A stretch of 64,000 nucleotides of DNA from Yoonia maritima. Its GTDB lineage: Bacteria; Pseudomonadota; Alphaproteobacteria; Rhodobacterales; Rhodobacteraceae. Below the pieces are notes generated by a model. The model worked only from the letters and a program-made list of their open reading frames with translations, did no database searches and was not told the DNA's origin. Location: assembly GCF_003003285.1 (NCBI RefSeq), contig NZ_PVTP01000003.1:186001-250000 (forward strand). The letters are read 5' to 3'. The first letter of the stretch is position 1. The number at the start of each line of letters is the position of its first letter. The position numbers and the translations under genes are program-made. Shown in pieces: positions 1 to 64,000 of this stretch.

Positions 1-331
1 TGACGGTGACCTTGTTCTTTTTCAAAAGGTGCTTCACGCCGCCTTCCATCTGCTTGGCAACACCGCGCGAACGTTTGACGACAGCATCCAAATCATAGCC
101 AATGCCATCAGCCGACAGGCCAAACTCTTTGGCACGGTGCATAAGATGAAACACCTCAGACGAACGCAGCAGCGCTTTCGTTGGGATACAGCCCCAATTC
201 AGGCAGATACCGCCAAGGTTTTCACGCTCGATCACGGCGACGTTTAGGCCGAGTTGCGCGCCACGGATTGCAGCCACATAGCCACCCGGGCCAGCGCCGA
301 TTACGATCATGTCAAAGTTCTTCGCAGCCAT
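1..331 (-). CDS. lpdA: Dihydrolipoyl dehydrogenase, N-terminal part (runs off the window)
   Basis: E3 flavoprotein that reoxidises the dihydrolipoyl arm of 2-oxoacid dehydrogenase complexes with NAD. The reverse strand from an ATG at 331 opens with AAKNFDMIVIGAGPGGYVAA, the FAD-binding GxGxxG fold, followed about 25 residues later by GGICLNWGCIPTKALL, which holds the redox-active CX4C disulfide typical of the family. A GGAGG sits 6 bases before the ATG and fixes the start. Only about 110 residues are inside the window; the NAD-binding and dimerisation domains lie beyond base 1. Which complex it serves (pyruvate or 2-oxoglutarate) cannot be told from this fragment. Confidence 0.95.
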   Translation of the reverse strand, partial: MAAKNFDMIVIGAGPGGYVAAIRGAQLGLNVAVIERENLGGICLNWGCIPTKALLRSSEVFHLMHRAKEFGLSADGIGYDLDAVVKRSRGVAKQMEGGVKHLLKKNKVTV

Positions 332-434
332 GCGCTGATCCTCCAAATCTGAAATTAGTTGAACACTAAACTATTTCTCAGCGGACCTCTAGTGACCTTG
401 GGTCATAACAGGCATTTGATCTGCGCAACGGGGA

Positions 435-1016
435 CTAAGCGACGCTTTCTAGTTGTGCCTGATAGGCCGCGCGGTAGCCACCTGCATCCAAAAACTCTTG
501 CTCTGACACCGTAGTCTCACGACATAATGCTTTGTTTCTATATGGAAAACGCCCAAAGTCACGTATCACAGTGCGATGCGCGCAGGCGTGATCAATGTTA
601 CTTGCCCCGCTTTGCGGCATTTGGGAATGAAACAACCGGACCGCGCGATCTTGGTCACTTAAACATTCAGAATGCATGAGTGGCAGATAGAAAAACTGCC
701 GTGCGGGTTCGTCGATCTTCATATCCCAATTGCGGTCAATCGCCATTTTCGCCGCCGCGAGCGCGACACGGTCTGTTGCGAATGCCTTGCCTTCATCGCG
801 GAACATGTTGCGCGGGAACTGATCGGTCAGGATGATGTAAGCAAGCGTGCCGCTCGGGTAAGTCAGCCAAAGCCCACAAGCACCTGCATCCGCCTCTTCC
901 CAGGTTTCTAGAAATCGTTCACGTATGAGCGCGTCAAACGCCGGATCCGATTTATACCAATCCGCAGGTGTGCACTCATCCAACCAAAACGCCAACACCT
1001 CTTCAGGGGTTACCAT
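435..1016 (-). CDS. DUF924 family protein
   Basis: A 193-residue soluble protein of the DUF924 family, whose biochemical role is not established. It begins MVTPEEVLAFWLDE and contains the family block TDQFPRNMFRD near residue 65 and FFYLPLMHSE near residue 110, both typical. An upstream in-frame start at 1094 exists, but the start at 1016 is preceded by GAGGAG at good spacing and matches where the family begins, so I chose it. It lies upstream of lpdA on the same strand, separated by about 100 bases. No signal peptide or membrane segment is visible. Confidence 0.85.
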   Translation of the reverse strand: MVTPEEVLAFWLDECTPADWYKSDPAFDALIRERFLETWEEADAGACGLWLTYPSGTLAYIILTDQFPRNMFRDEGKAFATDRVALAAAKMAIDRNWDMKIDEPARQFFYLPLMHSECLSDQDRAVRLFHSQMPQSGASNIDHACAHRTVIRDFGRFPYRNKALCRETTVSEQEFLDAGGYRAAYQAQLESVA

Positions 1017-1149
1017 GGCTCCACTCCTCAACCAACATGTCGCTGGGTCAAGCCAAGCAGACAAGTGACGATCTGACAAGATGTTACAGACCACTATTGG
1101 TCACATGATCTTTCAGCATGTCACCAACAGTGTCGTTCTGGCATCAGAA

Positions 1150-2415
1150 TTAGGCTGGCTCGATGGCCTCATCCTCTTCGCCAGCCTCGATATAGACCTC
1201 TTGCGCCACTTCTGCGACGATGGGCGTTGAAGCCGCTGAAACCGGCGCATAAGGCACGACCTCCATATCAAGATCAGCACGAGGACGCTGTGTCATCCGG
1301 TATAAACCGTAGGCCCCAATCGCGAGCATGAGCACCGCAGTGAACAGCCAATACCCGCTGTTTCCGATCACATCCATCATCCGGCCAACGATCAGCGGGC
1401 CCGCAATTGCGCCTACCCCGTTCACGAACAAGAAACCTCCTGAACCGGCTGCCATGTCTTCTTTGTCGAGGTAATCGTTCGCATAGGCCAACAGCAGCGC
1501 ATACAGCGGGTTTGACATCCCACCGACAACAGCGCCGCTAAATACGATGACCGCAAAATTATCAGTGATGAAGTATGCAACAAGCGACCCAGCGCCACCA
1601 ATGAATGCAAGCCCAATGATCAGGAAACGGCGATCCATGCGATCAGACAGCCAACCGATGGGATACTGAAGGACCAGTGCACCGACATAGATCGCGGATA
1701 CAAAGAAAGAGATTTCACCAACAGTCAGCCCCACCCGGTTGCCATAGACAGCGGACATGCCGAACTGGGCTGCAAATACGCCACCCAGCATAAACATCCC
1801 GAAACACGCCAGCGGAGAAGCGGCGATCAGGTCTTTGATTTTCATACGTTTTGTTGTTTCAAACGCTGGCATTGGACGCGCAGACAACAAAACCGGCGCA
1901 AACGCCAAGGACACCATCACTGATGGGATGATAAATAGCGTATAGCCGGAAACGTCACCGCGGCTGACGATCCACTGTGCAAAGACGATCCCTGCCATTT
2001 GAACGATCATATAGACGGACAGCGCCTTGCCACGGTTTTCGTTGGTCGCCGCGTTATTCAGCCAGCTTTCTGCTGTGATATACACACCGCAAAAACAGAA
2101 CCCGATGATAACCCGGCCAATCGTCCAGGCCCACGGCTCTAGCAGGACGGGGTAACAGATCAAAACAGCCGAGATCAAAGACCCCATCGCGGCAAACACC
2201 CGAACATGCCCGACACGGCGGATCAATTCTGGCGTGTAGCGTGACGAAAACAAAAAGCCGACAAAATAGGCAGACATAACAATGGACAGTGCAAGCGTAC
2301 TGAACCCTTCTTGGTCACCACGCAGACCTAGCAAGGTCCCCTGAAGGCCGTTTCCGACCATCAGCATAAACATCCCTACGAACAAGGCCCATGAGCCAGT
2401 AAAAACCTGTAACAT
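1150..2415 (-). CDS. MFS transporter, YcaD-like
   Basis: A 421-residue major facilitator permease with about 12 hydrophobic segments. The N-terminal half has the family pattern with an ESWLNN stretch after TM4 (residues about 115-120), characteristic of YcaD-type MFS proteins. A loop motif GWLSDRMDRR (near residue 255) is the MFS motif-A repeat of the second half. The C-terminus carries a long acidic soluble tail. The substrate cannot be read from sequence. The gene stands alone between DUF924 and queA; AAGGGG lies upstream of the start. Confidence 0.85.
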   Translation of the reverse strand: MLQVFTGSWALFVGMFMLMVGNGLQGTLLGLRGDQEGFSTLALSIVMSAYFVGFLFSSRYTPELIRRVGHVRVFAAMGSLISAVLICYPVLLEPWAWTIGRVIIGFCFCGVYITAESWLNNAATNENRGKALSVYMIVQMAGIVFAQWIVSRGDVSGYTLFIIPSVMVSLAFAPVLLSARPMPAFETTKRMKIKDLIAASPLACFGMFMLGGVFAAQFGMSAVYGNRVGLTVGEISFFVSAIYVGALVLQYPIGWLSDRMDRRFLIIGLAFIGGAGSLVAYFITDNFAVIVFSGAVVGGMSNPLYALLLAYANDYLDKEDMAAGSGGFLFVNGVGAIAGPLIVGRMMDVIGNSGYWLFTAVLMLAIGAYGLYRMTQRPRADLDMEVVPYAPVSAASTPIVAEVAQEVYIEAGEEDEAIEPA

Positions 2416-2511
2416 CGTGCGCCCCTTCGTGTGTTGGCAGATCGCTCCTATGGATGATTCTGATCCAAGTTCATCACACGAAAACGACGCTGTCTTGCTT
2501 GTTCGCGTCGC

Positions 2512-3567
2512 TTAAGGTTTTGTTGGCAACAACAGTGATGCATCGCCGTAACTAAAGAATCGATAACCCGTTCCAATTGCATGAGAATAGATGTCTTTGA
2601 CGCGTTGGACGCCCATGAGTGCGGACACCAACATCATCAGCGTTGACTTGGGTAAATGGAAATTTGTCATCAACCCGTCAGTCACCTGAAACTGGAACCC
2701 CGGCGTAATGAAAATATCGGTTGGCCCCACCCACGGCTTCAACGTACCTGACTTTGCCGCCGTTTCGATCAATCGCAACGCCGTCGTACCAACAGGAATA
2801 ATGCGCCCGCCTGCGGCCTTGGTGGCATTGATCTCGTCAACAGCCTGTTCCGTGACCTCACCCCATTCGGAATGCATTTTATGATCACGTACATCATCAA
2901 CTTTCACCGGTAGGAATGTCCCTGCTCCAACATGCAAAGTGACGTGGGTAAATTCCACACCGCGCGCCCTAAGCGCATCCAGCAACGGCCCATCGAAATG
3001 CAGCGATGCAGTTGGTGCAGCCACAGCACCTGCATTACGTGCCCAATATGTTTGGTAGTCTTCTTTATCCGCTTCATCAGCTGGCCGTTTAGCCGCGATA
3101 TATGGTGGTAAGGGCATCGCCCCCACATCAGCCAAGGCGGCATCAAAATTGTCGCCCGTCAGGTTGAATTGTAAAAACGCCTGTCCGTCTGCACGTCCCG
3201 TCACAGTCGCGGATAACACTTCCGAAAACACGATTGTTTCACCGTCACGAATTTTGCGCAACGGCTTTACCAACGCTGCCCAATCTCCTGATGAGCGCGG
3301 CTCAAGCAAGGTGACTTCGATCTTAGAGCTGGTTAAACCATGCTCTCCGTCGCGAAAACGCTGGCCCGTCAGACGCGCGGGGATAACCTTAGTGTCATTC
3401 AAAACAAGCCGATCGCCCAGTTTTAGAATGTCTACCAAATCCGAAACGACGCGATCTGCGACCCCGTCTCTATCCGCGAGCAACAGCTTGGCTGAACTCC
3501 GTGGCCGCGCGGGCCGTGTCGCGATCAATTCCTCGGGCAGCTCAAAATCAAAGTCACTTAGCTTCAT
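2512..3567 (-). CDS. queA: tRNA preQ1(34) S-adenosylmethionine ribosyltransferase-isomerase
   Basis: QueA adds the ribosyl moiety of S-adenosylmethionine to preQ1 at tRNA position 34, giving epoxyqueuosine. The 351-residue protein shows family signatures: [13 protein letters not shown] at the N-terminus, [31 protein letters not shown], and [16 protein letters not shown] near the C-terminus. The ATG at 3567 shares one base with the TGA of the upstream YhdP-like gene (TGATG), so translation is probably coupled; a TTG one codon earlier is less likely. tgt, which inserts preQ1 in the same pathway, is also in this window at 42.9-44.0 kb. Confidence 0.97.
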
Positions 3568-6500
3568 CAATTCGTTTCCGGTGGCGCACGGCGAAAGATT
3601 TCCCGGAATATGCCCGGTGTCAGTGCCGATAATGGGTTTACGCTGACCCGAGGGGCATCTGATGTGCCGCCGATATTAAAGTTAAACCCGATCAGCCCTT
3701 CTCCCTTGCGGGTTAAAAAAGAACCAATGCTGTTCACCAAATAGAACGGAGACACAACGCCCTGCAGATCAATCTGTTTGCTGGCCAGCGTGTAGATGCC
3801 ATCAATCGAAATGCCAAGTCCCGGACCAACGGCACTGGCCTCTGACACGATGACTTGCTGAGGCGTCAGCCGGAACTTTGCGTCCACATCGTCAAACCGA
3901 AGCCCCTGCCCATCCAATTGCTGCAACAAGCCAACCACGCTGATAGCATCCAAAAGCGCAGCAATCGTTGGCGCATCACGTACGCGCAGATCACTGACCG
4001 AAAGCGTACCATCAAAGGTACCTTCGACACCAGCAGGCAGCAGGATCAGCGTCACGTCACCACCGCTAGCGTTATCCATGAAACCTGCCGCGCGAATGAC
4101 AGCCCCCGCATCATTACTGCTTAAGCGGACAGCCGACCTGCCGTTCCTTGGCGCAACGACACCTTCGACAGGTGCCACGCCATTCAGTTGCCCACGAAAC
4201 TGTCCCGAAAAACCGCCAGTGCCATTAAAGTTCCCGCTAAAGGCCGTGAGCGCAATACCCTCGGTGATTTGCAATCGATCAAGGGCGATCTGCATTGGCC
4301 CACCTTCGCCTGTGCTTGCCCCAAAACTAGCACGGCGTAGATCCAAACGACCACCATTGATCACAACTCCAACTGGCTGGCCTTGCCCGCGCCCTTGCAG
4401 TGTAATCGGCGCATCTAACCAATTCCCGATTTCAAGCCGCGTAAATCGTGCCGTATCAAGACCACCATCGGCAGACAGCCGTATCTGACCTTCGGCAGTC
4501 AATCCAGCACCGCTTACCTGCAACCGATCGACTGACGGAACCGCACCCAGCGTGCCTGATATGCGTAAATTTCCGTCTTGGTCTGCAGGCTTCACCCAGC
4601 CAACGGCCGGAATTGCAACGCGCAAACCACGCAGGTTTGAAACAAGCGAAAATGCAGGCGACCGCCCCTTCGTCAGATCAAGTGTCAGATCCCCGCGCCC
4701 GTTACCGCTGATTGTCCCCGGCGGCAGCCCAATATTAAATTCGTCCATAAACACCTGAGAAAGCGCAACGCGTGCCGAAACCTGACTGCGACCGGCATGT
4801 TCAACCCCAAACCGCTGGGTCCAAGCGCCATCCGCAGCCACGCCCCCCAAACGCACAGGACCGCTAATTGTCAGCCCTTCATTGCTGACCGCAACCTCAA
4901 GCTGAGCCGCAGCGAAGCGACGACCGGGTATCAGCACATCACTACGCACGCCCCGCAGGTCTGCACGAACATCAAGCCCAAGTTCATCTAACGTCAATCC
5001 ACGTCGTAATGGGAAAGTAATTTGCCCGCCAACTTCTGCCCGCCCATCGGCGAGGGTAACTGGCTTTCCGGCTTTATCCAGAAACGTAAACGGTTCTTCG
5101 TTCAGGACCGACAGGACAGAGGTCACAGAACCGTCCAACGCCAAGTCGACGACACCGTTACTTGGCTTTTCGCGGGTATCAAGAATGGTAAAAGTTGTAC
5201 CCGTTACGTCAATTGAACCGCCTTGGGCTGGCACGACAGTGCCCTTGTCTAAGGTCACAACAAAACGGTGGTCAATGATAGATGCGACGCCAGCGCCCCC
5301 GTTAATTAACGGCATTTGACGCAAGAAACGAATATCTGCATCTTCGAACTCAAACCCTAGTGCAACATCGCGGGGTCGCCCCGGTGCGACACGAATGCCC
5401 ACATTCCCGTTGATCACATGGCCTTGCGAAAGGTTCTGTGAAATCCAATTTCGGGTACGCGGCTTAACAGTTGGCGGCCAAAACGCCAGCAGCTGATCTG
5501 GGGAAATTTCATTGATGCTACTGTCAAACGTGCCAATCCAACCATCATCTGCGGCGGTCAGGCTCCCGCTTGAAAGCACTTGTAACCCGTCGTTACTGGC
5601 CACCATCTGTCCAATTTCAATCCGAAACGGATCAAACCGCAACCGAAGATCAACAGATGCCGCTTCAACAGTCGGCGTCACGTCATAAAGCCCTAGCGGG
5701 TTCAGCGCGACGTCCCGAAAATGAAACTGTCCCAAAAGCGCATGCGGCAGCCCATCGATAATTTCACGCAGATACGCATCTCCGTTCGCACGTAAACTGC
5801 CCCACTCAGTTTCCAACGCGATGTCTGTGAAAGAAATTTTATCGTGTACGGGATCGTAGGTAAGATACGCCTTAGCGGATTCAAACTGTACTGGCTGCGT
5901 CGCTTCATTTGGCTGCAACGCACCTTGACCAATTTCCAGTGTCGCGCTCAGCGGGCCAAGCGCACCGTTTTCGTCCAATTCAGTCCGCAATGCCGCTGAA
6001 ATCGGGGCTTCGACATCGCGCAACCAAGTTAACGCGGGCGATTGCGCCGCAATGTCGCTTGTTATGGCGTCGTCAATATTCACGGCAAACTGTGCAGCAC
6101 GGCTTCCGCGTGGGCTACTGTAAGAAAGTGTAACGGTCGTGACCTCTGCACGGCCAGACAATAAGCTAAGATTCCCACGCAACGCGGTTTCACCATTGCG
6201 TAAATCCAACGCAAGCGTACCGCCATCCACGACCCAACTGCGCCGCGCACGCGCATCATCAAAGTTTACAATCAATCCTTCTGCACGCACAGTTTCCAAT
6301 GCTTCCAACTGCGGGCGTTCAAACACCTGATCAAGTTGGTCTAAAAGCTCGGGAATAGATCGCGCCTGACTGACCTCTGCGGCATCCGATGCCAAGGCAA
6401 CAGCGACAGTCCCATCGCGCGCGCGGCGCAGATTAATCTGCGCACCAATAAGACGAATTTCTTGCATCATGACCTCGTGACGCAGGATCAACCCACGCGG

Positions 6501-6857
6501 AGACATCATACCTTCGACAACAGGAACACGGGTCAACATCACGCCATCGCGGTCGAACAAACGTGTATCAACCAGCCGCACATGTGGATGTAGGTCACGA
6601 CCGATACGCGCGGTAATTGTTCCAAAATCTAATTGCGCACCGTCCAACACTTCGGACGCACGCGCTTCAATCTGTTCAACGATCCAAGACGGCGCAGTGA
6701 TTTCGCGATTGATCATCATCACCGCAGCAACACCAGCAAAAATCACCGGAGCAAGACAAATCACAAAAAGCGCACGCAAACAAAAAAACCACCGCCCCCA
6801 ACGCCTGCACGGTTTACCTGTCGGTTCGGTCTGTGTTTGTTCGTCGGTTTCGTCCAC
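3567..6857 (-). CDS. AsmA/YhdP-like giant envelope protein (DUF3971/AsmA C-terminal)
   Basis: A 1096-residue protein with one N-terminal membrane helix (about residues 25-50) after a basic stretch, then a very long beta-rich periplasmic part. This is the architecture of the AsmA-like/YhdP group, linked in enterobacteria to phospholipid transport between inner and outer membranes. The C-terminal part, with [25 protein letters not shown] and a [12 protein letters not shown] block, matches the AsmA-like C-terminal domain. The start is ambiguous: GTG at 6863 or GTG at 6857; GGAG spaced 5 bases from the second favours 6857. It runs directly into queA and is divergent from bcp. The exact function here is inferred from architecture only. 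Confidence 0.8.
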
Positions 6858-6941
6858 GATCACTCCGCTTTAGGGTCATTGGCCCTTTATCTTTGCTTGT
6901 GCCGAGTTAAAACAAAAGCACAACGTACAAAAGGACGCACC

Positions 6942-7409
6942 ATGACCCTTCTTTCTGTCGGCGACAAAGCACCGGACATCACCCTGCCCCGAGACGGCGG
7001 CGAAATTGTGAATTTGGCGGATTTCGCAGGCAAAAATGTGGTTGTCTACTTTTACCCCCGCGACAGCACGCCCGGCTGCACCAAAGAAGCCATCGGCTTC
7101 ACAGAAAACGTTGCGGATTTCGATGCGCTGAACACCGTTATCCTTGGTGTTTCCAAAGATTCGATCAAAAAGCACGATAATTTTGTCGCCAAACAAAACC
7201 TAAAAATCGCGCTCTTGTCCGACGAAGACGGCGATGTCTGCGAACGCTATGGCATCTGGGTCGAGAAAAAGATGTATGGCAAAACATTCATGGGCATCGA
7301 ACGCGCGACGTACCTTATTAATGCTGATGGTAACATCGCACAGGTGTGGCGCAAAGTACGTGTTCCCGGCCACGTCGAAGACGTCCTACAAGCGGTACGC
7401 GATCTATGA
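6942..7409 (+). CDS. bcp: Thioredoxin-dependent thiol peroxidase (Bcp-type peroxiredoxin)
   Basis: A 155-residue peroxiredoxin that reduces hydrogen and organic peroxides with thioredoxin. The catalytic block YFYPRDSTPGCTKEA carries the peroxidatic cysteine in the TPGC context. The usual second BCP cysteine four or five residues later is absent here (the sequence continues TKEAIGF), so it looks like a one-cysteine or atypical-resolving form. The start ATG 6942 follows AAGGA with 6-7 bases. Its TGA overlaps the ATG of the next gene (ATGA), so it is coupled with the DUF455 ferritin-like gene. Confidence 0.93.
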   Translation: MTLLSVGDKAPDITLPRDGGEIVNLADFAGKNVVVYFYPRDSTPGCTKEAIGFTENVADFDALNTVILGVSKDSIKKHDNFVAKQNLKIALLSDEDGDVCERYGIWVEKKMYGKTFMGIERATYLINADGNIAQVWRKVRVPGHVEDVLQAVRDL

Positions 7410-8218
7410 CACTTTCGGAAATGGCTGTCGCAGTACTAAACACTGCGAACGGTCGCGCAAAAGCTGCCCTATCACGCGAATACGCCGCCCAGTGGCGCGC
7501 GGCGCGCGCAAACGGCACACCACCAGAAATCGGTCATGCGAAACCACCGCTACGCGCAGCAAGACCCGAAAAGCCAGAACTGTTGGACCCGCGCGATGTG
7601 CCACACCGCAAACCCGGCACTGAAGAAGGACGGATCGCGCTTTTGCATGCGGTTGCGCATATCGAACTAAACGCGATTGATTTGCACTGGGACATCATCC
7701 CTCGTTTTGCACATATCCAACTACCACTTGGCTATTACGATGATTGGGTGAAATCCGCCGATGAGGAATCAAAACACTTTAACCTGATGTGTGATTGCCT
7801 TGAGGAGTTGGGCAGCCACTATGGTGCTTTGCCCGCACATGCAGGGATGTGGCGTGCAGCCGAAGATACCGTCGATGATCTGATGGGGCGGCTGGCTGTT
7901 GTCCCCATGGTCCTAGAGGCGCGCGGGCTAGACGTGACACCCGGCATGATCAATATCTTTAAACAGGCGAAAAATAAATCAGCCGTTGCGGCGCTTGAAA
8001 CCATCTACGCAGAAGAAGTGCATCACGTGTCTTACGGGGCGAAATGGTTCAATTTTTTGTGTGGGCGTCATGATCTCGACCCGACTGGGGTGTTTCATGA
8101 ACTTGTGCGCAAGTATTTTCATTCTTCATTGAAACCGCCTTTCAACGAAGAAAAGCGCGCTGAAGCAGGGATTCCGCCCGATTTCTATTGGCCATTGACC
8201 GAACAGCACAAGAAATAG
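7406..8218 (+). CDS. DUF455 ferritin-like protein
   Basis: A 270-residue protein of the DUF455 family, predicted to form a ferritin-like four-helix bundle. Potential metal ligands are visible in helix context: HAVAHIELNAID, ADEESKHF and YAEEVHHVSYG, the E/H pattern expected for a di-iron site. The start is the ATG inside ATGA overlapping the bcp stop; the longer upstream frame is the bcp shadow. Coupling to a peroxiredoxin suggests a link to iron or oxidative metabolism, which is inference. Some tRNA-hydroxylase-like proteins share this fold, so the substrate is unknown. Confidence 0.82.
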   Translation: MTLSEMAVAVLNTANGRAKAALSREYAAQWRAARANGTPPEIGHAKPPLRAARPEKPELLDPRDVPHRKPGTEEGRIALLHAVAHIELNAIDLHWDIIPRFAHIQLPLGYYDDWVKSADEESKHFNLMCDCLEELGSHYGALPAHAGMWRAAEDTVDDLMGRLAVVPMVLEARGLDVTPGMINIFKQAKNKSAVAALETIYAEEVHHVSYGAKWFNFLCGRHDLDPTGVFHELVRKYFHSSLKPPFNEEKRAEAGIPPDFYWPLTEQHKK

Positions 8219-8377
8219 ACCAAACACGGCGGCGCTTCGCGCAATCACAACCAGTGGTGGCGTGTTCCCGCAGGCATTGCGCAAATTTCTTGCAGCGCGG
8301 CGTTTGCCTGCTTACAGACGTATGCAACGCTGGTGTGGGGACCAGCAAATATCAATGGGACGACACAGGACCTCATC

Positions 8378-9685
8378 GTGCGATCACGCCTGACAAAAAA
8401 CATTCATACCGTTTTGGAACGCTGGTTCCCAGAACGCCGCCTTTTCCTGAGATCAGATTCAGAAACAAGGTTCATTCGGCTAAAGTCGGAAACACAGCTC
8501 ATCGCTTGGATTGGCTGTACGGTTGTTGTGGCATGGACGATCGTCGCCACGGCAATCTTGCTGATGGATAGTATTGGTGCCGGAAATTTCCGCGCCCAAG
8601 CACAACGCGATCAGATGACTTATGAACAGCGCCTAAATGCACTTTCGTCAGAACGTGACACGCGCGCTCAAGAAGCTGCTGCTGCGCAAGAACGCTTTAA
8701 CTCAGCGTTGCGTCAGATTTCGATCATGCAATCGGAATTGCTCGCCACCGAGGAAAAGCGACGCGAGTTGGAAACGGGGCTGGATGTGGTGCAATCCACG
8801 TTGCGCGATACAATGAAAGCCCGCGAAGAAGCCCGCGCACAAGTCGCGACATTGACCGAAGAAGTTGATCCGGACGCGGTTGCCGCTATCAGCGAAGAAG
8901 CGGTCGGCACAGTTGATTTGCTTGCCAATGCCTTGGCCGAAACTGCCGCCGAACGTGACTTGATCGCCGCTGATGCCGAATTCGCAATCAGCCATGCTCA
9001 AGAGGTCGAACTTGAACTGCGTCTTCTTCAAGAACGCAACGACCAGATCTTCCGCCAACTCGAAGAAGCTATGTTGGTGTCCGTCGAGCCACTTGATGAT
9101 ATGTTCCGCGCAGCAGGCATGAACCCCGAAAGCATGATTGATCAAGTGCGTCGCGGATATTCAGGCCAAGGTGGCCCCCTTACACCGATCCAGTTTTCGA
9201 CGCGCGGCGGTCAACCTGATCCCGACGCACTGCGTGCAAATGCAATCTTGTCGTCGATGGACCGTATAAACCTTTACCGCATTGCCGCCGAAAAGGCGCC
9301 ATTCGATATCCCGGTGAAGGCCAACTTCCGCTTTACGTCCGGCTTTGGCCAGCGCTGGGGACGCCTACATGCCGGTACAGATTTTGCGGGCCCAATCGGC
9401 ACCCCCATCTACGCCACTGCTGATGGCCGCGTCGTACACGCAGGATGGTCGAGCGGGTATGGAAGGCTCATTAAAATCCAACATGATTTTGGTATTGAGA
9501 CAAGATACGCACACTTAAGTGCAATGAACGTGACCGTCGGGCAAAGAGTCTCGCGCGGAGAACGAATTGGTGATATGGGCAACTCAGGTCGTTCGACTGG
9601 CCCACACCTTCACTACGAGGTTCGCGTCGGAGGCGAGCCCGTTAACCCCATGATCTATATAAGAGCTGGACAAGATGTTTTCTAA
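8378..9685 (+). CDS. M23 family metallopeptidase with N-terminal DUF5930-type region
   Basis: A 435-residue inner-membrane-anchored peptidoglycan peptidase. After a conserved basic N-terminus (LERWFPERRLFLRSD) comes one TM helix (about residues 50-70), a long coiled coil of roughly 150 residues rich in E, A, R and Q, then a C-terminal M23 (LytM) domain. The zinc ligands are seen in GRLHAGTDFAGPIG (HxxxD) and GPHLHYEVR (HxH). GTG 8378 is chosen because AGGA lies 7 bases before it and the family begins at this point; a longer frame opens at 8333. The gene overlaps the bactofilin ATG by 11 bases, so the two are almost surely co-translated. Confidence 0.9.
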   Translation: MRSRLTKNIHTVLERWFPERRLFLRSDSETRFIRLKSETQLIAWIGCTVVVAWTIVATAILLMDSIGAGNFRAQAQRDQMTYEQRLNALSSERDTRAQEAAAAQERFNSALRQISIMQSELLATEEKRRELETGLDVVQSTLRDTMKAREEARAQVATLTEEVDPDAVAAISEEAVGTVDLLANALAETAAERDLIAADAEFAISHAQEVELELRLLQERNDQIFRQLEEAMLVSVEPLDDMFRAAGMNPESMIDQVRRGYSGQGGPLTPIQFSTRGGQPDPDALRANAILSSMDRINLYRIAAEKAPFDIPVKANFRFTSGFGQRWGRLHAGTDFAGPIGTPIYATADGRVVHAGWSSGYGRLIKIQHDFGIETRYAHLSAMNVTVGQRVSRGERIGDMGNSGRSTGPHLHYEVRVGGEPVNPMIYIRAGQDVF

Positions 9686-10175
9686 ATCCAAAATCAATGA
9701 ACCGGGGCCCAAGTCGGCCGACACCGAAACACCCAAAGCCGCTGACGCGACAAAAACCGCTGCGTCAGGTTCGGACTTCAAGGCAGCTCCTCCTAAGGCA
9801 AAGCCAGCAGCATCGATGCTGTCCTCTGACTTGCTGATCACTGGTAACCTAAAAACCAGCGGCGACATCCAAGTCGAAGGTCAAGTAGAAGGCGACATTC
9901 GTGCGCACCTGCTGACAGTCGGCGAAGGCGCTACGATCAAGGGTGAAGTTGTTGCAGACGACGTGGTCGTAAACGGCCGCGTTGTTGGTCGTGTGCGAGG
10001 CCTAAAAGTGCGCCTGACATCGACTGCACGCGTCGAAGGCGACATCATTCACAAGACCATCGCGATAGAGAGCGGCGCCCATTTTGAAGGCTCTGTTCAG
10101 CGTCAGGATGATCCGCTTTCAACCGGCTCAAAAAAGATGCCAACAGCCGCCGCAGCGGACAGCGCTAAGTCCTAA
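9675..10175 (+). CDS. Bactofilin (polymer-forming cytoskeletal protein)
   Basis: A 166-residue bactofilin: a Pro/Ala/Lys-rich disordered N-terminal tail (about 45 residues), a central right-handed beta-helix core of G-D/E-V repeats (for example GNLKTSGDIQVEGQVEGDI and later repeats), and a disordered C-terminal tail. Bactofilins self-assemble into filaments at the membrane and localise cell-wall enzymes; pairing with an adjacent M23 peptidase is known in other alphaproteobacteria. Here the 11-base overlap with the M23 gene supports a physical or functional pair. A strong intrinsic terminator follows directly. Confidence 0.92.
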   Translation: MFSKSKINEPGPKSADTETPKAADATKTAASGSDFKAAPPKAKPAASMLSSDLLITGNLKTSGDIQVEGQVEGDIRAHLLTVGEGATIKGEVVADDVVVNGRVVGRVRGLKVRLTSTARVEGDIIHKTIAIESGAHFEGSVQRQDDPLSTGSKKMPTAAAADSAKS

Positions 10176-10198
10176 TTATTAGGCATTAGCAGATACTC

Positions 10199-10226
10199 AA
10201 AGGGCGCCCCATTGGGCGCCTTTTCT
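10199..10226 (+). terminator. Intrinsic terminator after bactofilin
   Basis: GGCGCCC, a CATT loop and GGGCGCC form a perfect 7-bp GC stem (10203-10220). It is extended by A-T pairs on both sides and followed by TTTTCTT. It sits 24 bases after the bactofilin stop. Confidence 0.9.
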
Positions 10227-10395
10227 TATTTGACGACAAAGCGCTTAACTCTTCAAAATAAAGCGTAATTGCCAGAAAAATGCCGCGAACCGGTCTGATT
10301 TCAGCCGCTTGTTTCAACGATCTCTTAGGTTGTTCCAGAGTATCTTTGATTAACTAGTCAATAAAAATTAAGACCAGTCACATATGGAGAAACCA

Positions 10396-11487
10396 GTGAA
10401 CTATTTCAAACCCGCGTTGCGGGCCCTTTCCGTTGGTGTTGCAGCCATCGGCTTTACGATTTCAGCACATAGCGCGGCCGCCCAAGATGTGTCCTGTGGT
10501 GGTCCTTATACGATTGCGACTGGTGATTCACTGTCCGGCATTGCCGCAAAAGTTTACGGATCAGCGGCCGACTTTCAAATTATCTATAGCGCGAATGCGG
10601 AATCTATCGGCCCAAACCCTGGCCTCATCTCACTTGGCCAAGTGATCTATATCCCCTGCCTTGATGGCCAAACAGAATCACAGGCGAATGAAGCTGCTAT
10701 TCGCAAAGTTGTCACAACCGAACAGCTCGCCGCGCCGACTGGCACCGGTATTCGCGTTGTTACAGCAACTGATTGGGCCCCCTACTTTGACGAAAGCCAA
10801 GAACAGGGCGGCATGATTACCGAACTGACCAACGTTGCATTGGCTGCTGCGGATGGCAGCCCAGAATATAAGATCGATTTTATCAACGACTGGGGCTCGC
10901 ACTTGCAGCCACTGTTAACAGACAACGCCTATGACTTTGCAACAGCGTGGTATGAACCCCCCTGCGATCTGATTGATCAGCTCGGAGATGACGCAAAATT
11001 CCGTTGCAACAACTTTGAATGGTCTGACCCGATGTTCGAAATCCTGTTGGGGTACTTCGGACGCGCTGGCGAACCTTTGCCTGCGACCCACGCAGAGCTG
11101 GCAGGCAAAAGCATCTGTCGCCCTGACGGATATGAAACATTCGTTCTGGAAGAAGACGGTCTTGTCGAACCAGCGATCAAGTTCGGCCAAGAGGGTCTGA
11201 TCACTAGCTGTATGGCTGGTCTGCTCGATGGCACATATGATGTCGTCGTCATTGCGGTTGATCCCGGCCAAGGCGCTGTTCTGGAACTCGGCGCACAAGA
11301 CCAAATCATGCTGAACGAACAGCTGACCAAGGTTCTGAACCTAAGCCCTGTTATCGCAAAATCGAACCCACACCGTGAAGAAATGCTGGCAATGATGAAC
11401 AGCGGCATCGCTTCGATCAAAGCTGACGGTCAGTGGTTTGAAATCGTGAACCGTCACCTGTCTGCGCACCGTGCACAAACACAGTAA
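10396..11487 (+). CDS. LysM domain fused to extracellular solute-binding (SBP family 3-like) domain
   Basis: A secreted protein of about 363 residues. It has a signal peptide (about 30 residues, cleavage near SAAAQ), then a LysM peptidoglycan-binding domain (YTIATGDSLSGIAAKVYG to GQVIYIPC, about residues 35-85), then a periplasmic substrate-binding fold starting RVVTATDWAPYFD, as in amino-acid-type family 3 proteins. No permease or ATPase is adjacent, so it may act as a wall-anchored binding or sensor protein rather than feeding an ABC transporter. GTG 10396 is preferred: GGAG lies 6 bases upstream, and that GGAG overlaps the alternative ATG at 10384. A terminator follows. Confidence 0.82.
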   Translation: MNYFKPALRALSVGVAAIGFTISAHSAAAQDVSCGGPYTIATGDSLSGIAAKVYGSAADFQIIYSANAESIGPNPGLISLGQVIYIPCLDGQTESQANEAAIRKVVTTEQLAAPTGTGIRVVTATDWAPYFDESQEQGGMITELTNVALAAADGSPEYKIDFINDWGSHLQPLLTDNAYDFATAWYEPPCDLIDQLGDDAKFRCNNFEWSDPMFEILLGYFGRAGEPLPATHAELAGKSICRPDGYETFVLEEDGLVEPAIKFGQEGLITSCMAGLLDGTYDVVVIAVDPGQGAVLELGAQDQIMLNEQLTKVLNLSPVIAKSNPHREEMLAMMNSGIASIKADGQWFEIVNRHLSAHRAQTQ

Positions 11488-11508
11488 ACGGTCCAAAGAC
11501 TGAATGAG

Positions 11509-11536
11509 AAAGGGCGCCAATTTGGCGCCCTTTTTG
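11509..11536 (+). terminator. Intrinsic terminator after the LysM/SBP gene
   Basis: AAAGGGCGCC pairs with GGCGCCCTTT across a short AT loop, followed by a T run. It lies between the convergent LysM/SBP gene and the DUF2189 gene, so it may act in both directions, better on the + strand. Confidence 0.88.
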
Positions 11537-11537
11537 T

Positions 11538-12281
11538 TTATAGAATCGCGCGCCGATACAAATGCCACGTCGCATGTCCAAACACCGGCAATACGACCAT
11601 GAGGCCTAAAAACCACGGCACCAAAGCCGCGAGCGATAAAACAGCAATCACCGCAGCCCAAATCAGCATGACGATCGGATTGCGCCGTACGACCTGCACG
11701 CTCAGGATCATCGCGGTCACGAAATCTATTTCCCGGTCCAACACCAGCGGAAGGCTGACCACGGTCAGCGAGAATAGAATAAACGCAAGCACTGCCCCTA
11801 TTCCCAGTTCGGCCACGATCATGGACAAACCGTTAGGGGTTAAGAATACCTCATAGCTTTCTGAGACATTGGTCATCGTCGACAGCCCCATGAACAACGC
11901 GAAAATCATATGCGCGAGGAAGGTCCAGAATAGGAAATAGATAACGATGATCGCCCCCAGCCACGGCAGTTGACGGGTACGTTCGTTCCAAACAATGCCA
12001 AGGATCTGCGGCCACAACAGCGGCTGGCTGCTTTCTATTCTGCGGCTGACCTCATAAAGCCCCGCAGCAGCAAAGGGTGCAACCAACGGAAAGCCAAGCG
12101 AAGTTGCCAGAACCCAACTGACATGCCCTGCCCCAAGCCAGATCAACAGAAACCCACCCAAGACATAGACGGCACTGAAGAACAGCCCGAACTGAGGCGC
12201 GTTTCGAAAATCGGCTATGCCTGAGGCCAATACCGCCTTTAGGTCAACGAGTTTAAGCTGCTGGACGACCGGCTGCGACAT
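11538..12281 (-). CDS. DUF2189 integral membrane protein
   Basis: A 247-residue polytopic membrane protein with about six hydrophobic segments, matching the DUF2189 family, which has no known function. Family features are the early FRNAPQFGLFFSAVYVLGG segment and GFPLVAPFAAAGLYEVSRR after it. A longer frame opens at 12332, but ATG 12281 is preceded by GGAGG with 9 bases and matches the family N-terminus. The gene lies directly downstream of prfB on the same strand. Confidence 0.85.
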   Translation of the reverse strand: MSQPVVQQLKLVDLKAVLASGIADFRNAPQFGLFFSAVYVLGGFLLIWLGAGHVSWVLATSLGFPLVAPFAAAGLYEVSRRIESSQPLLWPQILGIVWNERTRQLPWLGAIIVIYFLFWTFLAHMIFALFMGLSTMTNVSESYEVFLTPNGLSMIVAELGIGAVLAFILFSLTVVSLPLVLDREIDFVTAMILSVQVVRRNPIVMLIWAAVIAVLSLAALVPWFLGLMVVLPVFGHATWHLYRRAIL

Positions 12282-12353
12282 TCGATAAATCCTCCAATCA
12301 GGCAATACGCCCAATTGAAAAATAGGAAGCAAACGCGAGCCAGTCTATGTAAA

Positions 12354-13478
12354 TTACTCGGCGTTGGCCTCGGCCCGGCTTTTGCCGGAAACATCCATCG
12401 CCAAAGTCGCGCCCATCAGACCATCAAGATCGCCATCAAGCACGCCCTTGGTGTCCGAGGTTTCAAAGCTTGTGCGCAGGTCTTTGACCATCTGGTAGGG
12501 CTGAAGTACATACGACCGGATTTGGTTCCCCCAACCTGCATCACCTGCGTTTTCATGCGCCTCGTTGACCAGTGTGGACCGTTTATCAAGCTCCATCTGA
12601 TACAAACGTGATTTCAGTGCCTTCATCGCAATGTCGCGGTTTTGGTGTTGCGACTTTTCAGAAGACGTCACAACGATCCCAGTCGGAAAGTGGGTAATGC
12701 GAACTGCGGAATCCGTGGTGTTCACGTGCTGACCGCCCGCACCCGATGAACGGTAGGTGTCCAAACGGATGTCAGATGGGTTCACTTCGATTTCGATATT
12801 ATCGTCGACAACCGGATAGACCTTAACTGACGTAAACGATGTGTGGCGCTTAGCGGCACTATCGAACGGTGAAATGCGGACCAGACGGTGCACGCCACTT
12901 TCGGACTTTAACCACCCATAGGCGTTGTGACCGCTGATCTTATATGATGCAGATTTGATGCCTGCTTCATCGCCGGACTGCTCGGATTGCAATTCAACCT
13001 TGTAGCCTTTTTTCTCGGCCCAACGCACATACATCCGCGCCAGCATATTTGCCCAATCACAGCTTTCTGTACCGCCCGCACCCGCGTTGATTTCAAGAAA
13101 CGTATCGTTGGCATCGGCTTCGCCGTCCAACAGTGCCTCAAGCTCTTTTTGCGCTGCTTTTTCGCGCAGCGCCAATATGCCATTTTCTGCTTCGGTCACG
13201 ACCTCGGCGTCGTCTTCCATTTCACCCAATTCGATCAGCTCGACGTTGTCGGCCAATTCTTGAGCGATACCATCATAGTTGGCCATCGCATCAACCAGCA
13301 TCTGACGATCACGCATCAGTTTTTGTGCCGCATCAGGATCGTCCCACAGGGTCGGATCTTCAACGCGGGCGTTGAATTCTTCTAGCCGATGCGGCGCGGT
13401 TTCGCGGTCCATGCGCTGCGCAAGCAGGTTCAGCGACTTTTCGATCGCTTCCACGGTTGTCTGGATTTCTGCGCGCAT
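12354..13478 (-). CDS. prfB: Peptide chain release factor 2
   Basis: RF2 recognises UGA and UAA stop codons and triggers peptide release. The 374-residue protein has the GGQ catalytic motif in SGAGGQHVNTTDSAVRITH and the SPF anticodon-like tripeptide in RISPFDSAAKRH, the RF2 discriminator. It is read as one uninterrupted frame from ATG 13478: the in-frame UGA and +1 programmed frameshift found in many bacterial prfB genes is absent. It is the last gene of the amidase-PBP1A-prfB run. Confidence 0.98.
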   Translation of the reverse strand: MRAEIQTTVEAIEKSLNLLAQRMDRETAPHRLEEFNARVEDPTLWDDPDAAQKLMRDRQMLVDAMANYDGIAQELADNVELIELGEMEDDAEVVTEAENGILALREKAAQKELEALLDGEADANDTFLEINAGAGGTESCDWANMLARMYVRWAEKKGYKVELQSEQSGDEAGIKSASYKISGHNAYGWLKSESGVHRLVRISPFDSAAKRHTSFTSVKVYPVVDDNIEIEVNPSDIRLDTYRSSGAGGQHVNTTDSAVRITHFPTGIVVTSSEKSQHQNRDIAMKALKSRLYQMELDKRSTLVNEAHENAGDAGWGNQIRSYVLQPYQMVKDLRTSFETSDTKGVLDGDLDGLMGATLAMDVSGKSRAEANAE

Positions 13479-13549
13479 GGTGCACCTACTTACGTGAATG
13501 AATTATCAGTGGTTCTTACAGCGGGCCACGCCCGCCCACAAGCAGGTGG

Positions 13550-16069
13550 TCAGTAAAGACCACCTGTCGAAAGTGTACCAAAGGTAGCCTTTGGACCAAC
13601 CGTTGCGGTTTCACCAGTCGAAGTCGTGACTTGGCGACCTTGGCGTGGGACTTCATCAAACAAAGGAAGGTCCCCTCCCATCGCGAAACCACCGTCAAAC
13701 ATGATGCCAAATAGCGGCTCTTCACCCGGACGGAAACATTCCGCAATCACGTTTTCACCTGAAGATCCGTCAGGCAAACGTGCCCCACTGTAGCGGTCAA
13801 TATTGATAAATTGACAATCTTCCGGTGGCGTAAACGGTCCGGCGCCGTAATGTTCGATTGCCTCGGTCATAAAGCGGTTAAACACCGGCCCACAAATACC
13901 ACCGCCCGATGCGCTTCGCCCCAATGTGCGTGGGGTATCATAACCAATATAACAACCAGCAACGATGTTCGAAGAAAAACCAATGAACCACACATCCTTT
14001 GCGTCGTTGGTGGTCCCTGTTTTACCAGCAATCGGCACGGGCAAATTGATCGCCCGGCTTGCCGTGCCACGCTCAACCACGCCACGCATCATTGATGTGA
14101 GCTGATAGGCCGTAATTTCGTTCATAACCCGGTCGCGGTTTGAAATAATCCGCGGCGCAAAGCCCGCAGGAATATAGGCATTTTCACAATCTTCGCAGGT
14201 ACGCTGATCGTGGCGATAGACAGTATTGCCGTAGCGGTCTTGCACCCGGTCAACCAGCGTTGGCTCCACACGTTCACCACCGTTCGCAAACATGGCATAG
14301 GCTGCAACCATCTTGAACAATGTGGTTTCATCAGCACCCAATGAAGCAGCTAAGCCTTGGTTCATACTTTCATAAACACCAAATTTTTCGGCGTAAGCGG
14401 CCACCGTATCCATACCAATTTCTTGGGCAAGACGGATCGTCATCAGGTTCCGCGACCGTTCAATACCTGTACGCAGCGGCGTTGGACCATAAAACTGATT
14501 GGAAGAGTTTTTAGGCCGCCACACACCTTGCGGTGTGTTGATGGTAATCGGAGCGTCAACAACGATGGTCGCCGGGGAATACCCGCTATCAAGCGCGGCG
14601 GCATATACAAACGGCTTAAACGACGAACCGGGCTGGCGCTGCGCCTGCGTGGCGCGATTAAAGACTGAATCCTGATAGCTAAAGCCACCCTGCATAGCGA
14701 TGACACGACCGGTATTGACATCCATCGCCATAAAGCCGCCCTGCACTTCCGGAACTTGGCGTAGGGACCAACGGATAAACGAACCATCATCGTCAGACGT
14801 CATACGACGCACATGAACCACATCGCCAACAGTAAAATTGTCAAAGAAGTTGCCGCGCATCCATTCGATATCACGACGCGGCACAACAAACGGCTCGGTC
14901 TCATTTTCAACTGCGTTTTCGATACCAAGGCGTAATTGGTTTTCTTCAACAGCAAGAACAACCGCCCCGTACCAATGAGATTCAAGGTCGATATCACGCG
15001 GAATATTCGTGTCGCTGAGCGCCGCGCGCCATAGGTCTTCGGATGCAAGCTGTTCTTCGGGAATAGTCACACCGGTCCCGCGCCATTCACCAGTCCCGCG
15101 GTCGTATTCTTCCAATGCCCGCTGAAGCGAATGCGCTGCGTTTACTTGCAATTCAGGATCAACGGTCGCGCGGATCGACAACCCACCCGAAAAGAATTCA
15201 TCTTCACCAAAGTTTTGCGACAGCTGACGACGGATTTCATCGGTAAAGTAATCGCGTGGTGGCAGGCTTTCTTGAAAGCTTGGGAAATCGCCGTTCTGCA
15301 CAGTGCGCAGCGGGTCATTTTGAGCTTCGGCAAGTTCGTCACGTGTCAGGTACCCATTTTCGAACATCTCGCGCAAAATAAAGTTGCGACGCGCAATGGC
15401 CGCGTCACGATTCCGAACAGGGTGATAACTATACGGAGCTTTTGGGTGCACAGCCAGAAACGCAGCCTCAGCCGGGCTAAGCGCGGATAGAGGTTTGTTA
15501 AAATACGAACGCGCTGCCGCCGTCACTCCAAATGACCGTACCCCAAGATCAATTTCAGTAAGATAAAGTTCAAGGATTTGTTCCTTGCTCATCGCGCCTT
15601 CGATACGCGTCGCAAGGATGATTTCTTTGATCTTACGTTCAAGCGTGGTTGATCCATCAAGCAAGAAGTTTTTCATCACCTGCTGCGTAATCGTCGAAGC
15701 CCCACGCAGGTTTTCGCCACGCGATGTCACACCTTCGATGATCGCTGCCAAAATACCGCGCGGATCATAGCCACCGTGCGTATAGAAATTCTTATCCTCA
15801 GCAGAAATAAACGCCTGTTTTACAATGTCAGGGATTTCTTCAGCAGGCGTGAACAAACGGCGTTCAGCAGCGAATTCATCGATAATCTGCCCTTCGTTGG
15901 AATAAATCCGACTGATAGTTTTCGGCTGATAACGCGCAAGCGTTTCATATGTTGGCAGGTCTTGGCCATACATATAGAAAACACCGCCAAGCGTCAGCGC
16001 GCCCATAATAAGGCCCATGGTCAGCAGGGTGAAAATCCCACCGATGAAAGAAAAAATGAAGCGCAGCAC
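13550..16069 (-). CDS. mrcA: Penicillin-binding protein 1A (bifunctional transglycosylase/transpeptidase)
   Basis: A class A PBP that polymerises and crosslinks peptidoglycan at the inner membrane. It has one N-terminal TM helix (LTMGLIMGALTLGGVFYMYG), a GT51 domain with EDKNFYTHGG and RGASTITQQVMKNF, a linker with an OB-like insert, and a transpeptidase domain with SSFKPF (SxxK), SRN and GKTGTTNDAKDVWF (KTGT). GTG 16069 is chosen because homologues begin at VLRFIFSF; an ATG at 16129 would add 20 residues, and neither start has a strong ribosome site. Length is about 839 residues, normal for the family. amiC upstream suggests coordinated wall synthesis and cleavage. Confidence 0.95.
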   Translation of the reverse strand: MLRFIFSFIGGIFTLLTMGLIMGALTLGGVFYMYGQDLPTYETLARYQPKTISRIYSNEGQIIDEFAAERRLFTPAEEIPDIVKQAFISAEDKNFYTHGGYDPRGILAAIIEGVTSRGENLRGASTITQQVMKNFLLDGSTTLERKIKEIILATRIEGAMSKEQILELYLTEIDLGVRSFGVTAAARSYFNKPLSALSPAEAAFLAVHPKAPYSYHPVRNRDAAIARRNFILREMFENGYLTRDELAEAQNDPLRTVQNGDFPSFQESLPPRDYFTDEIRRQLSQNFGEDEFFSGGLSIRATVDPELQVNAAHSLQRALEEYDRGTGEWRGTGVTIPEEQLASEDLWRAALSDTNIPRDIDLESHWYGAVVLAVEENQLRLGIENAVENETEPFVVPRRDIEWMRGNFFDNFTVGDVVHVRRMTSDDDGSFIRWSLRQVPEVQGGFMAMDVNTGRVIAMQGGFSYQDSVFNRATQAQRQPGSSFKPFVYAAALDSGYSPATIVVDAPITINTPQGVWRPKNSSNQFYGPTPLRTGIERSRNLMTIRLAQEIGMDTVAAYAEKFGVYESMNQGLAASLGADETTLFKMVAAYAMFANGGERVEPTLVDRVQDRYGNTVYRHDQRTCEDCENAYIPAGFAPRIISNRDRVMNEITAYQLTSMMRGVVERGTASRAINLPVPIAGKTGTTNDAKDVWFIGFSSNIVAGCYIGYDTPRTLGRSASGGGICGPVFNRFMTEAIEHYGAGPFTPPEDCQFINIDRYSGARLPDGSSGENVIAECFRPGEEPLFGIMFDGGFAMGGDLPLFDEVPRQGRQVTTSTGETATVGPKATFGTLSTGGLY

Positions 16070-16167
16070 GTGTGATCTATGTCCTATAGTTTCGGCTGCG
16101 CTTATACGCGGCCACCGATGAATGGTCAAAAGGCCAAATGCGCAAAGCCGCCTGCGGCGATCACATC

Positions 16168-17310
16168 TTACGGCGCGAAACCGACAACGGCCGCCCCAAT
16201 TGCAGAAACGATCCGCGCGCGGCTTGAACTATCAGTCAGTTGCGCACGATCTCTGGCATTAGAAAGAAACCCTACTTCGATCAAAACACTGGGAAAATCT
16301 GCAGCAGACAGCACTGCCAACTGCCCTTCACGGTGGGGCCGACTATTTACACGCACACCCGCGTCCCGCATCTCTGCGATCAACCTGTCGGCAAATTGCC
16401 GCCCCTGCGGTCCGGTTTCAGACCGTGCCAATTCCATAAGCACTGTCGCCACGCGGTCACTATGATCAACCAAATCGACACCGGCAAGCAGATCGCCACG
16501 TTCATGGCGCTCAACCATGCGCCGGGATGCAGACGATCCGCCCCCCTTTGACAGGGTATAGACAGACGCGCCACTGGCCTCATCTTCCTCAAGCGCATCC
16601 GCATGCAATGAGATAAACAAACCCGCACCAGCAGATCGGGCAAAAGTTACACGCGCGTCAAGCGGCACGAATACATCGCTGTCGCGGGTCAGCACCGCAT
16701 GAATTCCGTCGATCTGGTTTAATGCCTGCGCGACTTCCAACCCCAGTAAACGCATCAAATCCGCCTCTTTGACGCCACCACGCTCTGCGCCGGGATCAAT
16801 GCCACCGTGCCCCGGGTCAATCACCACCACAAAACCCTTGGCGTTAGAATCCATTGAAGGGACCGGAACCGGTTCAAAAATATTCGCCTGTGCAGGCGCA
16901 CCAGCACTGGCCGCGAATTCATCAGCGCCGGTACGTTTTAGAACAATAGACAGGTCCGCCCCGACATCAGAGCGGGTCATCGCGGCCTCTTTCACACGCA
17001 TTGGACCGGCGAGATCGACCACCATCCGCGACCACGTCGTATCAAGCGCACCAAAGTGTAATCCCGTTGCGCGATCACCTGACAGCAACTGATCTGGCGC
17101 CACCTCTGGCCAACTCGCATTTTGAAAATCAACGACAAGACGCCTAGGATTATCAAGCGTAAACAATCGATAAGGGGTCACAGTTGATAGTCCAACTGCG
17201 ACCTGTAGCTGCCACCATCCGTCTTTGACTTCGGTACGTTCGGGATCGATATAAACCTGCGCCCCTGCAGTCGAGGAAAGGCAGATCAACAGACAAAGCA
17301 GACGGATCAC
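16168..17310 (-). CDS. amiC: N-acetylmuramoyl-L-alanine amidase (AMIN + Amidase_3)
   Basis: A periplasmic zinc amidase that cleaves the amide bond between muramic acid and the stem peptide during cell separation. The 380 residues comprise a signal peptide (MIRLLCLLICLSSTAGA), an AMIN domain (about residues 20-125) and an Amidase_3 domain opening with VVVIDPGHGGIDPGAERG (first His ligand). Later come the Glu of GGVKEADLMRLL, the His of FISLHADAL and the catalytic Glu in LIEVGFLSN. The start is GTG 17310, overlapping the aminotransferase stop as GTGA, so the two genes are translationally coupled. Confidence 0.94.
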   Translation of the reverse strand: MIRLLCLLICLSSTAGAQVYIDPERTEVKDGWWQLQVAVGLSTVTPYRLFTLDNPRRLVVDFQNASWPEVAPDQLLSGDRATGLHFGALDTTWSRMVVDLAGPMRVKEAAMTRSDVGADLSIVLKRTGADEFAASAGAPAQANIFEPVPVPSMDSNAKGFVVVIDPGHGGIDPGAERGGVKEADLMRLLGLEVAQALNQIDGIHAVLTRDSDVFVPLDARVTFARSAGAGLFISLHADALEEDEASGASVYTLSKGGGSSASRRMVERHERGDLLAGVDLVDHSDRVATVLMELARSETGPQGRQFADRLIAEMRDAGVRVNSRPHREGQLAVLSAADFPSVLIEVGFLSNARDRAQLTDSSSRARIVSAIGAAVVGFAP

Positions 17311-18452
17311 GACTGACGCGCTTTCATAAAGCGGGCGATGCGATCCAGACCTTCGCGAATATCATCTGTACCGCGTGCATAAGAAAACCGCAGCCAATGG
17401 TGCCCTCGTGTGGCGTCAAAATCAAGCCCAGGCGTCACGGCTACCCCCGCTTCATCCAGTATCTCTGCCGCAAATTTCAACGCATCATCAGTGTATTCAG
17501 AAACGTCGACATAGATATAAAAGGCGCCGTCAGGCGGCGCAAAGCGGGTAAGCTCAGCCGCCCGTAACCCATCAATCATTAAGGACCGGTTCGCGGCATA
17601 GATCGCCTTGTTTTGCTCCAACTCGTCTGTGCAATCAATCGCATGTAACGCAACGCGCTGTGCTGCGTGCGGAGCACAGATAAACATGTTTTGCGCCAGC
17701 CTTTCGACCCGGCGTACGTGGTCATCCGGCACAATCATCCAACCGACACGCCACCCGGTCATTGAAAAATATTTCGAAAACGAATTCACCACATAAGCCT
17801 CGTTCGTGACTTGCAAGGCAGAAACAGGGGCTGTGTCGTAATCAATACCGTGGTAAATTTCATCAGACACCAGCGCAGCATCGGCCGCCTGACAGGCATC
17901 AAAAAGAGCCGCCAAAGAACCCTGATCCAACATAGTTCCCGTTGGGTTCGCAGGGGACGCAACGATCAACCCGGCAAGATCATAGTCGGCAACATCGCCC
18001 GGCAAAGGTTGAAACCGCTGGGCAAACGTAGTGGGAATATCGACCGGTGACAAACCGACTGCCTTTAGAATTTGGCGATACGAAGGATAACACGGCGTCC
18101 CCAACCCAACGCGTTCGCCATTATCAAACAGCGCTGAAAACGCGAGCAAAAATGCCCCAGAAGCGCCGCTTGTCACGACAACGCGTGTTGGATCAAGATC
18201 AACATCATACCATTCGCCATAATGCCGGGCGATCCGCGCCCGCAGTTCCGGCAGCCCAAGACCAACCGTGTAACCAAGCGGATTCTCCAATTCCTCAATC
18301 AGCTTTTTGCGCGCACCTTCAGGGGCCCCGGTGCTTGGCTGACCAACCTCCATATGGATGATGTGTCGTCCGGCTTCTTCCGCTTTGCGGGCGGCCTCCA
18401 TCACGTCCATGACTATGAATGGATCAACCTCGCCCCGAGATGAATGTCGCAT
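17307..18452 (-). CDS. PLP-dependent aminotransferase, class I/II
   Basis: A 381-residue fold-type I aminotransferase. The PLP site is visible: SKYFSMTGWRVGW carries the Schiff-base lysine in the SFSK context, with VASPANPTG and SDEIYHGIDY upstream and LRFSYARG (carboxylate-binding Arg) at the end. ATG 18452 gives the conserved beginning MRHSSRGEVDPFIVMDVM; a GTG at 18494 has no ribosome site. Substrate specificity (aspartate, alanine or aromatic) cannot be assigned. It is coupled to amiC through GTGA. Confidence 0.88.
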   Translation of the reverse strand: MRHSSRGEVDPFIVMDVMEAARKAEEAGRHIIHMEVGQPSTGAPEGARKKLIEELENPLGYTVGLGLPELRARIARHYGEWYDVDLDPTRVVVTSGASGAFLLAFSALFDNGERVGLGTPCYPSYRQILKAVGLSPVDIPTTFAQRFQPLPGDVADYDLAGLIVASPANPTGTMLDQGSLAALFDACQAADAALVSDEIYHGIDYDTAPVSALQVTNEAYVVNSFSKYFSMTGWRVGWMIVPDDHVRRVERLAQNMFICAPHAAQRVALHAIDCTDELEQNKAIYAANRSLMIDGLRAAELTRFAPPDGAFYIYVDVSEYTDDALKFAAEILDEAGVAVTPGLDFDATRGHHWLRFSYARGTDDIREGLDRIARFMKARQS

Positions 18453-18568
18453 ATGCCTGCCTACCGAATTGCTTTGGTCCTGTTTGCCCGTCACCAGTAC
18501 GTGAGGTCAATGGACCTTGGCAAACGTCGGCATATATGGTCTGTCGTTCACGAAATTATGTTAACGAG

Positions 18569-19318
18569 ATGACCCAGATGCCCCTTCGCTTTGCCTTGCC
18601 ACTCATGTTTGCCATGACCAGCCCTGTCGCCGCCCTCGAACTGGATGCGATGACCGACGCCGAACGCGACGCATTTCGATCCGAGGTGCGGGCCTACCTG
18701 CTCGAAAACCCTGAGGTTTTACAAGAAGCAATCACCGTCCTTCAGCAGCGCGAGCAGCAGGCACAAGTCGTAACCGACACCCAGCTCATCGAAAACTATG
18801 CCGATGAACTGTTCAACGATCGTCATTCATATGTTGGCGGGAACCCGGCCGGTGACATTACAATTGTCGAATTCATGGATTACCGCTGTGGCTATTGCAA
18901 ACGCGCCTTCCCAGAGGTCGAAGCGCTACTCGCTTCTGACGCAAATATCCGCTTTATCGTCAAAGAATACCCTATCTTGGGTGAACAATCCGTGCTCGCT
19001 GCACGTTTTGCCATAGCCACGCAATTGGTCGCAGGTGACGACGCATACAAGAGCGTGCACGATACGCTGATGGAATTTCGCGGGGACATAACGCAGGTCA
19101 GCATGACGCGGTTAGCCGACATTCTAGAGCTCGATTCAGAAGCGATTATCGCACAAATGGATTCAGATGAAGTCACTGCAATCATCACCAAAAACCGCGA
19201 ATTAGGCCAACAAATGCAAATCTCGGGCACACCGACATTTGTGATCGAAGACCAGTTACTGCGCGGGTATGTACCGCTAGACGCGATGGAACAGATCGTC
19301 GCCGAAATACGAGAGTAG
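18569..19318 (+). CDS. Periplasmic DsbA-family thiol-disulfide oxidoreductase
   Basis: A 249-residue exported protein with signal peptide (LRFALPLMFAMTSPVAALE), an N-terminal helical region like the ScsC/Com1 oligomerisation domain (about residues 20-85, with LLENPEVLQEAI), and a DsbA thioredoxin fold. The redox motif is CGYC in MDYRCGYCKRAF, and the cis-Pro loop is GTPTFVIED. Start is ATG 18569 or, 9 bases later, ATG 18578; the ribosome site is poor for both. Divergent from the aminotransferase. It probably oxidises or isomerises disulfides in secreted proteins. Confidence 0.9.
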   Translation: MTQMPLRFALPLMFAMTSPVAALELDAMTDAERDAFRSEVRAYLLENPEVLQEAITVLQQREQQAQVVTDTQLIENYADELFNDRHSYVGGNPAGDITIVEFMDYRCGYCKRAFPEVEALLASDANIRFIVKEYPILGEQSVLAARFAIATQLVAGDDAYKSVHDTLMEFRGDITQVSMTRLADILELDSEAIIAQMDSDEVTAIITKNRELGQQMQISGTPTFVIEDQLLRGYVPLDAMEQIVAEIRE

Positions 19319-19413
19319 TTGCAAAGGTCACGTGATCGTCAGTAAGCTCTGGTCGACAATATGCTTCAACGGGCTATGTCTCGTTGACTATTGCACCAAC
19401 AAGGAGCTGGACA

Positions 19414-20181
19414 ATGACAACACGTCGTACCTTTCTACGCACCGCCGCAGCTATGGGAACCGTTACCCTACTGCCCTTCCGCTTAAACGCTGCTGGACAC
19501 AGCGCCGACAGTTTTGACACTGTCAATGGCGCTGTCACTATTCACCCCATCGCGCACGCATCATTCGTCATGGAGACACCAGCAGGGGTCGTCTATGTCG
19601 ATCCAGTAGGTGACGCTGTGCTTTACGAAGACATGCCTGCCGCAGATTTCATCCTCATTACACATGAACATGGCGACCATTATAACGCTGAAACACTGGC
19701 AGCGTTAGCAACAGAACAAACCGCGATGATATCAAACCCGGCTGTGTATGACATGCTGCCCGAAAACCTACAGGCGCTGACAACGGCCATCGCAAATGGC
19801 GAATCCGCACGTGCCGGTGAAATCGGAGTCGAAGCAATTCCGGCATATAATATCACCGAAGATCGTTTAAACTTTCACCCACAAGGCCGTGACAACGGAT
19901 ATGTCGTGTCTGTCGATGGGTTGCGGGTCTATATTTCAGGCGACACCGAAGACACCCCCGAAATGCGCGCGCTGGAAAACATCGACGTTGCATTTGTCTG
20001 TATGAACCTGCCGTTCACAATGGACCTGAACGCCGCCGCATCAGCCGTCGCCGAATTCGCCCCCACCTACGTCTATCCCTACCACTACCGGGGCCGCGAC
20101 GGAGGCACACAAGACCCCGAAGAATTCGCAAGTCTCCTGACCAGCGAGACCGAAGTGAAAATGGGCAACTGGTATAGCTAA
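19414..20181 (+). CDS. Tat-exported metallo-beta-lactamase-fold hydrolase
   Basis: A 255-residue MBL-fold protein. It begins MTTRRTFLRTAAAMG, a twin-arginine signal, and cleavage near LNAAG is likely. The metal site is THEHGDHYN (HxHxDH), and ISGDTED supplies the later Asp; the pattern is close to UlaG/L-ascorbate-lactonase-like or YcbL-like hydrolases acting outside the cytoplasm. ATG 19414 is set by GGAG 7 bases upstream. Substrate unknown. Confidence 0.87.
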   Translation: MTTRRTFLRTAAAMGTVTLLPFRLNAAGHSADSFDTVNGAVTIHPIAHASFVMETPAGVVYVDPVGDAVLYEDMPAADFILITHEHGDHYNAETLAALATEQTAMISNPAVYDMLPENLQALTTAIANGESARAGEIGVEAIPAYNITEDRLNFHPQGRDNGYVVSVDGLRVYISGDTEDTPEMRALENIDVAFVCMNLPFTMDLNAAASAVAEFAPTYVYPYHYRGRDGGTQDPEEFASLLTSETEVKMGNWYS

Positions 20182-20190
20182 ATCAAAGCT

Positions 20191-20214
20191 GCAGGGCGGT
20201 ATTCACTGCCCTGC
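20191..20214. terminator. Weak hairpin between convergent genes
   Basis: GCAGGGC and GCCCTGC make a perfect 7-bp stem with a 10-base loop just after the MBL-fold gene. There is no clear T run, so termination activity is doubtful. Confidence 0.4.
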
Positions 20215-20263
20215 GGGCAATACACCGAGTGGCCGCCATGCGGGACGTTTCGGACATTAAATA

Positions 20264-20734
20264 TTATTCATGCACCACACAATTGCCCAAGAACACATCA
20301 ACCACAGGTGAAATGTCTTGGTCAGTCCATTGAACGGTCAATGCAGCAGGCGGAACGGTTGGATCAAAGCCGTCAGGCTCGGGTCGAACCAATGCCCTGT
20401 GGATCGTCAACGTATAGATGCTTCCGTCAAAAGTAGACGCAACAAACCCTATCGTTGGCGTATGGATGTTGGCTGTAGGCACCAAAAGCCCGACGACACT
20501 TATGCCATTGATTTTGAATGAGACTTGGTCCTCTCCATCAAGACTGGCTAGTATTTTGAGAACCTCGCCTTCAGAGGTTTGAACGGCGCAATCGAACTTT
20601 ATGCTCATTGCCCCATCCATTTCGTCGTTTTCAGCGAAAACGGTCGAATGCCAGAGGAGGCTAACAGCCAGAACTGTAGGAAGAACTGGCACCGGCAGCA
20701 GTTTTTGCAGTTGAAACAATGTAGGTCCGATCAT
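20264..20734 (-). CDS. Hypothetical exported protein
   Basis: A 156-residue protein I do not recognise. From ATG 20734 it has a likely signal peptide ending near STVFAEN; the longer start at 20779 would place 15 hydrophilic residues before it. The mature part is beta-rich with two cysteines, one near FDCAVQ and one close to the end (GNCVVHE), which could pair in the periplasm. No ribosome site decides the start. It lies 80 bases after the convergent MBL-fold gene and upstream of ispG on the same strand. Confidence 0.6.
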   Translation of the reverse strand: MIGPTLFQLQKLLPVPVLPTVLAVSLLWHSTVFAENDEMDGAMSIKFDCAVQTSEGEVLKILASLDGEDQVSFKINGISVVGLLVPTANIHTPTIGFVASTFDGSIYTLTIHRALVRPEPDGFDPTVPPAALTVQWTDQDISPVVDVFLGNCVVHE

Positions 20735-20816
20735 TCGTTTTCGATAGTCAGGTCCACATTGAATTGCTGGATGGTTCATGTCTATTTGGGCTCGAACCAG
20801 ACATTCGACAGACAGT

Positions 20817-21944
20817 TTATTCAGCCGCTTCGACCGCCTGCGCAGCTTCCAATTCTTCGGCCTTCTTTTCGACCTGCTCGACGATATGTTCGATCATGTC
20901 TTCGTTCGATTGTTTGTGGCTTTGCTTGCCCGCAAGATAGACCATCCCTGATCCAGCGCCCCCTCCGGTGAAACCGACGTCTGTCAACAGCGCCTCACCG
21001 GGGCCGTTCACGACGCAGCCGATAATGCTTAGGCTCATTGGCGTCTTGATATGCTCAAGACGTTTTTCAAGCGCCTCGACAGTTTTAATTACGTCAAAAC
21101 CCTGCCGCGCGCAGGATGGGCAGGAAATGATATTTACACCGCGGTGACGCAAGCCAAGGGATTTGAGGATTTCAAAACCCATTTTCACTTCTTCAACGGG
21201 ATCAGCAGACAGGGACACGCGAATCGTGTCGCCGATCCCTGCCCAAAGCAGGTTCCCCATCCCGATAGCAGATTTTACGGTACCGCTGATCAGCCCCCCT
21301 GCCTCTGTGATGCCAAGGTGGATTGGCGCATCAGTCGCATCGGCGAGTTGCTGATACGCAGCAGCAGCCATAAAGACGTCAGACGCCTTACAGCTAATCT
21401 TAAATTCATGAAAATCATTGTCTTGCAGGATTTTGATATGATCCAGCCCGCTTTCGACCATCGCGTCGGGGCACGGCTCAGCGTATTTATCCAGCAGATG
21501 CTTTTCGAGCGACCCAGCATTCACCCCAATACGGATCGAACAGTTATAGTCGCGCGCGGCTTTGATCACCTCTTTGACGCGCTTTTCGTCACCGATGTTG
21601 CCAGGGTTGATACGCAGACAAGCAGCACCTGCCTCGGCGGCTTCAATCCCGCGTTTATAGTGAAAGTGAATATCAGCGACGATGGGTACCGATACTTCGG
21701 GAACGATCTCGCGCAGTGCTTTGCTTGACGCCTCGTCCGGCACAGACACACGCACAATATCCGCGCCCGCATCCGCAGCCGCCTGAATTTGTGCAATTGT
21801 CCCCTTCACATCAGTCGTCAACGTGTTGGTCATCGTCTGTACAGAAATGGGCGCATCGCCCCCAACAGGCACATTGCCAACCATAATCTGACGGGATTTC
21901 CGACGTTCGATATGACGCCAAGGACGGATGTTGTTCAGGGACAT
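20817..21944 (-). CDS. ispG: 4-hydroxy-3-methylbut-2-en-1-yl diphosphate synthase
   Basis: IspG (GcpE) converts MEcPP to HMBPP in the MEP isoprenoid pathway using a [4Fe-4S] cluster. The 375-residue protein has [13 protein letters not shown] at the N-terminus, [19 protein letters not shown], and the cluster cysteines in [11 protein letters not shown] plus the later [13 protein letters not shown] 21944 is used; a TTG six codons earlier is less likely. The Glu/Ala-rich tail is an extra. It follows rodZ on the same strand, a gene pair widely kept in proteobacteria. Confidence 0.97.
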
Positions 21945-22020
21945 AGGGCTGCTTTCAGGCAATCGCGATTTGCCCTTAACCTAAGCATCAATGACGGATG
22001 CAGCAACCAGTCAGCAGGTG

Positions 22021-23214
22021 TTATTCGCTTGTACTGTTTTCTGCGACGCGGACGACTTCGGCAAGATCATCATCAGCGGTCAGATCTGCAACCGCGTAAT
22101 TTTCCAGCAGGCTATCGGCTTGCAATGCGACATTCGATGTCACAACCCCTTTGCGTCCGACAGGACCATAGTGCACGCCGTTCACGGCGAAATACATCGC
22201 ACCGCTTTCACCGACGCGCAAGGTCGCGGGCTCTTCTGTTGAAGGCACCACGAAATTTTCACCGGGTGCCATGACGCCTTCGAAAATAACAGCCCCATCA
22301 GCGGAACGTACACGAACCCATGCAGGGCGCACAGCGACCAACTGCAACTCAGGCACGTCAGGTTCAACGACTTGGATTGCGGGCGCATGCGGAACGACCG
22401 TCGCAGACTCTGCAACTGTTGTGTCTGGCACGATATCGGCAGTCGGCGTAATAGAGCCGATCAACCCAGGATTTAACGTCGAAATAGGCGCATCACGCGC
22501 GACCAGCACCGGTACATCCAATGCCTGCGGGCGATACAAGCGATTCAATGCCTCGTTCGAAGGCGTACTAAATCCTGCCAAAGCGTCAGAAGTCTCGACC
22601 GAATTCGTCGCACCAGAAAGCGGATCAAGCTCTGCCACAACAACAGGAGACTGCTCTACCGGTGCGAATTGAACTTTTTGGATTTCTTGCAAAACGGTCC
22701 AACCGCCATAGCCAAGCCCGCCAATCAAGGCGATCAAAACCATAACCGAACCAATCGCGCGCGGCTCAAATTGTGCCATTACTGCATCCCCGGCGGGGAT
22801 GAATGGTGTCGCTGAACCTGAAAAAATATCTTTGCCAAGCGGGGCTGAAATAGGCTCGCCCGACTTACCTTGCAGCGAAGACGCCTCTGCTGACATACCA
22901 TGCGCTGTCGCAAAACCGCTTTCTTTACAAAAGGTTGCGAATGCTTGATCTGGTTCCATCCGAAGATAGCGTGCATAGGACCGCACATAACCGGCGATAA
23001 AACCAGGCGTATCAAATGCAGAAGGGTCCGCATTTTCAATTGCCGCGATATATGCTGCCTTGATCTTTAGCTCGCGCTGCACGTCCAACAGGCTTTTACC
23101 CATGGTCGCACGCTCACCGCGCATTAAATCGCCAAGTCGCAACTCAAAGTCATCAAAGCCTTTAGCTTTAACGTCCTCAGGTGCGTTTACGCGCTTGAAG
23201 GTCTTCCCGATCAT
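22021..23214 (-). CDS. rodZ: RodZ-like cytoskeletal membrane protein (HTH + DUF4115)
   Basis: RodZ links MreB filaments to the membrane in cell-shape control. The 397-residue protein has an N-terminal Xre-type HTH (about residues 25-95, MGKSLLDVQRELKIKAAYIAAIE), a single TM helix (about 152-172) and a Pro/Thr/Val-rich periplasmic linker ending in a DUF4115 domain (AWVRVRSADGAVIFEGVMAPGE onward). The architecture and the neighbour ispG support the call; the HTH here normally binds MreB rather than DNA. Confidence 0.9.
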   Translation of the reverse strand: MIGKTFKRVNAPEDVKAKGFDDFELRLGDLMRGERATMGKSLLDVQRELKIKAAYIAAIENADPSAFDTPGFIAGYVRSYARYLRMEPDQAFATFCKESGFATAHGMSAEASSLQGKSGEPISAPLGKDIFSGSATPFIPAGDAVMAQFEPRAIGSVMVLIALIGGLGYGGWTVLQEIQKVQFAPVEQSPVVVAELDPLSGATNSVETSDALAGFSTPSNEALNRLYRPQALDVPVLVARDAPISTLNPGLIGSITPTADIVPDTTVAESATVVPHAPAIQVVEPDVPELQLVAVRPAWVRVRSADGAVIFEGVMAPGENFVVPSTEEPATLRVGESGAMYFAVNGVHYGPVGRKGVVTSNVALQADSLLENYAVADLTADDDLAEVVRVAENSTSE

Positions 23215-23329
23215 CGACTGTCCCGTCGGTTACTGCCCCTGAGCGCACATGTAATACGAATCAATTTTACATGAGCGCCTTTTCAATCAATAGCATACTG
23301 GCAACCGCCCTGCATATGTTGAAAAAAGG

Positions 23330-24553
23330 TTAACCTGCCAATTCAGCGCGATTTAACGCACAGTGCGACCATAAACTATCCAATGCACTGACCAATGCAT
23401 CCATTTCACGCGGGCCGTGAACAGGTGACGGCGTGAACCGCAAACGCTCTGTTCCGCGCGGTACAGTGGGAAAGTTAATCGGCTGCACGTAGATGCCGAA
23501 TTCGGACAAAAGCATATCAGAAAGCTTTTTCGTGTGAACCGGATTGCCAACAATCAAAGGAACGATATGGCTACCGTGATCGATGATCGGCAGGCCCATC
23601 CCCTTTAAGCGAAGCTTTAGAATTTTCGCCTGTGTTTGATGCCGCAACCGAAGGCTATCATCTGTTTTCAGATGCGCGACGCTGGCTGCAGCGCCAGCAG
23701 CAACTGCAGGCGGCAGGCTCGTGGTAAAGATAAAGCCAGGCGCATACGACCGGATCGCATCACACATCTTAGCAGATGCAGCGATATACCCGCCCATAAC
23801 ACCATATGCCTTAGCAAGCGTCCCATTGATGATATCAAGGCGCCCCATCAGACCGTCACGCGCGGCAATCCCTGCCCCACGTGGTCCGTACATACCAACA
23901 GAGTGAACTTCGTCGATGTAAGTCAGCGCACCAAATTCGTCAGCCAAATCGCAAATTGCTTCGATCGGGGCAAAATCACCATCCATGGAATAAACAGATT
24001 CGAACGCAATCAACTTAGGCGCTGCCGGATCATCAGCGGCTAACAATTCGCGCAAGTGGTCAAGATCATTGTGACGGAAAATACGCTTTGCACCACCATT
24101 GCGACGCACACCTTCGATCATAGACGCATGGTTCAGCGCATCTGAATAGATGATCAGGCCCGGAAACAATTTCGGCAATGTGCTTAACGTTGCGTCATTC
24201 GCGATATAGGCAGATGTGAACAGCAGTGCTGCTTCTTTTTGGTGAAGATCAGCAAGCTCGTTCTCAAGCTGCTTGTGATAAACAGTAGTGCCGGAAATGT
24301 TGCGTGTACCACCAGAGCCCGCACCTGTCGCATCAACGGCTTCGTGCATCGCAGTCAGCACAACAGGATGCTGCCCCATACCCAAATAGTCATTACCGCA
24401 CCAAACGGTCACCGGTGATTCAGTTCCGTCATCCTTGCGCCATGTGGCGTGGGGGAACTGACCACGTTTGCGTTCAATATCGATAAAGGTCCGGTAACGG
24501 CCTTCTTCGTGCAAACGGTCAATCGCGACATCCAGTTGAGCAGTATAGTCCAC
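23330..24553 (-). CDS. hemA: 5-aminolevulinate synthase
   Basis: ALAS condenses glycine and succinyl-CoA to 5-aminolevulinate, the alphaproteobacterial (Shemin) route to haem and bacteriochlorophyll. The 407-residue PLP enzyme shows [30 protein letters not shown], and the Schiff-base lysine in [15 protein letters not shown]. Start GTG 24553 is fixed by AGGAAG 7 bases upstream and by the conserved DYTAQLD beginning; the frame extends upstream to 24646 but those residues are not family-like. An FnrL-like box lies about 150 bases upstream, matching oxygen control known for Rhodobacter hemA. Confidence 0.97.
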
Positions 24554-24703
24554 TGATACTTCCTTCATCTTGCGGCACAAAGCCCAGATCAGCCCTGGGT
24601 TTTGAATCGTTCTAAGTGTCATATAGGGCCAATCCCGTCCAAGCAATACGCTACAAACTGTCGCCCCCTACTACCTTAGTGCCGATGAAGGATAAGAGAG
24701 ACG

Positions 24704-24717
24704 TTGACCTAGATCAA
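24704..24717. promoter_or_regulatory. FnrL-like box upstream of hemA
   Basis: TTGACCTAGATCAA differs from the FNR/FnrL consensus TTGAT-N4-ATCAA at one base. It lies 151 bases before the hemA GTG and overlaps the stop end of the upstream gene. FnrL regulation of hemA is established in Rhodobacter; use of this site is inference. Confidence 0.65.
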
Positions 24718-26118
24718 CGAATTCGGAAATTTTGCCGTATCACCATCAGACACCCATTCGTAAGCATGTTCAAAATAACGGTTAACGATCCATATAAAGC
24801 GTCCATGACCGCCAGCTATCATCAGGTCATAATCAACACTGTCATATGTTGGTATTTCTTTGTGTGTCTCCACTATGGAAGGGGCGACACCTTGTTGCAA
24901 AAGACTGCCCCGAACTGAACGGCGTTGATCGTAGACCTGCACCGCTACAGCCAAAGTCTCTCCCAGCTCAGGTAGATCAACCATCCTGAACGCCCGAGCA
25001 AGCTCTGCACCCGTATACGGAAGCCCATCCCGATAGGTATCCAATAAACGGCATCCCGGTTCACGCAGCAGCCGTTCAGCAAAAGCCAGTCGGCCAACGA
25101 CAAGTTCTTCATCAGGTGTCATCTTGGCGCCGCAGCGGTTTTTGGCTTGGCAATGGCGCAACAGCGCTTCCCAATAATTCTTATCAAGCGGGCGCTTTGC
25201 GGAACCAACAACCAGCGTGATTTCTTCGTCCGCGGATAATTCAGGCCGCGCGGCAGGCACTACAGATTGCTTGTCGATCGCCGAATACGGGTCGATTGCC
25301 GCTGACTCGTTACGCAGGTCGTTTCGCGCGTCAGGGGCACTCGGACACGACTGTGCTGGCTCCCACGGATAAGCTGCTTCTAAGTACCGGTTCGCCGCAC
25401 GGATAAATCGCTCGGAACCACCCTGCACATTCAGCGACACATCCAATTGTTCATATGTAGGCATATTAGGATGTGACGCGACCTGCTCCGCAGGCATGCC
25501 CGTTGCCATATAATCCTGTCCCAGCTGATAACGCTTCAGGTGAACCTCTAAGGCCGACTCGATAGTGGTAGTCAGTTCGCTCAGTCCCAATCGCTCCAAG
25601 GCGCCGCACAACTCATGACTTCGAAACGGCACGATGCCACCAAAGCTATCAAAATGCGCCAAGCCATTTAAACCAAACACCTCATACAAGAACCCCATCA
25701 CTCCCACTGTTTCACGTTCATATTCATTCATCACCTCGCCAGTGCGCTTTTTTTCTTCGGCGAATGCGCGCAGCGTTTCAAAATACCTGCCATCTGTTGG
25801 GCGCGGTGCCAGCTTTAGCGGCGGCGGAGGTACATACCGATGTGAAAACCTGCTTTTCAGTTGTTCGCTTTCGACAAGCTCACGTGCAAGACCGGGCCGT
25901 GCGTCTTCTGGAAGCCGCTGTGAAACGTCTTGATACAAAGACGCCTCCGCCCGGCGAGCACGGATACGATCCCCGATAAACATCAAGATTTTGAACGGCA
26001 CACCAACAACGAGAATGCCACTGATCATAAGCTGCGCAAACGCCATCTTTCGCGCACCGCGACTGGTGTTTTCGAAATCAAATGCGACGTCTATCAAATC
26101 CTGAAAGTACTCAATCAT
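24709..26118 (-). CDS. Membrane-anchored protein with two tandem DMP19/DUF4375-like domains
   Basis: A 469-residue protein with one TM helix near the N-terminus (FAQLMISGILVVGVPFKILMF, about residues 27-47). Two homologous repeats follow, about residues 115-255 and 310-460. Each runs E-(x)VG-x-L-x-F-(A/Y)-E, then a loop (HFDSFGGIVPF in copy 1, LLDTYRDGLPY in copy 2), an AL/AF-R helix, the phrase MPTYEQLDV or IPTYDSVDY, GG..RFI, and a closing N-RY-(L/F)-E-A-Y-W. The pattern recalls DUF4375 (DMP19-like) domains, but I assign this by eye only. The start ATG 26118 has AGG at 9 bases. Function unknown. Confidence 0.6.
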   Translation of the reverse strand: MIEYFQDLIDVAFDFENTSRGARKMAFAQLMISGILVVGVPFKILMFIGDRIRARRAEASLYQDVSQRLPEDARPGLARELVESEQLKSRFSHRYVPPPPLKLAPRPTDGRYFETLRAFAEEKKRTGEVMNEYERETVGVMGFLYEVFGLNGLAHFDSFGGIVPFRSHELCGALERLGLSELTTTIESALEVHLKRYQLGQDYMATGMPAEQVASHPNMPTYEQLDVSLNVQGGSERFIRAANRYLEAAYPWEPAQSCPSAPDARNDLRNESAAIDPYSAIDKQSVVPAARPELSADEEITLVVGSAKRPLDKNYWEALLRHCQAKNRCGAKMTPDEELVVGRLAFAERLLREPGCRLLDTYRDGLPYTGAELARAFRMVDLPELGETLAVAVQVYDQRRSVRGSLLQQGVAPSIVETHKEIPTYDSVDYDLMIAGGHGRFIWIVNRYFEHAYEWVSDGDTAKFPNSLI

Positions 26119-26253
26119 GTCATTGGCCTATAAATCACACTTAGCGCTAATTAATCCGCTTCGACATGCCCCAAGTCAAACAGTTATGCGTTTTGGATTG
26201 ACGCCCGCGCCAATCGTGCCACCCTGACGGCAAACAAACATAGGACCTATAAA

Positions 26254-27627
26254 ATGACCCTCGATCCCGTCCTCTCGCGTATTGATAGCGATCTGAACGC
26301 CGCCACCGAACGGCTGCTAGAACTATTGCGCATCCCGTCAATCTCGACCGATCCGGCCTATAAGGGCGATTGCGATACAGCCGCCGATTGGCTGGTCGCT
26401 GACCTGCAAAGCATCGGGTTCGATGCAACAAAACGCCCCACAACAGGCCACCCGATGGTTGTCGCACATTCCGGCGGCGAAGGCCCACATGTGCTGTTCT
26501 ACGGCCACTACGATGTGCAACCTGTTGACCCGTTGGACCTGTGGGACCGCGACCCTTTTGATCCACAAGTCGAAGACACCGCCAAAGGCAAAGTCATTCG
26601 CGGGCGCGGATCATCTGACGACAAGGGCCAACTGATGACCTTTGTCGAGGCCTGCCGCGCATGGAAAGCCGTGCATGGCACCCTGCCCGGCAACATCACG
26701 TTGTTCTTTGAAGGCGAAGAGGAATCAGGGTCACCATCATTGACGCCCTTCATGCGCGAAAACGCCGAGGAACTTACCGCCGATGTGGCCCTTATCTGTG
26801 ACACAGGACTTTACGGCGACAGCACACCAGCAATCATCACACAGCTACGCGGCCTGCTGGGCGAAGAGCTGACCATCACCGGCCCGAACAAAGACCTGCA
26901 TTCAGGCATGTACGGCGGGCTAGCAATGAACCCTGCCCGCGTGCTGGCCAAAGTCATCGCAGCCCTGCATGACGAAGATGGCCGGATCACGATCCCGAAT
27001 TTCTACGATGGGGTACCTGAGCTTTCGAACGAACTCGCCGCGGCATGGGATGACCTGAAATTCAACGAAAAGGAATTCTTGGGCGAAGTCGGTCTTTCCG
27101 AACCCGCTGGCGAAAAGGGCCGCCGCCCGCTTGAAATGATCTGGTCGCGCCCAACCTGCGAGGTAAACGGCATCTGGTCAGGCTACACCGGTGATGGCTT
27201 CAAAACTGTACTGCCGTCCGAGGCCCATGCAAAAATCAGCTTCCGATTGGTCGGCACGCAAGACCCGCTTAAAATCCGCTACAACTTTCGCAAAATGGTC
27301 CAAGAGATGCTGCCCGCCGATTGCAGCGTGTCCTTCAGCGATCATGGGGCAAGCGCGGCTGGACAAATGACCACAACCCACCCAGCATTCGACCAAGCCC
27401 GCAAAGCGCTATCCGACGAATGGCCAAATGCGGCGGCCTATGTTGGCTGCGGCGGATCAATCCCGATTGCGGGCCACTTCAAGGACATCTTGAACATGGA
27501 CGCGATGCTAATCGGCTTTGGCAAAGACGACGATCAAATCCATTCGCCCAACGAAAAATACGACCTATCCTCGTTCCACAAAGGGATACGGTCATGGGCA
27601 CGCATCCTGCATGAAATGACAAAGTGA
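26254..27627 (+). CDS. M20/M25/M40 family metallopeptidase (dipeptidase)
   Basis: A 457-residue zinc peptidase of the M20 family, closest in style to cytosolic dipeptidases. First metal motif is FYGHYDVQPVDP (HxD), then GRGSSDDKGQ (bridging Asp), the catalytic base in FEGEEESGSP, and the lid-domain block DLHSGMYGG that is typical of the M20 dipeptidase subgroup. Final metal His is in IHSPNEKYDL. Start ATG 26254 has AGGA 8 bases upstream. No signal peptide, so it is cytosolic. Confidence 0.92.
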   Translation: MTLDPVLSRIDSDLNAATERLLELLRIPSISTDPAYKGDCDTAADWLVADLQSIGFDATKRPTTGHPMVVAHSGGEGPHVLFYGHYDVQPVDPLDLWDRDPFDPQVEDTAKGKVIRGRGSSDDKGQLMTFVEACRAWKAVHGTLPGNITLFFEGEEESGSPSLTPFMRENAEELTADVALICDTGLYGDSTPAIITQLRGLLGEELTITGPNKDLHSGMYGGLAMNPARVLAKVIAALHDEDGRITIPNFYDGVPELSNELAAAWDDLKFNEKEFLGEVGLSEPAGEKGRRPLEMIWSRPTCEVNGIWSGYTGDGFKTVLPSEAHAKISFRLVGTQDPLKIRYNFRKMVQEMLPADCSVSFSDHGASAAGQMTTTHPAFDQARKALSDEWPNAAAYVGCGGSIPIAGHFKDILNMDAMLIGFGKDDDQIHSPNEKYDLSSFHKGIRSWARILHEMTK

Positions 27628-27638
27628 ACCACAAACGT

Positions 27639-27660
27639 AGGGTGGGTTTTAACCCACCCT
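27639..27660. terminator. Hairpin between convergent M20 peptidase and phoD
   Basis: AGGGTGGGTT and AACCCACCCT form a perfect 10-bp inverted repeat around TT, only 12 bases after the M20 stop and 9 before the phoD stop. No T run follows on either strand, but the placement fits a shared bidirectional terminator. Confidence 0.7.
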
Positions 27661-27668
27661 CGCTCAAC

Positions 27669-29204
27669 TCACGCGCGGTTGGGCTCAAGTTCAACCGACC
27701 ACAATTCAACATCAGCACGATCCATCAGGCGAACAGTCATGACGCCTGTATCGGCCGCAATATCGACCTTACCAAAAAACTGCATACCGTCAGATGGCGG
27801 CAGGTTCGCCTGCCCCGGCTCTGGATGCTTGGCAAACCGGACTTCAGGACCAAACGTATTGTCATAATCACTCGGGCCAAACGTACCTGCATGTAACGGA
27901 CCAGATACGAACTCCCAAAACGGCTCAAAGTCCTGAAACACCGCACGGTCAGGCGAATAATGATGCGCTGCCGTATAATGCACATCCGCCGTCAGCCACA
28001 CGGTGTTCTGGATTTGCGCATGTTTGATAAACGAAAGCATCGCTGCGATATCCTGCTCGCGCCCAAACACCGGCCCGTCACCATTGGCACCGTTCTCCAT
28101 GTTTTCATCGCCATCGCGGACCATCATGCCAATCGGCATATCCGACGCGATCACTTTCCAAGTCGCCTTTGAATTCAGCATCTCACGCTTAAGCCACGCC
28201 ATCTGTTCCGCACCTAGGAAAGGCGTCGGCGCGGTTTCAGTGTTCGGCGTGTTGTCACCGCGATAGGTGCGCATATCGATCACAAAGATATCCAACAACG
28301 GGCCATACGACACCTTCCGGTACACGCGGTTAGGTTCGTCCATCGTCTGACGCGTTGGCATCATTTCGTGGAACGCATGGGCCGCCCGCGCAGACAGTAG
28401 CGCCGCTGATTTCTCGGTATAGCGATCATCCGCACTGAGCACCTCGTTCGGATACCAGTTGTTGGTCACCTCATGGTCATCCCACTGCGCGATGATCGGC
28501 ACCTGCGCATTCAACGCACGCACATTGTCATCCATCAAATTGTACAGATGCTGGCCCCGAAATTCGGTCAGTGTCTCCGCCACCTTGGTCTTTGCCTCAG
28601 TCACGACGTTTTTCCAGATCGTACCGTCCGCCAGCTCGACCTCTTCCTGCAACGGACCATCGGCATAAACCGTGTCACCCGAATGTAAAAAGAAGTCAGG
28701 ATTATGCTGCAGCATCGTGGCATAGGTCTGCATCCCACCGCGATCCTGATCAATACCCCAGCCCTGCCCTGCGGTATCGCCAGACCAAACAAAGCTAATG
28801 TTGCGGCTGCCATGTGGTGCCGTGCGGAAATGCCCCGTCAGCGCCCCTGACTCAGCACCATCAGCCAAGCCAACCATCTTAACACGGTAGAAAATATCCT
28901 GATCCGAAGGCAAACCGGACAGCGACATTTTACCGGTGAAATCGCTGGGCGTACCAACAGACAGCCCCGGAACAGCCTGCACATCCGCAAAGCTCTCGGT
29001 CGTGGCCCATTCGACCATCATGCGCGACTCGCGGTCAGCACGGGCCCAGACAACGGCGCCATCATGGGCAACATCGCCCGACTGAATTCCATGCGTCATC
29101 ACAGGCCGGCTTTGCGCGCGGCTAAGCGACGGTACAAAAAGAGTGGTTCCAAGTGCTGCGGAACCCAAAAGCGTCTGACGACGATTGAGTGTAATACGTG
29201 GCAT
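27669..29204 (-). CDS. phoD: PhoD-type alkaline phosphatase/phosphodiesterase (Tat-exported)
   Basis: A 511-residue periplasmic phosphomonoesterase/diesterase. A Tat signal is present (NRRQTLLGSAALG, cleavage near SRAQS), followed by the PhoD N-terminal beta domain (about residues 35-130) and a metallophosphatase domain with VWSGDTAG, LHSGDTVYAD, QWDDHEVTNNW and the late TADVHYTAAHHY. These supply the Fe/Ca ligands. Length is normal for the family. A three-unit Pho-box-like repeat lies about 50 bases before the ATG, suggesting PhoB control under phosphate starvation. Confidence 0.94.
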   Translation of the reverse strand: MPRITLNRRQTLLGSAALGTTLFVPSLSRAQSRPVMTHGIQSGDVAHDGAVVWARADRESRMMVEWATTESFADVQAVPGLSVGTPSDFTGKMSLSGLPSDQDIFYRVKMVGLADGAESGALTGHFRTAPHGSRNISFVWSGDTAGQGWGIDQDRGGMQTYATMLQHNPDFFLHSGDTVYADGPLQEEVELADGTIWKNVVTEAKTKVAETLTEFRGQHLYNLMDDNVRALNAQVPIIAQWDDHEVTNNWYPNEVLSADDRYTEKSAALLSARAAHAFHEMMPTRQTMDEPNRVYRKVSYGPLLDIFVIDMRTYRGDNTPNTETAPTPFLGAEQMAWLKREMLNSKATWKVIASDMPIGMMVRDGDENMENGANGDGPVFGREQDIAAMLSFIKHAQIQNTVWLTADVHYTAAHHYSPDRAVFQDFEPFWEFVSGPLHAGTFGPSDYDNTFGPEVRFAKHPEPGQANLPPSDGMQFFGKVDIAADTGVMTVRLMDRADVELWSVELEPNRA

Positions 29205-29252
29205 TTTTCTGAACTTCCATGATCAAGAGTTGATCCGAAAAACATCCAACCG

Positions 29253-29285
29253 CAACGTGACACGATCACGCCAAACAGATGACAG
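29253..29285 (-). promoter_or_regulatory. Pho-box-like repeat upstream of phoD
   Basis: On the minus strand, three 11-base units begin CTGTCAT, TTGGCGT and GTGTCAC. The first is a perfect half of the PhoB consensus (CTGTCAT every 11 bases) and the others match 5 of 7. It ends 49 bases before the phoD start. Confidence 0.6.
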
Positions 29286-29413
29286 TTTAGGAAACGTTTG
29301 ATGACACTCGAGCAGGTTTTCGAAATACATCGAACGTCAATTACGAGCCCTATCTTTAAATTGAGTTTGCGTGCAAGGTTCAGCCGGAGAGCCCATTACC
29401 TGCAGGAAATCAG

Positions 29414-29962
29414 ATGAAATTTTTCTTCAAAAAGAAGGAACGTAAAGAGGCGGACACTGCCATACTTGATGGTGCATACCAATTACACCGCGAAGAAGAT
29501 ATTGCGCGTTTTACAAGATGCGTAGAAGACGTCTTTCCGGAGCGTGCACAGCAGTTTCGATGTTTTGGAGCAGACTGGATGGGACGCCAGTTCGCAACCG
29601 ATCATAAAAGGGTGGTAAACGGCGAGCCAGAGGTTGCTCTTCTTGACCCTGCAACGAAAGAAATTTTTGAAATCCCATGTAGTTACACAGCATTCCACGA
29701 AATTGAGCTAGTTCAATATCCCGAAGAAACTGTCGACCATACAAAATTCAAAAGTTGGCTTTCCTCGGGAGGCCGACGCCCTAGGTACGGGGAATGCGTA
29801 AGCCATACCGTACCCCTGTGCCTTGGCGGGAAAGACGTTTTTAGCAACTTCGAAATTGCGGATCTAGAAGTCAGCTGGAGCATTTCAGGTCAGATATTTG
29901 CGCAAATACGCGGCCTTCCTGCTGGCACTCCAATAAACAAGGTCGATATCTCTAAAGATTAA
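29414..29962 (+). CDS. Orphan Tdi1-like protein (GAD-like + DUF1851)
   Basis: A 182-residue cytosolic protein. The N-terminal two-thirds read like a GAD-related domain (GADWMGRQFA, LDPATKEIFEIPCSYTAFHE) and the C-terminus like DUF1851 (LCLGGKDVFSNFEIADLEVSW). These two domains together form the T6SS immunity protein Tdi1, which neutralises a DNase effector in Agrobacterium. No effector, VgrG or other secretion gene is nearby, so here it would be an orphan. Starts at ATG 29414 with AGGAAATCAG upstream. Its place just before two tRNA genes and an integrated element fits an accessory gene. Confidence 0.7.
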   Translation: MKFFFKKKERKEADTAILDGAYQLHREEDIARFTRCVEDVFPERAQQFRCFGADWMGRQFATDHKRVVNGEPEVALLDPATKEIFEIPCSYTAFHEIELVQYPEETVDHTKFKSWLSSGGRRPRYGECVSHTVPLCLGGKDVFSNFEIADLEVSWSISGQIFAQIRGLPAGTPINKVDISKD

Positions 29963-30056
29963 AGCACCTCAGACATGAATGCTGGCTTCGTCACTACTGC
30001 AGACAACCAATATCCAATAACACATCAAGAGTGCTTCATTAACTATCTAGGATAAG

Positions 30057-30133
30057 TGGCGCGGTTGACGGGGCTCGAACCCGCGACCCCCGGCGTGACA
30101 GGCCGGTACTCTAACCAGCTGAGCTACAACCGC
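30057..30133 (-). tRNA. tRNA-Asp(GTC), copy 1
   Basis: On the minus strand a full 77-base cloverleaf with encoded CCA. The acceptor stem GCGGTTG pairs with CAACCGC, discriminator G, anticodon loop CTGTCAC (anticodon GTC) closed by CCGGC/GCCGG, and a TTCGAGC T-loop. Identical to copy 2. Confidence 0.97.
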
Positions 30134-30161
30134 GCATCGTATCTAGTCACATGGGAGTTAG

Positions 30162-30238
30162 TGGCGCGGTTGACGGGGCTCGAACCCGCGACCCCCGGCG
30201 TGACAGGCCGGTACTCTAACCAGCTGAGCTACAACCGC
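30162..30238 (-). tRNA. tRNA-Asp(GTC), copy 2
   Basis: Base-for-base identical to copy 1, 28 bases upstream of it in transcription order, with encoded CCA and the GTC anticodon. The pair is probably transcribed together. Confidence 0.97.
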
Positions 30239-30446
30239 GCATCTAACTTCCGGTCTGTGACCGAACGTGGGGTGCTTCTATGTCTGTGCCCCGCCCCCGT
30301 CAAGCGGTCCTTGCGCAAAAAATGACTTCATGTGAATCTTTTCTAAAACAGACCAATGAGCACAGGATATCGCAGCACAAAAAACGCAACAAACGCGGAT
30401 AAACCGGCTGTGGGTGCGTTAAGCTATAAACTTATAACGTGGGGGT

Positions 30447-30470
30447 ATGGTGGGTGATGAGAGGCTCGAA
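30447..30470. repeat. Distal att site (att repeat copy 1)
   Basis: A 24-base exact copy of 39088-39111, which is the 3' end of tRNA-Val (half T-arm, acceptor strand and CCA) plus one flanking base. No tRNA body follows it here, so it is the displaced end of the target and marks the far edge of the integrated element. Confidence 0.88.
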
Positions 30471-30575
30471 TTCACCCCCGAACTATATATTTCAATGACT
30501 TACAATAGCATTTGTAACCATGTAACCACCCACCAAATGGACCAATGACGTTAGGTCAGCACCCATGACATTTAG

Positions 30576-30806
30576 TCAGCCAACGCGGTTACAGGTTCTA
30601 TTTGGCCAGATTCTCTCTGACCAAGCATCTGCCAGCTCACCAAGCGTTTCGATCAGATGCGAGCGTTCGTACAACTGGCCAGTCTCAAACATGCCTTGCT
30701 TGAGAATCAAAATGGCCTGAATCACTTCGTCCGACGTGTCATTGGGTACAAAAGCAGGCCGACGAAGCGAACGCTCATAGGTCGCACAGCGAACGGTGAC
30801 TAAAGC
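30576..30806 (-). pseudogene. 5'-truncated copy of the small island protein
   Basis: An open frame of 76 codons with no usual start near its beginning (stop codon just upstream at 30807-30809). It reads PAFVPNDTSDEVIQ and then SHLIETLGELADAW. This aligns with PAFNDHYLSEAQYE and GQLIETLGELGGLW of the intact small ORF at 33193-33396, so it appears to be a diverged, broken paralogue. A short internal GTG start is possible. The 160 bases between it and the HEPN gene show nothing I can assign. Confidence 0.5.
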
Positions 30807-30965
30807 CTAAAGTTCCGGATGCTGCGTATGGCTCGGAAGTCAGCAATCCGTATGGAGCCGACGCTGCAAAAATCACGAACCATGGTCGCCCTTCTGGGCG
30901 ATCCCGATCCTTAGGAGTCGTTCGTGACAAGTAGCGCGGATGCCCGGTTTGAACATCAACGACCA

Positions 30966-32840
30966 TTATGCTTCCCGTAGCCTTCGATCCATGGTCAATT
31001 TAACCACGCTTTTCGCCTGTTCCTCAGGGGAATGAAAATCCGAAGAATTACGAACTTTCTTGTCAATGTCTTGAGACAAGTTGTTGCACTGGGTGCGGAT
31101 AAATTCCAGAGAAGCGTCGGTGTCTGCCAAACCATATCGATTAAATGTGGATTCGAGGGCGAGTATAACGGACCTAAAGTAACTATACGCATGTTCTGAA
31201 AGGTTCTGCACAACACTCGTCCTAGAAGCCTTGTGGATAATTGCATTTCTCTCGCGATAAATTCGGTTTACCTGCCATCTTACTCTGCGAATGTGCGATA
31301 GACGCAAAGCCTGTAACTTAGCCGCACTATTCGCAAGAGCTTCAAGTTCGTAGGCCCTATTGAGCAATAGAGGGCTCGTCTCTATCTTTGAGCAAAACTC
31401 GGATTTTATTGAACCGTCGGCGTAAAATATCTCGATAAAGCTAGAGAGGGCGTTATGGTCACCGAAGTTTTCACCGATGAGTTTTTCAACAGCGGCTCTG
31501 TTTATTGAAAGGCAGTCATGGCGAAATTCACTGAACAGCCTCGGGACGTAGTCAGCGGTAACGCAGGGTGTTATCATTCTCTCAAAGTGAACAATTCTCG
31601 GGACTGATTGGTCTGGTGGCGGAGGTAAAAGCCCTTCAAATCCCGCCCAGACCGCGAGAATTCGAGAATCGGGCTGCTGGCTTTTGGCTGCGAGCGATAC
31701 TGCACTTAGAGAGCTAAAGAAGCGCTGCGGAACGCTTTCAGTGCGACTTTGTGCAACTTGCACTGCGTACCTATGAAGGTCGTCTGAGATCTTAGCCGCT
31801 CCGCCATGCTCAAGGGCTCGCTCTCTTCCTGGATGAAAAAAATCGTTCAAGTAAAGCAGGGAGGCGTGATCCTCACCCTCTTTCAGGCATAACGCACTCT
31901 TAGGGGTAAAGCCTTTGCGGCCAACATCTGCCAAATAAAGGAGAGATCTAAATAACGAAATCCATTGGTTAAAGGCTCTAGCCGCTGAGTATGGATTACG
32001 ATCTTTGCGATAAGGCATCCAAACAAAAACGTCCTTTCTCCCAGATACATTCGGGAGCCTATCAATTTGGCTCGCAAACCCTTCAGGCACATCCTCAGGC
32101 TTGGTAAAAACCTCAATCTCCTCCTGCAGACCTTTCAGATATTCACCAAATTCCTTGTTTGTCTTGAAAAGAAAGCAATATTTCCCCGTGTCTTCCGTGA
32201 ATAAGTTGAAGAAACCCTTCATCTTTTCAGGTGTTAGTGAACTGACTTCGTCTTTATAGAACGTTTGGCTCGTGTTTTCATAGAGCCACTGGCGGGGGAC
32301 TCCAGAATTTATAAGTGCGGGAACGAGGAGCTTTAAAAATTCCCTCACTCGTTTCTTTGACTTATTGACAGTGCAGCCCTCCACTACAGCGCTGATACAA
32401 AACTTAATATAATCTGGAGAGACTACCTCAATCATGGTTGTTGTTAGCATGATGATCCGATCAACAGATGCGTCAGATTTCGGCGATATCGACGCTAAGT
32501 CTATACCCTTTTGAAGGCAAATCTCTTTTACGGCACAATCCCGTTGGAGTGCGTCAATATACTCCTCGACCGCGTGGGAAATGGTGGACTTAGCAATTTC
32601 ACCGTTCTTCACTTGCCACGCAAGGCTCTTAAGTTCTTCGGCTTTGAAGGGCGTGGAGGTAGCTTTCGCGCGGTAACTGGACCATGAATAGCTGTTAACG
32701 AGCTCAATGAGTTGCTCAGCGACAAGCTTGTAATATTCATCTTCCAGAGTCCCTGGCCAGCTATTTTTAAATTTCTTCATGCTGAACGGAAGCTCCACAA
32801 TATATCGACACGATTTAACGTCTGAGAAATTTGGTATCAC
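30966..32840 (-). CDS. Large HEPN-motif protein, candidate defence effector
   Basis: A protein of up to 624 residues with no membrane segment. The C-terminal helical region (about 490-600) has RQVNRIYRERNAIIH-type spacing: R531-N532 and H536 form the RX4H signature of HEPN ribonucleases. In ApeA-like defence proteins a large N-terminal domain likewise precedes a C-terminal HEPN; the N-terminal 450 residues here are unassigned. Start is uncertain: GTG 32840 opens the frame, and ATG 32780 has GGAG 12 bases upstream. The gene is visibly more AT-rich than its neighbours and sits at the cargo end of the element. Inference: abortive-infection-type RNase; homology should be tested by structure search. 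Confidence 0.6.
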   Translation of the reverse strand: MIPNFSDVKSCRYIVELPFSMKKFKNSWPGTLEDEYYKLVAEQLIELVNSYSWSSYRAKATSTPFKAEELKSLAWQVKNGEIAKSTISHAVEEYIDALQRDCAVKEICLQKGIDLASISPKSDASVDRIIMLTTTMIEVVSPDYIKFCISAVVEGCTVNKSKKRVREFLKLLVPALINSGVPRQWLYENTSQTFYKDEVSSLTPEKMKGFFNLFTEDTGKYCFLFKTNKEFGEYLKGLQEEIEVFTKPEDVPEGFASQIDRLPNVSGRKDVFVWMPYRKDRNPYSAARAFNQWISLFRSLLYLADVGRKGFTPKSALCLKEGEDHASLLYLNDFFHPGRERALEHGGAAKISDDLHRYAVQVAQSRTESVPQRFFSSLSAVSLAAKSQQPDSRILAVWAGFEGLLPPPPDQSVPRIVHFERMITPCVTADYVPRLFSEFRHDCLSINRAAVEKLIGENFGDHNALSSFIEIFYADGSIKSEFCSKIETSPLLLNRAYELEALANSAAKLQALRLSHIRRVRWQVNRIYRERNAIIHKASRTSVVQNLSEHAYSYFRSVILALESTFNRYGLADTDASLEFIRTQCNNLSQDIDKKVRNSSDFHSPEEQAKSVVKLTMDRRLREA

Positions 32841-33192
32841 TATCTATCAATGGGCTGTCCCACAATGTAAATGGTCGCCCGCACAATAGGTGGATTATGT
32901 GCTTGACGAGGTATTTCTCGATTTTGGGGAGCGGCATGTGCGCGCTCAAGCAAACAGAGGTACGATGCGGGCGTCTGGCAAACTTAGCTATGCCACCATT
33001 GGCGCATGATGCAGCGAAGGTCCGCAATCCGCCCACCGTGCCAAATCCTACACGCGCTAGGGGCACTGGAACCTTGTTTGTTGTAGGCTGAAAACGGACT
33101 TTTCATTGGTATGCACCAATGGATGCTCCGCCCTGCAAAGCGGGCAGTCACTGGACGAATTGTGAATGTCCGCTTTACTTGCAAGTGTCTAT
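32841..33192. other. Gap upstream of the HEPN gene
   Basis: About 350 bases with no ORF I can support. Overlapping short frames on both strands lack family features or ribosome sites. It probably contains the HEPN gene promoter; I could not place a convincing -35/-10. Confidence 0.5.
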
Positions 33193-33396
33193 TTAAACGG
33201 CTGCCTGCGTCTCAGGCTGGCAACTGATCGGCCACAAGCCACCCAATTCCCCTAAGGTTTCGATCAATTGGCCGCGTGGGTCCAAGCTTGGTGCAGGATG
33301 CAACAGGGCCTGCAATAGGGTTTCGTATTGGGCCTCTGATAGGTAGTGGTCATTGAACGCCGGTGTTTGGCGCACGTCAGCGGGCAATTCGATCAT
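33193..33396 (-). CDS. Small island protein, unknown function
   Basis: A 67-residue protein from ATG 33396 with the core QLIETLGELGGLWPI. The same frame stays open upstream to about 33497 without a standard start and reads plausibly as protein (GRQDAQQLAEEAGCKVTQ), overlapping the end of the tape-measure-like stub in another frame. The true protein may therefore be longer or arise after a frameshift. A broken paralogue lies at 30576-30806, on the other side of the HEPN gene. No family recognised. Confidence 0.5.
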   Translation of the reverse strand: MIELPADVRQTPAFNDHYLSEAQYETLLQALLHPAPSLDPRGQLIETLGELGGLWPISCQPETQAAV

Positions 33397-33440
33397 AATT
33401 TGGCTGCTGGTCTGGGTGACTTTGCACCCGGCCTCTTCGG

Positions 33441-33599
33441 CTAGCTGTTGCGCATCCTGTCTGCCGACTGGCTCGCGCGGCGTTCCAATGTGCGGCTAGA
33501 TGTCCGTTGCAACGTGTTGGCGCGTTTCAAACCGCGCTCGAATTTATCAATCCGCGCTTCTAGCTCAACCACTAGACCGGGAAGGTTACCTGTCGGCAT
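33441..33599 (-). CDS. 52-residue tape-measure-like N-terminal stub
   Basis: Starts ATG 33599 with AAGGA 6 bases upstream, 15 bases after the TerL stop. It reads LVVELEARIDKFERGLKRA followed by LERRASQSADRM, resembling the first residues of siphophage tail tape-measure proteins (ELEA...KLE.GLKRA...ERRA..SADR). A TAG ends it at residue 52, so it is either a truncated tape-measure gene or a short protein in its own right. The good ribosome site suggests it is still translated. Confidence 0.5.
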   Translation of the reverse strand: MPTGNLPGLVVELEARIDKFERGLKRANTLQRTSSRTLERRASQSADRMRNS

Positions 33600-33613
33600 G
33601 TGTTTTCCTTACT

Positions 33614-35245
33614 TTAAAATGTGAACAAGCCGTCGATTTCGGGGCTGTTGTATTTGCTGTTATTGGTCGCTGCGGTACATGCTCGAGAAACAGCCATTGC
33701 TGCCGCGATTGCGCCATCAATTCGGTCAGTGCGTTTACCTTTGTGCATCCTGATCAGGCCATTATCCGAACGGCTGGCAACCACGCTGTCGAAGTGCTGC
33801 CGCAAGACCGCATGACCATCGTGCCGGATCATTAGACCATTAACAGTTCGCTCTAAGTCACCAGCGGCAACACCCATTGTCAGGGGTGCCTGCCTAAACT
33901 CGACAGCAGGCAACCCGTCATCGTGCAAAGACTGCATCAAGCGGCGTGCAAGGTGGGGATCTACCGCAATTTCCTGCACGTCATTGGTGCCGCATAGCTC
34001 GCGAATTTGGTCCTCAACCGTTTCAAAGTCGATAATAGGCCCATCGCAAACCGTAATGAGGCCAGCATCAGCCCATTGCTGATAGGGCAACCCATCGCGG
34101 TCCGATCTCGCTTTGATATCATCGCCGGGGATGAAGAAATAAGGCTGCAGGGTGATCTGATCGTCAGGGTGTTTAAAAGCGGCAACCACGGATGCAAGGT
34201 CACCAGATATAGCCAAATCAACACCGACATAGCACGGATAGCTTTCAAGATCAGACAGGTCCGGATCAAATATGCGGCTGTCATACGTAGCTAAGTCGAA
34301 TAGTGGATCGCGGGAATGGCTTTTCCAGATGTTTAGGTTGAACTGCTCAAAGGCGTGCTTGTCGGCTGGCTTGCCTTCGGCCTCTTTCGCAAGGGTTTTC
34401 AAGCCTTCAAGCGAGGGGAAGCCATGCTGCAAGCCGGGATTTACGCGTTGCCAAACCTTTTCGTCTAACCAGTCGTCATCAGCTTCGGCCTCAAACAGAA
34501 TTGGCAGATACGCCGGGTTTTCGGTTTTGCCCGATGCTACATCACACGCATAGTTGTACTGACCAGCTGCGACGGTTTCGTTGCCGCGTCCGGCTGTTGT
34601 TGCGATCACCGTCAGGCTGTCGTTTACCTTAGCTGCACCACTGCGCAGCGCTTCCCATAGGTCGCGGCCTTTCCAAACGTGAATCTCATCAATCAAGGTG
34701 AAGGTGGGTGTCATCCCATGCGCCGCTTTACCGTCGGATGAGATTGCCTTGAGCGTCGTCTTTGTGTCCCTCACGATGATCTGATTGGCAGAGTTGAACG
34801 CATCATAGATTTTCGTCGCTGCAACCAGTCGCTTGTCTTCACGGATGACATTGACGGCCTCACGGAAGCCGATGCCAGCTTGCTCACGATCAGCAGCGGC
34901 AAAGACCACCTGCCCCGCAGCCACGCTTTCGGGACCAATCGTATGCAGCAACGCCAACGCCGCGGCTAAGCTGGTCTTTCGGTTACCGCGTGGGATGAGC
35001 AGAAACACGTTTTTAACGATGCGTGATCCGTCCGGGTGCCTTGGACCGTAAATCCGCCGCACGATACGCTCTTGGAATGGATGCAGCTGGAATGCCCTGC
35101 CGTCTGCCGATGAATTGGGATGCCTAAGTGCCTTGAGAAAACGCACTGCACGATCACCGTAGCCAAGCGGATCAGGGATAGCTGACCCGTCATATATCCA
35201 ATCCGGATAGGTGCTTGCTTTGATGATCGGTGCGAGGGCGTTCAT
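33614..35245 (-). CDS. Phage terminase large subunit (HK97-like)
   Basis: TerL is the ATPase-nuclease motor that cuts and packages DNA into procapsids. The 543-residue protein is complete: Walker A variant PRGNRKTS at residues 85-92, Walker B TLIDEIHVW, and an RNase H-like nuclease with VGVDLAISGD and the late Asp in RIDGAIAAAMAVS. ATG 35245 overlaps the TerS stop (ATGA), so the subunits are co-translated. It appears fully intact, unlike the prohead protease upstream. Confidence 0.93.
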   Translation of the reverse strand: MNALAPIIKASTYPDWIYDGSAIPDPLGYGDRAVRFLKALRHPNSSADGRAFQLHPFQERIVRRIYGPRHPDGSRIVKNVFLLIPRGNRKTSLAAALALLHTIGPESVAAGQVVFAAADREQAGIGFREAVNVIREDKRLVAATKIYDAFNSANQIIVRDTKTTLKAISSDGKAAHGMTPTFTLIDEIHVWKGRDLWEALRSGAAKVNDSLTVIATTAGRGNETVAAGQYNYACDVASGKTENPAYLPILFEAEADDDWLDEKVWQRVNPGLQHGFPSLEGLKTLAKEAEGKPADKHAFEQFNLNIWKSHSRDPLFDLATYDSRIFDPDLSDLESYPCYVGVDLAISGDLASVVAAFKHPDDQITLQPYFFIPGDDIKARSDRDGLPYQQWADAGLITVCDGPIIDFETVEDQIRELCGTNDVQEIAVDPHLARRLMQSLHDDGLPAVEFRQAPLTMGVAAGDLERTVNGLMIRHDGHAVLRQHFDSVVASRSDNGLIRMHKGKRTDRIDGAIAAAMAVSRACTAATNNSKYNSPEIDGLFTF

Positions 35246-35637
35246 TTGATCAACAGCGGGTTGTCGGTGTCGGCATCGTCGTCACCTGCAACGCCCATAC
35301 GCTGGCGTGACGTAGGCGTCAGGCCAAACTCAGATGCCAACTGCCGTGCGGTTGCTGCGGCGCGGTTTTGAATCCCAAACAACCTTGGGTCAATAGCGCC
35401 GCCACTGGACTTACGCTCCGCTTCAATCTCACGGATGACGCCTCGCATAATGCAGTATTCCTCTACACCGCCAAGGTCACCCTTAGTCAGGATGCGCTTG
35501 GCGATCAGGTCCGGCATAACGCGCCGCCATTCTGCTTTGGCGAAGTCCGAGAGATATCCCGGTACAGGAGGCGCTTTGGTCAGTGCATCAGCAACTGCTG
35601 TTAACGATAAGACCTTGCTCGCTTTCGCTGATTTCAT
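35242..35637 (-). CDS. Phage terminase small subunit, P27 family
   Basis: TerS recognises the packaging site and recruits TerL. The 131-residue protein has the P27-family core PPVPGYLSDFAKAEWRRVMPDL, LTKGDLGGVEEYC and an RQLASEFGLTPTSRQRM tail. The N-terminus is irregular: ATG 35637 (or TTG 35649) lies inside the protease fragment in another frame, giving about 50 bases of overlap and no ribosome site. The first residues are probably translated from former protease sequence, so the native start may have been lost in a deletion. Confidence 0.85.
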   Translation of the reverse strand: MKSAKASKVLSLTAVADALTKAPPVPGYLSDFAKAEWRRVMPDLIAKRILTKGDLGGVEEYCIMRGVIREIEAERKSSGGAIDPRLFGIQNRAAATARQLASEFGLTPTSRQRMGVAGDDDADTDNPLLIK

Positions 35638-35824
35638 CCCAGACGCCAATCACCTGTGTCTGATCATGGCCGAACAGCATCGGCAAAGATGCTGGCATGG
35701 AAAACGCGCCCTTTTCGATCACGTCGCCAACCCGGTCTGGTGTGCCGAACGGCCATGCGATGCCGGTAATCTCACCTTCGTCTGAAACTGAAAGGGTCGC
35801 CTTGATTTCTAAGCGGTCGCTCAT
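35588..35824 (-). pseudogene. Truncated HK97-type prohead protease (N-terminal 78 residues)
   Basis: The frame begins ATG 35824 (ATGA overlap with the preceding gene) and reads ITGIAWPFGTPDRVGDVIEKGAF, then MLFGHDQTQVIGVWDEISE, the conserved first half of U35 prohead proteases including the catalytic His-Asp region. It then ends after EQGLIVNSSC, whereas the family continues for another 80-120 residues including the catalytic Ser. The break falls where TerS sequence begins in another frame. It is therefore predicted inactive, and the adjoining capsid gene is missing. Confidence 0.75.
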
Positions 35825-36138
35825 GCTGCGGCCTCATCAGTCACGCCTGACCAGCGTGCATCCAAGATGTCCAAGGCAAGGGGGAAGGTTTCCGACATAG
35901 GCCGATTGCGTGCGTAGGTTTCAACTAGCTGCATTGCTTTGGCAGGAGCCATGTCGCCACCAATCAGGCCAAGCCGGATGATCTCGACCACATCAGCAAG
36001 GCTAAACTGCATTGCGACGGTACGCATGTAGAGAGCACCGACACCTGTGTCGGTAAGCCGCTCAAGTTCTGCAATCATAGCATCCGTAAGCGCGAACCGA
36101 TATTCGGCATCGCCAAAGAATGCCTTGTGCGTAATCAT
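35821..36138 (-). CDS. Gene-transfer-agent/TAC-like phage protein
   Basis: A 105-residue protein resembling the Rhodobacterales gene-transfer-agent family (tail assembly chaperone-type, PF11836-like). It has FGDAEYRFALTDAMIAELERLTDTGVGAL near the start (quoted here as pattern: FALTDAMIAELER then GVGAL), followed by FSLADVVEIIRLGLIGGD and AMQLVETYARNRPMSE. It overlaps the portal stop and the protease start, both as ATGA. Finding such a tail-related gene between portal and protease is not the usual phage order. Its task without other tail genes is unclear. Confidence 0.75.
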   Translation of the reverse strand: MITHKAFFGDAEYRFALTDAMIAELERLTDTGVGALYMRTVAMQFSLADVVEIIRLGLIGGDMAPAKAMQLVETYARNRPMSETFPLALDILDARWSGVTDEAAA

Positions 36139-37331
36139 TCGGTTTCATCCTTTGATTGGGTTGTCGGTGTCATCGTGGTGATATTGGGATTTGACAGACT
36201 GTTTCCGTCTGGCAGCGGTGCCTTGTTCAACGCGGCGCGAACTTCGTTACCAGTTAGTGCGCCCATTGCCCGATACTGCGCGAAGGCTGTGGCCTTAGCT
36301 GCAGCGTTGGTGGTCAGCAGGTCATCAATTACAAATTCGATATAGAGGCTGGTGCGCTCTTCGGGTGTCAGCAGCACCTTCGCATAGGCCCAAGTCCAAC
36401 TTGCCAGCCAAGGCCGCAGCGTTGTTTGGTAGAACTGGCGCGCAAGCTCTTCGGTGTTTGACCAAGTACCGCGTGAGAGTTCGAAAAGCATCGTTGGTGG
36501 CACACGAAAGGCGCGTGCGATCTCGCGAATTTGCTCTAGCCGGTTCTCTGCGAACTGAGCGTCCGCAAGGGTCAAGCTGAGCTGGTCGTAAGACATACCT
36601 TCGTCGAGAATGGCGGTGCCGCCTGCGGACTTGCCGGAATGTGTACTAAACCAAGACGCGGCAATCTTTTTCTTTGCGTCCACATCAAGCGCCTTGTCAG
36701 ACTTGATGATGCCGGATGGACGCCCACCATTGGCGAAGAGCGTCGCAATGTGCTGTTCGAATGCGAGGGAAAGGCCAATAGCTTCCCTACCCAGTGTGAT
36801 CGGGCTTACGCCAGCAAATGGCTGGATATGCAGAATGTCTTGGTATTCAAAGCGGGCATCGCCAGCAGTCAGCTTGACGACGTAATAAGGCGTGCCATCC
36901 GCCTCAAGCTTGGGAGTGACTGTCGCCGGATCAAGCCGATGCATCTCAAACGGGGTGCCATCGCCAAGCCGGACAACTTGAGCAAAGCCGCCCCTGTCAT
37001 TCAATAGAGCATCAGCGGTCAAGGCAGTGCGCAGCTCGCTTGCGCTGGTCCATTCATTCGCTTCGTCATGGATCAGGCGATAAGCCGGGTGATCCTTGGT
37101 GGCCTCTTTGGCTTCTGTGAATAGCTTCACTGGCAAAGTGCCGACGCTTTCACTGATCAAGGCAACAGCGCAAGATACGGCAGGAACGCGCATTGCAGAG
37201 TTGGCGCTGACGGAAAAGCCGGATGATGTCGGCGAGGCACCAAATAGCTCGAAAGCGCTTGGATCGGTTAGGGTCAACGCCTTCTGGGTAGTTTTAAGGC
37301 CCAAGGCGTTTTTGATCTTATCGAAGGCCAT
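36135..37331 (-). CDS. Phage portal protein, HK97 family
   Basis: The portal forms the dodecameric ring at the capsid vertex through which DNA is packaged. The 398-residue protein shows SAMRVPAVSCAVALISESVGTLP-type family start, HPAYRLIHDEANEW, FEMHRLDPATVTP, and the late RVPPTMLFELSRGTWSNTEE block. ATG 37331 has GGAAATGT before it. First gene of the coupled packaging set; a 14-bp palindrome lies 21 bases upstream. Confidence 0.92.
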   Translation of the reverse strand: MAFDKIKNALGLKTTQKALTLTDPSAFELFGASPTSSGFSVSANSAMRVPAVSCAVALISESVGTLPVKLFTEAKEATKDHPAYRLIHDEANEWTSASELRTALTADALLNDRGGFAQVVRLGDGTPFEMHRLDPATVTPKLEADGTPYYVVKLTAGDARFEYQDILHIQPFAGVSPITLGREAIGLSLAFEQHIATLFANGGRPSGIIKSDKALDVDAKKKIAASWFSTHSGKSAGGTAILDEGMSYDQLSLTLADAQFAENRLEQIREIARAFRVPPTMLFELSRGTWSNTEELARQFYQTTLRPWLASWTWAYAKVLLTPEERTSLYIEFVIDDLLTTNAAAKATAFAQYRAMGALTGNEVRAALNKAPLPDGNSLSNPNITTMTPTTQSKDETE

Positions 37332-37351
37332 ACATTTCCGCTTCCACTGTG

Positions 37352-37365
37352 TATGTTATAACATA
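37352..37365. promoter_or_regulatory. Perfect 14-bp palindrome upstream of the packaging operon
   Basis: TATGTTATAACATA is its own reverse complement. Flanking TGTG (37348-37351) and CACA (37367-37370) extend the dyad with a one-base offset. It lies between the integrase end and the portal start and is a plausible operator. No regulator gene is recognised inside the element. Confidence 0.6.
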
Positions 37366-37441
37366 GCACACTCGAGCGATCATGTGAATCCACAAAATGA
37401 CAGCACTGCTGACCTTTTATTAAGACAGCAAAACTGACCTA

Positions 37442-38998
37442 TTATCCAAGCCTGTACCTCGGCAATCTCTCAATGGCTGCGGCTTTGGTGGCAATGGTCA
37501 CATCACCATATGCATCGCCAGCGGTGCGCCCTGCATGGCCTTGTATCGCATCCATCACACGATCAGAGATTCCAAGCTCCATACACTGCGTCTTGAGTCG
37601 ATGCCGCCATGCGTGACTAGGTGGTAGACCTTGCGGACTTAACCCCGCCGTGCGCAACCATGTAGCAAGCTGGTTTGAGATTTGCTTTGATTTGCGCACA
37701 TAGCTATCCGGCGTCTTTCCGTTGTGGAACAAAGGCCCCTGCCCTGATGCGTTCAACAAATCAGCAAATCCCTCGTCTATGATCTGCGAATGCAGCGGTA
37801 CATCGCGATAACCACCAGTTTTCACGCTACCTGCATCTGGCGTGATCCTAGCCACCCAAAGGCCATCAACTTGCCGAATATCTTCTTTGCGTAGCTGCGT
37901 AATTTCGGTAACGCGCGCGCCTGTGAATGCGCAGATAATCGGCACCCACCGCTTTGCTGTCACAAACGCCGGCGTTTCTCGGATGTATCCGTTTTCATCT
38001 GCATGAGGTTGGTAGGACCGGGCCGCCCTTAACAGCTTGACCGCTTCTTCGTCTGTATAGCCCCGTTCACGACTGAAGGCCTTTTTAGGTTTCGGCTGCT
38101 TTACGTTTAGCGCCGGGTTTTCTGGTATGTGGTCGTTATCGACAGCCCACTCGAAGAGGGTTCGCATTGTCGATAAGTAAACATCGCTAATGGTTTTAGC
38201 CTGATATGATTTTAAGAGGTGGTCGCGCCACTCGAGCAGGTTCTTCTTCGTCACCTTGAGCGCATTATCATGGCCAAGAAATTTGCATAGGTTATCAATG
38301 ACCGGCGTTTGCCGCTTTGCACCGTCTTTCATGAAACCCGCTTGCTTGCGCGACAAGACATACTCAGCCCACAGCTTCTTGATACTCACCCGTTTCTGCG
38401 GCTTCTCAAGAGGCGTAGCATTCACAATGATAGGTGCCGTAGGCTGCCCGGAAAAATCACCTTCATCGCGCTCAGCGGCTCGCGCTAGGGCTTCTAGCTC
38501 AGCGCTACACAAAGCACGCGCAACAACGCGCCATTCATCACTTCCAGTTGGTGCGTCGAAATTCCCTGCGGCACGAAACCTTTGGAGCTGATCACCTGTT
38601 AGGGCATCAAGCTCAGCATCATTTGCACGGCCAGCAATTGCATCCCGCAACCTTTGGGCCAGTATATCATCAATCCCGATGGCGGCATATCTAGGGTCGT
38701 TACGCAGCTGATCATCAAACGCCATACGGCGCACATACTGGGCATAAGCGATCTGATCGGCGGCAAGCGGATAACGCGGCGCGGCCCCTACCTGCCCTTG
38801 CTTGCGCTCAGCTTCACCGATTTGGTTTTGAAGGCTAGCAACGGCACCCGGTAGTTTCCTGAGTGCGTCGCGGTAATCGGCACCTAGCGCTGTACGCAAT
38901 TCGCTCTTACCGACGATTCCCCGTAGATCCTTGGGAACAACCAGTCTCGCAAAATAGCGCCCCCTGCGGTTCAGCAGATGCATAACTTTCCCAGCCAT
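37442..38998 (-). CDS. Tyrosine recombinase/integrase of the element
   Basis: A 518-residue site-specific recombinase. It has an N-terminal DUF6538-like region (HLLNRRGRYFARLVVPKDLRG), a SAM-like core-binding domain (about residues 200-300, WAEYVLSRKQ to MRTLFEWAVDNDHIPENPA) and a catalytic domain with the Arg in FTGARVTEITQL, HAWRHR (HxxR), GHAG and the nucleophile Tyr near residue 497 in DAYGDV. The open frame continues to 39121, but those residues are translated from the att repeat and tRNA, so ATG 38998 (or 38983) is the start. It faces away from tRNA-Val, whose 3' end it presumably targets. Confidence 0.93.
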   Translation of the reverse strand: MAGKVMHLLNRRGRYFARLVVPKDLRGIVGKSELRTALGADYRDALRKLPGAVASLQNQIGEAERKQGQVGAAPRYPLAADQIAYAQYVRRMAFDDQLRNDPRYAAIGIDDILAQRLRDAIAGRANDAELDALTGDQLQRFRAAGNFDAPTGSDEWRVVARALCSAELEALARAAERDEGDFSGQPTAPIIVNATPLEKPQKRVSIKKLWAEYVLSRKQAGFMKDGAKRQTPVIDNLCKFLGHDNALKVTKKNLLEWRDHLLKSYQAKTISDVYLSTMRTLFEWAVDNDHIPENPALNVKQPKPKKAFSRERGYTDEEAVKLLRAARSYQPHADENGYIRETPAFVTAKRWVPIICAFTGARVTEITQLRKEDIRQVDGLWVARITPDAGSVKTGGYRDVPLHSQIIDEGFADLLNASGQGPLFHNGKTPDSYVRKSKQISNQLATWLRTAGLSPQGLPPSHAWRHRLKTQCMELGISDRVMDAIQGHAGRTAGDAYGDVTIATKAAAIERLPRYRLG

Positions 38999-39087
38999 TT
39001 CACAGCCCGTTTGTAACCAAGTTTGTAACCTTGAAACGGACTTACCCCTAGCAATGCAAGGGTTTTCTTTAATAACAATGGGATAGG

Positions 39088-39111
39088 ATGGTGGGTGATG
39101 AGAGGCTCGAA
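39088..39111. repeat. Proximal att site (att repeat copy 2) in tRNA-Val
   Basis: Exact 24-base match to 30447-30470. All but one base lie within the tRNA-Val 3' end, so integration restores a complete tRNA. Confidence 0.88.
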
Positions 39112-39164
39112 CTCCCGACATCTTCCGTGTAAAGGAAGCGCTCTACCAACTGAGCTAATCACCC
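39089..39164 (-). tRNA. tRNA-Val(TAC)
   Basis: On the minus strand a 76-base cloverleaf with encoded CCA. Acceptor GGGTGAT pairs with ATCACCC, discriminator A, anticodon loop TTTACAC (TAC) closed by CTTCC/GGAAG, and TTCGAGC T-loop. Its 3' 23 bases are the att repeat of the 8.6-kb element. Confidence 0.97.
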
Positions 39165-39205
39165 GATGAAGCGTGATTTAGGGTATGTTGCCGGTGGGCG
39201 CAAGC

Positions 39206-39766
39206 CTAAGAAAGCAACTTTTGTGAACCATTTTTCAAATGATACACATAGCCCTGCCCACCGTGGATGGTTGTGCCCTGAATTGCGTCAGTCCCGGCAA
39301 GAATTTCGCGCAGAGTACGCCCCGTCACGCCATGGGTGACGAGCACAGCAGGACCCTTTAATTCTTGCAAAAAAGCGTAACACCGCGCCTTCACAGCAGC
39401 CAACCCTTCGCCATTTGGCGCGACCTCATATTGCGCCATATAGGGATCTTCGGCATCAGGCAAAGGCAAGGTATCCCGCAATAAACCTGACCAGTCACCA
39501 ACGCCAATTTCCCGCAATCTGTCGTCTGTGCGAATAGTTTCAGCCAGATTCCCCAAAGCGATTCCCGCAGTTTGCACCGCCCTGCCCTGCGGACTGCTCA
39601 AAAATGCGAATCCTTGCAGGTCGCATTGCGCAAGAATCGCGCCCTGATGTGCCGCTTCTAACTGCCCCTGCGCCGTGAGCGGAGAATTCAATTCCCCCTG
39701 CATACGGCCTTCGAGGTTCCATTCAGTCTGGCCGTGGCGCAGGATGTATAGTTCTGGATAGTTCAA
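39206..39766 (-). CDS. Histidine phosphatase (phosphoglycerate mutase-like) family protein
   Basis: A 186-residue branch-2 style histidine phosphatase. The catalytic RHG motif is in LYILRHGQTEWN, with FLSSPQGRAVQTA (second Arg), LREIGVGDWSG and the C-terminal His in VLVTHGVTG. The start is taken as TTG 39766 because no ATG or GTG fits so close to the conserved strand; AAGG lies about 13 bases upstream. Substrate unknown: members include cobalamin-pathway and phosphoglycerate phosphatases. Confidence 0.87.
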   Translation of the reverse strand: MNYPELYILRHGQTEWNLEGRMQGELNSPLTAQGQLEAAHQGAILAQCDLQGFAFLSSPQGRAVQTAGIALGNLAETIRTDDRLREIGVGDWSGLLRDTLPLPDAEDPYMAQYEVAPNGEGLAAVKARCYAFLQELKGPAVLVTHGVTGRTLREILAGTDAIQGTTIHGGQGYVYHLKNGSQKLLS

Positions 39767-39799
39767 AGTAGTTTTTTACCTTCATGTCATTTGAAAGGA

Positions 39800-40114
39800 T
39801 TAGCTATCTGATGCATCGGTATCCGGCTGCGCAGTATCAATCTTTGGCGTGCGGAATTTAAGTGTCAGCAATGTAGCACCTTGCCCCAAGTCTTTCGTCT
39901 TTACGATTCGCGTTTTTCCCATCGGCGGCAGAATCAGCTCATCCCCCCGCGCGAGCGCCTCTCCGATCACCGCAAGCGCCGCCTCGACAGCGGGTTTCAC
40001 ATCGCGTTTTTTCAACCCAGTCCGCGCAACAACTTCGTTGAAAAGCTGGGGCTTCTTAAGCGTTGGAGCAACTTCCGCAATCGGGTCACCTTGTGGTTCT
40101 TCTGATGTCGTCAT
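39800..40114 (-). CDS. HU-family DNA-binding protein, divergent
   Basis: A 104-residue HU/IHF-fold protein: helices FNEVVARTGLKKRDVKPAVEAALAVIGEALARGDEL (quoted as segments FNEVVARTGLKKRDV and ALAVIGEALARG) followed by the beta strand LPPMGKTRIVK. It has extra charged tails at both ends, so it is not the canonical HU. ATG 40114 is set by AAGGA 8 bases before it. Between the histidine phosphatase and lon. Confidence 0.8.
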   Translation of the reverse strand: MTTSEEPQGDPIAEVAPTLKKPQLFNEVVARTGLKKRDVKPAVEAALAVIGEALARGDELILPPMGKTRIVKTKDLGQGATLLTLKFRTPKIDTAQPDTDASDS

Positions 40115-40200
40115 TCGCACATTCCTTTTATTTCATAGTAATCTCTAGCAACGGTGGCATCATGCCTGCCAGTCGTCGTTTTAGATAGGCTTCACCCACA

Positions 40201-40230
40201 AAAAAGCGCGCCTCAATGGGCGCGCTTTTT
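40201..40230. terminator. Strong bidirectional terminator between lon and the HU-like gene
   Basis: A perfect 12-bp stem AAAAAGCGCGCC / GGCGCGCTTTTT with loop TCAATG. The A/T tracts give a U run in either direction, and it sits 20 bases after the lon stop. Confidence 0.93.
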
Positions 40231-40249
40231 CAATTCTTGCATCGGGCGC

Positions 40250-42655
40250 TTAATGCGTGCGGGCGCCTTCAGCCGCAGCATTCGCTTTCAAGGCCGCCGC
40301 GGCGGCCTCCTCTGCGGCTTCGTCCCATTCGATAGCCTCTGGCTTACTGACCAATGCGTGCTCCAGAACTTCAGACACGTGAGTGACAGGGATAATCGTC
40401 AACCCTTCTTTCACGTTGTCAGGAATTTCGGGAAGGTCTTTGGCGTTATCCTGCGGGATAAGGACCGTTTTGATCCCACCGCGCAACGCGGCCAGCAGTT
40501 TTTCCTTTAGGCCACCGATAGGCATCGCATTCCCGCGCAGTGACACTTCGCCAGTCATGGCGACATCCTTGCGCACAGGGATCTTGGTCAGCACAGAAAC
40601 GATAGATGTCACCATCGCAAGACCGGCTGAAGGACCATCCTTTGGCGTTGCGCCATCGGGCACGTGCACGTGGATATCAAGCGTATCGAACTGCGGTGGT
40701 TTCACACCAATTTCAGGCGCAATCGAACGCACGTACGAAGACGCCGCATCAATCGATTCCTTCATGACATCGCCCAGCTTACCAGTCGTTTTCATGCGAC
40801 CCTTACCGGGCAAACGCAGTGCTTCGATGTTCAAAAGCTCACCACCAACGCTTGTCCATGCCAGACCGGTGACAACACCAACCTGATCTTCTTCTTCGGC
40901 CAAGCCAAAGCGGTGCTTTTCTACGCCCAAGAATTCGGTCAGATTTTCAGCAGTGACCTCAATTACTTTGGCTTCTTTCTTCACAATCTTGGTCACGGCC
41001 TTACGGGCCACTTTCGCCAACTCACGCTCAAGGCTCCGCACACCAGCTTCGCGGGTGTAGACGCGGACCATCGACAGCAGCGCATCATCGGAAACGCTGA
41101 ATTCAGATGGCTTGAGGCCGTGGTTCTTCATGACCTTCGGCAGCAAGTGCTGCTTGGCAATTTCGACCTTTTCGTCCTCGGTGTAACCCGACAGCGAAAT
41201 GATCTCCATCCGGTCAAGAAGCGGACCCGGCATGTTATAGCTGTTCGCTGTGGTCAGGAACATCACGTTCGAAAGGTCATATTCAACTTCAAGATAGTGA
41301 TCGACGAATGTGCCGTTCTGTTCTGGATCAAGAACCTCAAGCATTGCAGACGCGGGATCGCCACGGAAATCCTGCCCCATCTTGTCGATTTCATCGAGCA
41401 AGATCAGCGGGTTCGTGGTTTTCGCCTTTTTCAGCGCCTGAATGATCTTACCGGGCATAGACCCGATGTAAGTCCGACGGTGGCCACGAATCTCAGATTC
41501 GTCACGCACGCCACCAAGGCTGATGCGGATGAATTCACGACCTGTTGCTTTGGCCACAGATTTCCCAAGGCTGGTTTTACCAACACCCGGAGGGCCAACA
41601 AGGCACATGATCGGGCCTTTCAGCTTTTTGGAGCGCTGCTGTACCGCAAGGTATTCGACGATCCGCTCTTTTACCTTTTCAAGGCCATAGTGGTCGGAAT
41701 CGAGAACTTTCTGCGCGTGGCCCAGATCTTTCTTCGTGCGTGACTTGGTGCCCCATGGCACAGCCAAGATCCAATCCAGATAGTTGCGCACGACCGTAGC
41801 TTCGGCAGACATAGGCGACATGTTCTTAAGCTTCTTCAGCTCAGCATCGACCTTTTCTTTCGCCTCTTTCGAAAGCTTGGTTTCAGCGATCTTCGCCTCA
41901 AGCTCGGCTACTTCGTTCTGACCTTCTTCACCGTCGCCCAATTCCTTCTGAATGGCTTTCATTTGCTCATTCAGATAGTATTCGCGCTGGGTGCGCTCCA
42001 TCTGGGATTTGACGCGCGTTTTGATCTTTTTCTCGACCTGTAGCACAGACATTTCGCCTTGCATCAGACCGTAAACCTTTTCAAGGCGTTCGGTCACTGA
42101 CAGCGTCTCAAGCAAGCCCTGCTTTTGATCGACCTCGATACCAAGGTGACCCGCAACCAAATCGGCCAGCTTTGCAGGCTCTGTGGCTTCGCCAACGGCG
42201 GCCATTGCTTCTTCGGGGATGTTTTTCTTGATCTTCGCGTAACGCTCAAACTCGGCAGCGACATTGCGCACAAGCGCTTCTTCTTCAGCGGCCTCGCCCT
42301 GTGTTTCGTCAAGATACTCTGCTGACGCTTCGAAAAAGTCGATGTTTTCGACAAATCCGGTAATGCGCACGCGGCTACGGCCTTCGACAAGCACCTTAAC
42401 GGTACCATCGGGCAGTTTTAGCAGCTGAAGCACATTGGCCAGCACACCTGTCTTATAGATGCCATCTTGCGCCGGATCGTCTTCACCAGCGTCGATCTGG
42501 CTCGACAACAGAATCTGTTTATCGTCCTGCATCACTTCTTCGAGTGCGCGGACCGATTTTTCACGCCCAACAAACAGCGGCACGATCATATGTGGGAATA
42601 CCACAATGTCGCGCAACGGCAGGACGGGATAAGATGAACTCAACGGTTCTTGCAT
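40250..42655 (-). CDS. lon: ATP-dependent endopeptidase La
   Basis: Lon degrades misfolded and regulatory proteins in the cytosol. The 801-residue protein has the N-terminal substrate-binding domain (YPVLPLRDIVVFPHMIVPLF), an AAA+ module with Walker A GPPGVGKTSLGK and Walker B LILLDEIDKM, and the C-terminal Ser-Lys protease dyad in KDGPSAGLAM and GGLKEKLLAA. ATG 42655 is chosen because AAGGA is 7 bases upstream; the longer frame to 42724 is noncoding leader. A candidate heat-shock promoter lies about 75 bases upstream. Confidence 0.98.
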   Translation of the reverse strand: MQEPLSSSYPVLPLRDIVVFPHMIVPLFVGREKSVRALEEVMQDDKQILLSSQIDAGEDDPAQDGIYKTGVLANVLQLLKLPDGTVKVLVEGRSRVRITGFVENIDFFEASAEYLDETQGEAAEEEALVRNVAAEFERYAKIKKNIPEEAMAAVGEATEPAKLADLVAGHLGIEVDQKQGLLETLSVTERLEKVYGLMQGEMSVLQVEKKIKTRVKSQMERTQREYYLNEQMKAIQKELGDGEEGQNEVAELEAKIAETKLSKEAKEKVDAELKKLKNMSPMSAEATVVRNYLDWILAVPWGTKSRTKKDLGHAQKVLDSDHYGLEKVKERIVEYLAVQQRSKKLKGPIMCLVGPPGVGKTSLGKSVAKATGREFIRISLGGVRDESEIRGHRRTYIGSMPGKIIQALKKAKTTNPLILLDEIDKMGQDFRGDPASAMLEVLDPEQNGTFVDHYLEVEYDLSNVMFLTTANSYNMPGPLLDRMEIISLSGYTEDEKVEIAKQHLLPKVMKNHGLKPSEFSVSDDALLSMVRVYTREAGVRSLERELAKVARKAVTKIVKKEAKVIEVTAENLTEFLGVEKHRFGLAEEEDQVGVVTGLAWTSVGGELLNIEALRLPGKGRMKTTGKLGDVMKESIDAASSYVRSIAPEIGVKPPQFDTLDIHVHVPDGATPKDGPSAGLAMVTSIVSVLTKIPVRKDVAMTGEVSLRGNAMPIGGLKEKLLAALRGGIKTVLIPQDNAKDLPEIPDNVKEGLTIIPVTHVSEVLEHALVSKPEAIEWDEAAEEAAAAALKANAAAEGARTH

Positions 42656-42727
42656 ATTCATTTCCTTTTTTGGCAAGACACCCAGCCCCGCTCGACGGCA
42701 GCTTGAGAGTCTCCTCTTGCCCAATGC

Positions 42728-42756
42728 ATGTGGGGTTGATGGGGGCGCCTTTCAAC
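42728..42756 (-). promoter_or_regulatory. Candidate sigma-32 promoter of lon
   Basis: On the minus strand GTTGAAA, 14 bases, then CCCCACAT, close to the enterobacterial sigma-32 pattern CTTGAAA-N11-16-CCCCATNT. About 73 bases before the lon start. Not proven. Confidence 0.45.
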
Positions 42757-42890
42757 CAAACACGTCGTTATATCGCGCCGTAGACTGCCCGTGTCTGTCC
42801 CCAGCCGCAACCATACAAACGCAAAAATATTAAGACAGGGTCACGAACCAACATGTTTTTTTGTCGGCCCGCCATAATTGTAAGCAGTGA

Positions 42891-44168
<1,278 letters not shown>

Positions 44169-44170
44169 TC

Positions 44171-44533
44171 ATGACTGAAACGAACGCACAGCTCGAAGGC
44201 ACACCAATGATCGCGCCATCCACGACAGATCATCCGCTGTATGATGAGATCGTACAGGCGTGCCGATCCGTTTATGACCCAGAAATCCCTGTGAACATTT
44301 ACGACCTTGGTCTGATCTACACGATTGATGTCAAAGAAGATAACGCCGTGAACATCATCATGACGCTCACCGCCCCCGGCTGCCCCGTTGCGGGCGAGAT
44401 GCCCGGCTGGGTCGCAGATGCGGTAGAACCACTGCCCGGTGTAAAACACGTCGATGTTGAGATGACGTTTGAACCACAGTGGGGCATGGAAATGATGTCT
44501 GACGAGGCGCGGCTAGAGCTGGGCTTTATGTAA
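44171..44533 (+). CDS. sufT: SufT-type Fe-S cluster assembly protein (DUF59/MIP18)
   Basis: A 120-residue DUF59 protein with the defining YDPEIPVNIYDLGLIY stretch and LTAPGCPVAGEMPGW containing the conserved Cys. SufT supports maturation of Fe-S proteins alongside the SUF machinery. Followed by a terminator, then a SatD-like/DUF3307 pair, then the A-type carrier sufA; sufT and sufA are commonly neighbours, so the pair between them looks inserted. Confidence 0.9.
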   Translation: MTETNAQLEGTPMIAPSTTDHPLYDEIVQACRSVYDPEIPVNIYDLGLIYTIDVKEDNAVNIIMTLTAPGCPVAGEMPGWVADAVEPLPGVKHVDVEMTFEPQWGMEMMSDEARLELGFM

Positions 44534-44564
44534 AGCCCCCCCTAACACTGTTAGCTTTTTGATC

Positions 44565-44588
44565 GGCGGTCCACTGGGCCGCCTTTTT
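44565..44588 (+). terminator. Intrinsic terminator after sufT
   Basis: GGCGG-T-CC pairs with GG-CCGCC (one bulged T, ACTG loop) followed by TTTTTAT. About 30 bases after the sufT stop. Confidence 0.85.
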
Positions 44589-44663
44589 ATTTGTGTATCT
44601 GGGCGAATACCGCGTTGACGCAACCCAATTAGATTACATCAACCACAACGCAACCTAAATCAG

Positions 44664-44698
44664 TTGCTAAATTAAATATGCACCCTATATTGGATGCA
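44664..44698 (+). promoter_or_regulatory. Promoter with overlapping operator-like dyad for the SatD-like gene
   Basis: TTGCTA, 16 bases, TATATT give a plausible -35/-10, placing the start of transcription within a few bases of the ATG at 44701 (near-leaderless mRNA). The -10 lies inside TGCACCCTATATTGGATGCA (44679-44698), a dyad matching its reverse complement at 16 of 20 positions. A second inverted repeat, GCAAC-N8-GTTGC, lies just upstream at about 44649-44667. Confidence 0.55.
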
Positions 44699-44700
44699 TT

Positions 44701-45339
44701 ATGAAACAAAAACGCCATACCATCGCTGTCTTAACTGGCGACATCGTCGGCTCCACGGCGCTGGGCGCTGCGCAATTAGAACATGCGCTCTCAGCACTTG
44801 AACACTGTGCAAATGCCCAAGCCGATTGGATGGGAACGTCACTACATTTCACGCGCCACCGTGGTGACGGCTGGCAGGTCGCGCTGGCAAAACCACACTA
44901 TGCGCTGCGCTCGGCACTCGCGTTTCGCGCTGCTTTACGCAGCCATAACCCCGGTTTTGATAGCTACATCGCCATTGCCACTGGTGACGCCCCATCAACA
45001 CTCCCCACTGATCTTAATCACGAAAGCAGCGAAGCCTTCATCAGATCGGGTCAAGCGCTAGACGATCTAAAGGCAACCAAAAACGCGCAACGCATGTTGC
45101 ACCAAGACCAAGCCGCCACAGGTGCCGCGACAATCCTTGCCGATCACATTTCACAAGGCTGGACGCAGGCCCAAGCCGCCGCCATACTCCACAGCATCAC
45201 ACCGCTAGAAGACATTTCATATACGCATATTGCCCAGACGCTTGGCAAATCACGCCAAGCCGTAACAAAATCATTAGACGGCGCAGGATTTGGTGCGATT
45301 GAGCTTGCGCTTGAAACACTTGAAAGAGATTTCGACTGA
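44701..45339 (+). CDS. SatD-like protein (nucleotide-cyclase-like motifs + C-terminal HTH)
   Basis: A 212-residue protein. Residues about 8-22 read AVLTGDIVGSTALG and residues 50-60 RHRGDGWQVAL. These correspond in spacing to the two metal-binding segments of class III nucleotidyl cyclases (F-x-DIVGST and NGDG), and match the SatD family. The C-terminus (about 175-205, YTHIAQTLGKSRQAVTKSL) is a helix-turn-helix. It is coupled (TGATG) to a DUF3307 membrane protein. Whether it makes a cyclic nucleotide, binds DNA, or both is unknown. The dyad overlapping its promoter suggests self-regulation. Confidence 0.7.
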   Translation: MKQKRHTIAVLTGDIVGSTALGAAQLEHALSALEHCANAQADWMGTSLHFTRHRGDGWQVALAKPHYALRSALAFRAALRSHNPGFDSYIAIATGDAPSTLPTDLNHESSEAFIRSGQALDDLKATKNAQRMLHQDQAATGAATILADHISQGWTQAQAAAILHSITPLEDISYTHIAQTLGKSRQAVTKSLDGAGFGAIELALETLERDFD

Positions 45340-46103
45340 TGTTTGAGACACTTGCCGCCCTGTTTTTCGCACATGTTCTTGCGGATTATGTCCTGCAAAC
45401 CAACACCATGGTTGAAACCAAAGACCGCGCGCTCACATTGGCGCTACACACGCTGGCGGTCTTTGTGACAGCCGTTATCGCAACAGGGTCTATCGACTGG
45501 CGGATCGCCACGCTGGCCGGGATACACCTGCTTGTCGATATCGCAAAAACCGTTTGGATCAGAAAACGCGATGACGACGGGATCAACCCCTACCTACTCG
45601 ACCAAGCAGCACACCTTCTGACGATTATCGCCATCGCAGCCATCGCCCCTACCCTTTGGGCAAACGGTATCTGGGCGCGTGAATTTGGAAATGGCGGACT
45701 TATCAACGCCACCAGTTGGGCACCCAAAGTCATGCTGCTGATCGCCGGGGCCATCTATACCACGCGCGCCGGTGGTTTCGCTGTCGGAAAACTCATGGGT
45801 CCATTTGCCGAAGGCGCCCCCAAAGAAAGCCTCCCCGCTGGCGGCATGATGATCGGGCTGCTGGAACGCGGATTGATCTATCTGATGTTCATCGCAGGCC
45901 AACCCGCCGGGATCGGCTTTTTGATCGCCGCCAAATCCATCCTGCGCTTTGACGCAGCATCAAACAACGCCAAGGCCGAATACGTAATCATCGGCACGCT
46001 TGCCTCTTTCAGCTGGGCAATTGCGATTTCTATCCTGATCCTCACGATCAACAATGGGTTAAACGGCACAGCACTTCTTGAGATCATCCCACCGAAGGAC
46101 TAA
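45339..46103 (+). CDS. DUF3307 polytopic membrane protein
   Basis: A 254-residue integral membrane protein with about seven hydrophobic segments. It opens with the DUF3307 signature FFAHVLADYVLQTNTMVETK and has LHTLAVF and GIHLLVDIAKT. Its ATG shares a base with the TGA of the SatD-like gene. SatD and DUF3307 proteins are a recurrent pair; a sensor or effector relation is possible but not shown. Confidence 0.8.
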   Translation: MFETLAALFFAHVLADYVLQTNTMVETKDRALTLALHTLAVFVTAVIATGSIDWRIATLAGIHLLVDIAKTVWIRKRDDDGINPYLLDQAAHLLTIIAIAAIAPTLWANGIWAREFGNGGLINATSWAPKVMLLIAGAIYTTRAGGFAVGKLMGPFAEGAPKESLPAGGMMIGLLERGLIYLMFIAGQPAGIGFLIAAKSILRFDAASNNAKAEYVIIGTLASFSWAIAISILILTINNGLNGTALLEIIPPKD

Positions 46104-46126
46104 GTTAGCCTCAAAGGAGAACGCGT

Positions 46127-46492
46127 ATGTTCGGTATTCCAGGCAAACAAGCTGTCAGCATCACCCCAAAAGCCGCCGCAAAAATTGCAGCGCTCATGGA
46201 AAAAGACGGCCACAAAGGGCTGCGCATTGGCGTCAAAAAAGGCGGCTGTGCAGGCATGGAATACACCATGGACTACGTGACCGAGGTCGATCCACTTGAT
46301 GAAGTCGTCGAACTAGACGGCGCACGCGTGATGATCGCACCTATGGCCCAGATGTTCCTGTTTGGCACAGAAATCGACTATGAAACGTCGCTTCTTGAAT
46401 CCGGGTTCAAGTTCCGCAACCCCAATGTGGTTGATGCCTGCGGCTGCGGTGAATCCATCAAATTCGACGACGCGATCTCTGCCAAAGCCTAA
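46127..46492 (+). CDS. sufA: A-type Fe-S carrier (HesB/IscA/SufA)
   Basis: A 121-residue A-type carrier that passes Fe-S clusters to target proteins. The three conserved cysteines are in KKGGCAGMEY and the C-terminal ACGCGES. AAAGGAGA 8 bases before ATG 46127. Its stop overlaps the stop of the convergent oxygenase gene by 4 bases. Confidence 0.94.
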   Translation: MFGIPGKQAVSITPKAAAKIAALMEKDGHKGLRIGVKKGGCAGMEYTMDYVTEVDPLDEVVELDGARVMIAPMAQMFLFGTEIDYETSLLESGFKFRNPNVVDACGCGESIKFDDAISAKA

Positions 46493-47406
46493 GCTTTATT
46501 CAGGTGAACGTATGTCTCGGCATAGCGTTTATCCAAATGCTCACGCGCGTTGATCACGTCGCCCGATCCAATCGGCGCGACATTGGCATCATGGTTCGGG
46601 TTAAAGAATAGCGGTACAGAAATACGCGCATGGTCAGGGCCGATCACCCGATGCGGGGTAGCCTTGATCCGACCGTTCGTCCACATCTCAAGCATCTCGC
46701 CAAAGTTAATGACAAATTCACCCGGCTGCGCCGACACGGGTATCCAGCCACCGCCGCGCTTGCGGACCTCTAACCCCGGTGATCCATCAGTGGCGAGCAA
46801 GGTCAAACATCCATAATCCGTATGGGTCGCAATCCCGAAATCATTCTCACCCGCCCATTCCGGCCGCTCAGGGTAATAATTGCCGCGCAGTAGCGCCATA
46901 GGACGATCAAACAATGGGCGGAAATACGCGCCATCCTCACCCGTCGCCTCTGCAATCGCACACAATAAATCCAAAGCAAAACCCGTCGCCTGCGCATAAT
47001 AATCGCGCAGAAGCGCAGCAAAGCCCTCTGGCACATCTGGCCACAGGTTTGGTGCATAGCAGGACAATTGCGTCAGCGGGTCACCCTCTGGCAACTCAAG
47101 CCCGCAATCAAACACCTGCTTATAATCAGGGTTCGCATCAGGATCGACCTGCTCTGATCCGGGCGCGCCCCAGCCACGGTTCGAACCCGTCTTCGCCATA
47201 TCGAACTGGGCTTTGTCCGCAGCAGGCAGGTCAAAGAATGCCTGATACGCCGAAATCACATCTTTGGCGCGCCCTTCAGAAATCGGGGTATTGTAAACGG
47301 TCATGAAACCAACGCCGCCCGCAGCAACGAGTGCCGCCTCTTTCGCGGCAGTATCACCAGCCAATAGCGCGGCAGCATCAATACGCGGAATAATCATATC
47401 TGACAT
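46489..47406 (-). CDS. Isopenicillin N synthase-like 2-oxoglutarate/Fe(II) oxygenase
   Basis: A 305-residue double-stranded beta-helix oxygenase. The DIOX_N-type beginning ([10 protein letters not shown]) is followed by the iron ligands in [11 protein letters not shown] (HxD) and ATPHRVIG (distal His), and the 2OG-binding Arg in RISVPLF (RxS). It is in the IPNS-like group that includes flavin and purine-related hydroxylases, but the substrate is unknown. Divergent from tpiA. Confidence 0.9.
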
Positions 47407-47472
47407 GGGACCCCTTCCGATCTACGCGCTTGCTTGATAGCAAGAACCGAACATAGACAAAAGGACGTGCTC

Positions 47473-48204
47473 ATGCCCCGTAAACTGGCCGCTGGAAACT
47501 GGAAAATGAACGGGCTTCGCGCCAACCTGAAGGAACTTGAAACACTTGCACAGCGCCACTCCGACGCGAGCGTTGATATTCTCATTTGTCTGCCGACAAC
47601 ACTGATTACGACATGCCAAGACACGTTATTCGATATCGGTGGTCAGGACTGCCACACAGCCGAATCCGGTGCATATACAGGCGACATCAGCGCGCCGATG
47701 CTTTCCGACGCTGGTGCAACATACGTGATCACAGGGCATTCAGAACGGCGCGCGGACCATGGCGAAACCGACCAAATCGTCGCCGCAAAATCTGCTGCCG
47801 CAAATGCGGCTGGCCTCACGGCGATCATCTGCGTGGGCGAAACGCTAGATCAACGCGAAGCTGGCACAACGCTAGACATCATCGAAGGACAGCTGGCTGG
47901 ATCGATTCCCGACGGGGCAACCGCCGACAACACCGTCATAGCCTATGAACCTGTTTGGGCCATTGGCACAGGCAAAGTCCCCACCCTAGAACAAATCGCC
48001 GAAGTTCACGCCCACATCCGCGCGAAGCTACAGGCAAGGTTCAGCGACGGTGCTGACATGAGTATCCTCTATGGCGGATCAGTCAAAGGCAGCAACGCCG
48101 CAGACATCTTTGCGGTCCCACACGTTGATGGCGCACTCGTCGGAGGCGCCAGCCTCAAAGCCGACGACTTCAGCCCCATCATCAGCGCACTGGAAAAGGG
48201 TTAA
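47473..48204 (+). CDS. tpiA: Triosephosphate isomerase
   Basis: TIM interconverts DHAP and GAP. The 243-residue protein starts [14 protein letters not shown] (Asn and Lys of the active site), has ITGHSERR (catalytic His), [11 protein letters not shown] (catalytic Glu and flexible loop 6) and [15 protein letters not shown] 47473 is preceded by AAGGA; the longer frame from 47434 is leader. Confidence 0.97.
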
Positions 48205-48240
48205 GCATCGCGACGTGGCTTGGTCAGCCCAAGCCACACG

Positions 48241-48600
48241 CTACTGCGCTTCCCAAAGTTCTATCGGGTTGCCTTCTGGATCGTGGATTCGGACGAACTT
48301 TCCGACGCCATCCATTGCCATCACCTCTCCGATGGCAATGCCAGCCAACTTCAATTCCTTACACGCTACATCCAAATCTGCGACCCGAAAATTCAGCATA
48401 AATGCATGATCCTTAGGAAAGTAGTCGGTCTCCTCGTCAAATGGAGCAAACACAGTAACCCCCTGCTCAGTTTTCCAAGGCTGCATATCTGCCGCAGTTG
48501 GTGCCGGTGAAACACCCAGATGTTCGTCATACCACTGCGCAAGCGCCACCGGATCTTTCGCACGAAAGAATACGCCTCCGATTCCAAGAACCCTCACCAT
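48241..48600 (-). CDS. VOC-superfamily (glyoxalase-like) protein
   Basis: A 119-residue single-domain VOC protein with a betaalphabetabetabeta pattern: GIGGVFFRAKDPVALAQWY at the start and FVRIHDPEGNPIELWE at the end. The latter supplies a metal-ligand Glu. Substrate unknown; such proteins include dioxygenases, isomerases and binding proteins. Convergent with tpiA. Confidence 0.85.
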   Translation of the reverse strand: MVRVLGIGGVFFRAKDPVALAQWYDEHLGVSPAPTAADMQPWKTEQGVTVFAPFDEETDYFPKDHAFMLNFRVADLDVACKELKLAGIAIGEVMAMDGVGKFVRIHDPEGNPIELWEAQ

Positions 48601-48679
48601 CAGTTTCTCCGCTGTCGAAATGTTCTATTGCCAGATGAGCAGAAAACACCTTGATAGGCAAATTTCATCAACTAAACAA

Positions 48680-48709
48680 AAAACCGCCGGAGAGGTCTCC
48701 GGCGGTTTT
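48680..48709. terminator. Terminator after the dct operon
   Basis: A perfect 14-bp stem AAAACCGCCGGAGA / TCTCCGGCGGTTTT with a 2-base loop, and a T-rich tail on both strands. It lies 28 bases after the dctM stop. Confidence 0.92.
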
Positions 48710-48737
48710 CTTACTACATCCCTCATTCAGAAGCTTA

Positions 48738-50204
48738 TCACTTCACGATGATCTCCGGCCCCATAAAGAGCGTGGGCAGATAGGTGGAAATCGCAGGAAC
48801 GTATGTCACGATGATCAGGAACACGAACAAGACAGCCAAGAATGGCAGCGCTGCGCGTACGACTGACATCAGCGGCATACCAGCCACGCCAGAGGTCACG
48901 AATAGGTTCAGACCGACAGGCGGCGTGATCATCCCGATTTCCATGTTCACAACCATGATGATGCCAAGGTGAATTGGATCAATGCCCAACTGGATCGCGA
49001 TCGGGAACACTAGCGGTGCCACGATTACGATCAGGCCTGATGGCTCCATGAATTGACCACCGATCAGCAGGATCACATTGACCATGATCAAGAAGGTAAT
49101 CGGGCCCAATCCAGCACTAAGCATCATGTCAGCGATGTGCTGTGGGATTTGTTCGTCCGTCAACACGTGCTTTAGCAACAGTGCGTTAGCGATGATGAAC
49201 ATCAAAGTGATGGTCAGCTTACCGCCCTCAAAAACTGTCTGACGCGTGTCTTTGTGGAAGAAGGCAGTGATCAGCGCCCAAGGCTTTTGGATCAGGCTGC
49301 TGCGCTTGCTCGCCTCTGGCGACGCAAATCCAACGGGCAGACTGCCATCTGGCTCACGTGACGCAAGTGGCCCCATGTCGCGGTAGATAAAGCTTGCGAC
49401 GATGAAGGCATAGACAGCAGCGACCGCAGCGGCCTCTGTTGGGGTAAACGCCCCACCCTTCCAATAGAACAGGCTCGCGCCTTGCTCAAAGCGGATCCAA
49501 GGGTGACCATAGATACCGCCCATGATGATCACGATGAGCAACAAGCCCCAAGCGGCATCGCGGAAGCTGGCCCAGATTTCGCCCCAGCCCAGCCATTCGC
49601 CTTTAGGCATGTTTTTGATACGCGCCATGACATAAATGGTGATCATCAACATCACGCCAGCCATGATACCCGGAATAACACCCGCCAAGAACATACGGCC
49701 AACAGACACGTCTGTCGCAGATGCATAGACGACCATCACGATGGACGGCGGGATCAGAATACCAAGCGTACCGGCGTTACAGATAACGCCTGCTGCGAAT
49801 TCCTTGGTATATCCAACCTGACGCATCGCTGCGATCACGATTGTACCGATAGCAACAACAGTCGCGGGCGAAGACCCGGACAACGCGGCAAACATCATAC
49901 AAGCAAACACACCGGCAATTGCCAGACCACCTTGAAGGTGACCAACGCAGGCAATCGAAAACCGGATGATCCGTTTCGCCACACCACCCGTCGACATAAA
50001 CGACGACGCGAGGATAAAGAACGGAATAGCCAACAGCGTGTAGTGCCCCGCCATCGCCTGATAAAGCGACTGCGCGACCGACGCGAGAGACGTATCCGAA
50101 AAAAGAAGCTGAAACATGATCGACGAAAAGCCGAGCGCCACAGCAATCGGCACGCCAAGCATCAGCAGGCCGATAATCATGATAAAGAGAAGTGCGACTT
50201 CCAT
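48738..50204 (-). CDS. dctM: TRAP transporter large permease subunit
   Basis: The 488-residue DctM subunit provides the sodium-coupled transport path of a TRAP transporter. It has about 12 hydrophobic segments, with FILASSFMSTGGVAKRI, GSSPATVVAIGTI and ITPPVGLNLFVTSGVAGMPL typical of the family. A hydrophilic insertion of roughly 50 residues (about 280-330, RDMGPLASREPDGS onward) makes it longer than the usual ~430. Starts 4 bases after the dctQ stop. Confidence 0.95.
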   Translation of the reverse strand: MEVALLFIMIIGLLMLGVPIAVALGFSSIMFQLLFSDTSLASVAQSLYQAMAGHYTLLAIPFFILASSFMSTGGVAKRIIRFSIACVGHLQGGLAIAGVFACMMFAALSGSSPATVVAIGTIVIAAMRQVGYTKEFAAGVICNAGTLGILIPPSIVMVVYASATDVSVGRMFLAGVIPGIMAGVMLMITIYVMARIKNMPKGEWLGWGEIWASFRDAAWGLLLIVIIMGGIYGHPWIRFEQGASLFYWKGGAFTPTEAAAVAAVYAFIVASFIYRDMGPLASREPDGSLPVGFASPEASKRSSLIQKPWALITAFFHKDTRQTVFEGGKLTITLMFIIANALLLKHVLTDEQIPQHIADMMLSAGLGPITFLIMVNVILLIGGQFMEPSGLIVIVAPLVFPIAIQLGIDPIHLGIIMVVNMEIGMITPPVGLNLFVTSGVAGMPLMSVVRAALPFLAVLFVFLIIVTYVPAISTYLPTLFMGPEIIVK

Positions 50205-50208
50205 GTTC

Positions 50209-50889
50209 TTAGTCTTCCTTGTTCAGGGCAGCCGCTTGTTCGACGGCATCTTCGGCTTCGTGGCTGACGATCAATGATCCTTCACCCGCGCGGATGATGC
50301 GCACGGTTGCCTCGATCACACGGATCACCATCAGCAAAACGCCGAACGGCAGAATGAAATAGGGGATGAAGCGCGGAAGCTTTTCATAGGTCTCGCCCAT
50401 GTTAAACGTCGCTTCCAACCAGCCCTGTAGGAACGGGATTGGGACCTGCTCGGTCTCGTACCAGCCTTGGTCACGGCTATTGGCGAACCCTGTTGGGAAC
50501 CAGTGCCCCGTCGTGGCGTTGAACCCCGCAAACGGTGCCCAATAATCCCAAGCGCCCTTCATCAGCAGTAGAACATATACCAGCGTAACGCCTGCACCGA
50601 TCAACGCCATTGCAAACTGAACGGGTTTCCCAACCAATGCGATAACGGCATCAACGCCTAAATGCATCGTGACCTTAAACCCATAGGAAATCCCAAAGAT
50701 CACCAGCCATGCGAACAGAATCAGCGTTAACTCTAGCCCCCAGATCAGTTGTGAATTGAATACGTAACGCAACACCACATTGGTAAACGTCACAAGCGTC
50801 ATGAGCCCAAGCAGAAGAGCAATCATCGTCTCTTCTATTTCGTGGATCACGCGCGATACTGGCCCAGAGGGCGTGTATTTAGATGCCAT
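50209..50889 (-). CDS. dctQ: TRAP transporter small permease subunit
   Basis: A 226-residue DctQ with four TM helices and the family feature ELTLILFAWLVIFGISYGFK. A hydrophilic loop of about 60 residues (DYWAPFAGFNATTG to EKLPRF) is inserted between TM3 and TM4, seen in some DctQ of marine Rhodobacterales. It lies between dctP and dctM. Confidence 0.92.
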   Translation of the reverse strand: MASKYTPSGPVSRVIHEIEETMIALLLGLMTLVTFTNVVLRYVFNSQLIWGLELTLILFAWLVIFGISYGFKVTMHLGVDAVIALVGKPVQFAMALIGAGVTLVYVLLLMKGAWDYWAPFAGFNATTGHWFPTGFANSRDQGWYETEQVPIPFLQGWLEATFNMGETYEKLPRFIPYFILPFGVLLMVIRVIEATVRIIRAGEGSLIVSHEAEDAVEQAAALNKED

Positions 50890-50919
50890 GATATGTCCCC
50901 TACATCGCTGGATGTAAAA

Positions 50920-50944
50920 ACGGCGGGCACATTTGCGCCCGCCG
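50920..50944 (-). terminator. Attenuator hairpin between dctP and dctQM
   Basis: On the minus strand CGGCGGGC-GC, AAAT, GT-GCCCGCCG, then TTTTTA. It lies 30-60 bases after the dctP stop and before dctQ, so it can lower expression of the permease relative to the abundant binding protein. Confidence 0.8.
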
Positions 50945-50983
50945 GATTGGTGTCAGGGCCAGCCCGACCCGGCCCTGATCAAC

Positions 50984-52000
50984 TTAGTTTACGACAGAAG
51001 CGTTGATTGCTTGTGCGGCGTCGATGTTTTCTTGGCCCACATCGTCAAGGAACTGTGTCCAAACTGGCTGCATGGTCGCAACCCACTCGGCGCGCTGCTC
51101 AGCAGACAATTCGCGAATCACACCGCCCGCATCCAAAACAGCCTGACGGTTGTTCGCATCGACTTCACCAACAGCCGCGTTACGCTCTGCAGTTACTTCA
51201 AGGAAGATTTCCATGAAATCATCGCGGACTTCTGCGTCTAGGCTGTCGAGCCAGTCAACCGAAGCAACAACAAGGTAATCTAGCACACCGTGGTTGGTTT
51301 CTGTTGTACCGTCTTGAACTTCAAAGAACTTTTGGCCGTAGATGTTAGACCAAGTGTTTTCTTGACCGTCAACAACACCCGTTTGCAGAGCACCGTAAAC
51401 TTCAGAGAATGACATTGGCTGCGGTGATGCACCCAGTGCTTCCATTTGCGCGACCAGCACGTCAGATGTCTGAACGCGGAACTTCAGACCTTCTGCATCC
51501 GAAGGTGCATTCAACGGAACGTTGGCCGAGAACTGCTTCATGCCGTTGTGCCAGAAACCAAGCCCTTGCAGACCACGACGCTGCATTGAATCCATCATGG
51601 CCTGACCCGTTTCAGACGCTTGGAACGCATCAACCGCGTCCATATTCACGAACATGAATGGCAAATCGAAGATACGGAACTGCTTGGTGAACGTTTCGAA
51701 CTTTGACAGTGAAGGAGACGCCAACTGAACGTCACCCTGAAGCATTGCTTCAAGAACTTGGTCATCGTTGTACAGTGTGGAGTTTGGGAAAACTTCCATG
51801 CACATTGTGCCGTCCATCTCGGCGTTCACACGCTCAGCCAAAAGCGTCGCAGCGATGCCTTTTGGGTGACGGTCAGTGTTTGTCACGTGGCTGAACTTAA
51901 CGACGATTTCACCATCGTCACAGCCCATTGTGTCGGCTTGTGCGGATGTTGCGATAACAGACATCGCAGCCAATACGGCTGCGGATTTCAAAAAGGTCAT
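50984..52000 (-). CDS. dctP: TRAP transporter solute-binding protein
   Basis: A 338-residue periplasmic DctP: signal peptide (LKSAAVLAAMSVIATSAQA), then VVKFSHVTNTDRHPKG at the start of the mature domain, FRVQTSDVLVAQM carrying the conserved substrate-carboxylate Arg, and GQENTWSNIY. DctBD next door suggests a C4-dicarboxylate ligand. GAGGAG precedes ATG 52000. Upstream are DctD-like dyads. Confidence 0.94.
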   Translation of the reverse strand: MTFLKSAAVLAAMSVIATSAQADTMGCDDGEIVVKFSHVTNTDRHPKGIAATLLAERVNAEMDGTMCMEVFPNSTLYNDDQVLEAMLQGDVQLASPSLSKFETFTKQFRIFDLPFMFVNMDAVDAFQASETGQAMMDSMQRRGLQGLGFWHNGMKQFSANVPLNAPSDAEGLKFRVQTSDVLVAQMEALGASPQPMSFSEVYGALQTGVVDGQENTWSNIYGQKFFEVQDGTTETNHGVLDYLVVASVDWLDSLDAEVRDDFMEIFLEVTAERNAAVGEVDANNRQAVLDAGGVIRELSAEQRAEWVATMQPVWTQFLDDVGQENIDAAQAINASVVN

Positions 52001-52159
52001 ATTTTCTCCTCCCTAGAGAATTCCAGTGGCCCAGCATTTATTGGGCTAGCCACTGAAACAAATATTGCAGCGTCGTGAGCGACAAGCACCTTTTACCTTG
52101 AGATAAAGACTGACACATAACAAACTGATATTAATTATCTTATTTAAAAAATAACCCGT

Positions 52160-52223
52160 CACACCCTAGGGGTGTGGCGGTTTTCCACACACTAAATTAT
52201 GACCATGTGCGAAATTCCGCACA
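52160..52223 (-). promoter_or_regulatory. Cluster of DctD-like operator dyads upstream of dctP
   Basis: Three inverted repeats: CACACCC-TAG-GGGTGTG (52160-52176), GTGTGG-N7-CCACAC (52172-52190) and TGTGCG-AAATTC-CGCACA (52206-52223). The last closely resembles the rhizobial DctD site TGTGCGGAAATCCGCACA as I recall it, and the middle one matches it with small changes. They lie 160-225 bases before the dctP start. Confidence 0.65.
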
Positions 52224-52247
52224 GGTTTGCGCTAACAAATGAGAATC

Positions 52248-53477
52248 CTAATTTACCCGATAATCTTCTGCGCGCAGCCCATGCTTCGTGAGCTTATCAT
52301 AAAAGGTTTTGCGCGGCAGTTGCAGCTCCTTTGCAACCTCTGTCGCCCGGCCATTGTGTCGTTGCAGGGCAGCGATCAACAACGACCGTTCCACTTGCGC
52401 CATCTGCGCAACAAGACCACCAGCGACCTGAGTATCTTCCTCATCAAGGCCCAGCGCAAAGCGCATCGCGACGTTCATCAGTGCACGCGCGTTACCCGGC
52501 CAATCTTGTGCCATAAGGCGCGCGGTCAAGTCCGCCGTGATCTCTGGCGGGGCAAGGTTGGCCTGCTCACAGGCCAAAAGCACATAGTGATGGAACAGCA
52601 CCGGAATATCCTCGGGGCGCTCACGCAATGGTGGGATTCGCACGCGCATTAAATCAAGCCGATAAAACAATTCCGGGTTAAATCGCCCTGCCCCCATAGC
52701 ATCTTGAAGGTTCTGTGTAGTTCCCGCCAAAATACGCGCGACACCGCCTTCCTCAAGCCGGTCCAATAGCAGCAACTGCATGGCCGGGCTAAGGCCGGTA
52801 ATCTCGTCCAAATAAAGCGTACCATCTAAAGCGTCGTTAAAGGCCTCTGTCAGACCATCCGCATCCAAGGATGATGCAGCACGCTTAATGAATGGTCGCC
52901 CAGCCGCGGCAGAAAGAAGGTGTATCACCTCGGCCATCTTCGGGGTGCCCGATCCTGGCTCTCCCATAATCAATGCCTCGGTCCCTGCGCGCGCCGCAGC
53001 ACGCGCCTGATTGCGCAAATCGTCTGATAACTTAGAGCGACCAACCAACATACGTGACGCGGCATCACCTGCCTCGAGCTCTGACTTAAGGCGTCTATTT
53101 TCAAGAACGAGCCCACGCGCCTTCAGCGCCCTTTCAACCACGGCGACAAAATCCTGCGGTGCACATGGTTTTTCAAGAAACTCATAGGCGCCTGCAGACA
53201 TCGCTCGAACCGCCATGGGAATATCAGCTTCTCCTGTCAGTAAAATGACAGGAAGTTCGGGATCGGTATCACGCACATAGTCAAGCAAATGGAACCCATC
53301 GCGACCGGGCATGCGAATATCGGACACAATGACCCCATCAAAACTGCGGGTCATGTGGTCTTTCGCCTCAACGAAAGACCCCGATAACGTCGGCTTCAAA
53401 TCAGCCAACTCAAGCGTCTGCCCCAAGGCTTCGCGGATATCGCGGTCATCATCTACCAGTAAAACACGTTTGGTCAT
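52248..53477 (-). CDS. dctD: C4-dicarboxylate response regulator DctD, GAFTGA-less
   Basis: A 409-residue NtrC-family regulator: receiver domain (phospho-acceptor Asp53 in VSDIRMPG), a shortened AAA+ domain (about 145-345) with LYLDEITGL as Walker B, and a C-terminal Fis-type HTH (ATEVAKELQLPRKTFYDKL). The Walker A is degenerate (GEPGSGTPK), and the GAFTGA loop that contacts sigma-54 is absent; the sequence runs from RAASSLDADG to DALDGTLYL. It overlaps the dctB stop as ATGA. It presumably controls dctPQM, perhaps with sigma-70. Confidence 0.93.
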   Translation of the reverse strand: MTKRVLLVDDDRDIREALGQTLELADLKPTLSGSFVEAKDHMTRSFDGVIVSDIRMPGRDGFHLLDYVRDTDPELPVILLTGEADIPMAVRAMSAGAYEFLEKPCAPQDFVAVVERALKARGLVLENRRLKSELEAGDAASRMLVGRSKLSDDLRNQARAAARAGTEALIMGEPGSGTPKMAEVIHLLSAAAGRPFIKRAASSLDADGLTEAFNDALDGTLYLDEITGLSPAMQLLLLDRLEEGGVARILAGTTQNLQDAMGAGRFNPELFYRLDLMRVRIPPLRERPEDIPVLFHHYVLLACEQANLAPPEITADLTARLMAQDWPGNARALMNVAMRFALGLDEEDTQVAGGLVAQMAQVERSLLIAALQRHNGRATEVAKELQLPRKTFYDKLTKHGLRAEDYRVN

Positions 53478-55243
53478 GCGACGGCCTCTTGCGCAACAGA
53501 ATCCAGCTCAATGGTAAACACAGCCCCCCCATCAGGGTGATTACGCCCCCGGATCATTCCGCCAAAGCTTTGCACCAAGCCGTAAGAAATGGACAGCCCC
53601 AAGCCCATACCTTCGGCGGCACCGACGGCCTTTGTCGTGTAAAACGGATCAAATATCTTTTCTGGCTCCGCGATACCCGGCCCGGTGTCACGCACGGATA
53701 CAGTCGTACGTGCGCCATGCTGTTCAATCGTAATAGTGACCTGCTTCGGATCACTCCCCTCCATCGCGTCCATGCCGTTGGAAACGAGGTTCAGAATAAC
53801 CTGCTGCAACCGGACCTCCCCGCCTCTGACGATCATCGGCATATGCGGACGGTCCCAGATGACGGCAATACCATCCTGCGCAGCACGCGGCGCAGTGATT
53901 TCAAGCACGGCATCAATCGCGGCAACAATATCCACGTCTTTTGGCGGTTCATCCTCTTGGCGGGCAAAGGCACGTAGATTGCTAATGATACGCCCCATGC
54001 GGCGGGCAAGCTCCGATATCCGGCCCAAATTCTGTCCAGCAATCTCTGGCTTACCGCGTTCAATGAACCCTTGGGCGTTCTCGGCAAAGGATCTGATCGC
54101 GGTCAGCGGCTGATTTAGCTCGTGACTAATCCCCGCAGACATCTGGCCCAGCGCGGTCAGCTTTCCTGCCTGAACAAGATCATCTTGGGCCTTTTGCAAC
54201 CGGGCCTCAGCGGCAGTGCGCTCAGCCACTTCGCGACGCAGGTCGGCATTCACAGCACGCAATTCAGCAGTCCGGTCGCTTACTCGGCGTTCTAACCGTG
54301 TATTCAGCGCTGCCAACGTCCGACGCCGCTGCGTGGCGATAAATAACAACATACCAAAGGCCAAACATACGGCAGCAACCACAGCGGCCTGAAGGGACGC
54401 CAACTTACGCGCAGGTGCAACATCGACTAACACTTCGCCCGTCATATCAATAACCGGCAAGTCCAATGTCAGATGCAGCGCACGACCTGGAACATAACGC
54501 CCACCATCCACCTGCCAAATATCAAAATCACGGATTGGCTGTTCAGAATAGGACACAAACGGTGTCAGACGTTCAATCGGATAGCTGCTTAACCCGGCAG
54601 GCATCGCCCCCTTCGCAGTAAAGACCAGCTCTGACCGGTTTGATAGAAACACAACGCCTTGCGCATCAGTGAAAAACAACGCCGGACGCGCACCACGCCA
54701 TGCAGACTCGACAGCCTCCACATCGGCGTAGACCAGCAATGCCGCAACAACCGGGCCAGCATCCGAAAACACAGGTGCCGCAAAGACAAAGGCACGGCGA
54801 CCATAGGCCTCACTATACAGATGATGAAAGCCCAGCGCGCCATCTAACGCACGTGTCATATATACGCGCCCCCAATGATCCACGCTTGGCGCACCTTGGG
54901 TCGCGATCATCGTACTGCCATCGGGGGCGACCAGCATAATATCCAACGCACCCGTCTTGTCCGCGATTTCCTGCAATACCGGCTGCACCGAAGCGGCATT
55001 ACTGTCACCTGCCACAACGGACCGCACCTGAGGATGATCCGAGGTCAGCACCGCCAATTCACGAAACCGCTGCAACTCTCCGGTCAAACTATCCGACGCA
55101 AGCGCAAGGTCAGCACGAGCACGCTGCTCCAATGGACCCAAAGCAGACACATAGCCATACCAATAGACCGCCCCAGCAAAGCCCACCACTGCCGCCAAAA
55201 AAGCAGCAATCACCAATAGCCGTGGTCTTAGAAATCGTTCCAT
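53474..55243 (-). CDS. dctB: C4-dicarboxylate sensor histidine kinase
   Basis: A 589-residue membrane kinase: N-terminal TM helix (about 8-30), a periplasmic double-PDC/Cache sensor (about 35-285), a second TM helix (about 285-305), coiled coil, DHp with the phosphorylated His in AGISHELNQPLTAIRSF, and a HATPase domain with NLVSNGMDAM, DTGPGIAEPEKIF and GMGLGLSIS. This is the DctB architecture. Coupled to dctD by ATGA; divergent from the P450 gene. Confidence 0.95.
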   Translation of the reverse strand: MERFLRPRLLVIAAFLAAVVGFAGAVYWYGYVSALGPLEQRARADLALASDSLTGELQRFRELAVLTSDHPQVRSVVAGDSNAASVQPVLQEIADKTGALDIMLVAPDGSTMIATQGAPSVDHWGRVYMTRALDGALGFHHLYSEAYGRRAFVFAAPVFSDAGPVVAALLVYADVEAVESAWRGARPALFFTDAQGVVFLSNRSELVFTAKGAMPAGLSSYPIERLTPFVSYSEQPIRDFDIWQVDGGRYVPGRALHLTLDLPVIDMTGEVLVDVAPARKLASLQAAVVAAVCLAFGMLLFIATQRRRTLAALNTRLERRVSDRTAELRAVNADLRREVAERTAAEARLQKAQDDLVQAGKLTALGQMSAGISHELNQPLTAIRSFAENAQGFIERGKPEIAGQNLGRISELARRMGRIISNLRAFARQEDEPPKDVDIVAAIDAVLEITAPRAAQDGIAVIWDRPHMPMIVRGGEVRLQQVILNLVSNGMDAMEGSDPKQVTITIEQHGARTTVSVRDTGPGIAEPEKIFDPFYTTKAVGAAEGMGLGLSISYGLVQSFGGMIRGRNHPDGGAVFTIELDSVAQEAVA

Positions 55244-55302
55244 AGATCACAACTTATCGACGCGCACTTGCAATGGCCAGACAGGCGCGTCAAACCTGCC
55301 AT

Positions 55303-56466
55303 ATGCAACGCTTTTCTCAGTCCCCGACGGACCCCGCTTTTGTCCAAAACCCCTACCCGTTTTATGACCGCGCCCGCGCGGGCGGAGAATTCTTTTGGTG
55401 GGACGAATATGACATGGCCTGCGCGGTTTCGCACAGCGCCGTACACGCGGTACTGCGCAATCGGAAAATGGGGCGCGAATGCCCGCCGGAATTAGCACCC
55501 GACATCCCAAAGGCACTCCAGCCATTCTACGATGTCGAAGCCCACTCTATGCTGGAACTGGAACCCCCCAAACACACGCGCCTGCGGTCTCTGGTCCTAC
55601 GCGCCTTCACCAGCCGGACCATCGCCGCACTGGCACCCGATATCACCCAACTTTGCCACGACCTGATCGACAAGTTTCCATCCGAGCCCTTCGATCTGCT
55701 TACCGCCTACGCGCAACCCGTCCCCGTCGTCGTGATCTCGCGACTGCTAGGCGTCCCCGAAGACCGGTCCGATGACCTGCTACGCTGGTCCAACGCGATG
55801 GTCTCCATGTACCAAGCACGACGCACCCCCGAGATCGAAGCCGCCGCAATCGCTGCCACCAACGACTTTACCGCCTTCATGCGCGGCTACATCAATGAGC
55901 GGCGCAAATCCCCGACCGACGACTTGATCTCGACCCTGATCGCGGCCGAAGAAGACGGTGAAAAACTGTCAGAGGATGAATTGATCACCACCTGTATCCT
56001 GCTTCTCAACGCCGGACACGAGGCCACGGTGCACACGCTTGGTAATGGTGTAAAAACACTCCTCGAACGAAATATCCGCGAAATTACAGACCCCTGCGTC
56101 GAGGAGATCATCCGCTTCGATCCGCCCCTGCACATGTTCACACGCTGGGTCTACGAAGACGTGACCATCGGCGAGCAGTCCTTCAAACGCGGCGACCAAA
56201 TCGCCTGCCTACTCGGCGCCGGAAACCGTGACCCTCTCGCCTACGACACCCCCAACACATTCGATCCCACACGCAAAGGCCCCCAAAACACCAGCTTCGG
56301 CGGAGGCATCCACTTCTGCGTCGGCGCACCACTCGCAAGACTAGAACTCCGCATCGCACTAGAAACGCTATTCGAGCGCTGCCCTAATCTAAAACTCACC
56401 GAAGAACCGCAGTACGGAGACGTATTTCACTTTCACGGCTTGGAACGGTTGATGGTAACCATGTAG
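55303..56466 (+). CDS. Cytochrome P450
   Basis: A 387-residue soluble bacterial P450. It has the haem-binding loop FGGGIHFCVGAPLARLE with the axial Cys, the I-helix oxygen-activation motif NAGHEATVHT, and the K-helix ExxR in VEEIIRFDPP. ATG 55303 gives a normal family N-terminus (QSPTDPAFVQNPYPFYD); an ATG at 55273 would add ten residues, and neither has a clear ribosome site. No ferredoxin or reductase is adjacent, so redox partners come from elsewhere. Substrate unknown. Confidence 0.92.
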   Translation: MQRFSQSPTDPAFVQNPYPFYDRARAGGEFFWWDEYDMACAVSHSAVHAVLRNRKMGRECPPELAPDIPKALQPFYDVEAHSMLELEPPKHTRLRSLVLRAFTSRTIAALAPDITQLCHDLIDKFPSEPFDLLTAYAQPVPVVVISRLLGVPEDRSDDLLRWSNAMVSMYQARRTPEIEAAAIAATNDFTAFMRGYINERRKSPTDDLISTLIAAEEDGEKLSEDELITTCILLLNAGHEATVHTLGNGVKTLLERNIREITDPCVEEIIRFDPPLHMFTRWVYEDVTIGEQSFKRGDQIACLLGAGNRDPLAYDTPNTFDPTRKGPQNTSFGGGIHFCVGAPLARLELRIALETLFERCPNLKLTEEPQYGDVFHFHGLERLMVTM

Positions 56467-56846
56467 CGCTTAACAATATACCGAGCCGCAATTAGTCTCC
56501 CTCGATTAGCATCTCGAGTTTCCGTATTGCAGCGAATGGCAGATTTGAGCCACTTTACATCAAATCACCCTATTTGGACCCGTAGGTGTCGAAGTCAGAC
56601 GCTATCAACAATGCAAAACGAACAGAATCGTAACGACACATCTAAACCGGCAAAATATTTCATCTACTATCTCCCTTGTTCAAAAATCATCTTGTGATCC
56701 TATCGGGAGCTTGACCTCAGAATAGAGGTAGCCCAATTACGCATACTGCGAGCCCAAAATGACAATTTCCCGCATTGCAGCAGACGTCAGCTTTGGCGAC
56801 TGATAGAAGCTACGGTTGTCGCTAAATTATGGTCCTCCAAAAAACT
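56467..56846. other. Gap between P450 and Hint-domain gene
   Basis: 380 bases with no supportable ORF, RNA or clear terminator. The genes on either side converge. Nothing further seen. Confidence 0.6.
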
Positions 56847-57953
56847 TTATCGGAGATCTACCTGCAACCGAAGTCCAGACCTTAGAAACCTATTTGACAA
56901 GAGATCCTGCGAATTGGATGCATGACGCTCGATAAGCTTCTTCTGTTTTTTACCTACAGGAATGATCCGCGCTGGTTCATACATAGCCTCGCCTGATACA
57001 AGCTCAGGAAACAGTGCTTCAACTTCCTCTCGGGCATCGTGTTCCAGATATTTTATCGCCTCGGGACCAAAAAAGAAGCTCTCCGCAGGTGCGCCATCCG
57101 CCCAAATGACCTGATGCCGGTCGAACATTAAGTGCAGATAATCGATTTCTTGTACTTCTTCATCAATTTCAACATTCGGAAGGATCAACAAACGGACCGC
57201 GGGTATTAGGACCTGAGGAACGTTGAACATGCGCTCTGCGATTTTGGAAGAGATAAGCATTCTATGCTGTCGCGACACCCGCATATCGACATGCGGCACG
57301 CCGGGGCCAAGCGCACCTGCCCGGATGATAATCGGGCGTAGTTTGCAGCTAAGCGGGCGTTCTACAAAGCTTATGGGGCTTGTTCCGATCCATCTAATTG
57401 CTTGGGGGCCATGATCGAGGGTATCGACCAGATCGCCGACCTTCAGCTTTTCAATGGCTTTCGGCCCATTCGGCGTGTGAATCATGGTCCCCCTTGTAAA
57501 ACACGGTACAGTGGTAGGTGTCAGGACAAGGTCATCCAATAGTAGGTAGTTGCTTCCATCGCCAAAAGCATACTGACCACGAATAATCAGAGTGGAGCTG
57601 TCATAGGGGGAGGTAAAAGTGAATGTGACTGTATTAGTCTCTTCATGACCGACGGTTATGCTGCCGATATTGGTAAAGCCACTCGATGCATTGTCTTGGA
57701 GATCAATGGTGAGTGCACCACCTCCATAACCCAAACTTGGACCGACTTCGGAGAGAGTAAGAGTGAACGAGTATTCCTCACCAGCTGTCAGGTTGACCCC
57801 TTGAGAAATTGAATCACCGTCCTGGACGTCGTTGCTATAGCCGAAGATGACGCCACCCGACGCTGCGTCCGCGGTAGGCGAGGTTGGCCCTGCTCCCGTT
57901 ACCGTCCAATCAGTTAATCCAGACGAAAAATCGCCATTTGTGAGCACAGTCAA
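56847..57953 (-). CDS. Hint-domain (hedgehog/intein-like) protein with N-terminal beta-sandwich
   Basis: A 368-residue protein. Residues 1-150 look like a DUF642/galactose-binding-type jelly roll (LTNGDFSSGLTDWTV). Then from about residue 151 a Hint_2 domain opens PCFTRGTMIHTPNGPKAIE with the nucleophilic Cys, followed by LKVGDLVDTLDHGPQAIRWIG and VSRQHRMLI (block with conserved His). No signal peptide; Rhodobacterales Hint_2 proteins are often type I secretion substrates. Start TTG 57953 is supported by GGAGG six bases upstream; a GTG two codons later is the alternative. C-terminal basic tail. Confidence 0.82.
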   Translation of the reverse strand: MTVLTNGDFSSGLTDWTVTGAGPTSPTADAASGGVIFGYSNDVQDGDSISQGVNLTAGEEYSFTLTLSEVGPSLGYGGGALTIDLQDNASSGFTNIGSITVGHEETNTVTFTFTSPYDSSTLIIRGQYAFGDGSNYLLLDDLVLTPTTVPCFTRGTMIHTPNGPKAIEKLKVGDLVDTLDHGPQAIRWIGTSPISFVERPLSCKLRPIIIRAGALGPGVPHVDMRVSRQHRMLISSKIAERMFNVPQVLIPAVRLLILPNVEIDEEVQEIDYLHLMFDRHQVIWADGAPAESFFFGPEAIKYLEHDAREEVEALFPELVSGEAMYEPARIIPVGKKQKKLIERHASNSQDLLSNRFLRSGLRLQVDLR

Positions 57954-58394
57954 CAGTCACCTCCAAGATCAACAACTACCGCAAAATGTGATTGCTTTGC
58001 AATTGCCTATAGTTACTATATTACCCTAGGTGCAAAGTTGACTGGGATCAATCTGGGTATCCCGATGCCCCGCAGTCGACGCTATATTGGTCGAAATCTA
58101 AATGTCGTGTTTCGTTCCCGTCAAATTCGAGCAAAGCGGACGTTCAAACTTGAGCAGGGAACGGTAGCGAATCCGCATCGCCGACATTAACCCTTCCCGA
58201 CCGTACGCCACGTTAAACTACTCAAATACATACAGCCGTACATACGCCTGCTGCACGCAGTCTGTACGGCATCTGCATCGCCGCATCGTCCATACTTTCA
58301 GGTATTAACCCAGCATATTTGCTGAAGATAAGCATGCGCAAAAAAACTGCGCACGCTTCGTTAACCAAATTCATCGTTACAACTACCGTGTAAC
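57954..58394. other. Gap with a long hairpin (58235-58270)
   Basis: 440 bases without an ORF. It contains GCCGTACA (58235-58242) and its exact complement TGTACGGC (58263-58270) around a 20-base insert that itself can fold (CTGC-N5-GCAG). There is also a TGCGCA/TGCGCA repeat near 58335-58353. A small RNA or terminator is possible; no promoter evidence. Confidence 0.4.
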
Positions 58395-58580
58395 TTAGCC
58401 GCCGCTGTGGCTGGTCGTTTGGTCTTGATCACGGTCGCGGTCGCCCGGCTCCGTTTCGGCAGCATCGGTAGCAGCTTCGCTTGCATCAGACATTTGGTCG
58501 TCTGCGGGATATGCGGACATCGTATCTTCGCAAGCCGCAAGCATCCCGATCACGGCAAGTAGAATAACAGTGTTTTTCAT
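58395..58580 (-). CDS. Small lipoprotein
   Basis: A 61-residue lipoprotein: signal peptide MKNTVILLAVIGML with lipobox LAAC (Cys at about 17), then an acidic, low-complexity tail rich in Asp, Glu, Ala, Thr and ending in Gly. AAAGGAGA precedes ATG 58580. An FNR-like box lies about 53 bases upstream. No family recognised; likely anchored in the envelope. Confidence 0.75.
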   Translation of the reverse strand: MKNTVILLAVIGMLAACEDTMSAYPADDQMSDASEAATDAAETEPGDRDRDQDQTTSHSGG

Positions 58581-58632
58581 AACAAATCTCCTTTTCTACT
58601 GGCCAGTTTCGAGCAATAGCGACCGCCCCGCA

Positions 58633-58646
58633 TTGATATAGCTCAA
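58633..58646. promoter_or_regulatory. FNR-like box upstream of the small lipoprotein
   Basis: TTGATATAGCTCAA matches TTGAT-N4-ATCAA at all but one position. It lies 53 bases before the lipoprotein ATG and just past the Lrp gene stop, so the lipoprotein is its likely target. Confidence 0.5.
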
Positions 58647-58661
58647 TGGCCCGAAACGCGC

Positions 58662-59123
58662 CTAAAGCGGCAGCGCCACGGTCGATTTGATCTCTTCCAT
58701 CGACAGCAGTGCGGTGACGTTGTGTACCTTCACCTCGGATATCAGCGCCTGATAGAATGTGTCATACGCCCGCGCGTTTTTCACGCGCACCTTGAGGATG
58801 TAATCAATGTCCCCAGCCAGCCGGTGGGCCTCTTGCACTTCGGGTCGTGATTTCAGGGCCTTAAGGAATTTACCCTGCCAGTCCGCGTCATGCTCTGAGG
58901 TGCGGATCAGCACGAAAAAACAGGCCTCAAATCCCAGTGCTTCGGCATCAAGCATCACTGTCTGATGACCAATGATCCCGGCCTCGCGCATCTTGCGAAT
59001 GCGATTCCAAACAGGTGTTTTCGAAGACCCTACATTTTTGGCAATTTCATCCAATGATTGCGCGGCATCGGCCTGCAATGCTGCCAAAATTTTCCGGTCT
59101 GTCGCATCAATCCGTACCGACAT
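58662..59123 (-). CDS. Lrp/AsnC family transcriptional regulator
   Basis: A 153-residue regulator with an AsnC-type HTH (TDRKILAALQADAAQSLDEIAKNV, quoted as ILAALQADAAQSLDEIAKN) and a C-terminal RAM ligand-binding domain (about 70-150, with HRLAGDIDYILKV). Divergent from cysG, with two AGAAC...TTCC/TTCT sites 42 bp apart between them; it probably controls itself and the sulfur operon. Effector unknown. Confidence 0.9.
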   Translation of the reverse strand: MSVRIDATDRKILAALQADAAQSLDEIAKNVGSSKTPVWNRIRKMREAGIIGHQTVMLDAEALGFEACFFVLIRTSEHDADWQGKFLKALKSRPEVQEAHRLAGDIDYILKVRVKNARAYDTFYQALISEVKVHNVTALLSMEEIKSTVALPL

Positions 59124-59173
59124 TCTTATTTCTCCGCATTCTTAGGACAGACGGTCCAAATTCACAGGCAACC

Positions 59174-59228
59174 AGAACAGTTTTCCTTAACTGCCCTGTA
59201 GGGGGCGTAAATAGCAGAACGATATTCT
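59174..59228. promoter_or_regulatory. Candidate Lrp-type sites between the regulator and cysG
   Basis: AGAACAGTTTTCC (59174-59186) and AGAACGATATTCT (59216-59228, a dyad) start 42 bp apart, about four helical turns. This fits cooperative binding by an Lrp-family protein to the cysG promoter region. Confidence 0.4.
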
Positions 59229-59258
59229 ATATTAAACCCAAGAAATCAGAGGTTCGCT

Positions 59259-60650
59259 ATGCAGCACTTTCCAATCTTCCTAGCCGTCGCCGGTCGTCGC
59301 ATTGTCCTTTCGGGCGGTGCTGATGCGGCCATGGCAAAGCTGCGCCTACTGATGAAAACCGAAGCAAAGCTGACTGTCATCGCGGCAGACGTTGCACCAG
59401 AAATCCAACGCTGGGCTACCCAAGACAAGCTGACAATCATCAACCGTGCTATGCAGCCGGGCGATGCGCTCTGCGCTGCGCTATTCTATGCCGCTAACGA
59501 AGATGATGCCGAAGATGCACGCGTCGCTGCGATTGCGAACGCTGAAGGCGCATTGATCAACATCGTCGATAACCTTGCTGACAGCCAGTTCATCACGCCC
59601 GCCATCGTAGACCGCGATCCTGTAACCGTGGCCATCGGCACCGAAGGTGCTGCCCCAGTTTTGGCCCGTGCAATCAAAGCAGACCTAGAAGCACGCCTAC
59701 CACAGTCGTTGGGCGCACTTGCCCGGATAGGCAAAACATTCCGCCATGCTGTTGATGTCCTGCCCATGGGCCGTAAGCGCCGTAACTTCTGGTCTTCGTT
59801 CTACTTCGGCGCGGGCCCGAAGGCCTTTGAAGAAAAAGGCGCGGCCGCGATCGTTCCCACCTTGGAAACGCTTCTTGATCAGCAAATCATGGCGACAGAC
59901 ACTGCGGGTCATGTTGACCTCGTTGGTGCGGGCCCCGGCGATCCAGAACTGCTGACACTGAAAGCTCGCAACGCGCTGGACAAGGCTGACGTCGTTATTC
60001 ACGATCGGTTGGTAACGCCAGGAATCTTGGAACTTGCCCGCCGCGAAGCGATCATCATCGATGCCGGCAAAGAAGGCTTTGGCCCATCCATGGCACAGTC
60101 TGACATTGACGCACTAATCGTTGAACATGCCCAAAATGGCCACCACGTTGTGCGCCTTAAGGCGGGTGATCCCACTGTCTTTGGGCGTTTAGATGAAGAA
60201 ATCGAAGCACTGGAAGCCGCAGATGTGCGTTACCGGATCATTCCAGGCATTACGGCTGCATCAGCTGCTGTTGCAAATATTGGCCAAAGCCTGACTAAGC
60301 GCAACCGCAACTCGTCTGTTCGCCTAATTACGGGGCACGACACCAAAGGTTACGCCGATCACGACTGGAAAGCCCTTGCTGCCCCCGGTGAAGTCGCTGC
60401 GATCTATATGGGTAAAAAATCTGCTCGTTTTATTCAGGGCCGCCTGCTAATGCACGGTGCGAACCCGGCAACACCGGTCACGATCATCGAGAACGTGAGC
60501 CGTGCCGACCAACGTATCATCGCGACCACTTTGGTCGAACTGGAACCAACAATGTCGAACGCTGGCTTGACTGGTCCCGCAATTACATTTTACGGCCTCG
60601 CCCCGCGCGATGCTGCCGCACAATCGCTGACACTCAAGGAGTTCGCATAA
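59259..60650 (+). CDS. cysG: Siroheme synthase (CysG: dehydrogenase/ferrochelatase + uroporphyrinogen-III C-methyltransferase)
   Basis: Makes siroheme, the cofactor of the sulfite reductase encoded downstream. The 463-residue protein has an N-terminal NAD-binding precorrin-2 dehydrogenase module (about 1-205; the usual GGG is GGA in LSGGADAAMAK) and a C-terminal SAM-dependent methyltransferase (DLVGAGPGDPELLTLKA, RLKAGDPTVFGR, PGITAASAA). Its stop shares one base with the next ATG (TAATG). Confidence 0.96.
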   Translation: MQHFPIFLAVAGRRIVLSGGADAAMAKLRLLMKTEAKLTVIAADVAPEIQRWATQDKLTIINRAMQPGDALCAALFYAANEDDAEDARVAAIANAEGALINIVDNLADSQFITPAIVDRDPVTVAIGTEGAAPVLARAIKADLEARLPQSLGALARIGKTFRHAVDVLPMGRKRRNFWSSFYFGAGPKAFEEKGAAAIVPTLETLLDQQIMATDTAGHVDLVGAGPGDPELLTLKARNALDKADVVIHDRLVTPGILELARREAIIIDAGKEGFGPSMAQSDIDALIVEHAQNGHHVVRLKAGDPTVFGRLDEEIEALEAADVRYRIIPGITAASAAVANIGQSLTKRNRNSSVRLITGHDTKGYADHDWKALAAPGEVAAIYMGKKSARFIQGRLLMHGANPATPVTIIENVSRADQRIIATTLVELEPTMSNAGLTGPAITFYGLAPRDAAAQSLTLKEFA

Positions 60651-60961
60651 TGGCCCGCGCCTTTACCCCAAAAGTCATCACCGCAAATGCGTTGTTAGAA
60701 GGCGACGCCGTTTGGTTCACCGCTGATGATCGCTGGACCCCACACATGTCCGAAGCTGAATTCATCACCGATGAAGCTCACGCTGACCTACGCCTGTTAG
60801 AAGCGCAGGCGCGTCAAAGCGAAATCGCAGGCGCCTACCTGGCAGATGCTAAAGAAGGTCCAAACGGCCCAGAGCCCACGCATTTTCGCGAAGAGTTCCG
60901 CACACGCGGCCCGTCGAACTATGCCCATGGCAAACAAGTAGATAACGCGTCACGGACCTGA
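60650..60961 (+). CDS. DUF2849 protein
   Basis: A 103-residue protein of the DUF2849 family, regularly found between cysG and cysI in alphaproteobacteria. Features are KVITANALLEGDAVWF and ARQSEIAGAYLADA. It is coupled to cysG (TAATG). Suspected role in sulfite reduction by context only. Confidence 0.9.
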   Translation: MARAFTPKVITANALLEGDAVWFTADDRWTPHMSEAEFITDEAHADLRLLEAQARQSEIAGAYLADAKEGPNGPEPTHFREEFRTRGPSNYAHGKQVDNASRT

Positions 60962-61024
60962 TCCGCGACCTCCACATAACCCACGATGTTTCGGTCTGTC
61001 CCGAAACGCGAAGGAAGAAACCAG

Positions 61025-62695
61025 ATGTACGTATACAACGATTTTGACGAAGCATTTGTCCGCGAGCGCGTTGCCCAGTTCCGCGGTCAAGTTGAACGCC
61101 GTATCGACGGATCACTGACCGAAGACGAATTCAAGCCGCTTCGCCTGATGAACGGCCTGTACCTGCAACTGCACGCCTACATGCTGCGTGTTGCTGTGCC
61201 TTACGGCACGCTGAACCCATCACAGATGCGCCAGTTGGCGTATATCGCTGATCGTTGGGACAAAGGTTACGGCCACTTCACCACCCGCCAGAATATCCAG
61301 TACAACTGGCCAAAGCTGGACGACGTGCCTGATATTCTCGAGGCTCTGGCCGATGTTGGCATGCACGCGCTTCAAACATCTGGGAACACAATCCGCAACG
61401 TGACCGCAGACCATTTTGCAGGCGCGTCCGCGGACGAGATCGAAGACCCTCGCCCGGTTGCTGAATTGCTGCGCCAGTGGTCCACTGACCACCCAGAATT
61501 CCAGTTCCTGCCGCGCAAATTCAAAATCGCGGTGAGCGGTTCTGAACATGACCGCGCTGTAACCCGCGCCCACGACATCGGCGTCCGCATGGTCCGCAAC
61601 GCAGAAGGCACCCCGGGCTATGAAATCATCGTTGGTGGTGGCCTTGGTCGTACGCCAATGGTTGGAAAAGTACTGCGCGAATTCCTTCCTCGCGAAGAGC
61701 TACTTGCATATTGCGAGGCCATCGTCAGCGTTTACAACCTGCTTGGCCGCCGCGACAACAAATACAAAGCACGCATCAAGATCACTGTTCACGAAAACGG
61801 TCTTGAAACAATGCAACAGCTGGTCGAAGAACGTTTTGAGGCCATCCGCAAAGGCTTTACCGGTTTCGACCAAGAACTGCTGAAAAGCATCGAAGCCGCT
61901 TTCGCCCCGCCCGCCTATGTCAGAAAATCTGAAGATGGCTATGAAGCGGCGCGCCTTGCAAACCCTGCTTTCCGCGCCTGGTCTGACACCAACTTGGCTG
62001 CGCATAAGGCGCCGGGTTATGCGATCGTGTCGATCAGCATCAAGAAACACGGTCAAACGCCGGGCGATGCGACTTCTGACCAGATGCGCGTGATGGCGGA
62101 TATTGCCGAACAATACGGTCACGGTGAACTGCGGATCAGCCACGAACAGAACGTGATCCTGCCGCATGTCCACAAAGCTGACCTGCCCGCTGTTTACGCA
62201 GCGCTGCGCGAGGCTGACTTGGCAACCGCCAACATCGGTCTGGTCAGCGATATCATCGCCTGCCCCGGCATGGACTACTGCGCCTTGGCGACTGCTCGGT
62301 CGATCCCGATCGCTCAAGAAATCGCAACGCGCTTTGACGAGCTTAAGATCGAGCATGACATCGGCGAGCTAAAGATCAAGATTTCAGGCTGCATCAATGC
62401 CTGTGGCCACCACCATGTGGGGCACATCGGTATTCTTGGACTGGATCGTGCTGGTGTTGAAAACTACCAGATCACGCTTGGCGGTGACGGCACCGAGACC
62501 ACCACGATCGGCACACGCGCAGGCCCCGGCTTTAGCGCTGACGACATCGTGCCTGCGATTGAACGGTTAGTGACAGGTTATCTCGATCTGCGTCAGGACG
62601 CGGATGAAACATTCCTTCAGGCCTACCGCCGCCTAGGAATGGAGCCGTTCAAGGCGATCCTTTACCCTGCCGAGGACAAAGCGAATGCCGCTTGA
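61025..62695 (+). CDS. cysI: Nitrite/sulfite reductase, siroheme-[4Fe-4S] (assimilatory sulfite reductase)
   Basis: A 556-residue siroheme protein that reduces sulfite to sulfide with six electrons. Duplicated ferredoxin-like and siroheme-binding halves are visible, and the cluster cysteines are in CPGMDYCALATARS (CX5C) and GCINACGHHHVGH (CX3C). ATG 61025 is set by AGGA 9 bases before it; the frame opens earlier at 60986. Its end overlaps the start of the cysH remnant by 11 bases. A ferredoxin-NADP reductase lies downstream, consistent with a ferredoxin-type electron donor. Confidence 0.95.
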   Translation: MYVYNDFDEAFVRERVAQFRGQVERRIDGSLTEDEFKPLRLMNGLYLQLHAYMLRVAVPYGTLNPSQMRQLAYIADRWDKGYGHFTTRQNIQYNWPKLDDVPDILEALADVGMHALQTSGNTIRNVTADHFAGASADEIEDPRPVAELLRQWSTDHPEFQFLPRKFKIAVSGSEHDRAVTRAHDIGVRMVRNAEGTPGYEIIVGGGLGRTPMVGKVLREFLPREELLAYCEAIVSVYNLLGRRDNKYKARIKITVHENGLETMQQLVEERFEAIRKGFTGFDQELLKSIEAAFAPPAYVRKSEDGYEAARLANPAFRAWSDTNLAAHKAPGYAIVSISIKKHGQTPGDATSDQMRVMADIAEQYGHGELRISHEQNVILPHVHKADLPAVYAALREADLATANIGLVSDIIACPGMDYCALATARSIPIAQEIATRFDELKIEHDIGELKIKISGCINACGHHHVGHIGILGLDRAGVENYQITLGGDGTETTTIGTRAGPGFSADDIVPAIERLVTGYLDLRQDADETFLQAYRRLGMEPFKAILYPAEDKANAA

Positions 62696-62849
62696 TATCC
62701 GCACACGGACGGAGGCTTCAAAAGAGGTTGACGGACAGGTCATAGCCCGCAATGATTTCCGTGCAGGCCGTTGGCAGAGCAGCGAAAAAAACGAATGTGG
62801 TATCCACGTTCAAAACGGTAAAATGGTACGCGAAGGAAAAGCAGCATGA
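62685..62849 (+). pseudogene. cysH: cysH remnant, 54 codons, internally deleted
   Basis: A 54-codon frame from ATG 62685 (overlapping the cysI stop by 11 bases) to a TGA at 62847-62849 that overlaps the DUF934 ATG (ATGA). The C-terminal part, DFRAGRWQSSEKNECGIHV, matches the end of PAPS/APS reductases, including the catalytic ECGIH cysteine. The beginning MPLDIRT resembles a CysH N-terminus. The roughly 180-200 residues between, with the PAPS-binding and ferredoxin-cluster regions, are absent. The frame is preserved, so the deletion is in phase. The peptide cannot be an active reductase on its own. Confidence 0.72.
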
Positions 62850-63253
62850 GCGTGATCGTAACTGATAACGGGTTTGGAACAGACGATTGGGCCAACGGCT
62901 TTGTTGCGCGTGACGAAGCCCCGGCAAACGGCGACTATTGTGTTGACTTGCCTTCTGACACCGCACCGGACACATTGGCACAGTTGACGAACGCGCCAAT
63001 GATCCGCATTGATTTCCCATCATTTGCAGATGGTCGCGGCTTTACCCTCGCCGCGATGCTGCGCCGCGCAGGTTTCAAAGGACGCCTGCGTGCTAAGGGC
63101 CATGTCATTGCCGACCAATACGCCATGGCGCGTCGGTCTGGTTTTGATGAGGTCGAAATCGACGAAACGCTAGCGACCCGCCAGCCAGAAGACCAATGGC
63201 TATTCCGCGCTGATTGGCAAAACCATAACTATCAGGCCCGGATGCGCGGCTAA
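62846..63253 (+). CDS. DUF934 protein (sulfite-reduction associated)
   Basis: A 135-residue DUF934 protein, usually the last gene of the cysI-cysH-DUF934 set. Family blocks are IRIDFPSFADGRGFTLAAML and LRAKGHVIADQYAMARRSGFDEVE. ATG 62846 overlaps the preceding TGA. Function not defined; thought to help sulfite reduction by context. Confidence 0.9.
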   Translation: MSVIVTDNGFGTDDWANGFVARDEAPANGDYCVDLPSDTAPDTLAQLTNAPMIRIDFPSFADGRGFTLAAMLRRAGFKGRLRAKGHVIADQYAMARRSGFDEVEIDETLATRQPEDQWLFRADWQNHNYQARMRG

Positions 63254-63264
63254 GGCCCCTTTCC

Positions 63265-63278
63265 CTGATCCAGATCAA
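63265..63278. promoter_or_regulatory. FnrL-like box upstream of fpr
   Basis: CTGATCCAGATCAA matches TTGAT-N4-ATCAA with one mismatch. It lies 47 bases before the ferredoxin-NADP reductase ATG. Confidence 0.6.
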
Positions 63279-63324
63279 CGACTAGACCGGAGGGCGGCCC
63301 GAAAAAGGGTCGCCGAATTACATT

Positions 63325-64000
63325 ATGACCGAGCAAAAACCAGTGACCGAAACCACAGCCAAAGCCGTACCTGTCCTGCCTGACGCGCAGACCATCACCG
63401 AAGTAAAGCACTATACGGATAGTCTTTTCTCATTTCGCGTAACGCGCCCTGCATCTTTGCGGTTCCGTTCAGGCGAATTCGTAATGATTGGCCTGATGGG
63501 CGACCCTGACCCAAAGACCGGCAAACAGCGCCCATTGCTGCGCGCATATTCCATCGCGTCCCCATCGTGGGATGAAGAAATGGAATTCTATTCGATTAAA
63601 GTCCAAGATGGCCCACTGACATCAAAACTACAGCACGTCAAAGTTGGTAATCAAATCATCCTTAAGCCAAAGCCAGTTGGGACGTTGGTGCATGACGCGC
63701 TGCTACCGGGTAAACGCTTGTATTTCTTCTCGACCGGGACAGGGTTTGCACCTTTCGCTAGCCTACTGCGCGAACCGCAAACCTATGAAGATTATGATGA
63801 AATCATCATGACACATACATGCCGTGAAGTCGACGAACTGACCTATGGTCGCGACCTGATCGAGGGCTTGAAAACCGATGAGCTTTTGAACGAAGTAATC
63901 GGCGAAGGCTTCTGGAAAAAGATCAAGTATTACCCGACTACAACACGTGAAGAGAGCCCTAAAATGGGACGCATCACAACGTTGATCGAAAACGGTGAGC
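63325..64000 (+). CDS. fpr: Ferredoxin-NADP(+) reductase, N-terminal part (runs off the window)
   Basis: FAD-dependent reductase that exchanges electrons between NADPH and ferredoxin/flavodoxin. From ATG 63325 the frame is open to the end of the window (225 codons). Visible motifs are RPLLRAYSIASP (FAD isoalloxazine site, RxYS), FSTGTGFAPFASLL (nucleotide-binding GTGxAP), and THTCREVDELTYG. It probably supplies electrons to the upstream ferredoxin-type sulfite reductase, and it has its own FnrL-like site. Confidence 0.93.
   Translation, partial: MTEQKPVTETTAKAVPVLPDAQTITEVKHYTDSLFSFRVTRPASLRFRSGEFVMIGLMGDPDPKTGKQRPLLRAYSIASPSWDEEMEFYSIKVQDGPLTSKLQHVKVGNQIILKPKPVGTLVHDALLPGKRLYFFSTGTGFAPFASLLREPQTYEDYDEIIMTHTCREVDELTYGRDLIEGLKTDELLNEVIGEGFWKKIKYYPTTTREESPKMGRITTLIENGE

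Follow-up and report, generated by a model that had tools for sequence, protein, structure and literature searches.

An apparent remnant of a capsid-encoding, tape-measure-bearing element family in a tRNA-Val gene of Yoonia maritima

An integrated element with packaging genes and defence cargo

The window (the whole stretch of 64,000 nucleotides analysed here) contains an element of 8,641 bp at positions 30447-39114, inserted in a tRNA-Val(tac) gene (39089..39164, minus strand; ARAGORN and Rfam) whose 3' end is the integration target and forms attL. The 27-nt att repeat at the tRNA (39088..39114) has a distal copy at 30447..30473 that is identical in 26 of 27 positions, the first 24 exactly, and the two copies, delimited by repeat comparison and by an empty site, start 8,641 bp apart. 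This agrees with the original prediction, made from the DNA letters alone, of a ~8.6-kb element flanked by a 24-base direct repeat of the tRNA-Val 3' end.

Counted from the tRNA, the element carries an integrase, a portal, a GTA-gp10-like tail assembly chaperone (TAC_11), a protease fragment, TerS, TerL, the start of a tape-measure gene, a small gene (orf67) and a gene for a 624-aa protein, all on the minus strand. The tyrosine integrase (37442..39121; DUF6538 and Phage_integrase domains, Pfam and PHROGs) is full length, with a family start probably at residue 42. The portal (36135..37331; PF04860, 4.9e-91; phrog_12), TAC_11 (35821..36138; PF11836, 1.8e-25) and TerL (33614..35245; PF20441, PF03354) are also full length, and TerS lies at 35242..35649 (PF05119, 7.9e-19). 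By their coordinates, portal and TAC_11, TAC_11 and protease, and TerS and TerL overlap by 4 nt each. Residues R403, R506, H529 and Y538 are invariant in an alignment of seven family integrases, as are D186, E187, D343 and D429 in the 11 aligned TerL proteins; we take these to be the catalytic residues. An integrase adjoining the tRNA, a portal, a TAC-like gene, TerS and an intact TerL had all been predicted, and Pfam and PHROGs confirmed each of them. The protease placed in the same gene row is there, but only as an N-terminal fragment of 78 aa (35588..35824) corresponding to positions 4-83 of 165 of PF04586. Capsid and connector genes are missing from the element, no HNH relative was found in it, and the predicted absence of a capsid gene held. 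The predicted absence of tail genes did not hold entirely, as a trace is left in a 52-aa N-terminal piece of a tape-measure protein (33441..33599; phrog_17300, 2.9e-4); next to it, on the downstream side, lies orf67 (33193..33396), a small family gene that has relatives in 14 of the loci retrieved. IMG/VR holds 5.5 kb of the element as UViG 2731639257_000002, with identical (100%) portal and TerL; this contig may come from the same strain.

The 624-aa gene (30966..32840) lies at the far end, where defence-like cargo had been predicted. Residues 40-561 of its product match residues 22-533 of the 593 of the solved Ec2ApeA (PDB 9hxi, E 3.5e-33), and the PADLOC model for ApeA gave a weak match (3.7e-4). 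A HEPN-type R-x6-H motif, RERNAIIH, is found at residue 529, and the loose pattern also fits at 339, 434 and 597. The gene matched nothing in Pfam, PHROGs or NCBIfam and had no relative in viral contigs. Similarity over most of Ec2ApeA, together with the C-terminal HEPN motif, supports its assignment as an ApeA homologue, an ApeA-like antiphage protein carried as defence cargo. Other members of the family carry, among the matches listed, cargo with defence-type matches to NsnA, PD-T4-2, mads_1, AbiJ and type IV restriction models.

The site is unoccupied in a same-genus genome

The original prediction had also proposed a comparison with empty sites. When the window flanks were joined at the repeat, they aligned over 326 nt (score 290) to the same-genus genome G005, in which tRNA-Val is followed by a tRNA-Asp pair about 210 bp away. 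Among the same-genus genomes, G005 also has the neighbouring gene closest to that of the window (phosphoglycerate mutase-like, 92% identical). This locus is the empty site of the element, which confirms the element's boundaries and identifies it as an insertion, with both the att repeats and the empty site of an integrative element at a tRNA. A weaker alignment across the same span was obtained with genome G455 (score 149.5), and at two further loci (L112 and L120) the joined flanks aligned on the tRNA side only. Proximity of tRNA-Val(tac) to the phosphoglycerate mutase-like gene was seen in 30 of the 30 places for which DNA was at hand (54 places in total), the window's own included. Repeats elsewhere in the window's own genome were considered for the non-coding stretches 30475-30966 and 32845-33190 and rejected, each being single copy. 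Just outside the element, the gene at 29414-29962 matches the C-terminal family of the T6SS immunity protein Tdi1 at a score slightly under the threshold (26.9 of 27.4 bits).

Relatives retain the genes that are absent at two deletion junctions

Relatives found through TerL or portal keep the order integrase, portal, TAC, protease, then TerS, TerL and tape measure, and carry the genes missing from the window copy between its break points. At the first junction, family homology of the window protease ends at residue 74 of about 145, and the protease C-terminus is missing along with the capsid fused to it. The start of TerS lies inside the protease sequence in another frame: the family sequence is not shared by its first ~15-19 residues, of which about 15 are read from protease sequence, and family homology begins at about residue 20. 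In the relatives, about 4-6 kb separate protease and TerS. The second junction is in the tape measure, which ends after 52 residues in the window and is encoded by ORFs of 607-918 aa in the family.

The combination integrase-portal-TAC-protease-TerS-TerL at tRNA-Val, for which the original prediction had suggested a search, was found in a Nioella locus (L003). It sits in the same tRNA-Val(tac) with a full gene set, the protease-TerS stretch comprising the protease C-terminus fused to the major capsid protein (MCP), a TAC_6-like gene, HNH, Ad1, Neck1, a tail terminator and Hc1. L003 thus has a capsid, which comes close to what the prediction had named as its own refutation, the same locus in close relatives complete with capsid and tail genes. 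By this comparison the window copy appears to be a remnant that has undergone two deletions and carries an ApeA-like defence gene, most simply a product of decay. It has presumably lost autonomous transfer, and could still be mobilised given its full-length integrase, portal and TerL.

A 12-gene block is conserved in 28 loci

Profile searches revealed 28 loci (27 distinct, as L062 repeats L005) that share a 12-gene block in the same order on one strand: portal, TAC_11, protease::MCP, TAC_6-like, HNH, Ad1, Neck1, tail terminator, Hc1, TerS, TerL and tape measure. The TAC_6-like protein falls just below the Pfam cut-off, and the family tape measure matches phrog_10574 (4e-126). Protease and capsid are usually fused, the integrase usually adjoins the portal, and all named hosts are alphaproteobacterial. 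Window copies and short stretches (L014, L001, L030 and the short loci L031-L041) were left out of this count. Fourteen further loci have the TAC_6-like gene in a partial block or another order, among them short contigs, the circular plasmids L050 and L052, and the loci L011 and L065. A slot between HNH and Ad1 varies from 101 to 2,332 bp, and variable cargo follows the tape measure; orf67 relatives and a second small family (142-165 aa in the seven first found) are each part of it in 14 loci.

The family is uncommon. The TerL search gave 12 loci in genome contigs, the portal search 16 in IMG/VR including the copy of the window element, and the tape-measure search 49 in the same database, many of which matched only in part. 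At E<=1e-90, nine of the 394 host-family genomes, counting the window's own, have a portal match. In the search for relatives at E<=1e-30, 2 of 60 genomes matched, namely the window genome and the same-genus genome G014, which has two distant portal genes (36% and 27% identical; L031, L032, L059, L129). The distance of about 3 kb between the second of these and the same tRNA-Val/tRNA-Asp region hints at an integration hotspot. Among 50,697 phage records, no TerL, portal or MCP match exceeded 60% identity; for the tape measure, 12 matches reached 60-80% identity and the rest were lower, with none of 422 covering 80% of the protein. The family is not described among the literature matches listed, from a search that excluded subscription papers.

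We then considered whether these genes are maintained. Nei-Gojobori dN/dS of 13 genes (the block and the integrase; up to 11 close pairs, with saturated or identical pairs giving no value) was 0.03-0.53 and mostly below 0.3, mostly below 0.15 for portal and capsid, and 0.10-0.20 for the tape measure in three pairs. A split or interrupted core gene was found in 5 of the 28 loci (four distinct elements): the portal in L005/L062, MCP and TerL in L019, TerL in L047 and the tape measure in L064. In L047, from genome G090, TerL is interrupted at about 13340-14453 by ~1.1 kb of unidentified sequence, and genome G075 is without most of TerL and tape measure. The low dN/dS therefore suggests that the family is largely maintained, with some members decaying.

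Members are of similar size and differ in their maintenance module

Of the 15 family loci tested, eight showed exact att repeats, which bound elements of 17.6, 17.8, 18.4, 17.8, 16.8, 16.2, 20.2 and 18.0 kb; the 20.2-kb member is the one with ~1.1 kb inside TerL. No repeat was accepted in L006, L008, L019, L022, L043, L046 or G311, several of these loci starting inside the integrase or ending early; in G311, a 16-nt match 31.8 kb apart was not accepted. In 7 of the 28 loci the integrase is ~24-30% identical to that of the window and the portal 49-66%, so that part of the family is more variable in its integrases than in its head genes. The circular Paracoccus marcusii plasmid NZ_CP157016.1 (L050; 17,494 bp) carries the same block, with a rep gene instead of the integrase. 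Its tape-measure gene crosses the start of the record and is missing from the PLSDB gene table. Integrase divergence and the plasmid form suggest that maintenance modules can be exchanged with little change in element size, and a plasmid with the same block and nearly equal size points to a packaging limit and not to a site-specific history.

Tail-tube, baseplate and lysis genes were not recognised

When all 4,105 ORFs from the 28 loci were searched with a tail-tube profile, none matched at E<=1. As a control, the tube sequence of L013 recovered itself and five of five other loci of a sister lineage. A GTA g9 query returned noise only and left the sister loci unrecovered, and is no test of tube absence. 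In L075, the HNH-Ad1 slot of 101 bp is too short for a tube gene. The sister lineage (L007, L009, L010, L012, L013, L052 and L065) keeps a major tail protein between the head genes and the connectors, and L010 a distal tail protein as well; judged by gene content, these loci appear to form a gradient of tail-gene retention.

Non-core proteins of L002, L003, L005 and L044 were compared with PHROGs one by one, with no match to a tail or lysis family. Those of L002, L044 and L005 matched HNH and unknown families only; the L003 matches were to head, connector, tape-measure, HNH and unknown families, plus a ParB-like one at E 0.014-0.033. The L003 TAC_6-like protein has a weak tail-family match (phrog_2115, 0.014), and the C-terminus of its tape measure matches an endolysin-named profile. 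The scan covered all but four small or core-overlapping ORFs (L002 18292-18462; L005 6752-7465 and 18383-18520; L044 10011-10427, on the reverse-complemented locus). Among the proteins scanned in these four loci, the tail tube, baseplate or tip, lysis and replication genes of a complete siphophage were not found. A wider set of 57 non-core proteins (eight loci and the window) matched 17 Pfam families, with no AlpA or primase among them; XkdW (0.0014, 1 of 57) and REP_ORF2-G2P (1.8e-4) were weak matches, and Rep3 was also seen. The PHROGs matches listed for this set (25 of 53) include Cox-like (2 of 57) and replication-initiation entries; tail and lysis entries are absent from that list. Family members may nevertheless carry an unrecognised tail or lysis gene.

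Comparison with known satellites and gene transfer agents

In the accessible text of the sources, capsid-forming PICIs (cf-PICIs) encode their own head, connectors, terminase and HNH and use helper tails (PMC10690885; also PMC10803314), are widely distributed across Bacteria (PMC10690885), and have signature genes including terminase, prohead protease, AlpA, head-tail adapters and Pri-Rep (PMC10448857). Alphaproteobacteria are absent from the main host list in that of PMC10803314. Set against these accounts, the family is similar in being small and integrated, in encoding a major capsid, protease, portal, connectors, HNH, TerS and TerL of its own, and in lacking a full tail set. All 28 loci have this head, connector and packaging set, unlike the window copy, which has lost capsid and connectors and retains TerS and TerL. 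The family differs in carrying a tape measure, TAC_11, a TAC_6-like chaperone and a tail terminator, whereas cf-PICIs, in our reading of those texts, have no tail genes of their own beyond connectors. The AlpA and Pri-Rep signature genes were not found among its 57 non-core proteins, its members are 16-20 kb compared with a cf-PICI average of 14 kb, and the usual protease-capsid fusion, the usual position of the integrase beside the portal and the alphaproteobacterial named hosts set it further apart.

The available part of PMC10448857 also reports putative satellites with capsid and tape-measure genes, att sites and most tail genes missing, so a tape measure in a putative satellite is not wholly new. 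As described there, those elements lack terminase, prohead protease and head-tail adapters, all three of which the family has, and possess a baseplate component, for which no gene was found in the family. The Streptomyces elements MulchRoom and MiniFlayer, according to the main text of PMC10690885, resemble the family in having a full capsid and packaging set, no primase and (MulchRoom) a helper tail; unlike the family, they have virulent helpers, terminal repeats and Streptomyces hosts, and that text does not mention a tape measure. Pseudomonas AH14b was set aside as a comparison because the element, in the part of PMC4936722 available, is without structural genes, and PMC5537653, in its available part, deals with full-size Sinorhizobium prophages.

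The RcGTA-like cluster of the window's own genome (L057; G000:C1:198001-216000), its only other PF05065/PF04860 locus, shares HK97-type head genes and, by Pfam name, the gp10-type chaperone family with these elements. It differs in its complete tail cluster, and no integrase was noticed in it. With portal and MCP of L003 28% and 32% identical to those of the GTA, we rejected the GTA as source of the element. PICIs and P4-like satellites have no capsid of their own and carry a capsid-redirecting gene and a primase. In contrast, the family encodes its capsid, and no primase family was found in the 57 non-core proteins.

Discussion

We consider it probable that the window element is what two deletions have left of a member of a tRNA-integrated, once plasmid-borne, family of 16-20-kb elements that encode their own head and would depend on a helper and borrow its tail tube. 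In such a life cycle, an intact member would excise, be amplified with the assistance of a helper and package its genome into its own small HK97-type head; the helper phage would supply tube and tip, and the member's own tape measure and chaperones would redirect helper tail assembly. As cf-PICIs combine their own head with helper tails, we infer helper dependence and tail borrowing for the family by analogy, and a tape measure with two chaperones in elements without a tube suggests an added step, the redirection of helper tube assembly.

The original prediction offered a choice between a reduced prophage and a satellite that is equipped with motor and portal but takes its capsid from a helper. 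That the element is heavily reduced is borne out by the loss of its capsid and connector genes and of most of its tape measure. The borrowed capsid is supported by the gene content of the window copy and its defence cargo, but the truncated protease and tape measure mark deletions, the relatives encode a capsid fused to that very protease, and L003 has one in the same tRNA. Since the family normally encodes its own capsid, this reading is unsupported, and we regard it as the least likely of those considered here. The idea of a satellite survives in another form: the parent family does not look like complete prophages, with 16-20 kb and no tail-tube, baseplate, lysis or replication gene recognised, but what it would borrow is tails and not capsids. 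Only slightly less improbable than capsid borrowing is a functional short form, a second-order satellite packaged in the capsid of an intact relative, whose head two units would fill. Its integrase, portal, TAC_11 and TerL are indeed full length with invariant motif residues, and 2 x 8,641 = 17,282 bp (17.3 kb) falls within the att-bounded size range. This match may however be due to chance; two window genes end as fragments, TerS has lost its native N-terminus, no HNH relative was found, a portal match at E<=1e-30 occurred in only one (G014) of 35 other same-genus genomes, at 27-36% identity, and the sole near-identical copy is the IMG/VR contig, possibly of the same strain.

A more serious competitor, though still unlikely, is that the 16-20-kb relatives are themselves reduced prophages of ordinary temperate siphophages with no satellite life cycle. 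Tape measure, tail terminator and tail chaperones would be superfluous for a pure tail thief, the sister lineage keeps a major tail protein and in one member a distal tail protein, and the split core genes and the losses in G075 are what decay would leave. Decay would not be expected, however, to preserve one identical set of 12 genes in identical order in 28 loci, nor do the sizes (16.2-20.2 kb in eight att-bounded members, 17.5 kb in the plasmid), the low core-gene dN/dS in the pairs measured and the lack of any TerL, portal or MCP relative above 60% identity among the phage records fit this explanation well.

Returning to the helper-dependent, tail-borrowing family, we searched seven genomes for HK97-type capsid loci and identified no helper phage in them. 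In four (those of the window, L002, L003 and L005), the only other such locus was an RcGTA-like cluster; the hosts of L004, L006 and L008 have further capsid matches besides the element. In the first four the GTA could conceivably serve as helper, an idea that we mention only in passing. A co-resident helper is not required, because a cf-PICI was not detectably mobilised by any of the 17 prophages of its own strain, according to the accessible part of PMC11389934. In Paracoccus rhizosphaerae, the host of L006, three capsid matches are nearly equal (256 bits; frames of 518-531 residues) and stand beside one of GTA size; they are perhaps several family copies in one strain.

A conserved family that encodes its capsid and bears a tape measure is plausible as a variant of satellite. 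More tentatively, at somewhat less than even chances, we propose an alphaproteobacterial satellite family with its own 16-20-kb head, a tape measure and chaperones but no tube, which would swap the ruler of the helper tail instead of taking complete tails, and whose integrase and rep modules would be interchangeable on one head block. If the family is a satellite, self-made capsids extend to a group of Alphaproteobacteria, and one may ask why a tape measure is kept without a tube; the family then bears on the question of whether tail length in hybrid particles can be dictated by a satellite. The window copy, for its part, illustrates how the decay of an element can leave a defence gene behind.

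A class-wide capsid search matched 7 of 385 genomes (G614, G710, G581, G706, G014, G541 and G727). The first four of these had no tape-measure match and were kept out of the family counts. Two of their loci (L147 in G614 and L150 in G706), likewise alphaproteobacterial elements, have portal, protease::MCP, TerS and TerL and look closer to classical cf-PICIs, and in G614 an integrase-like ORF, judged by eye, lies beside a tRNA-Glu gene.
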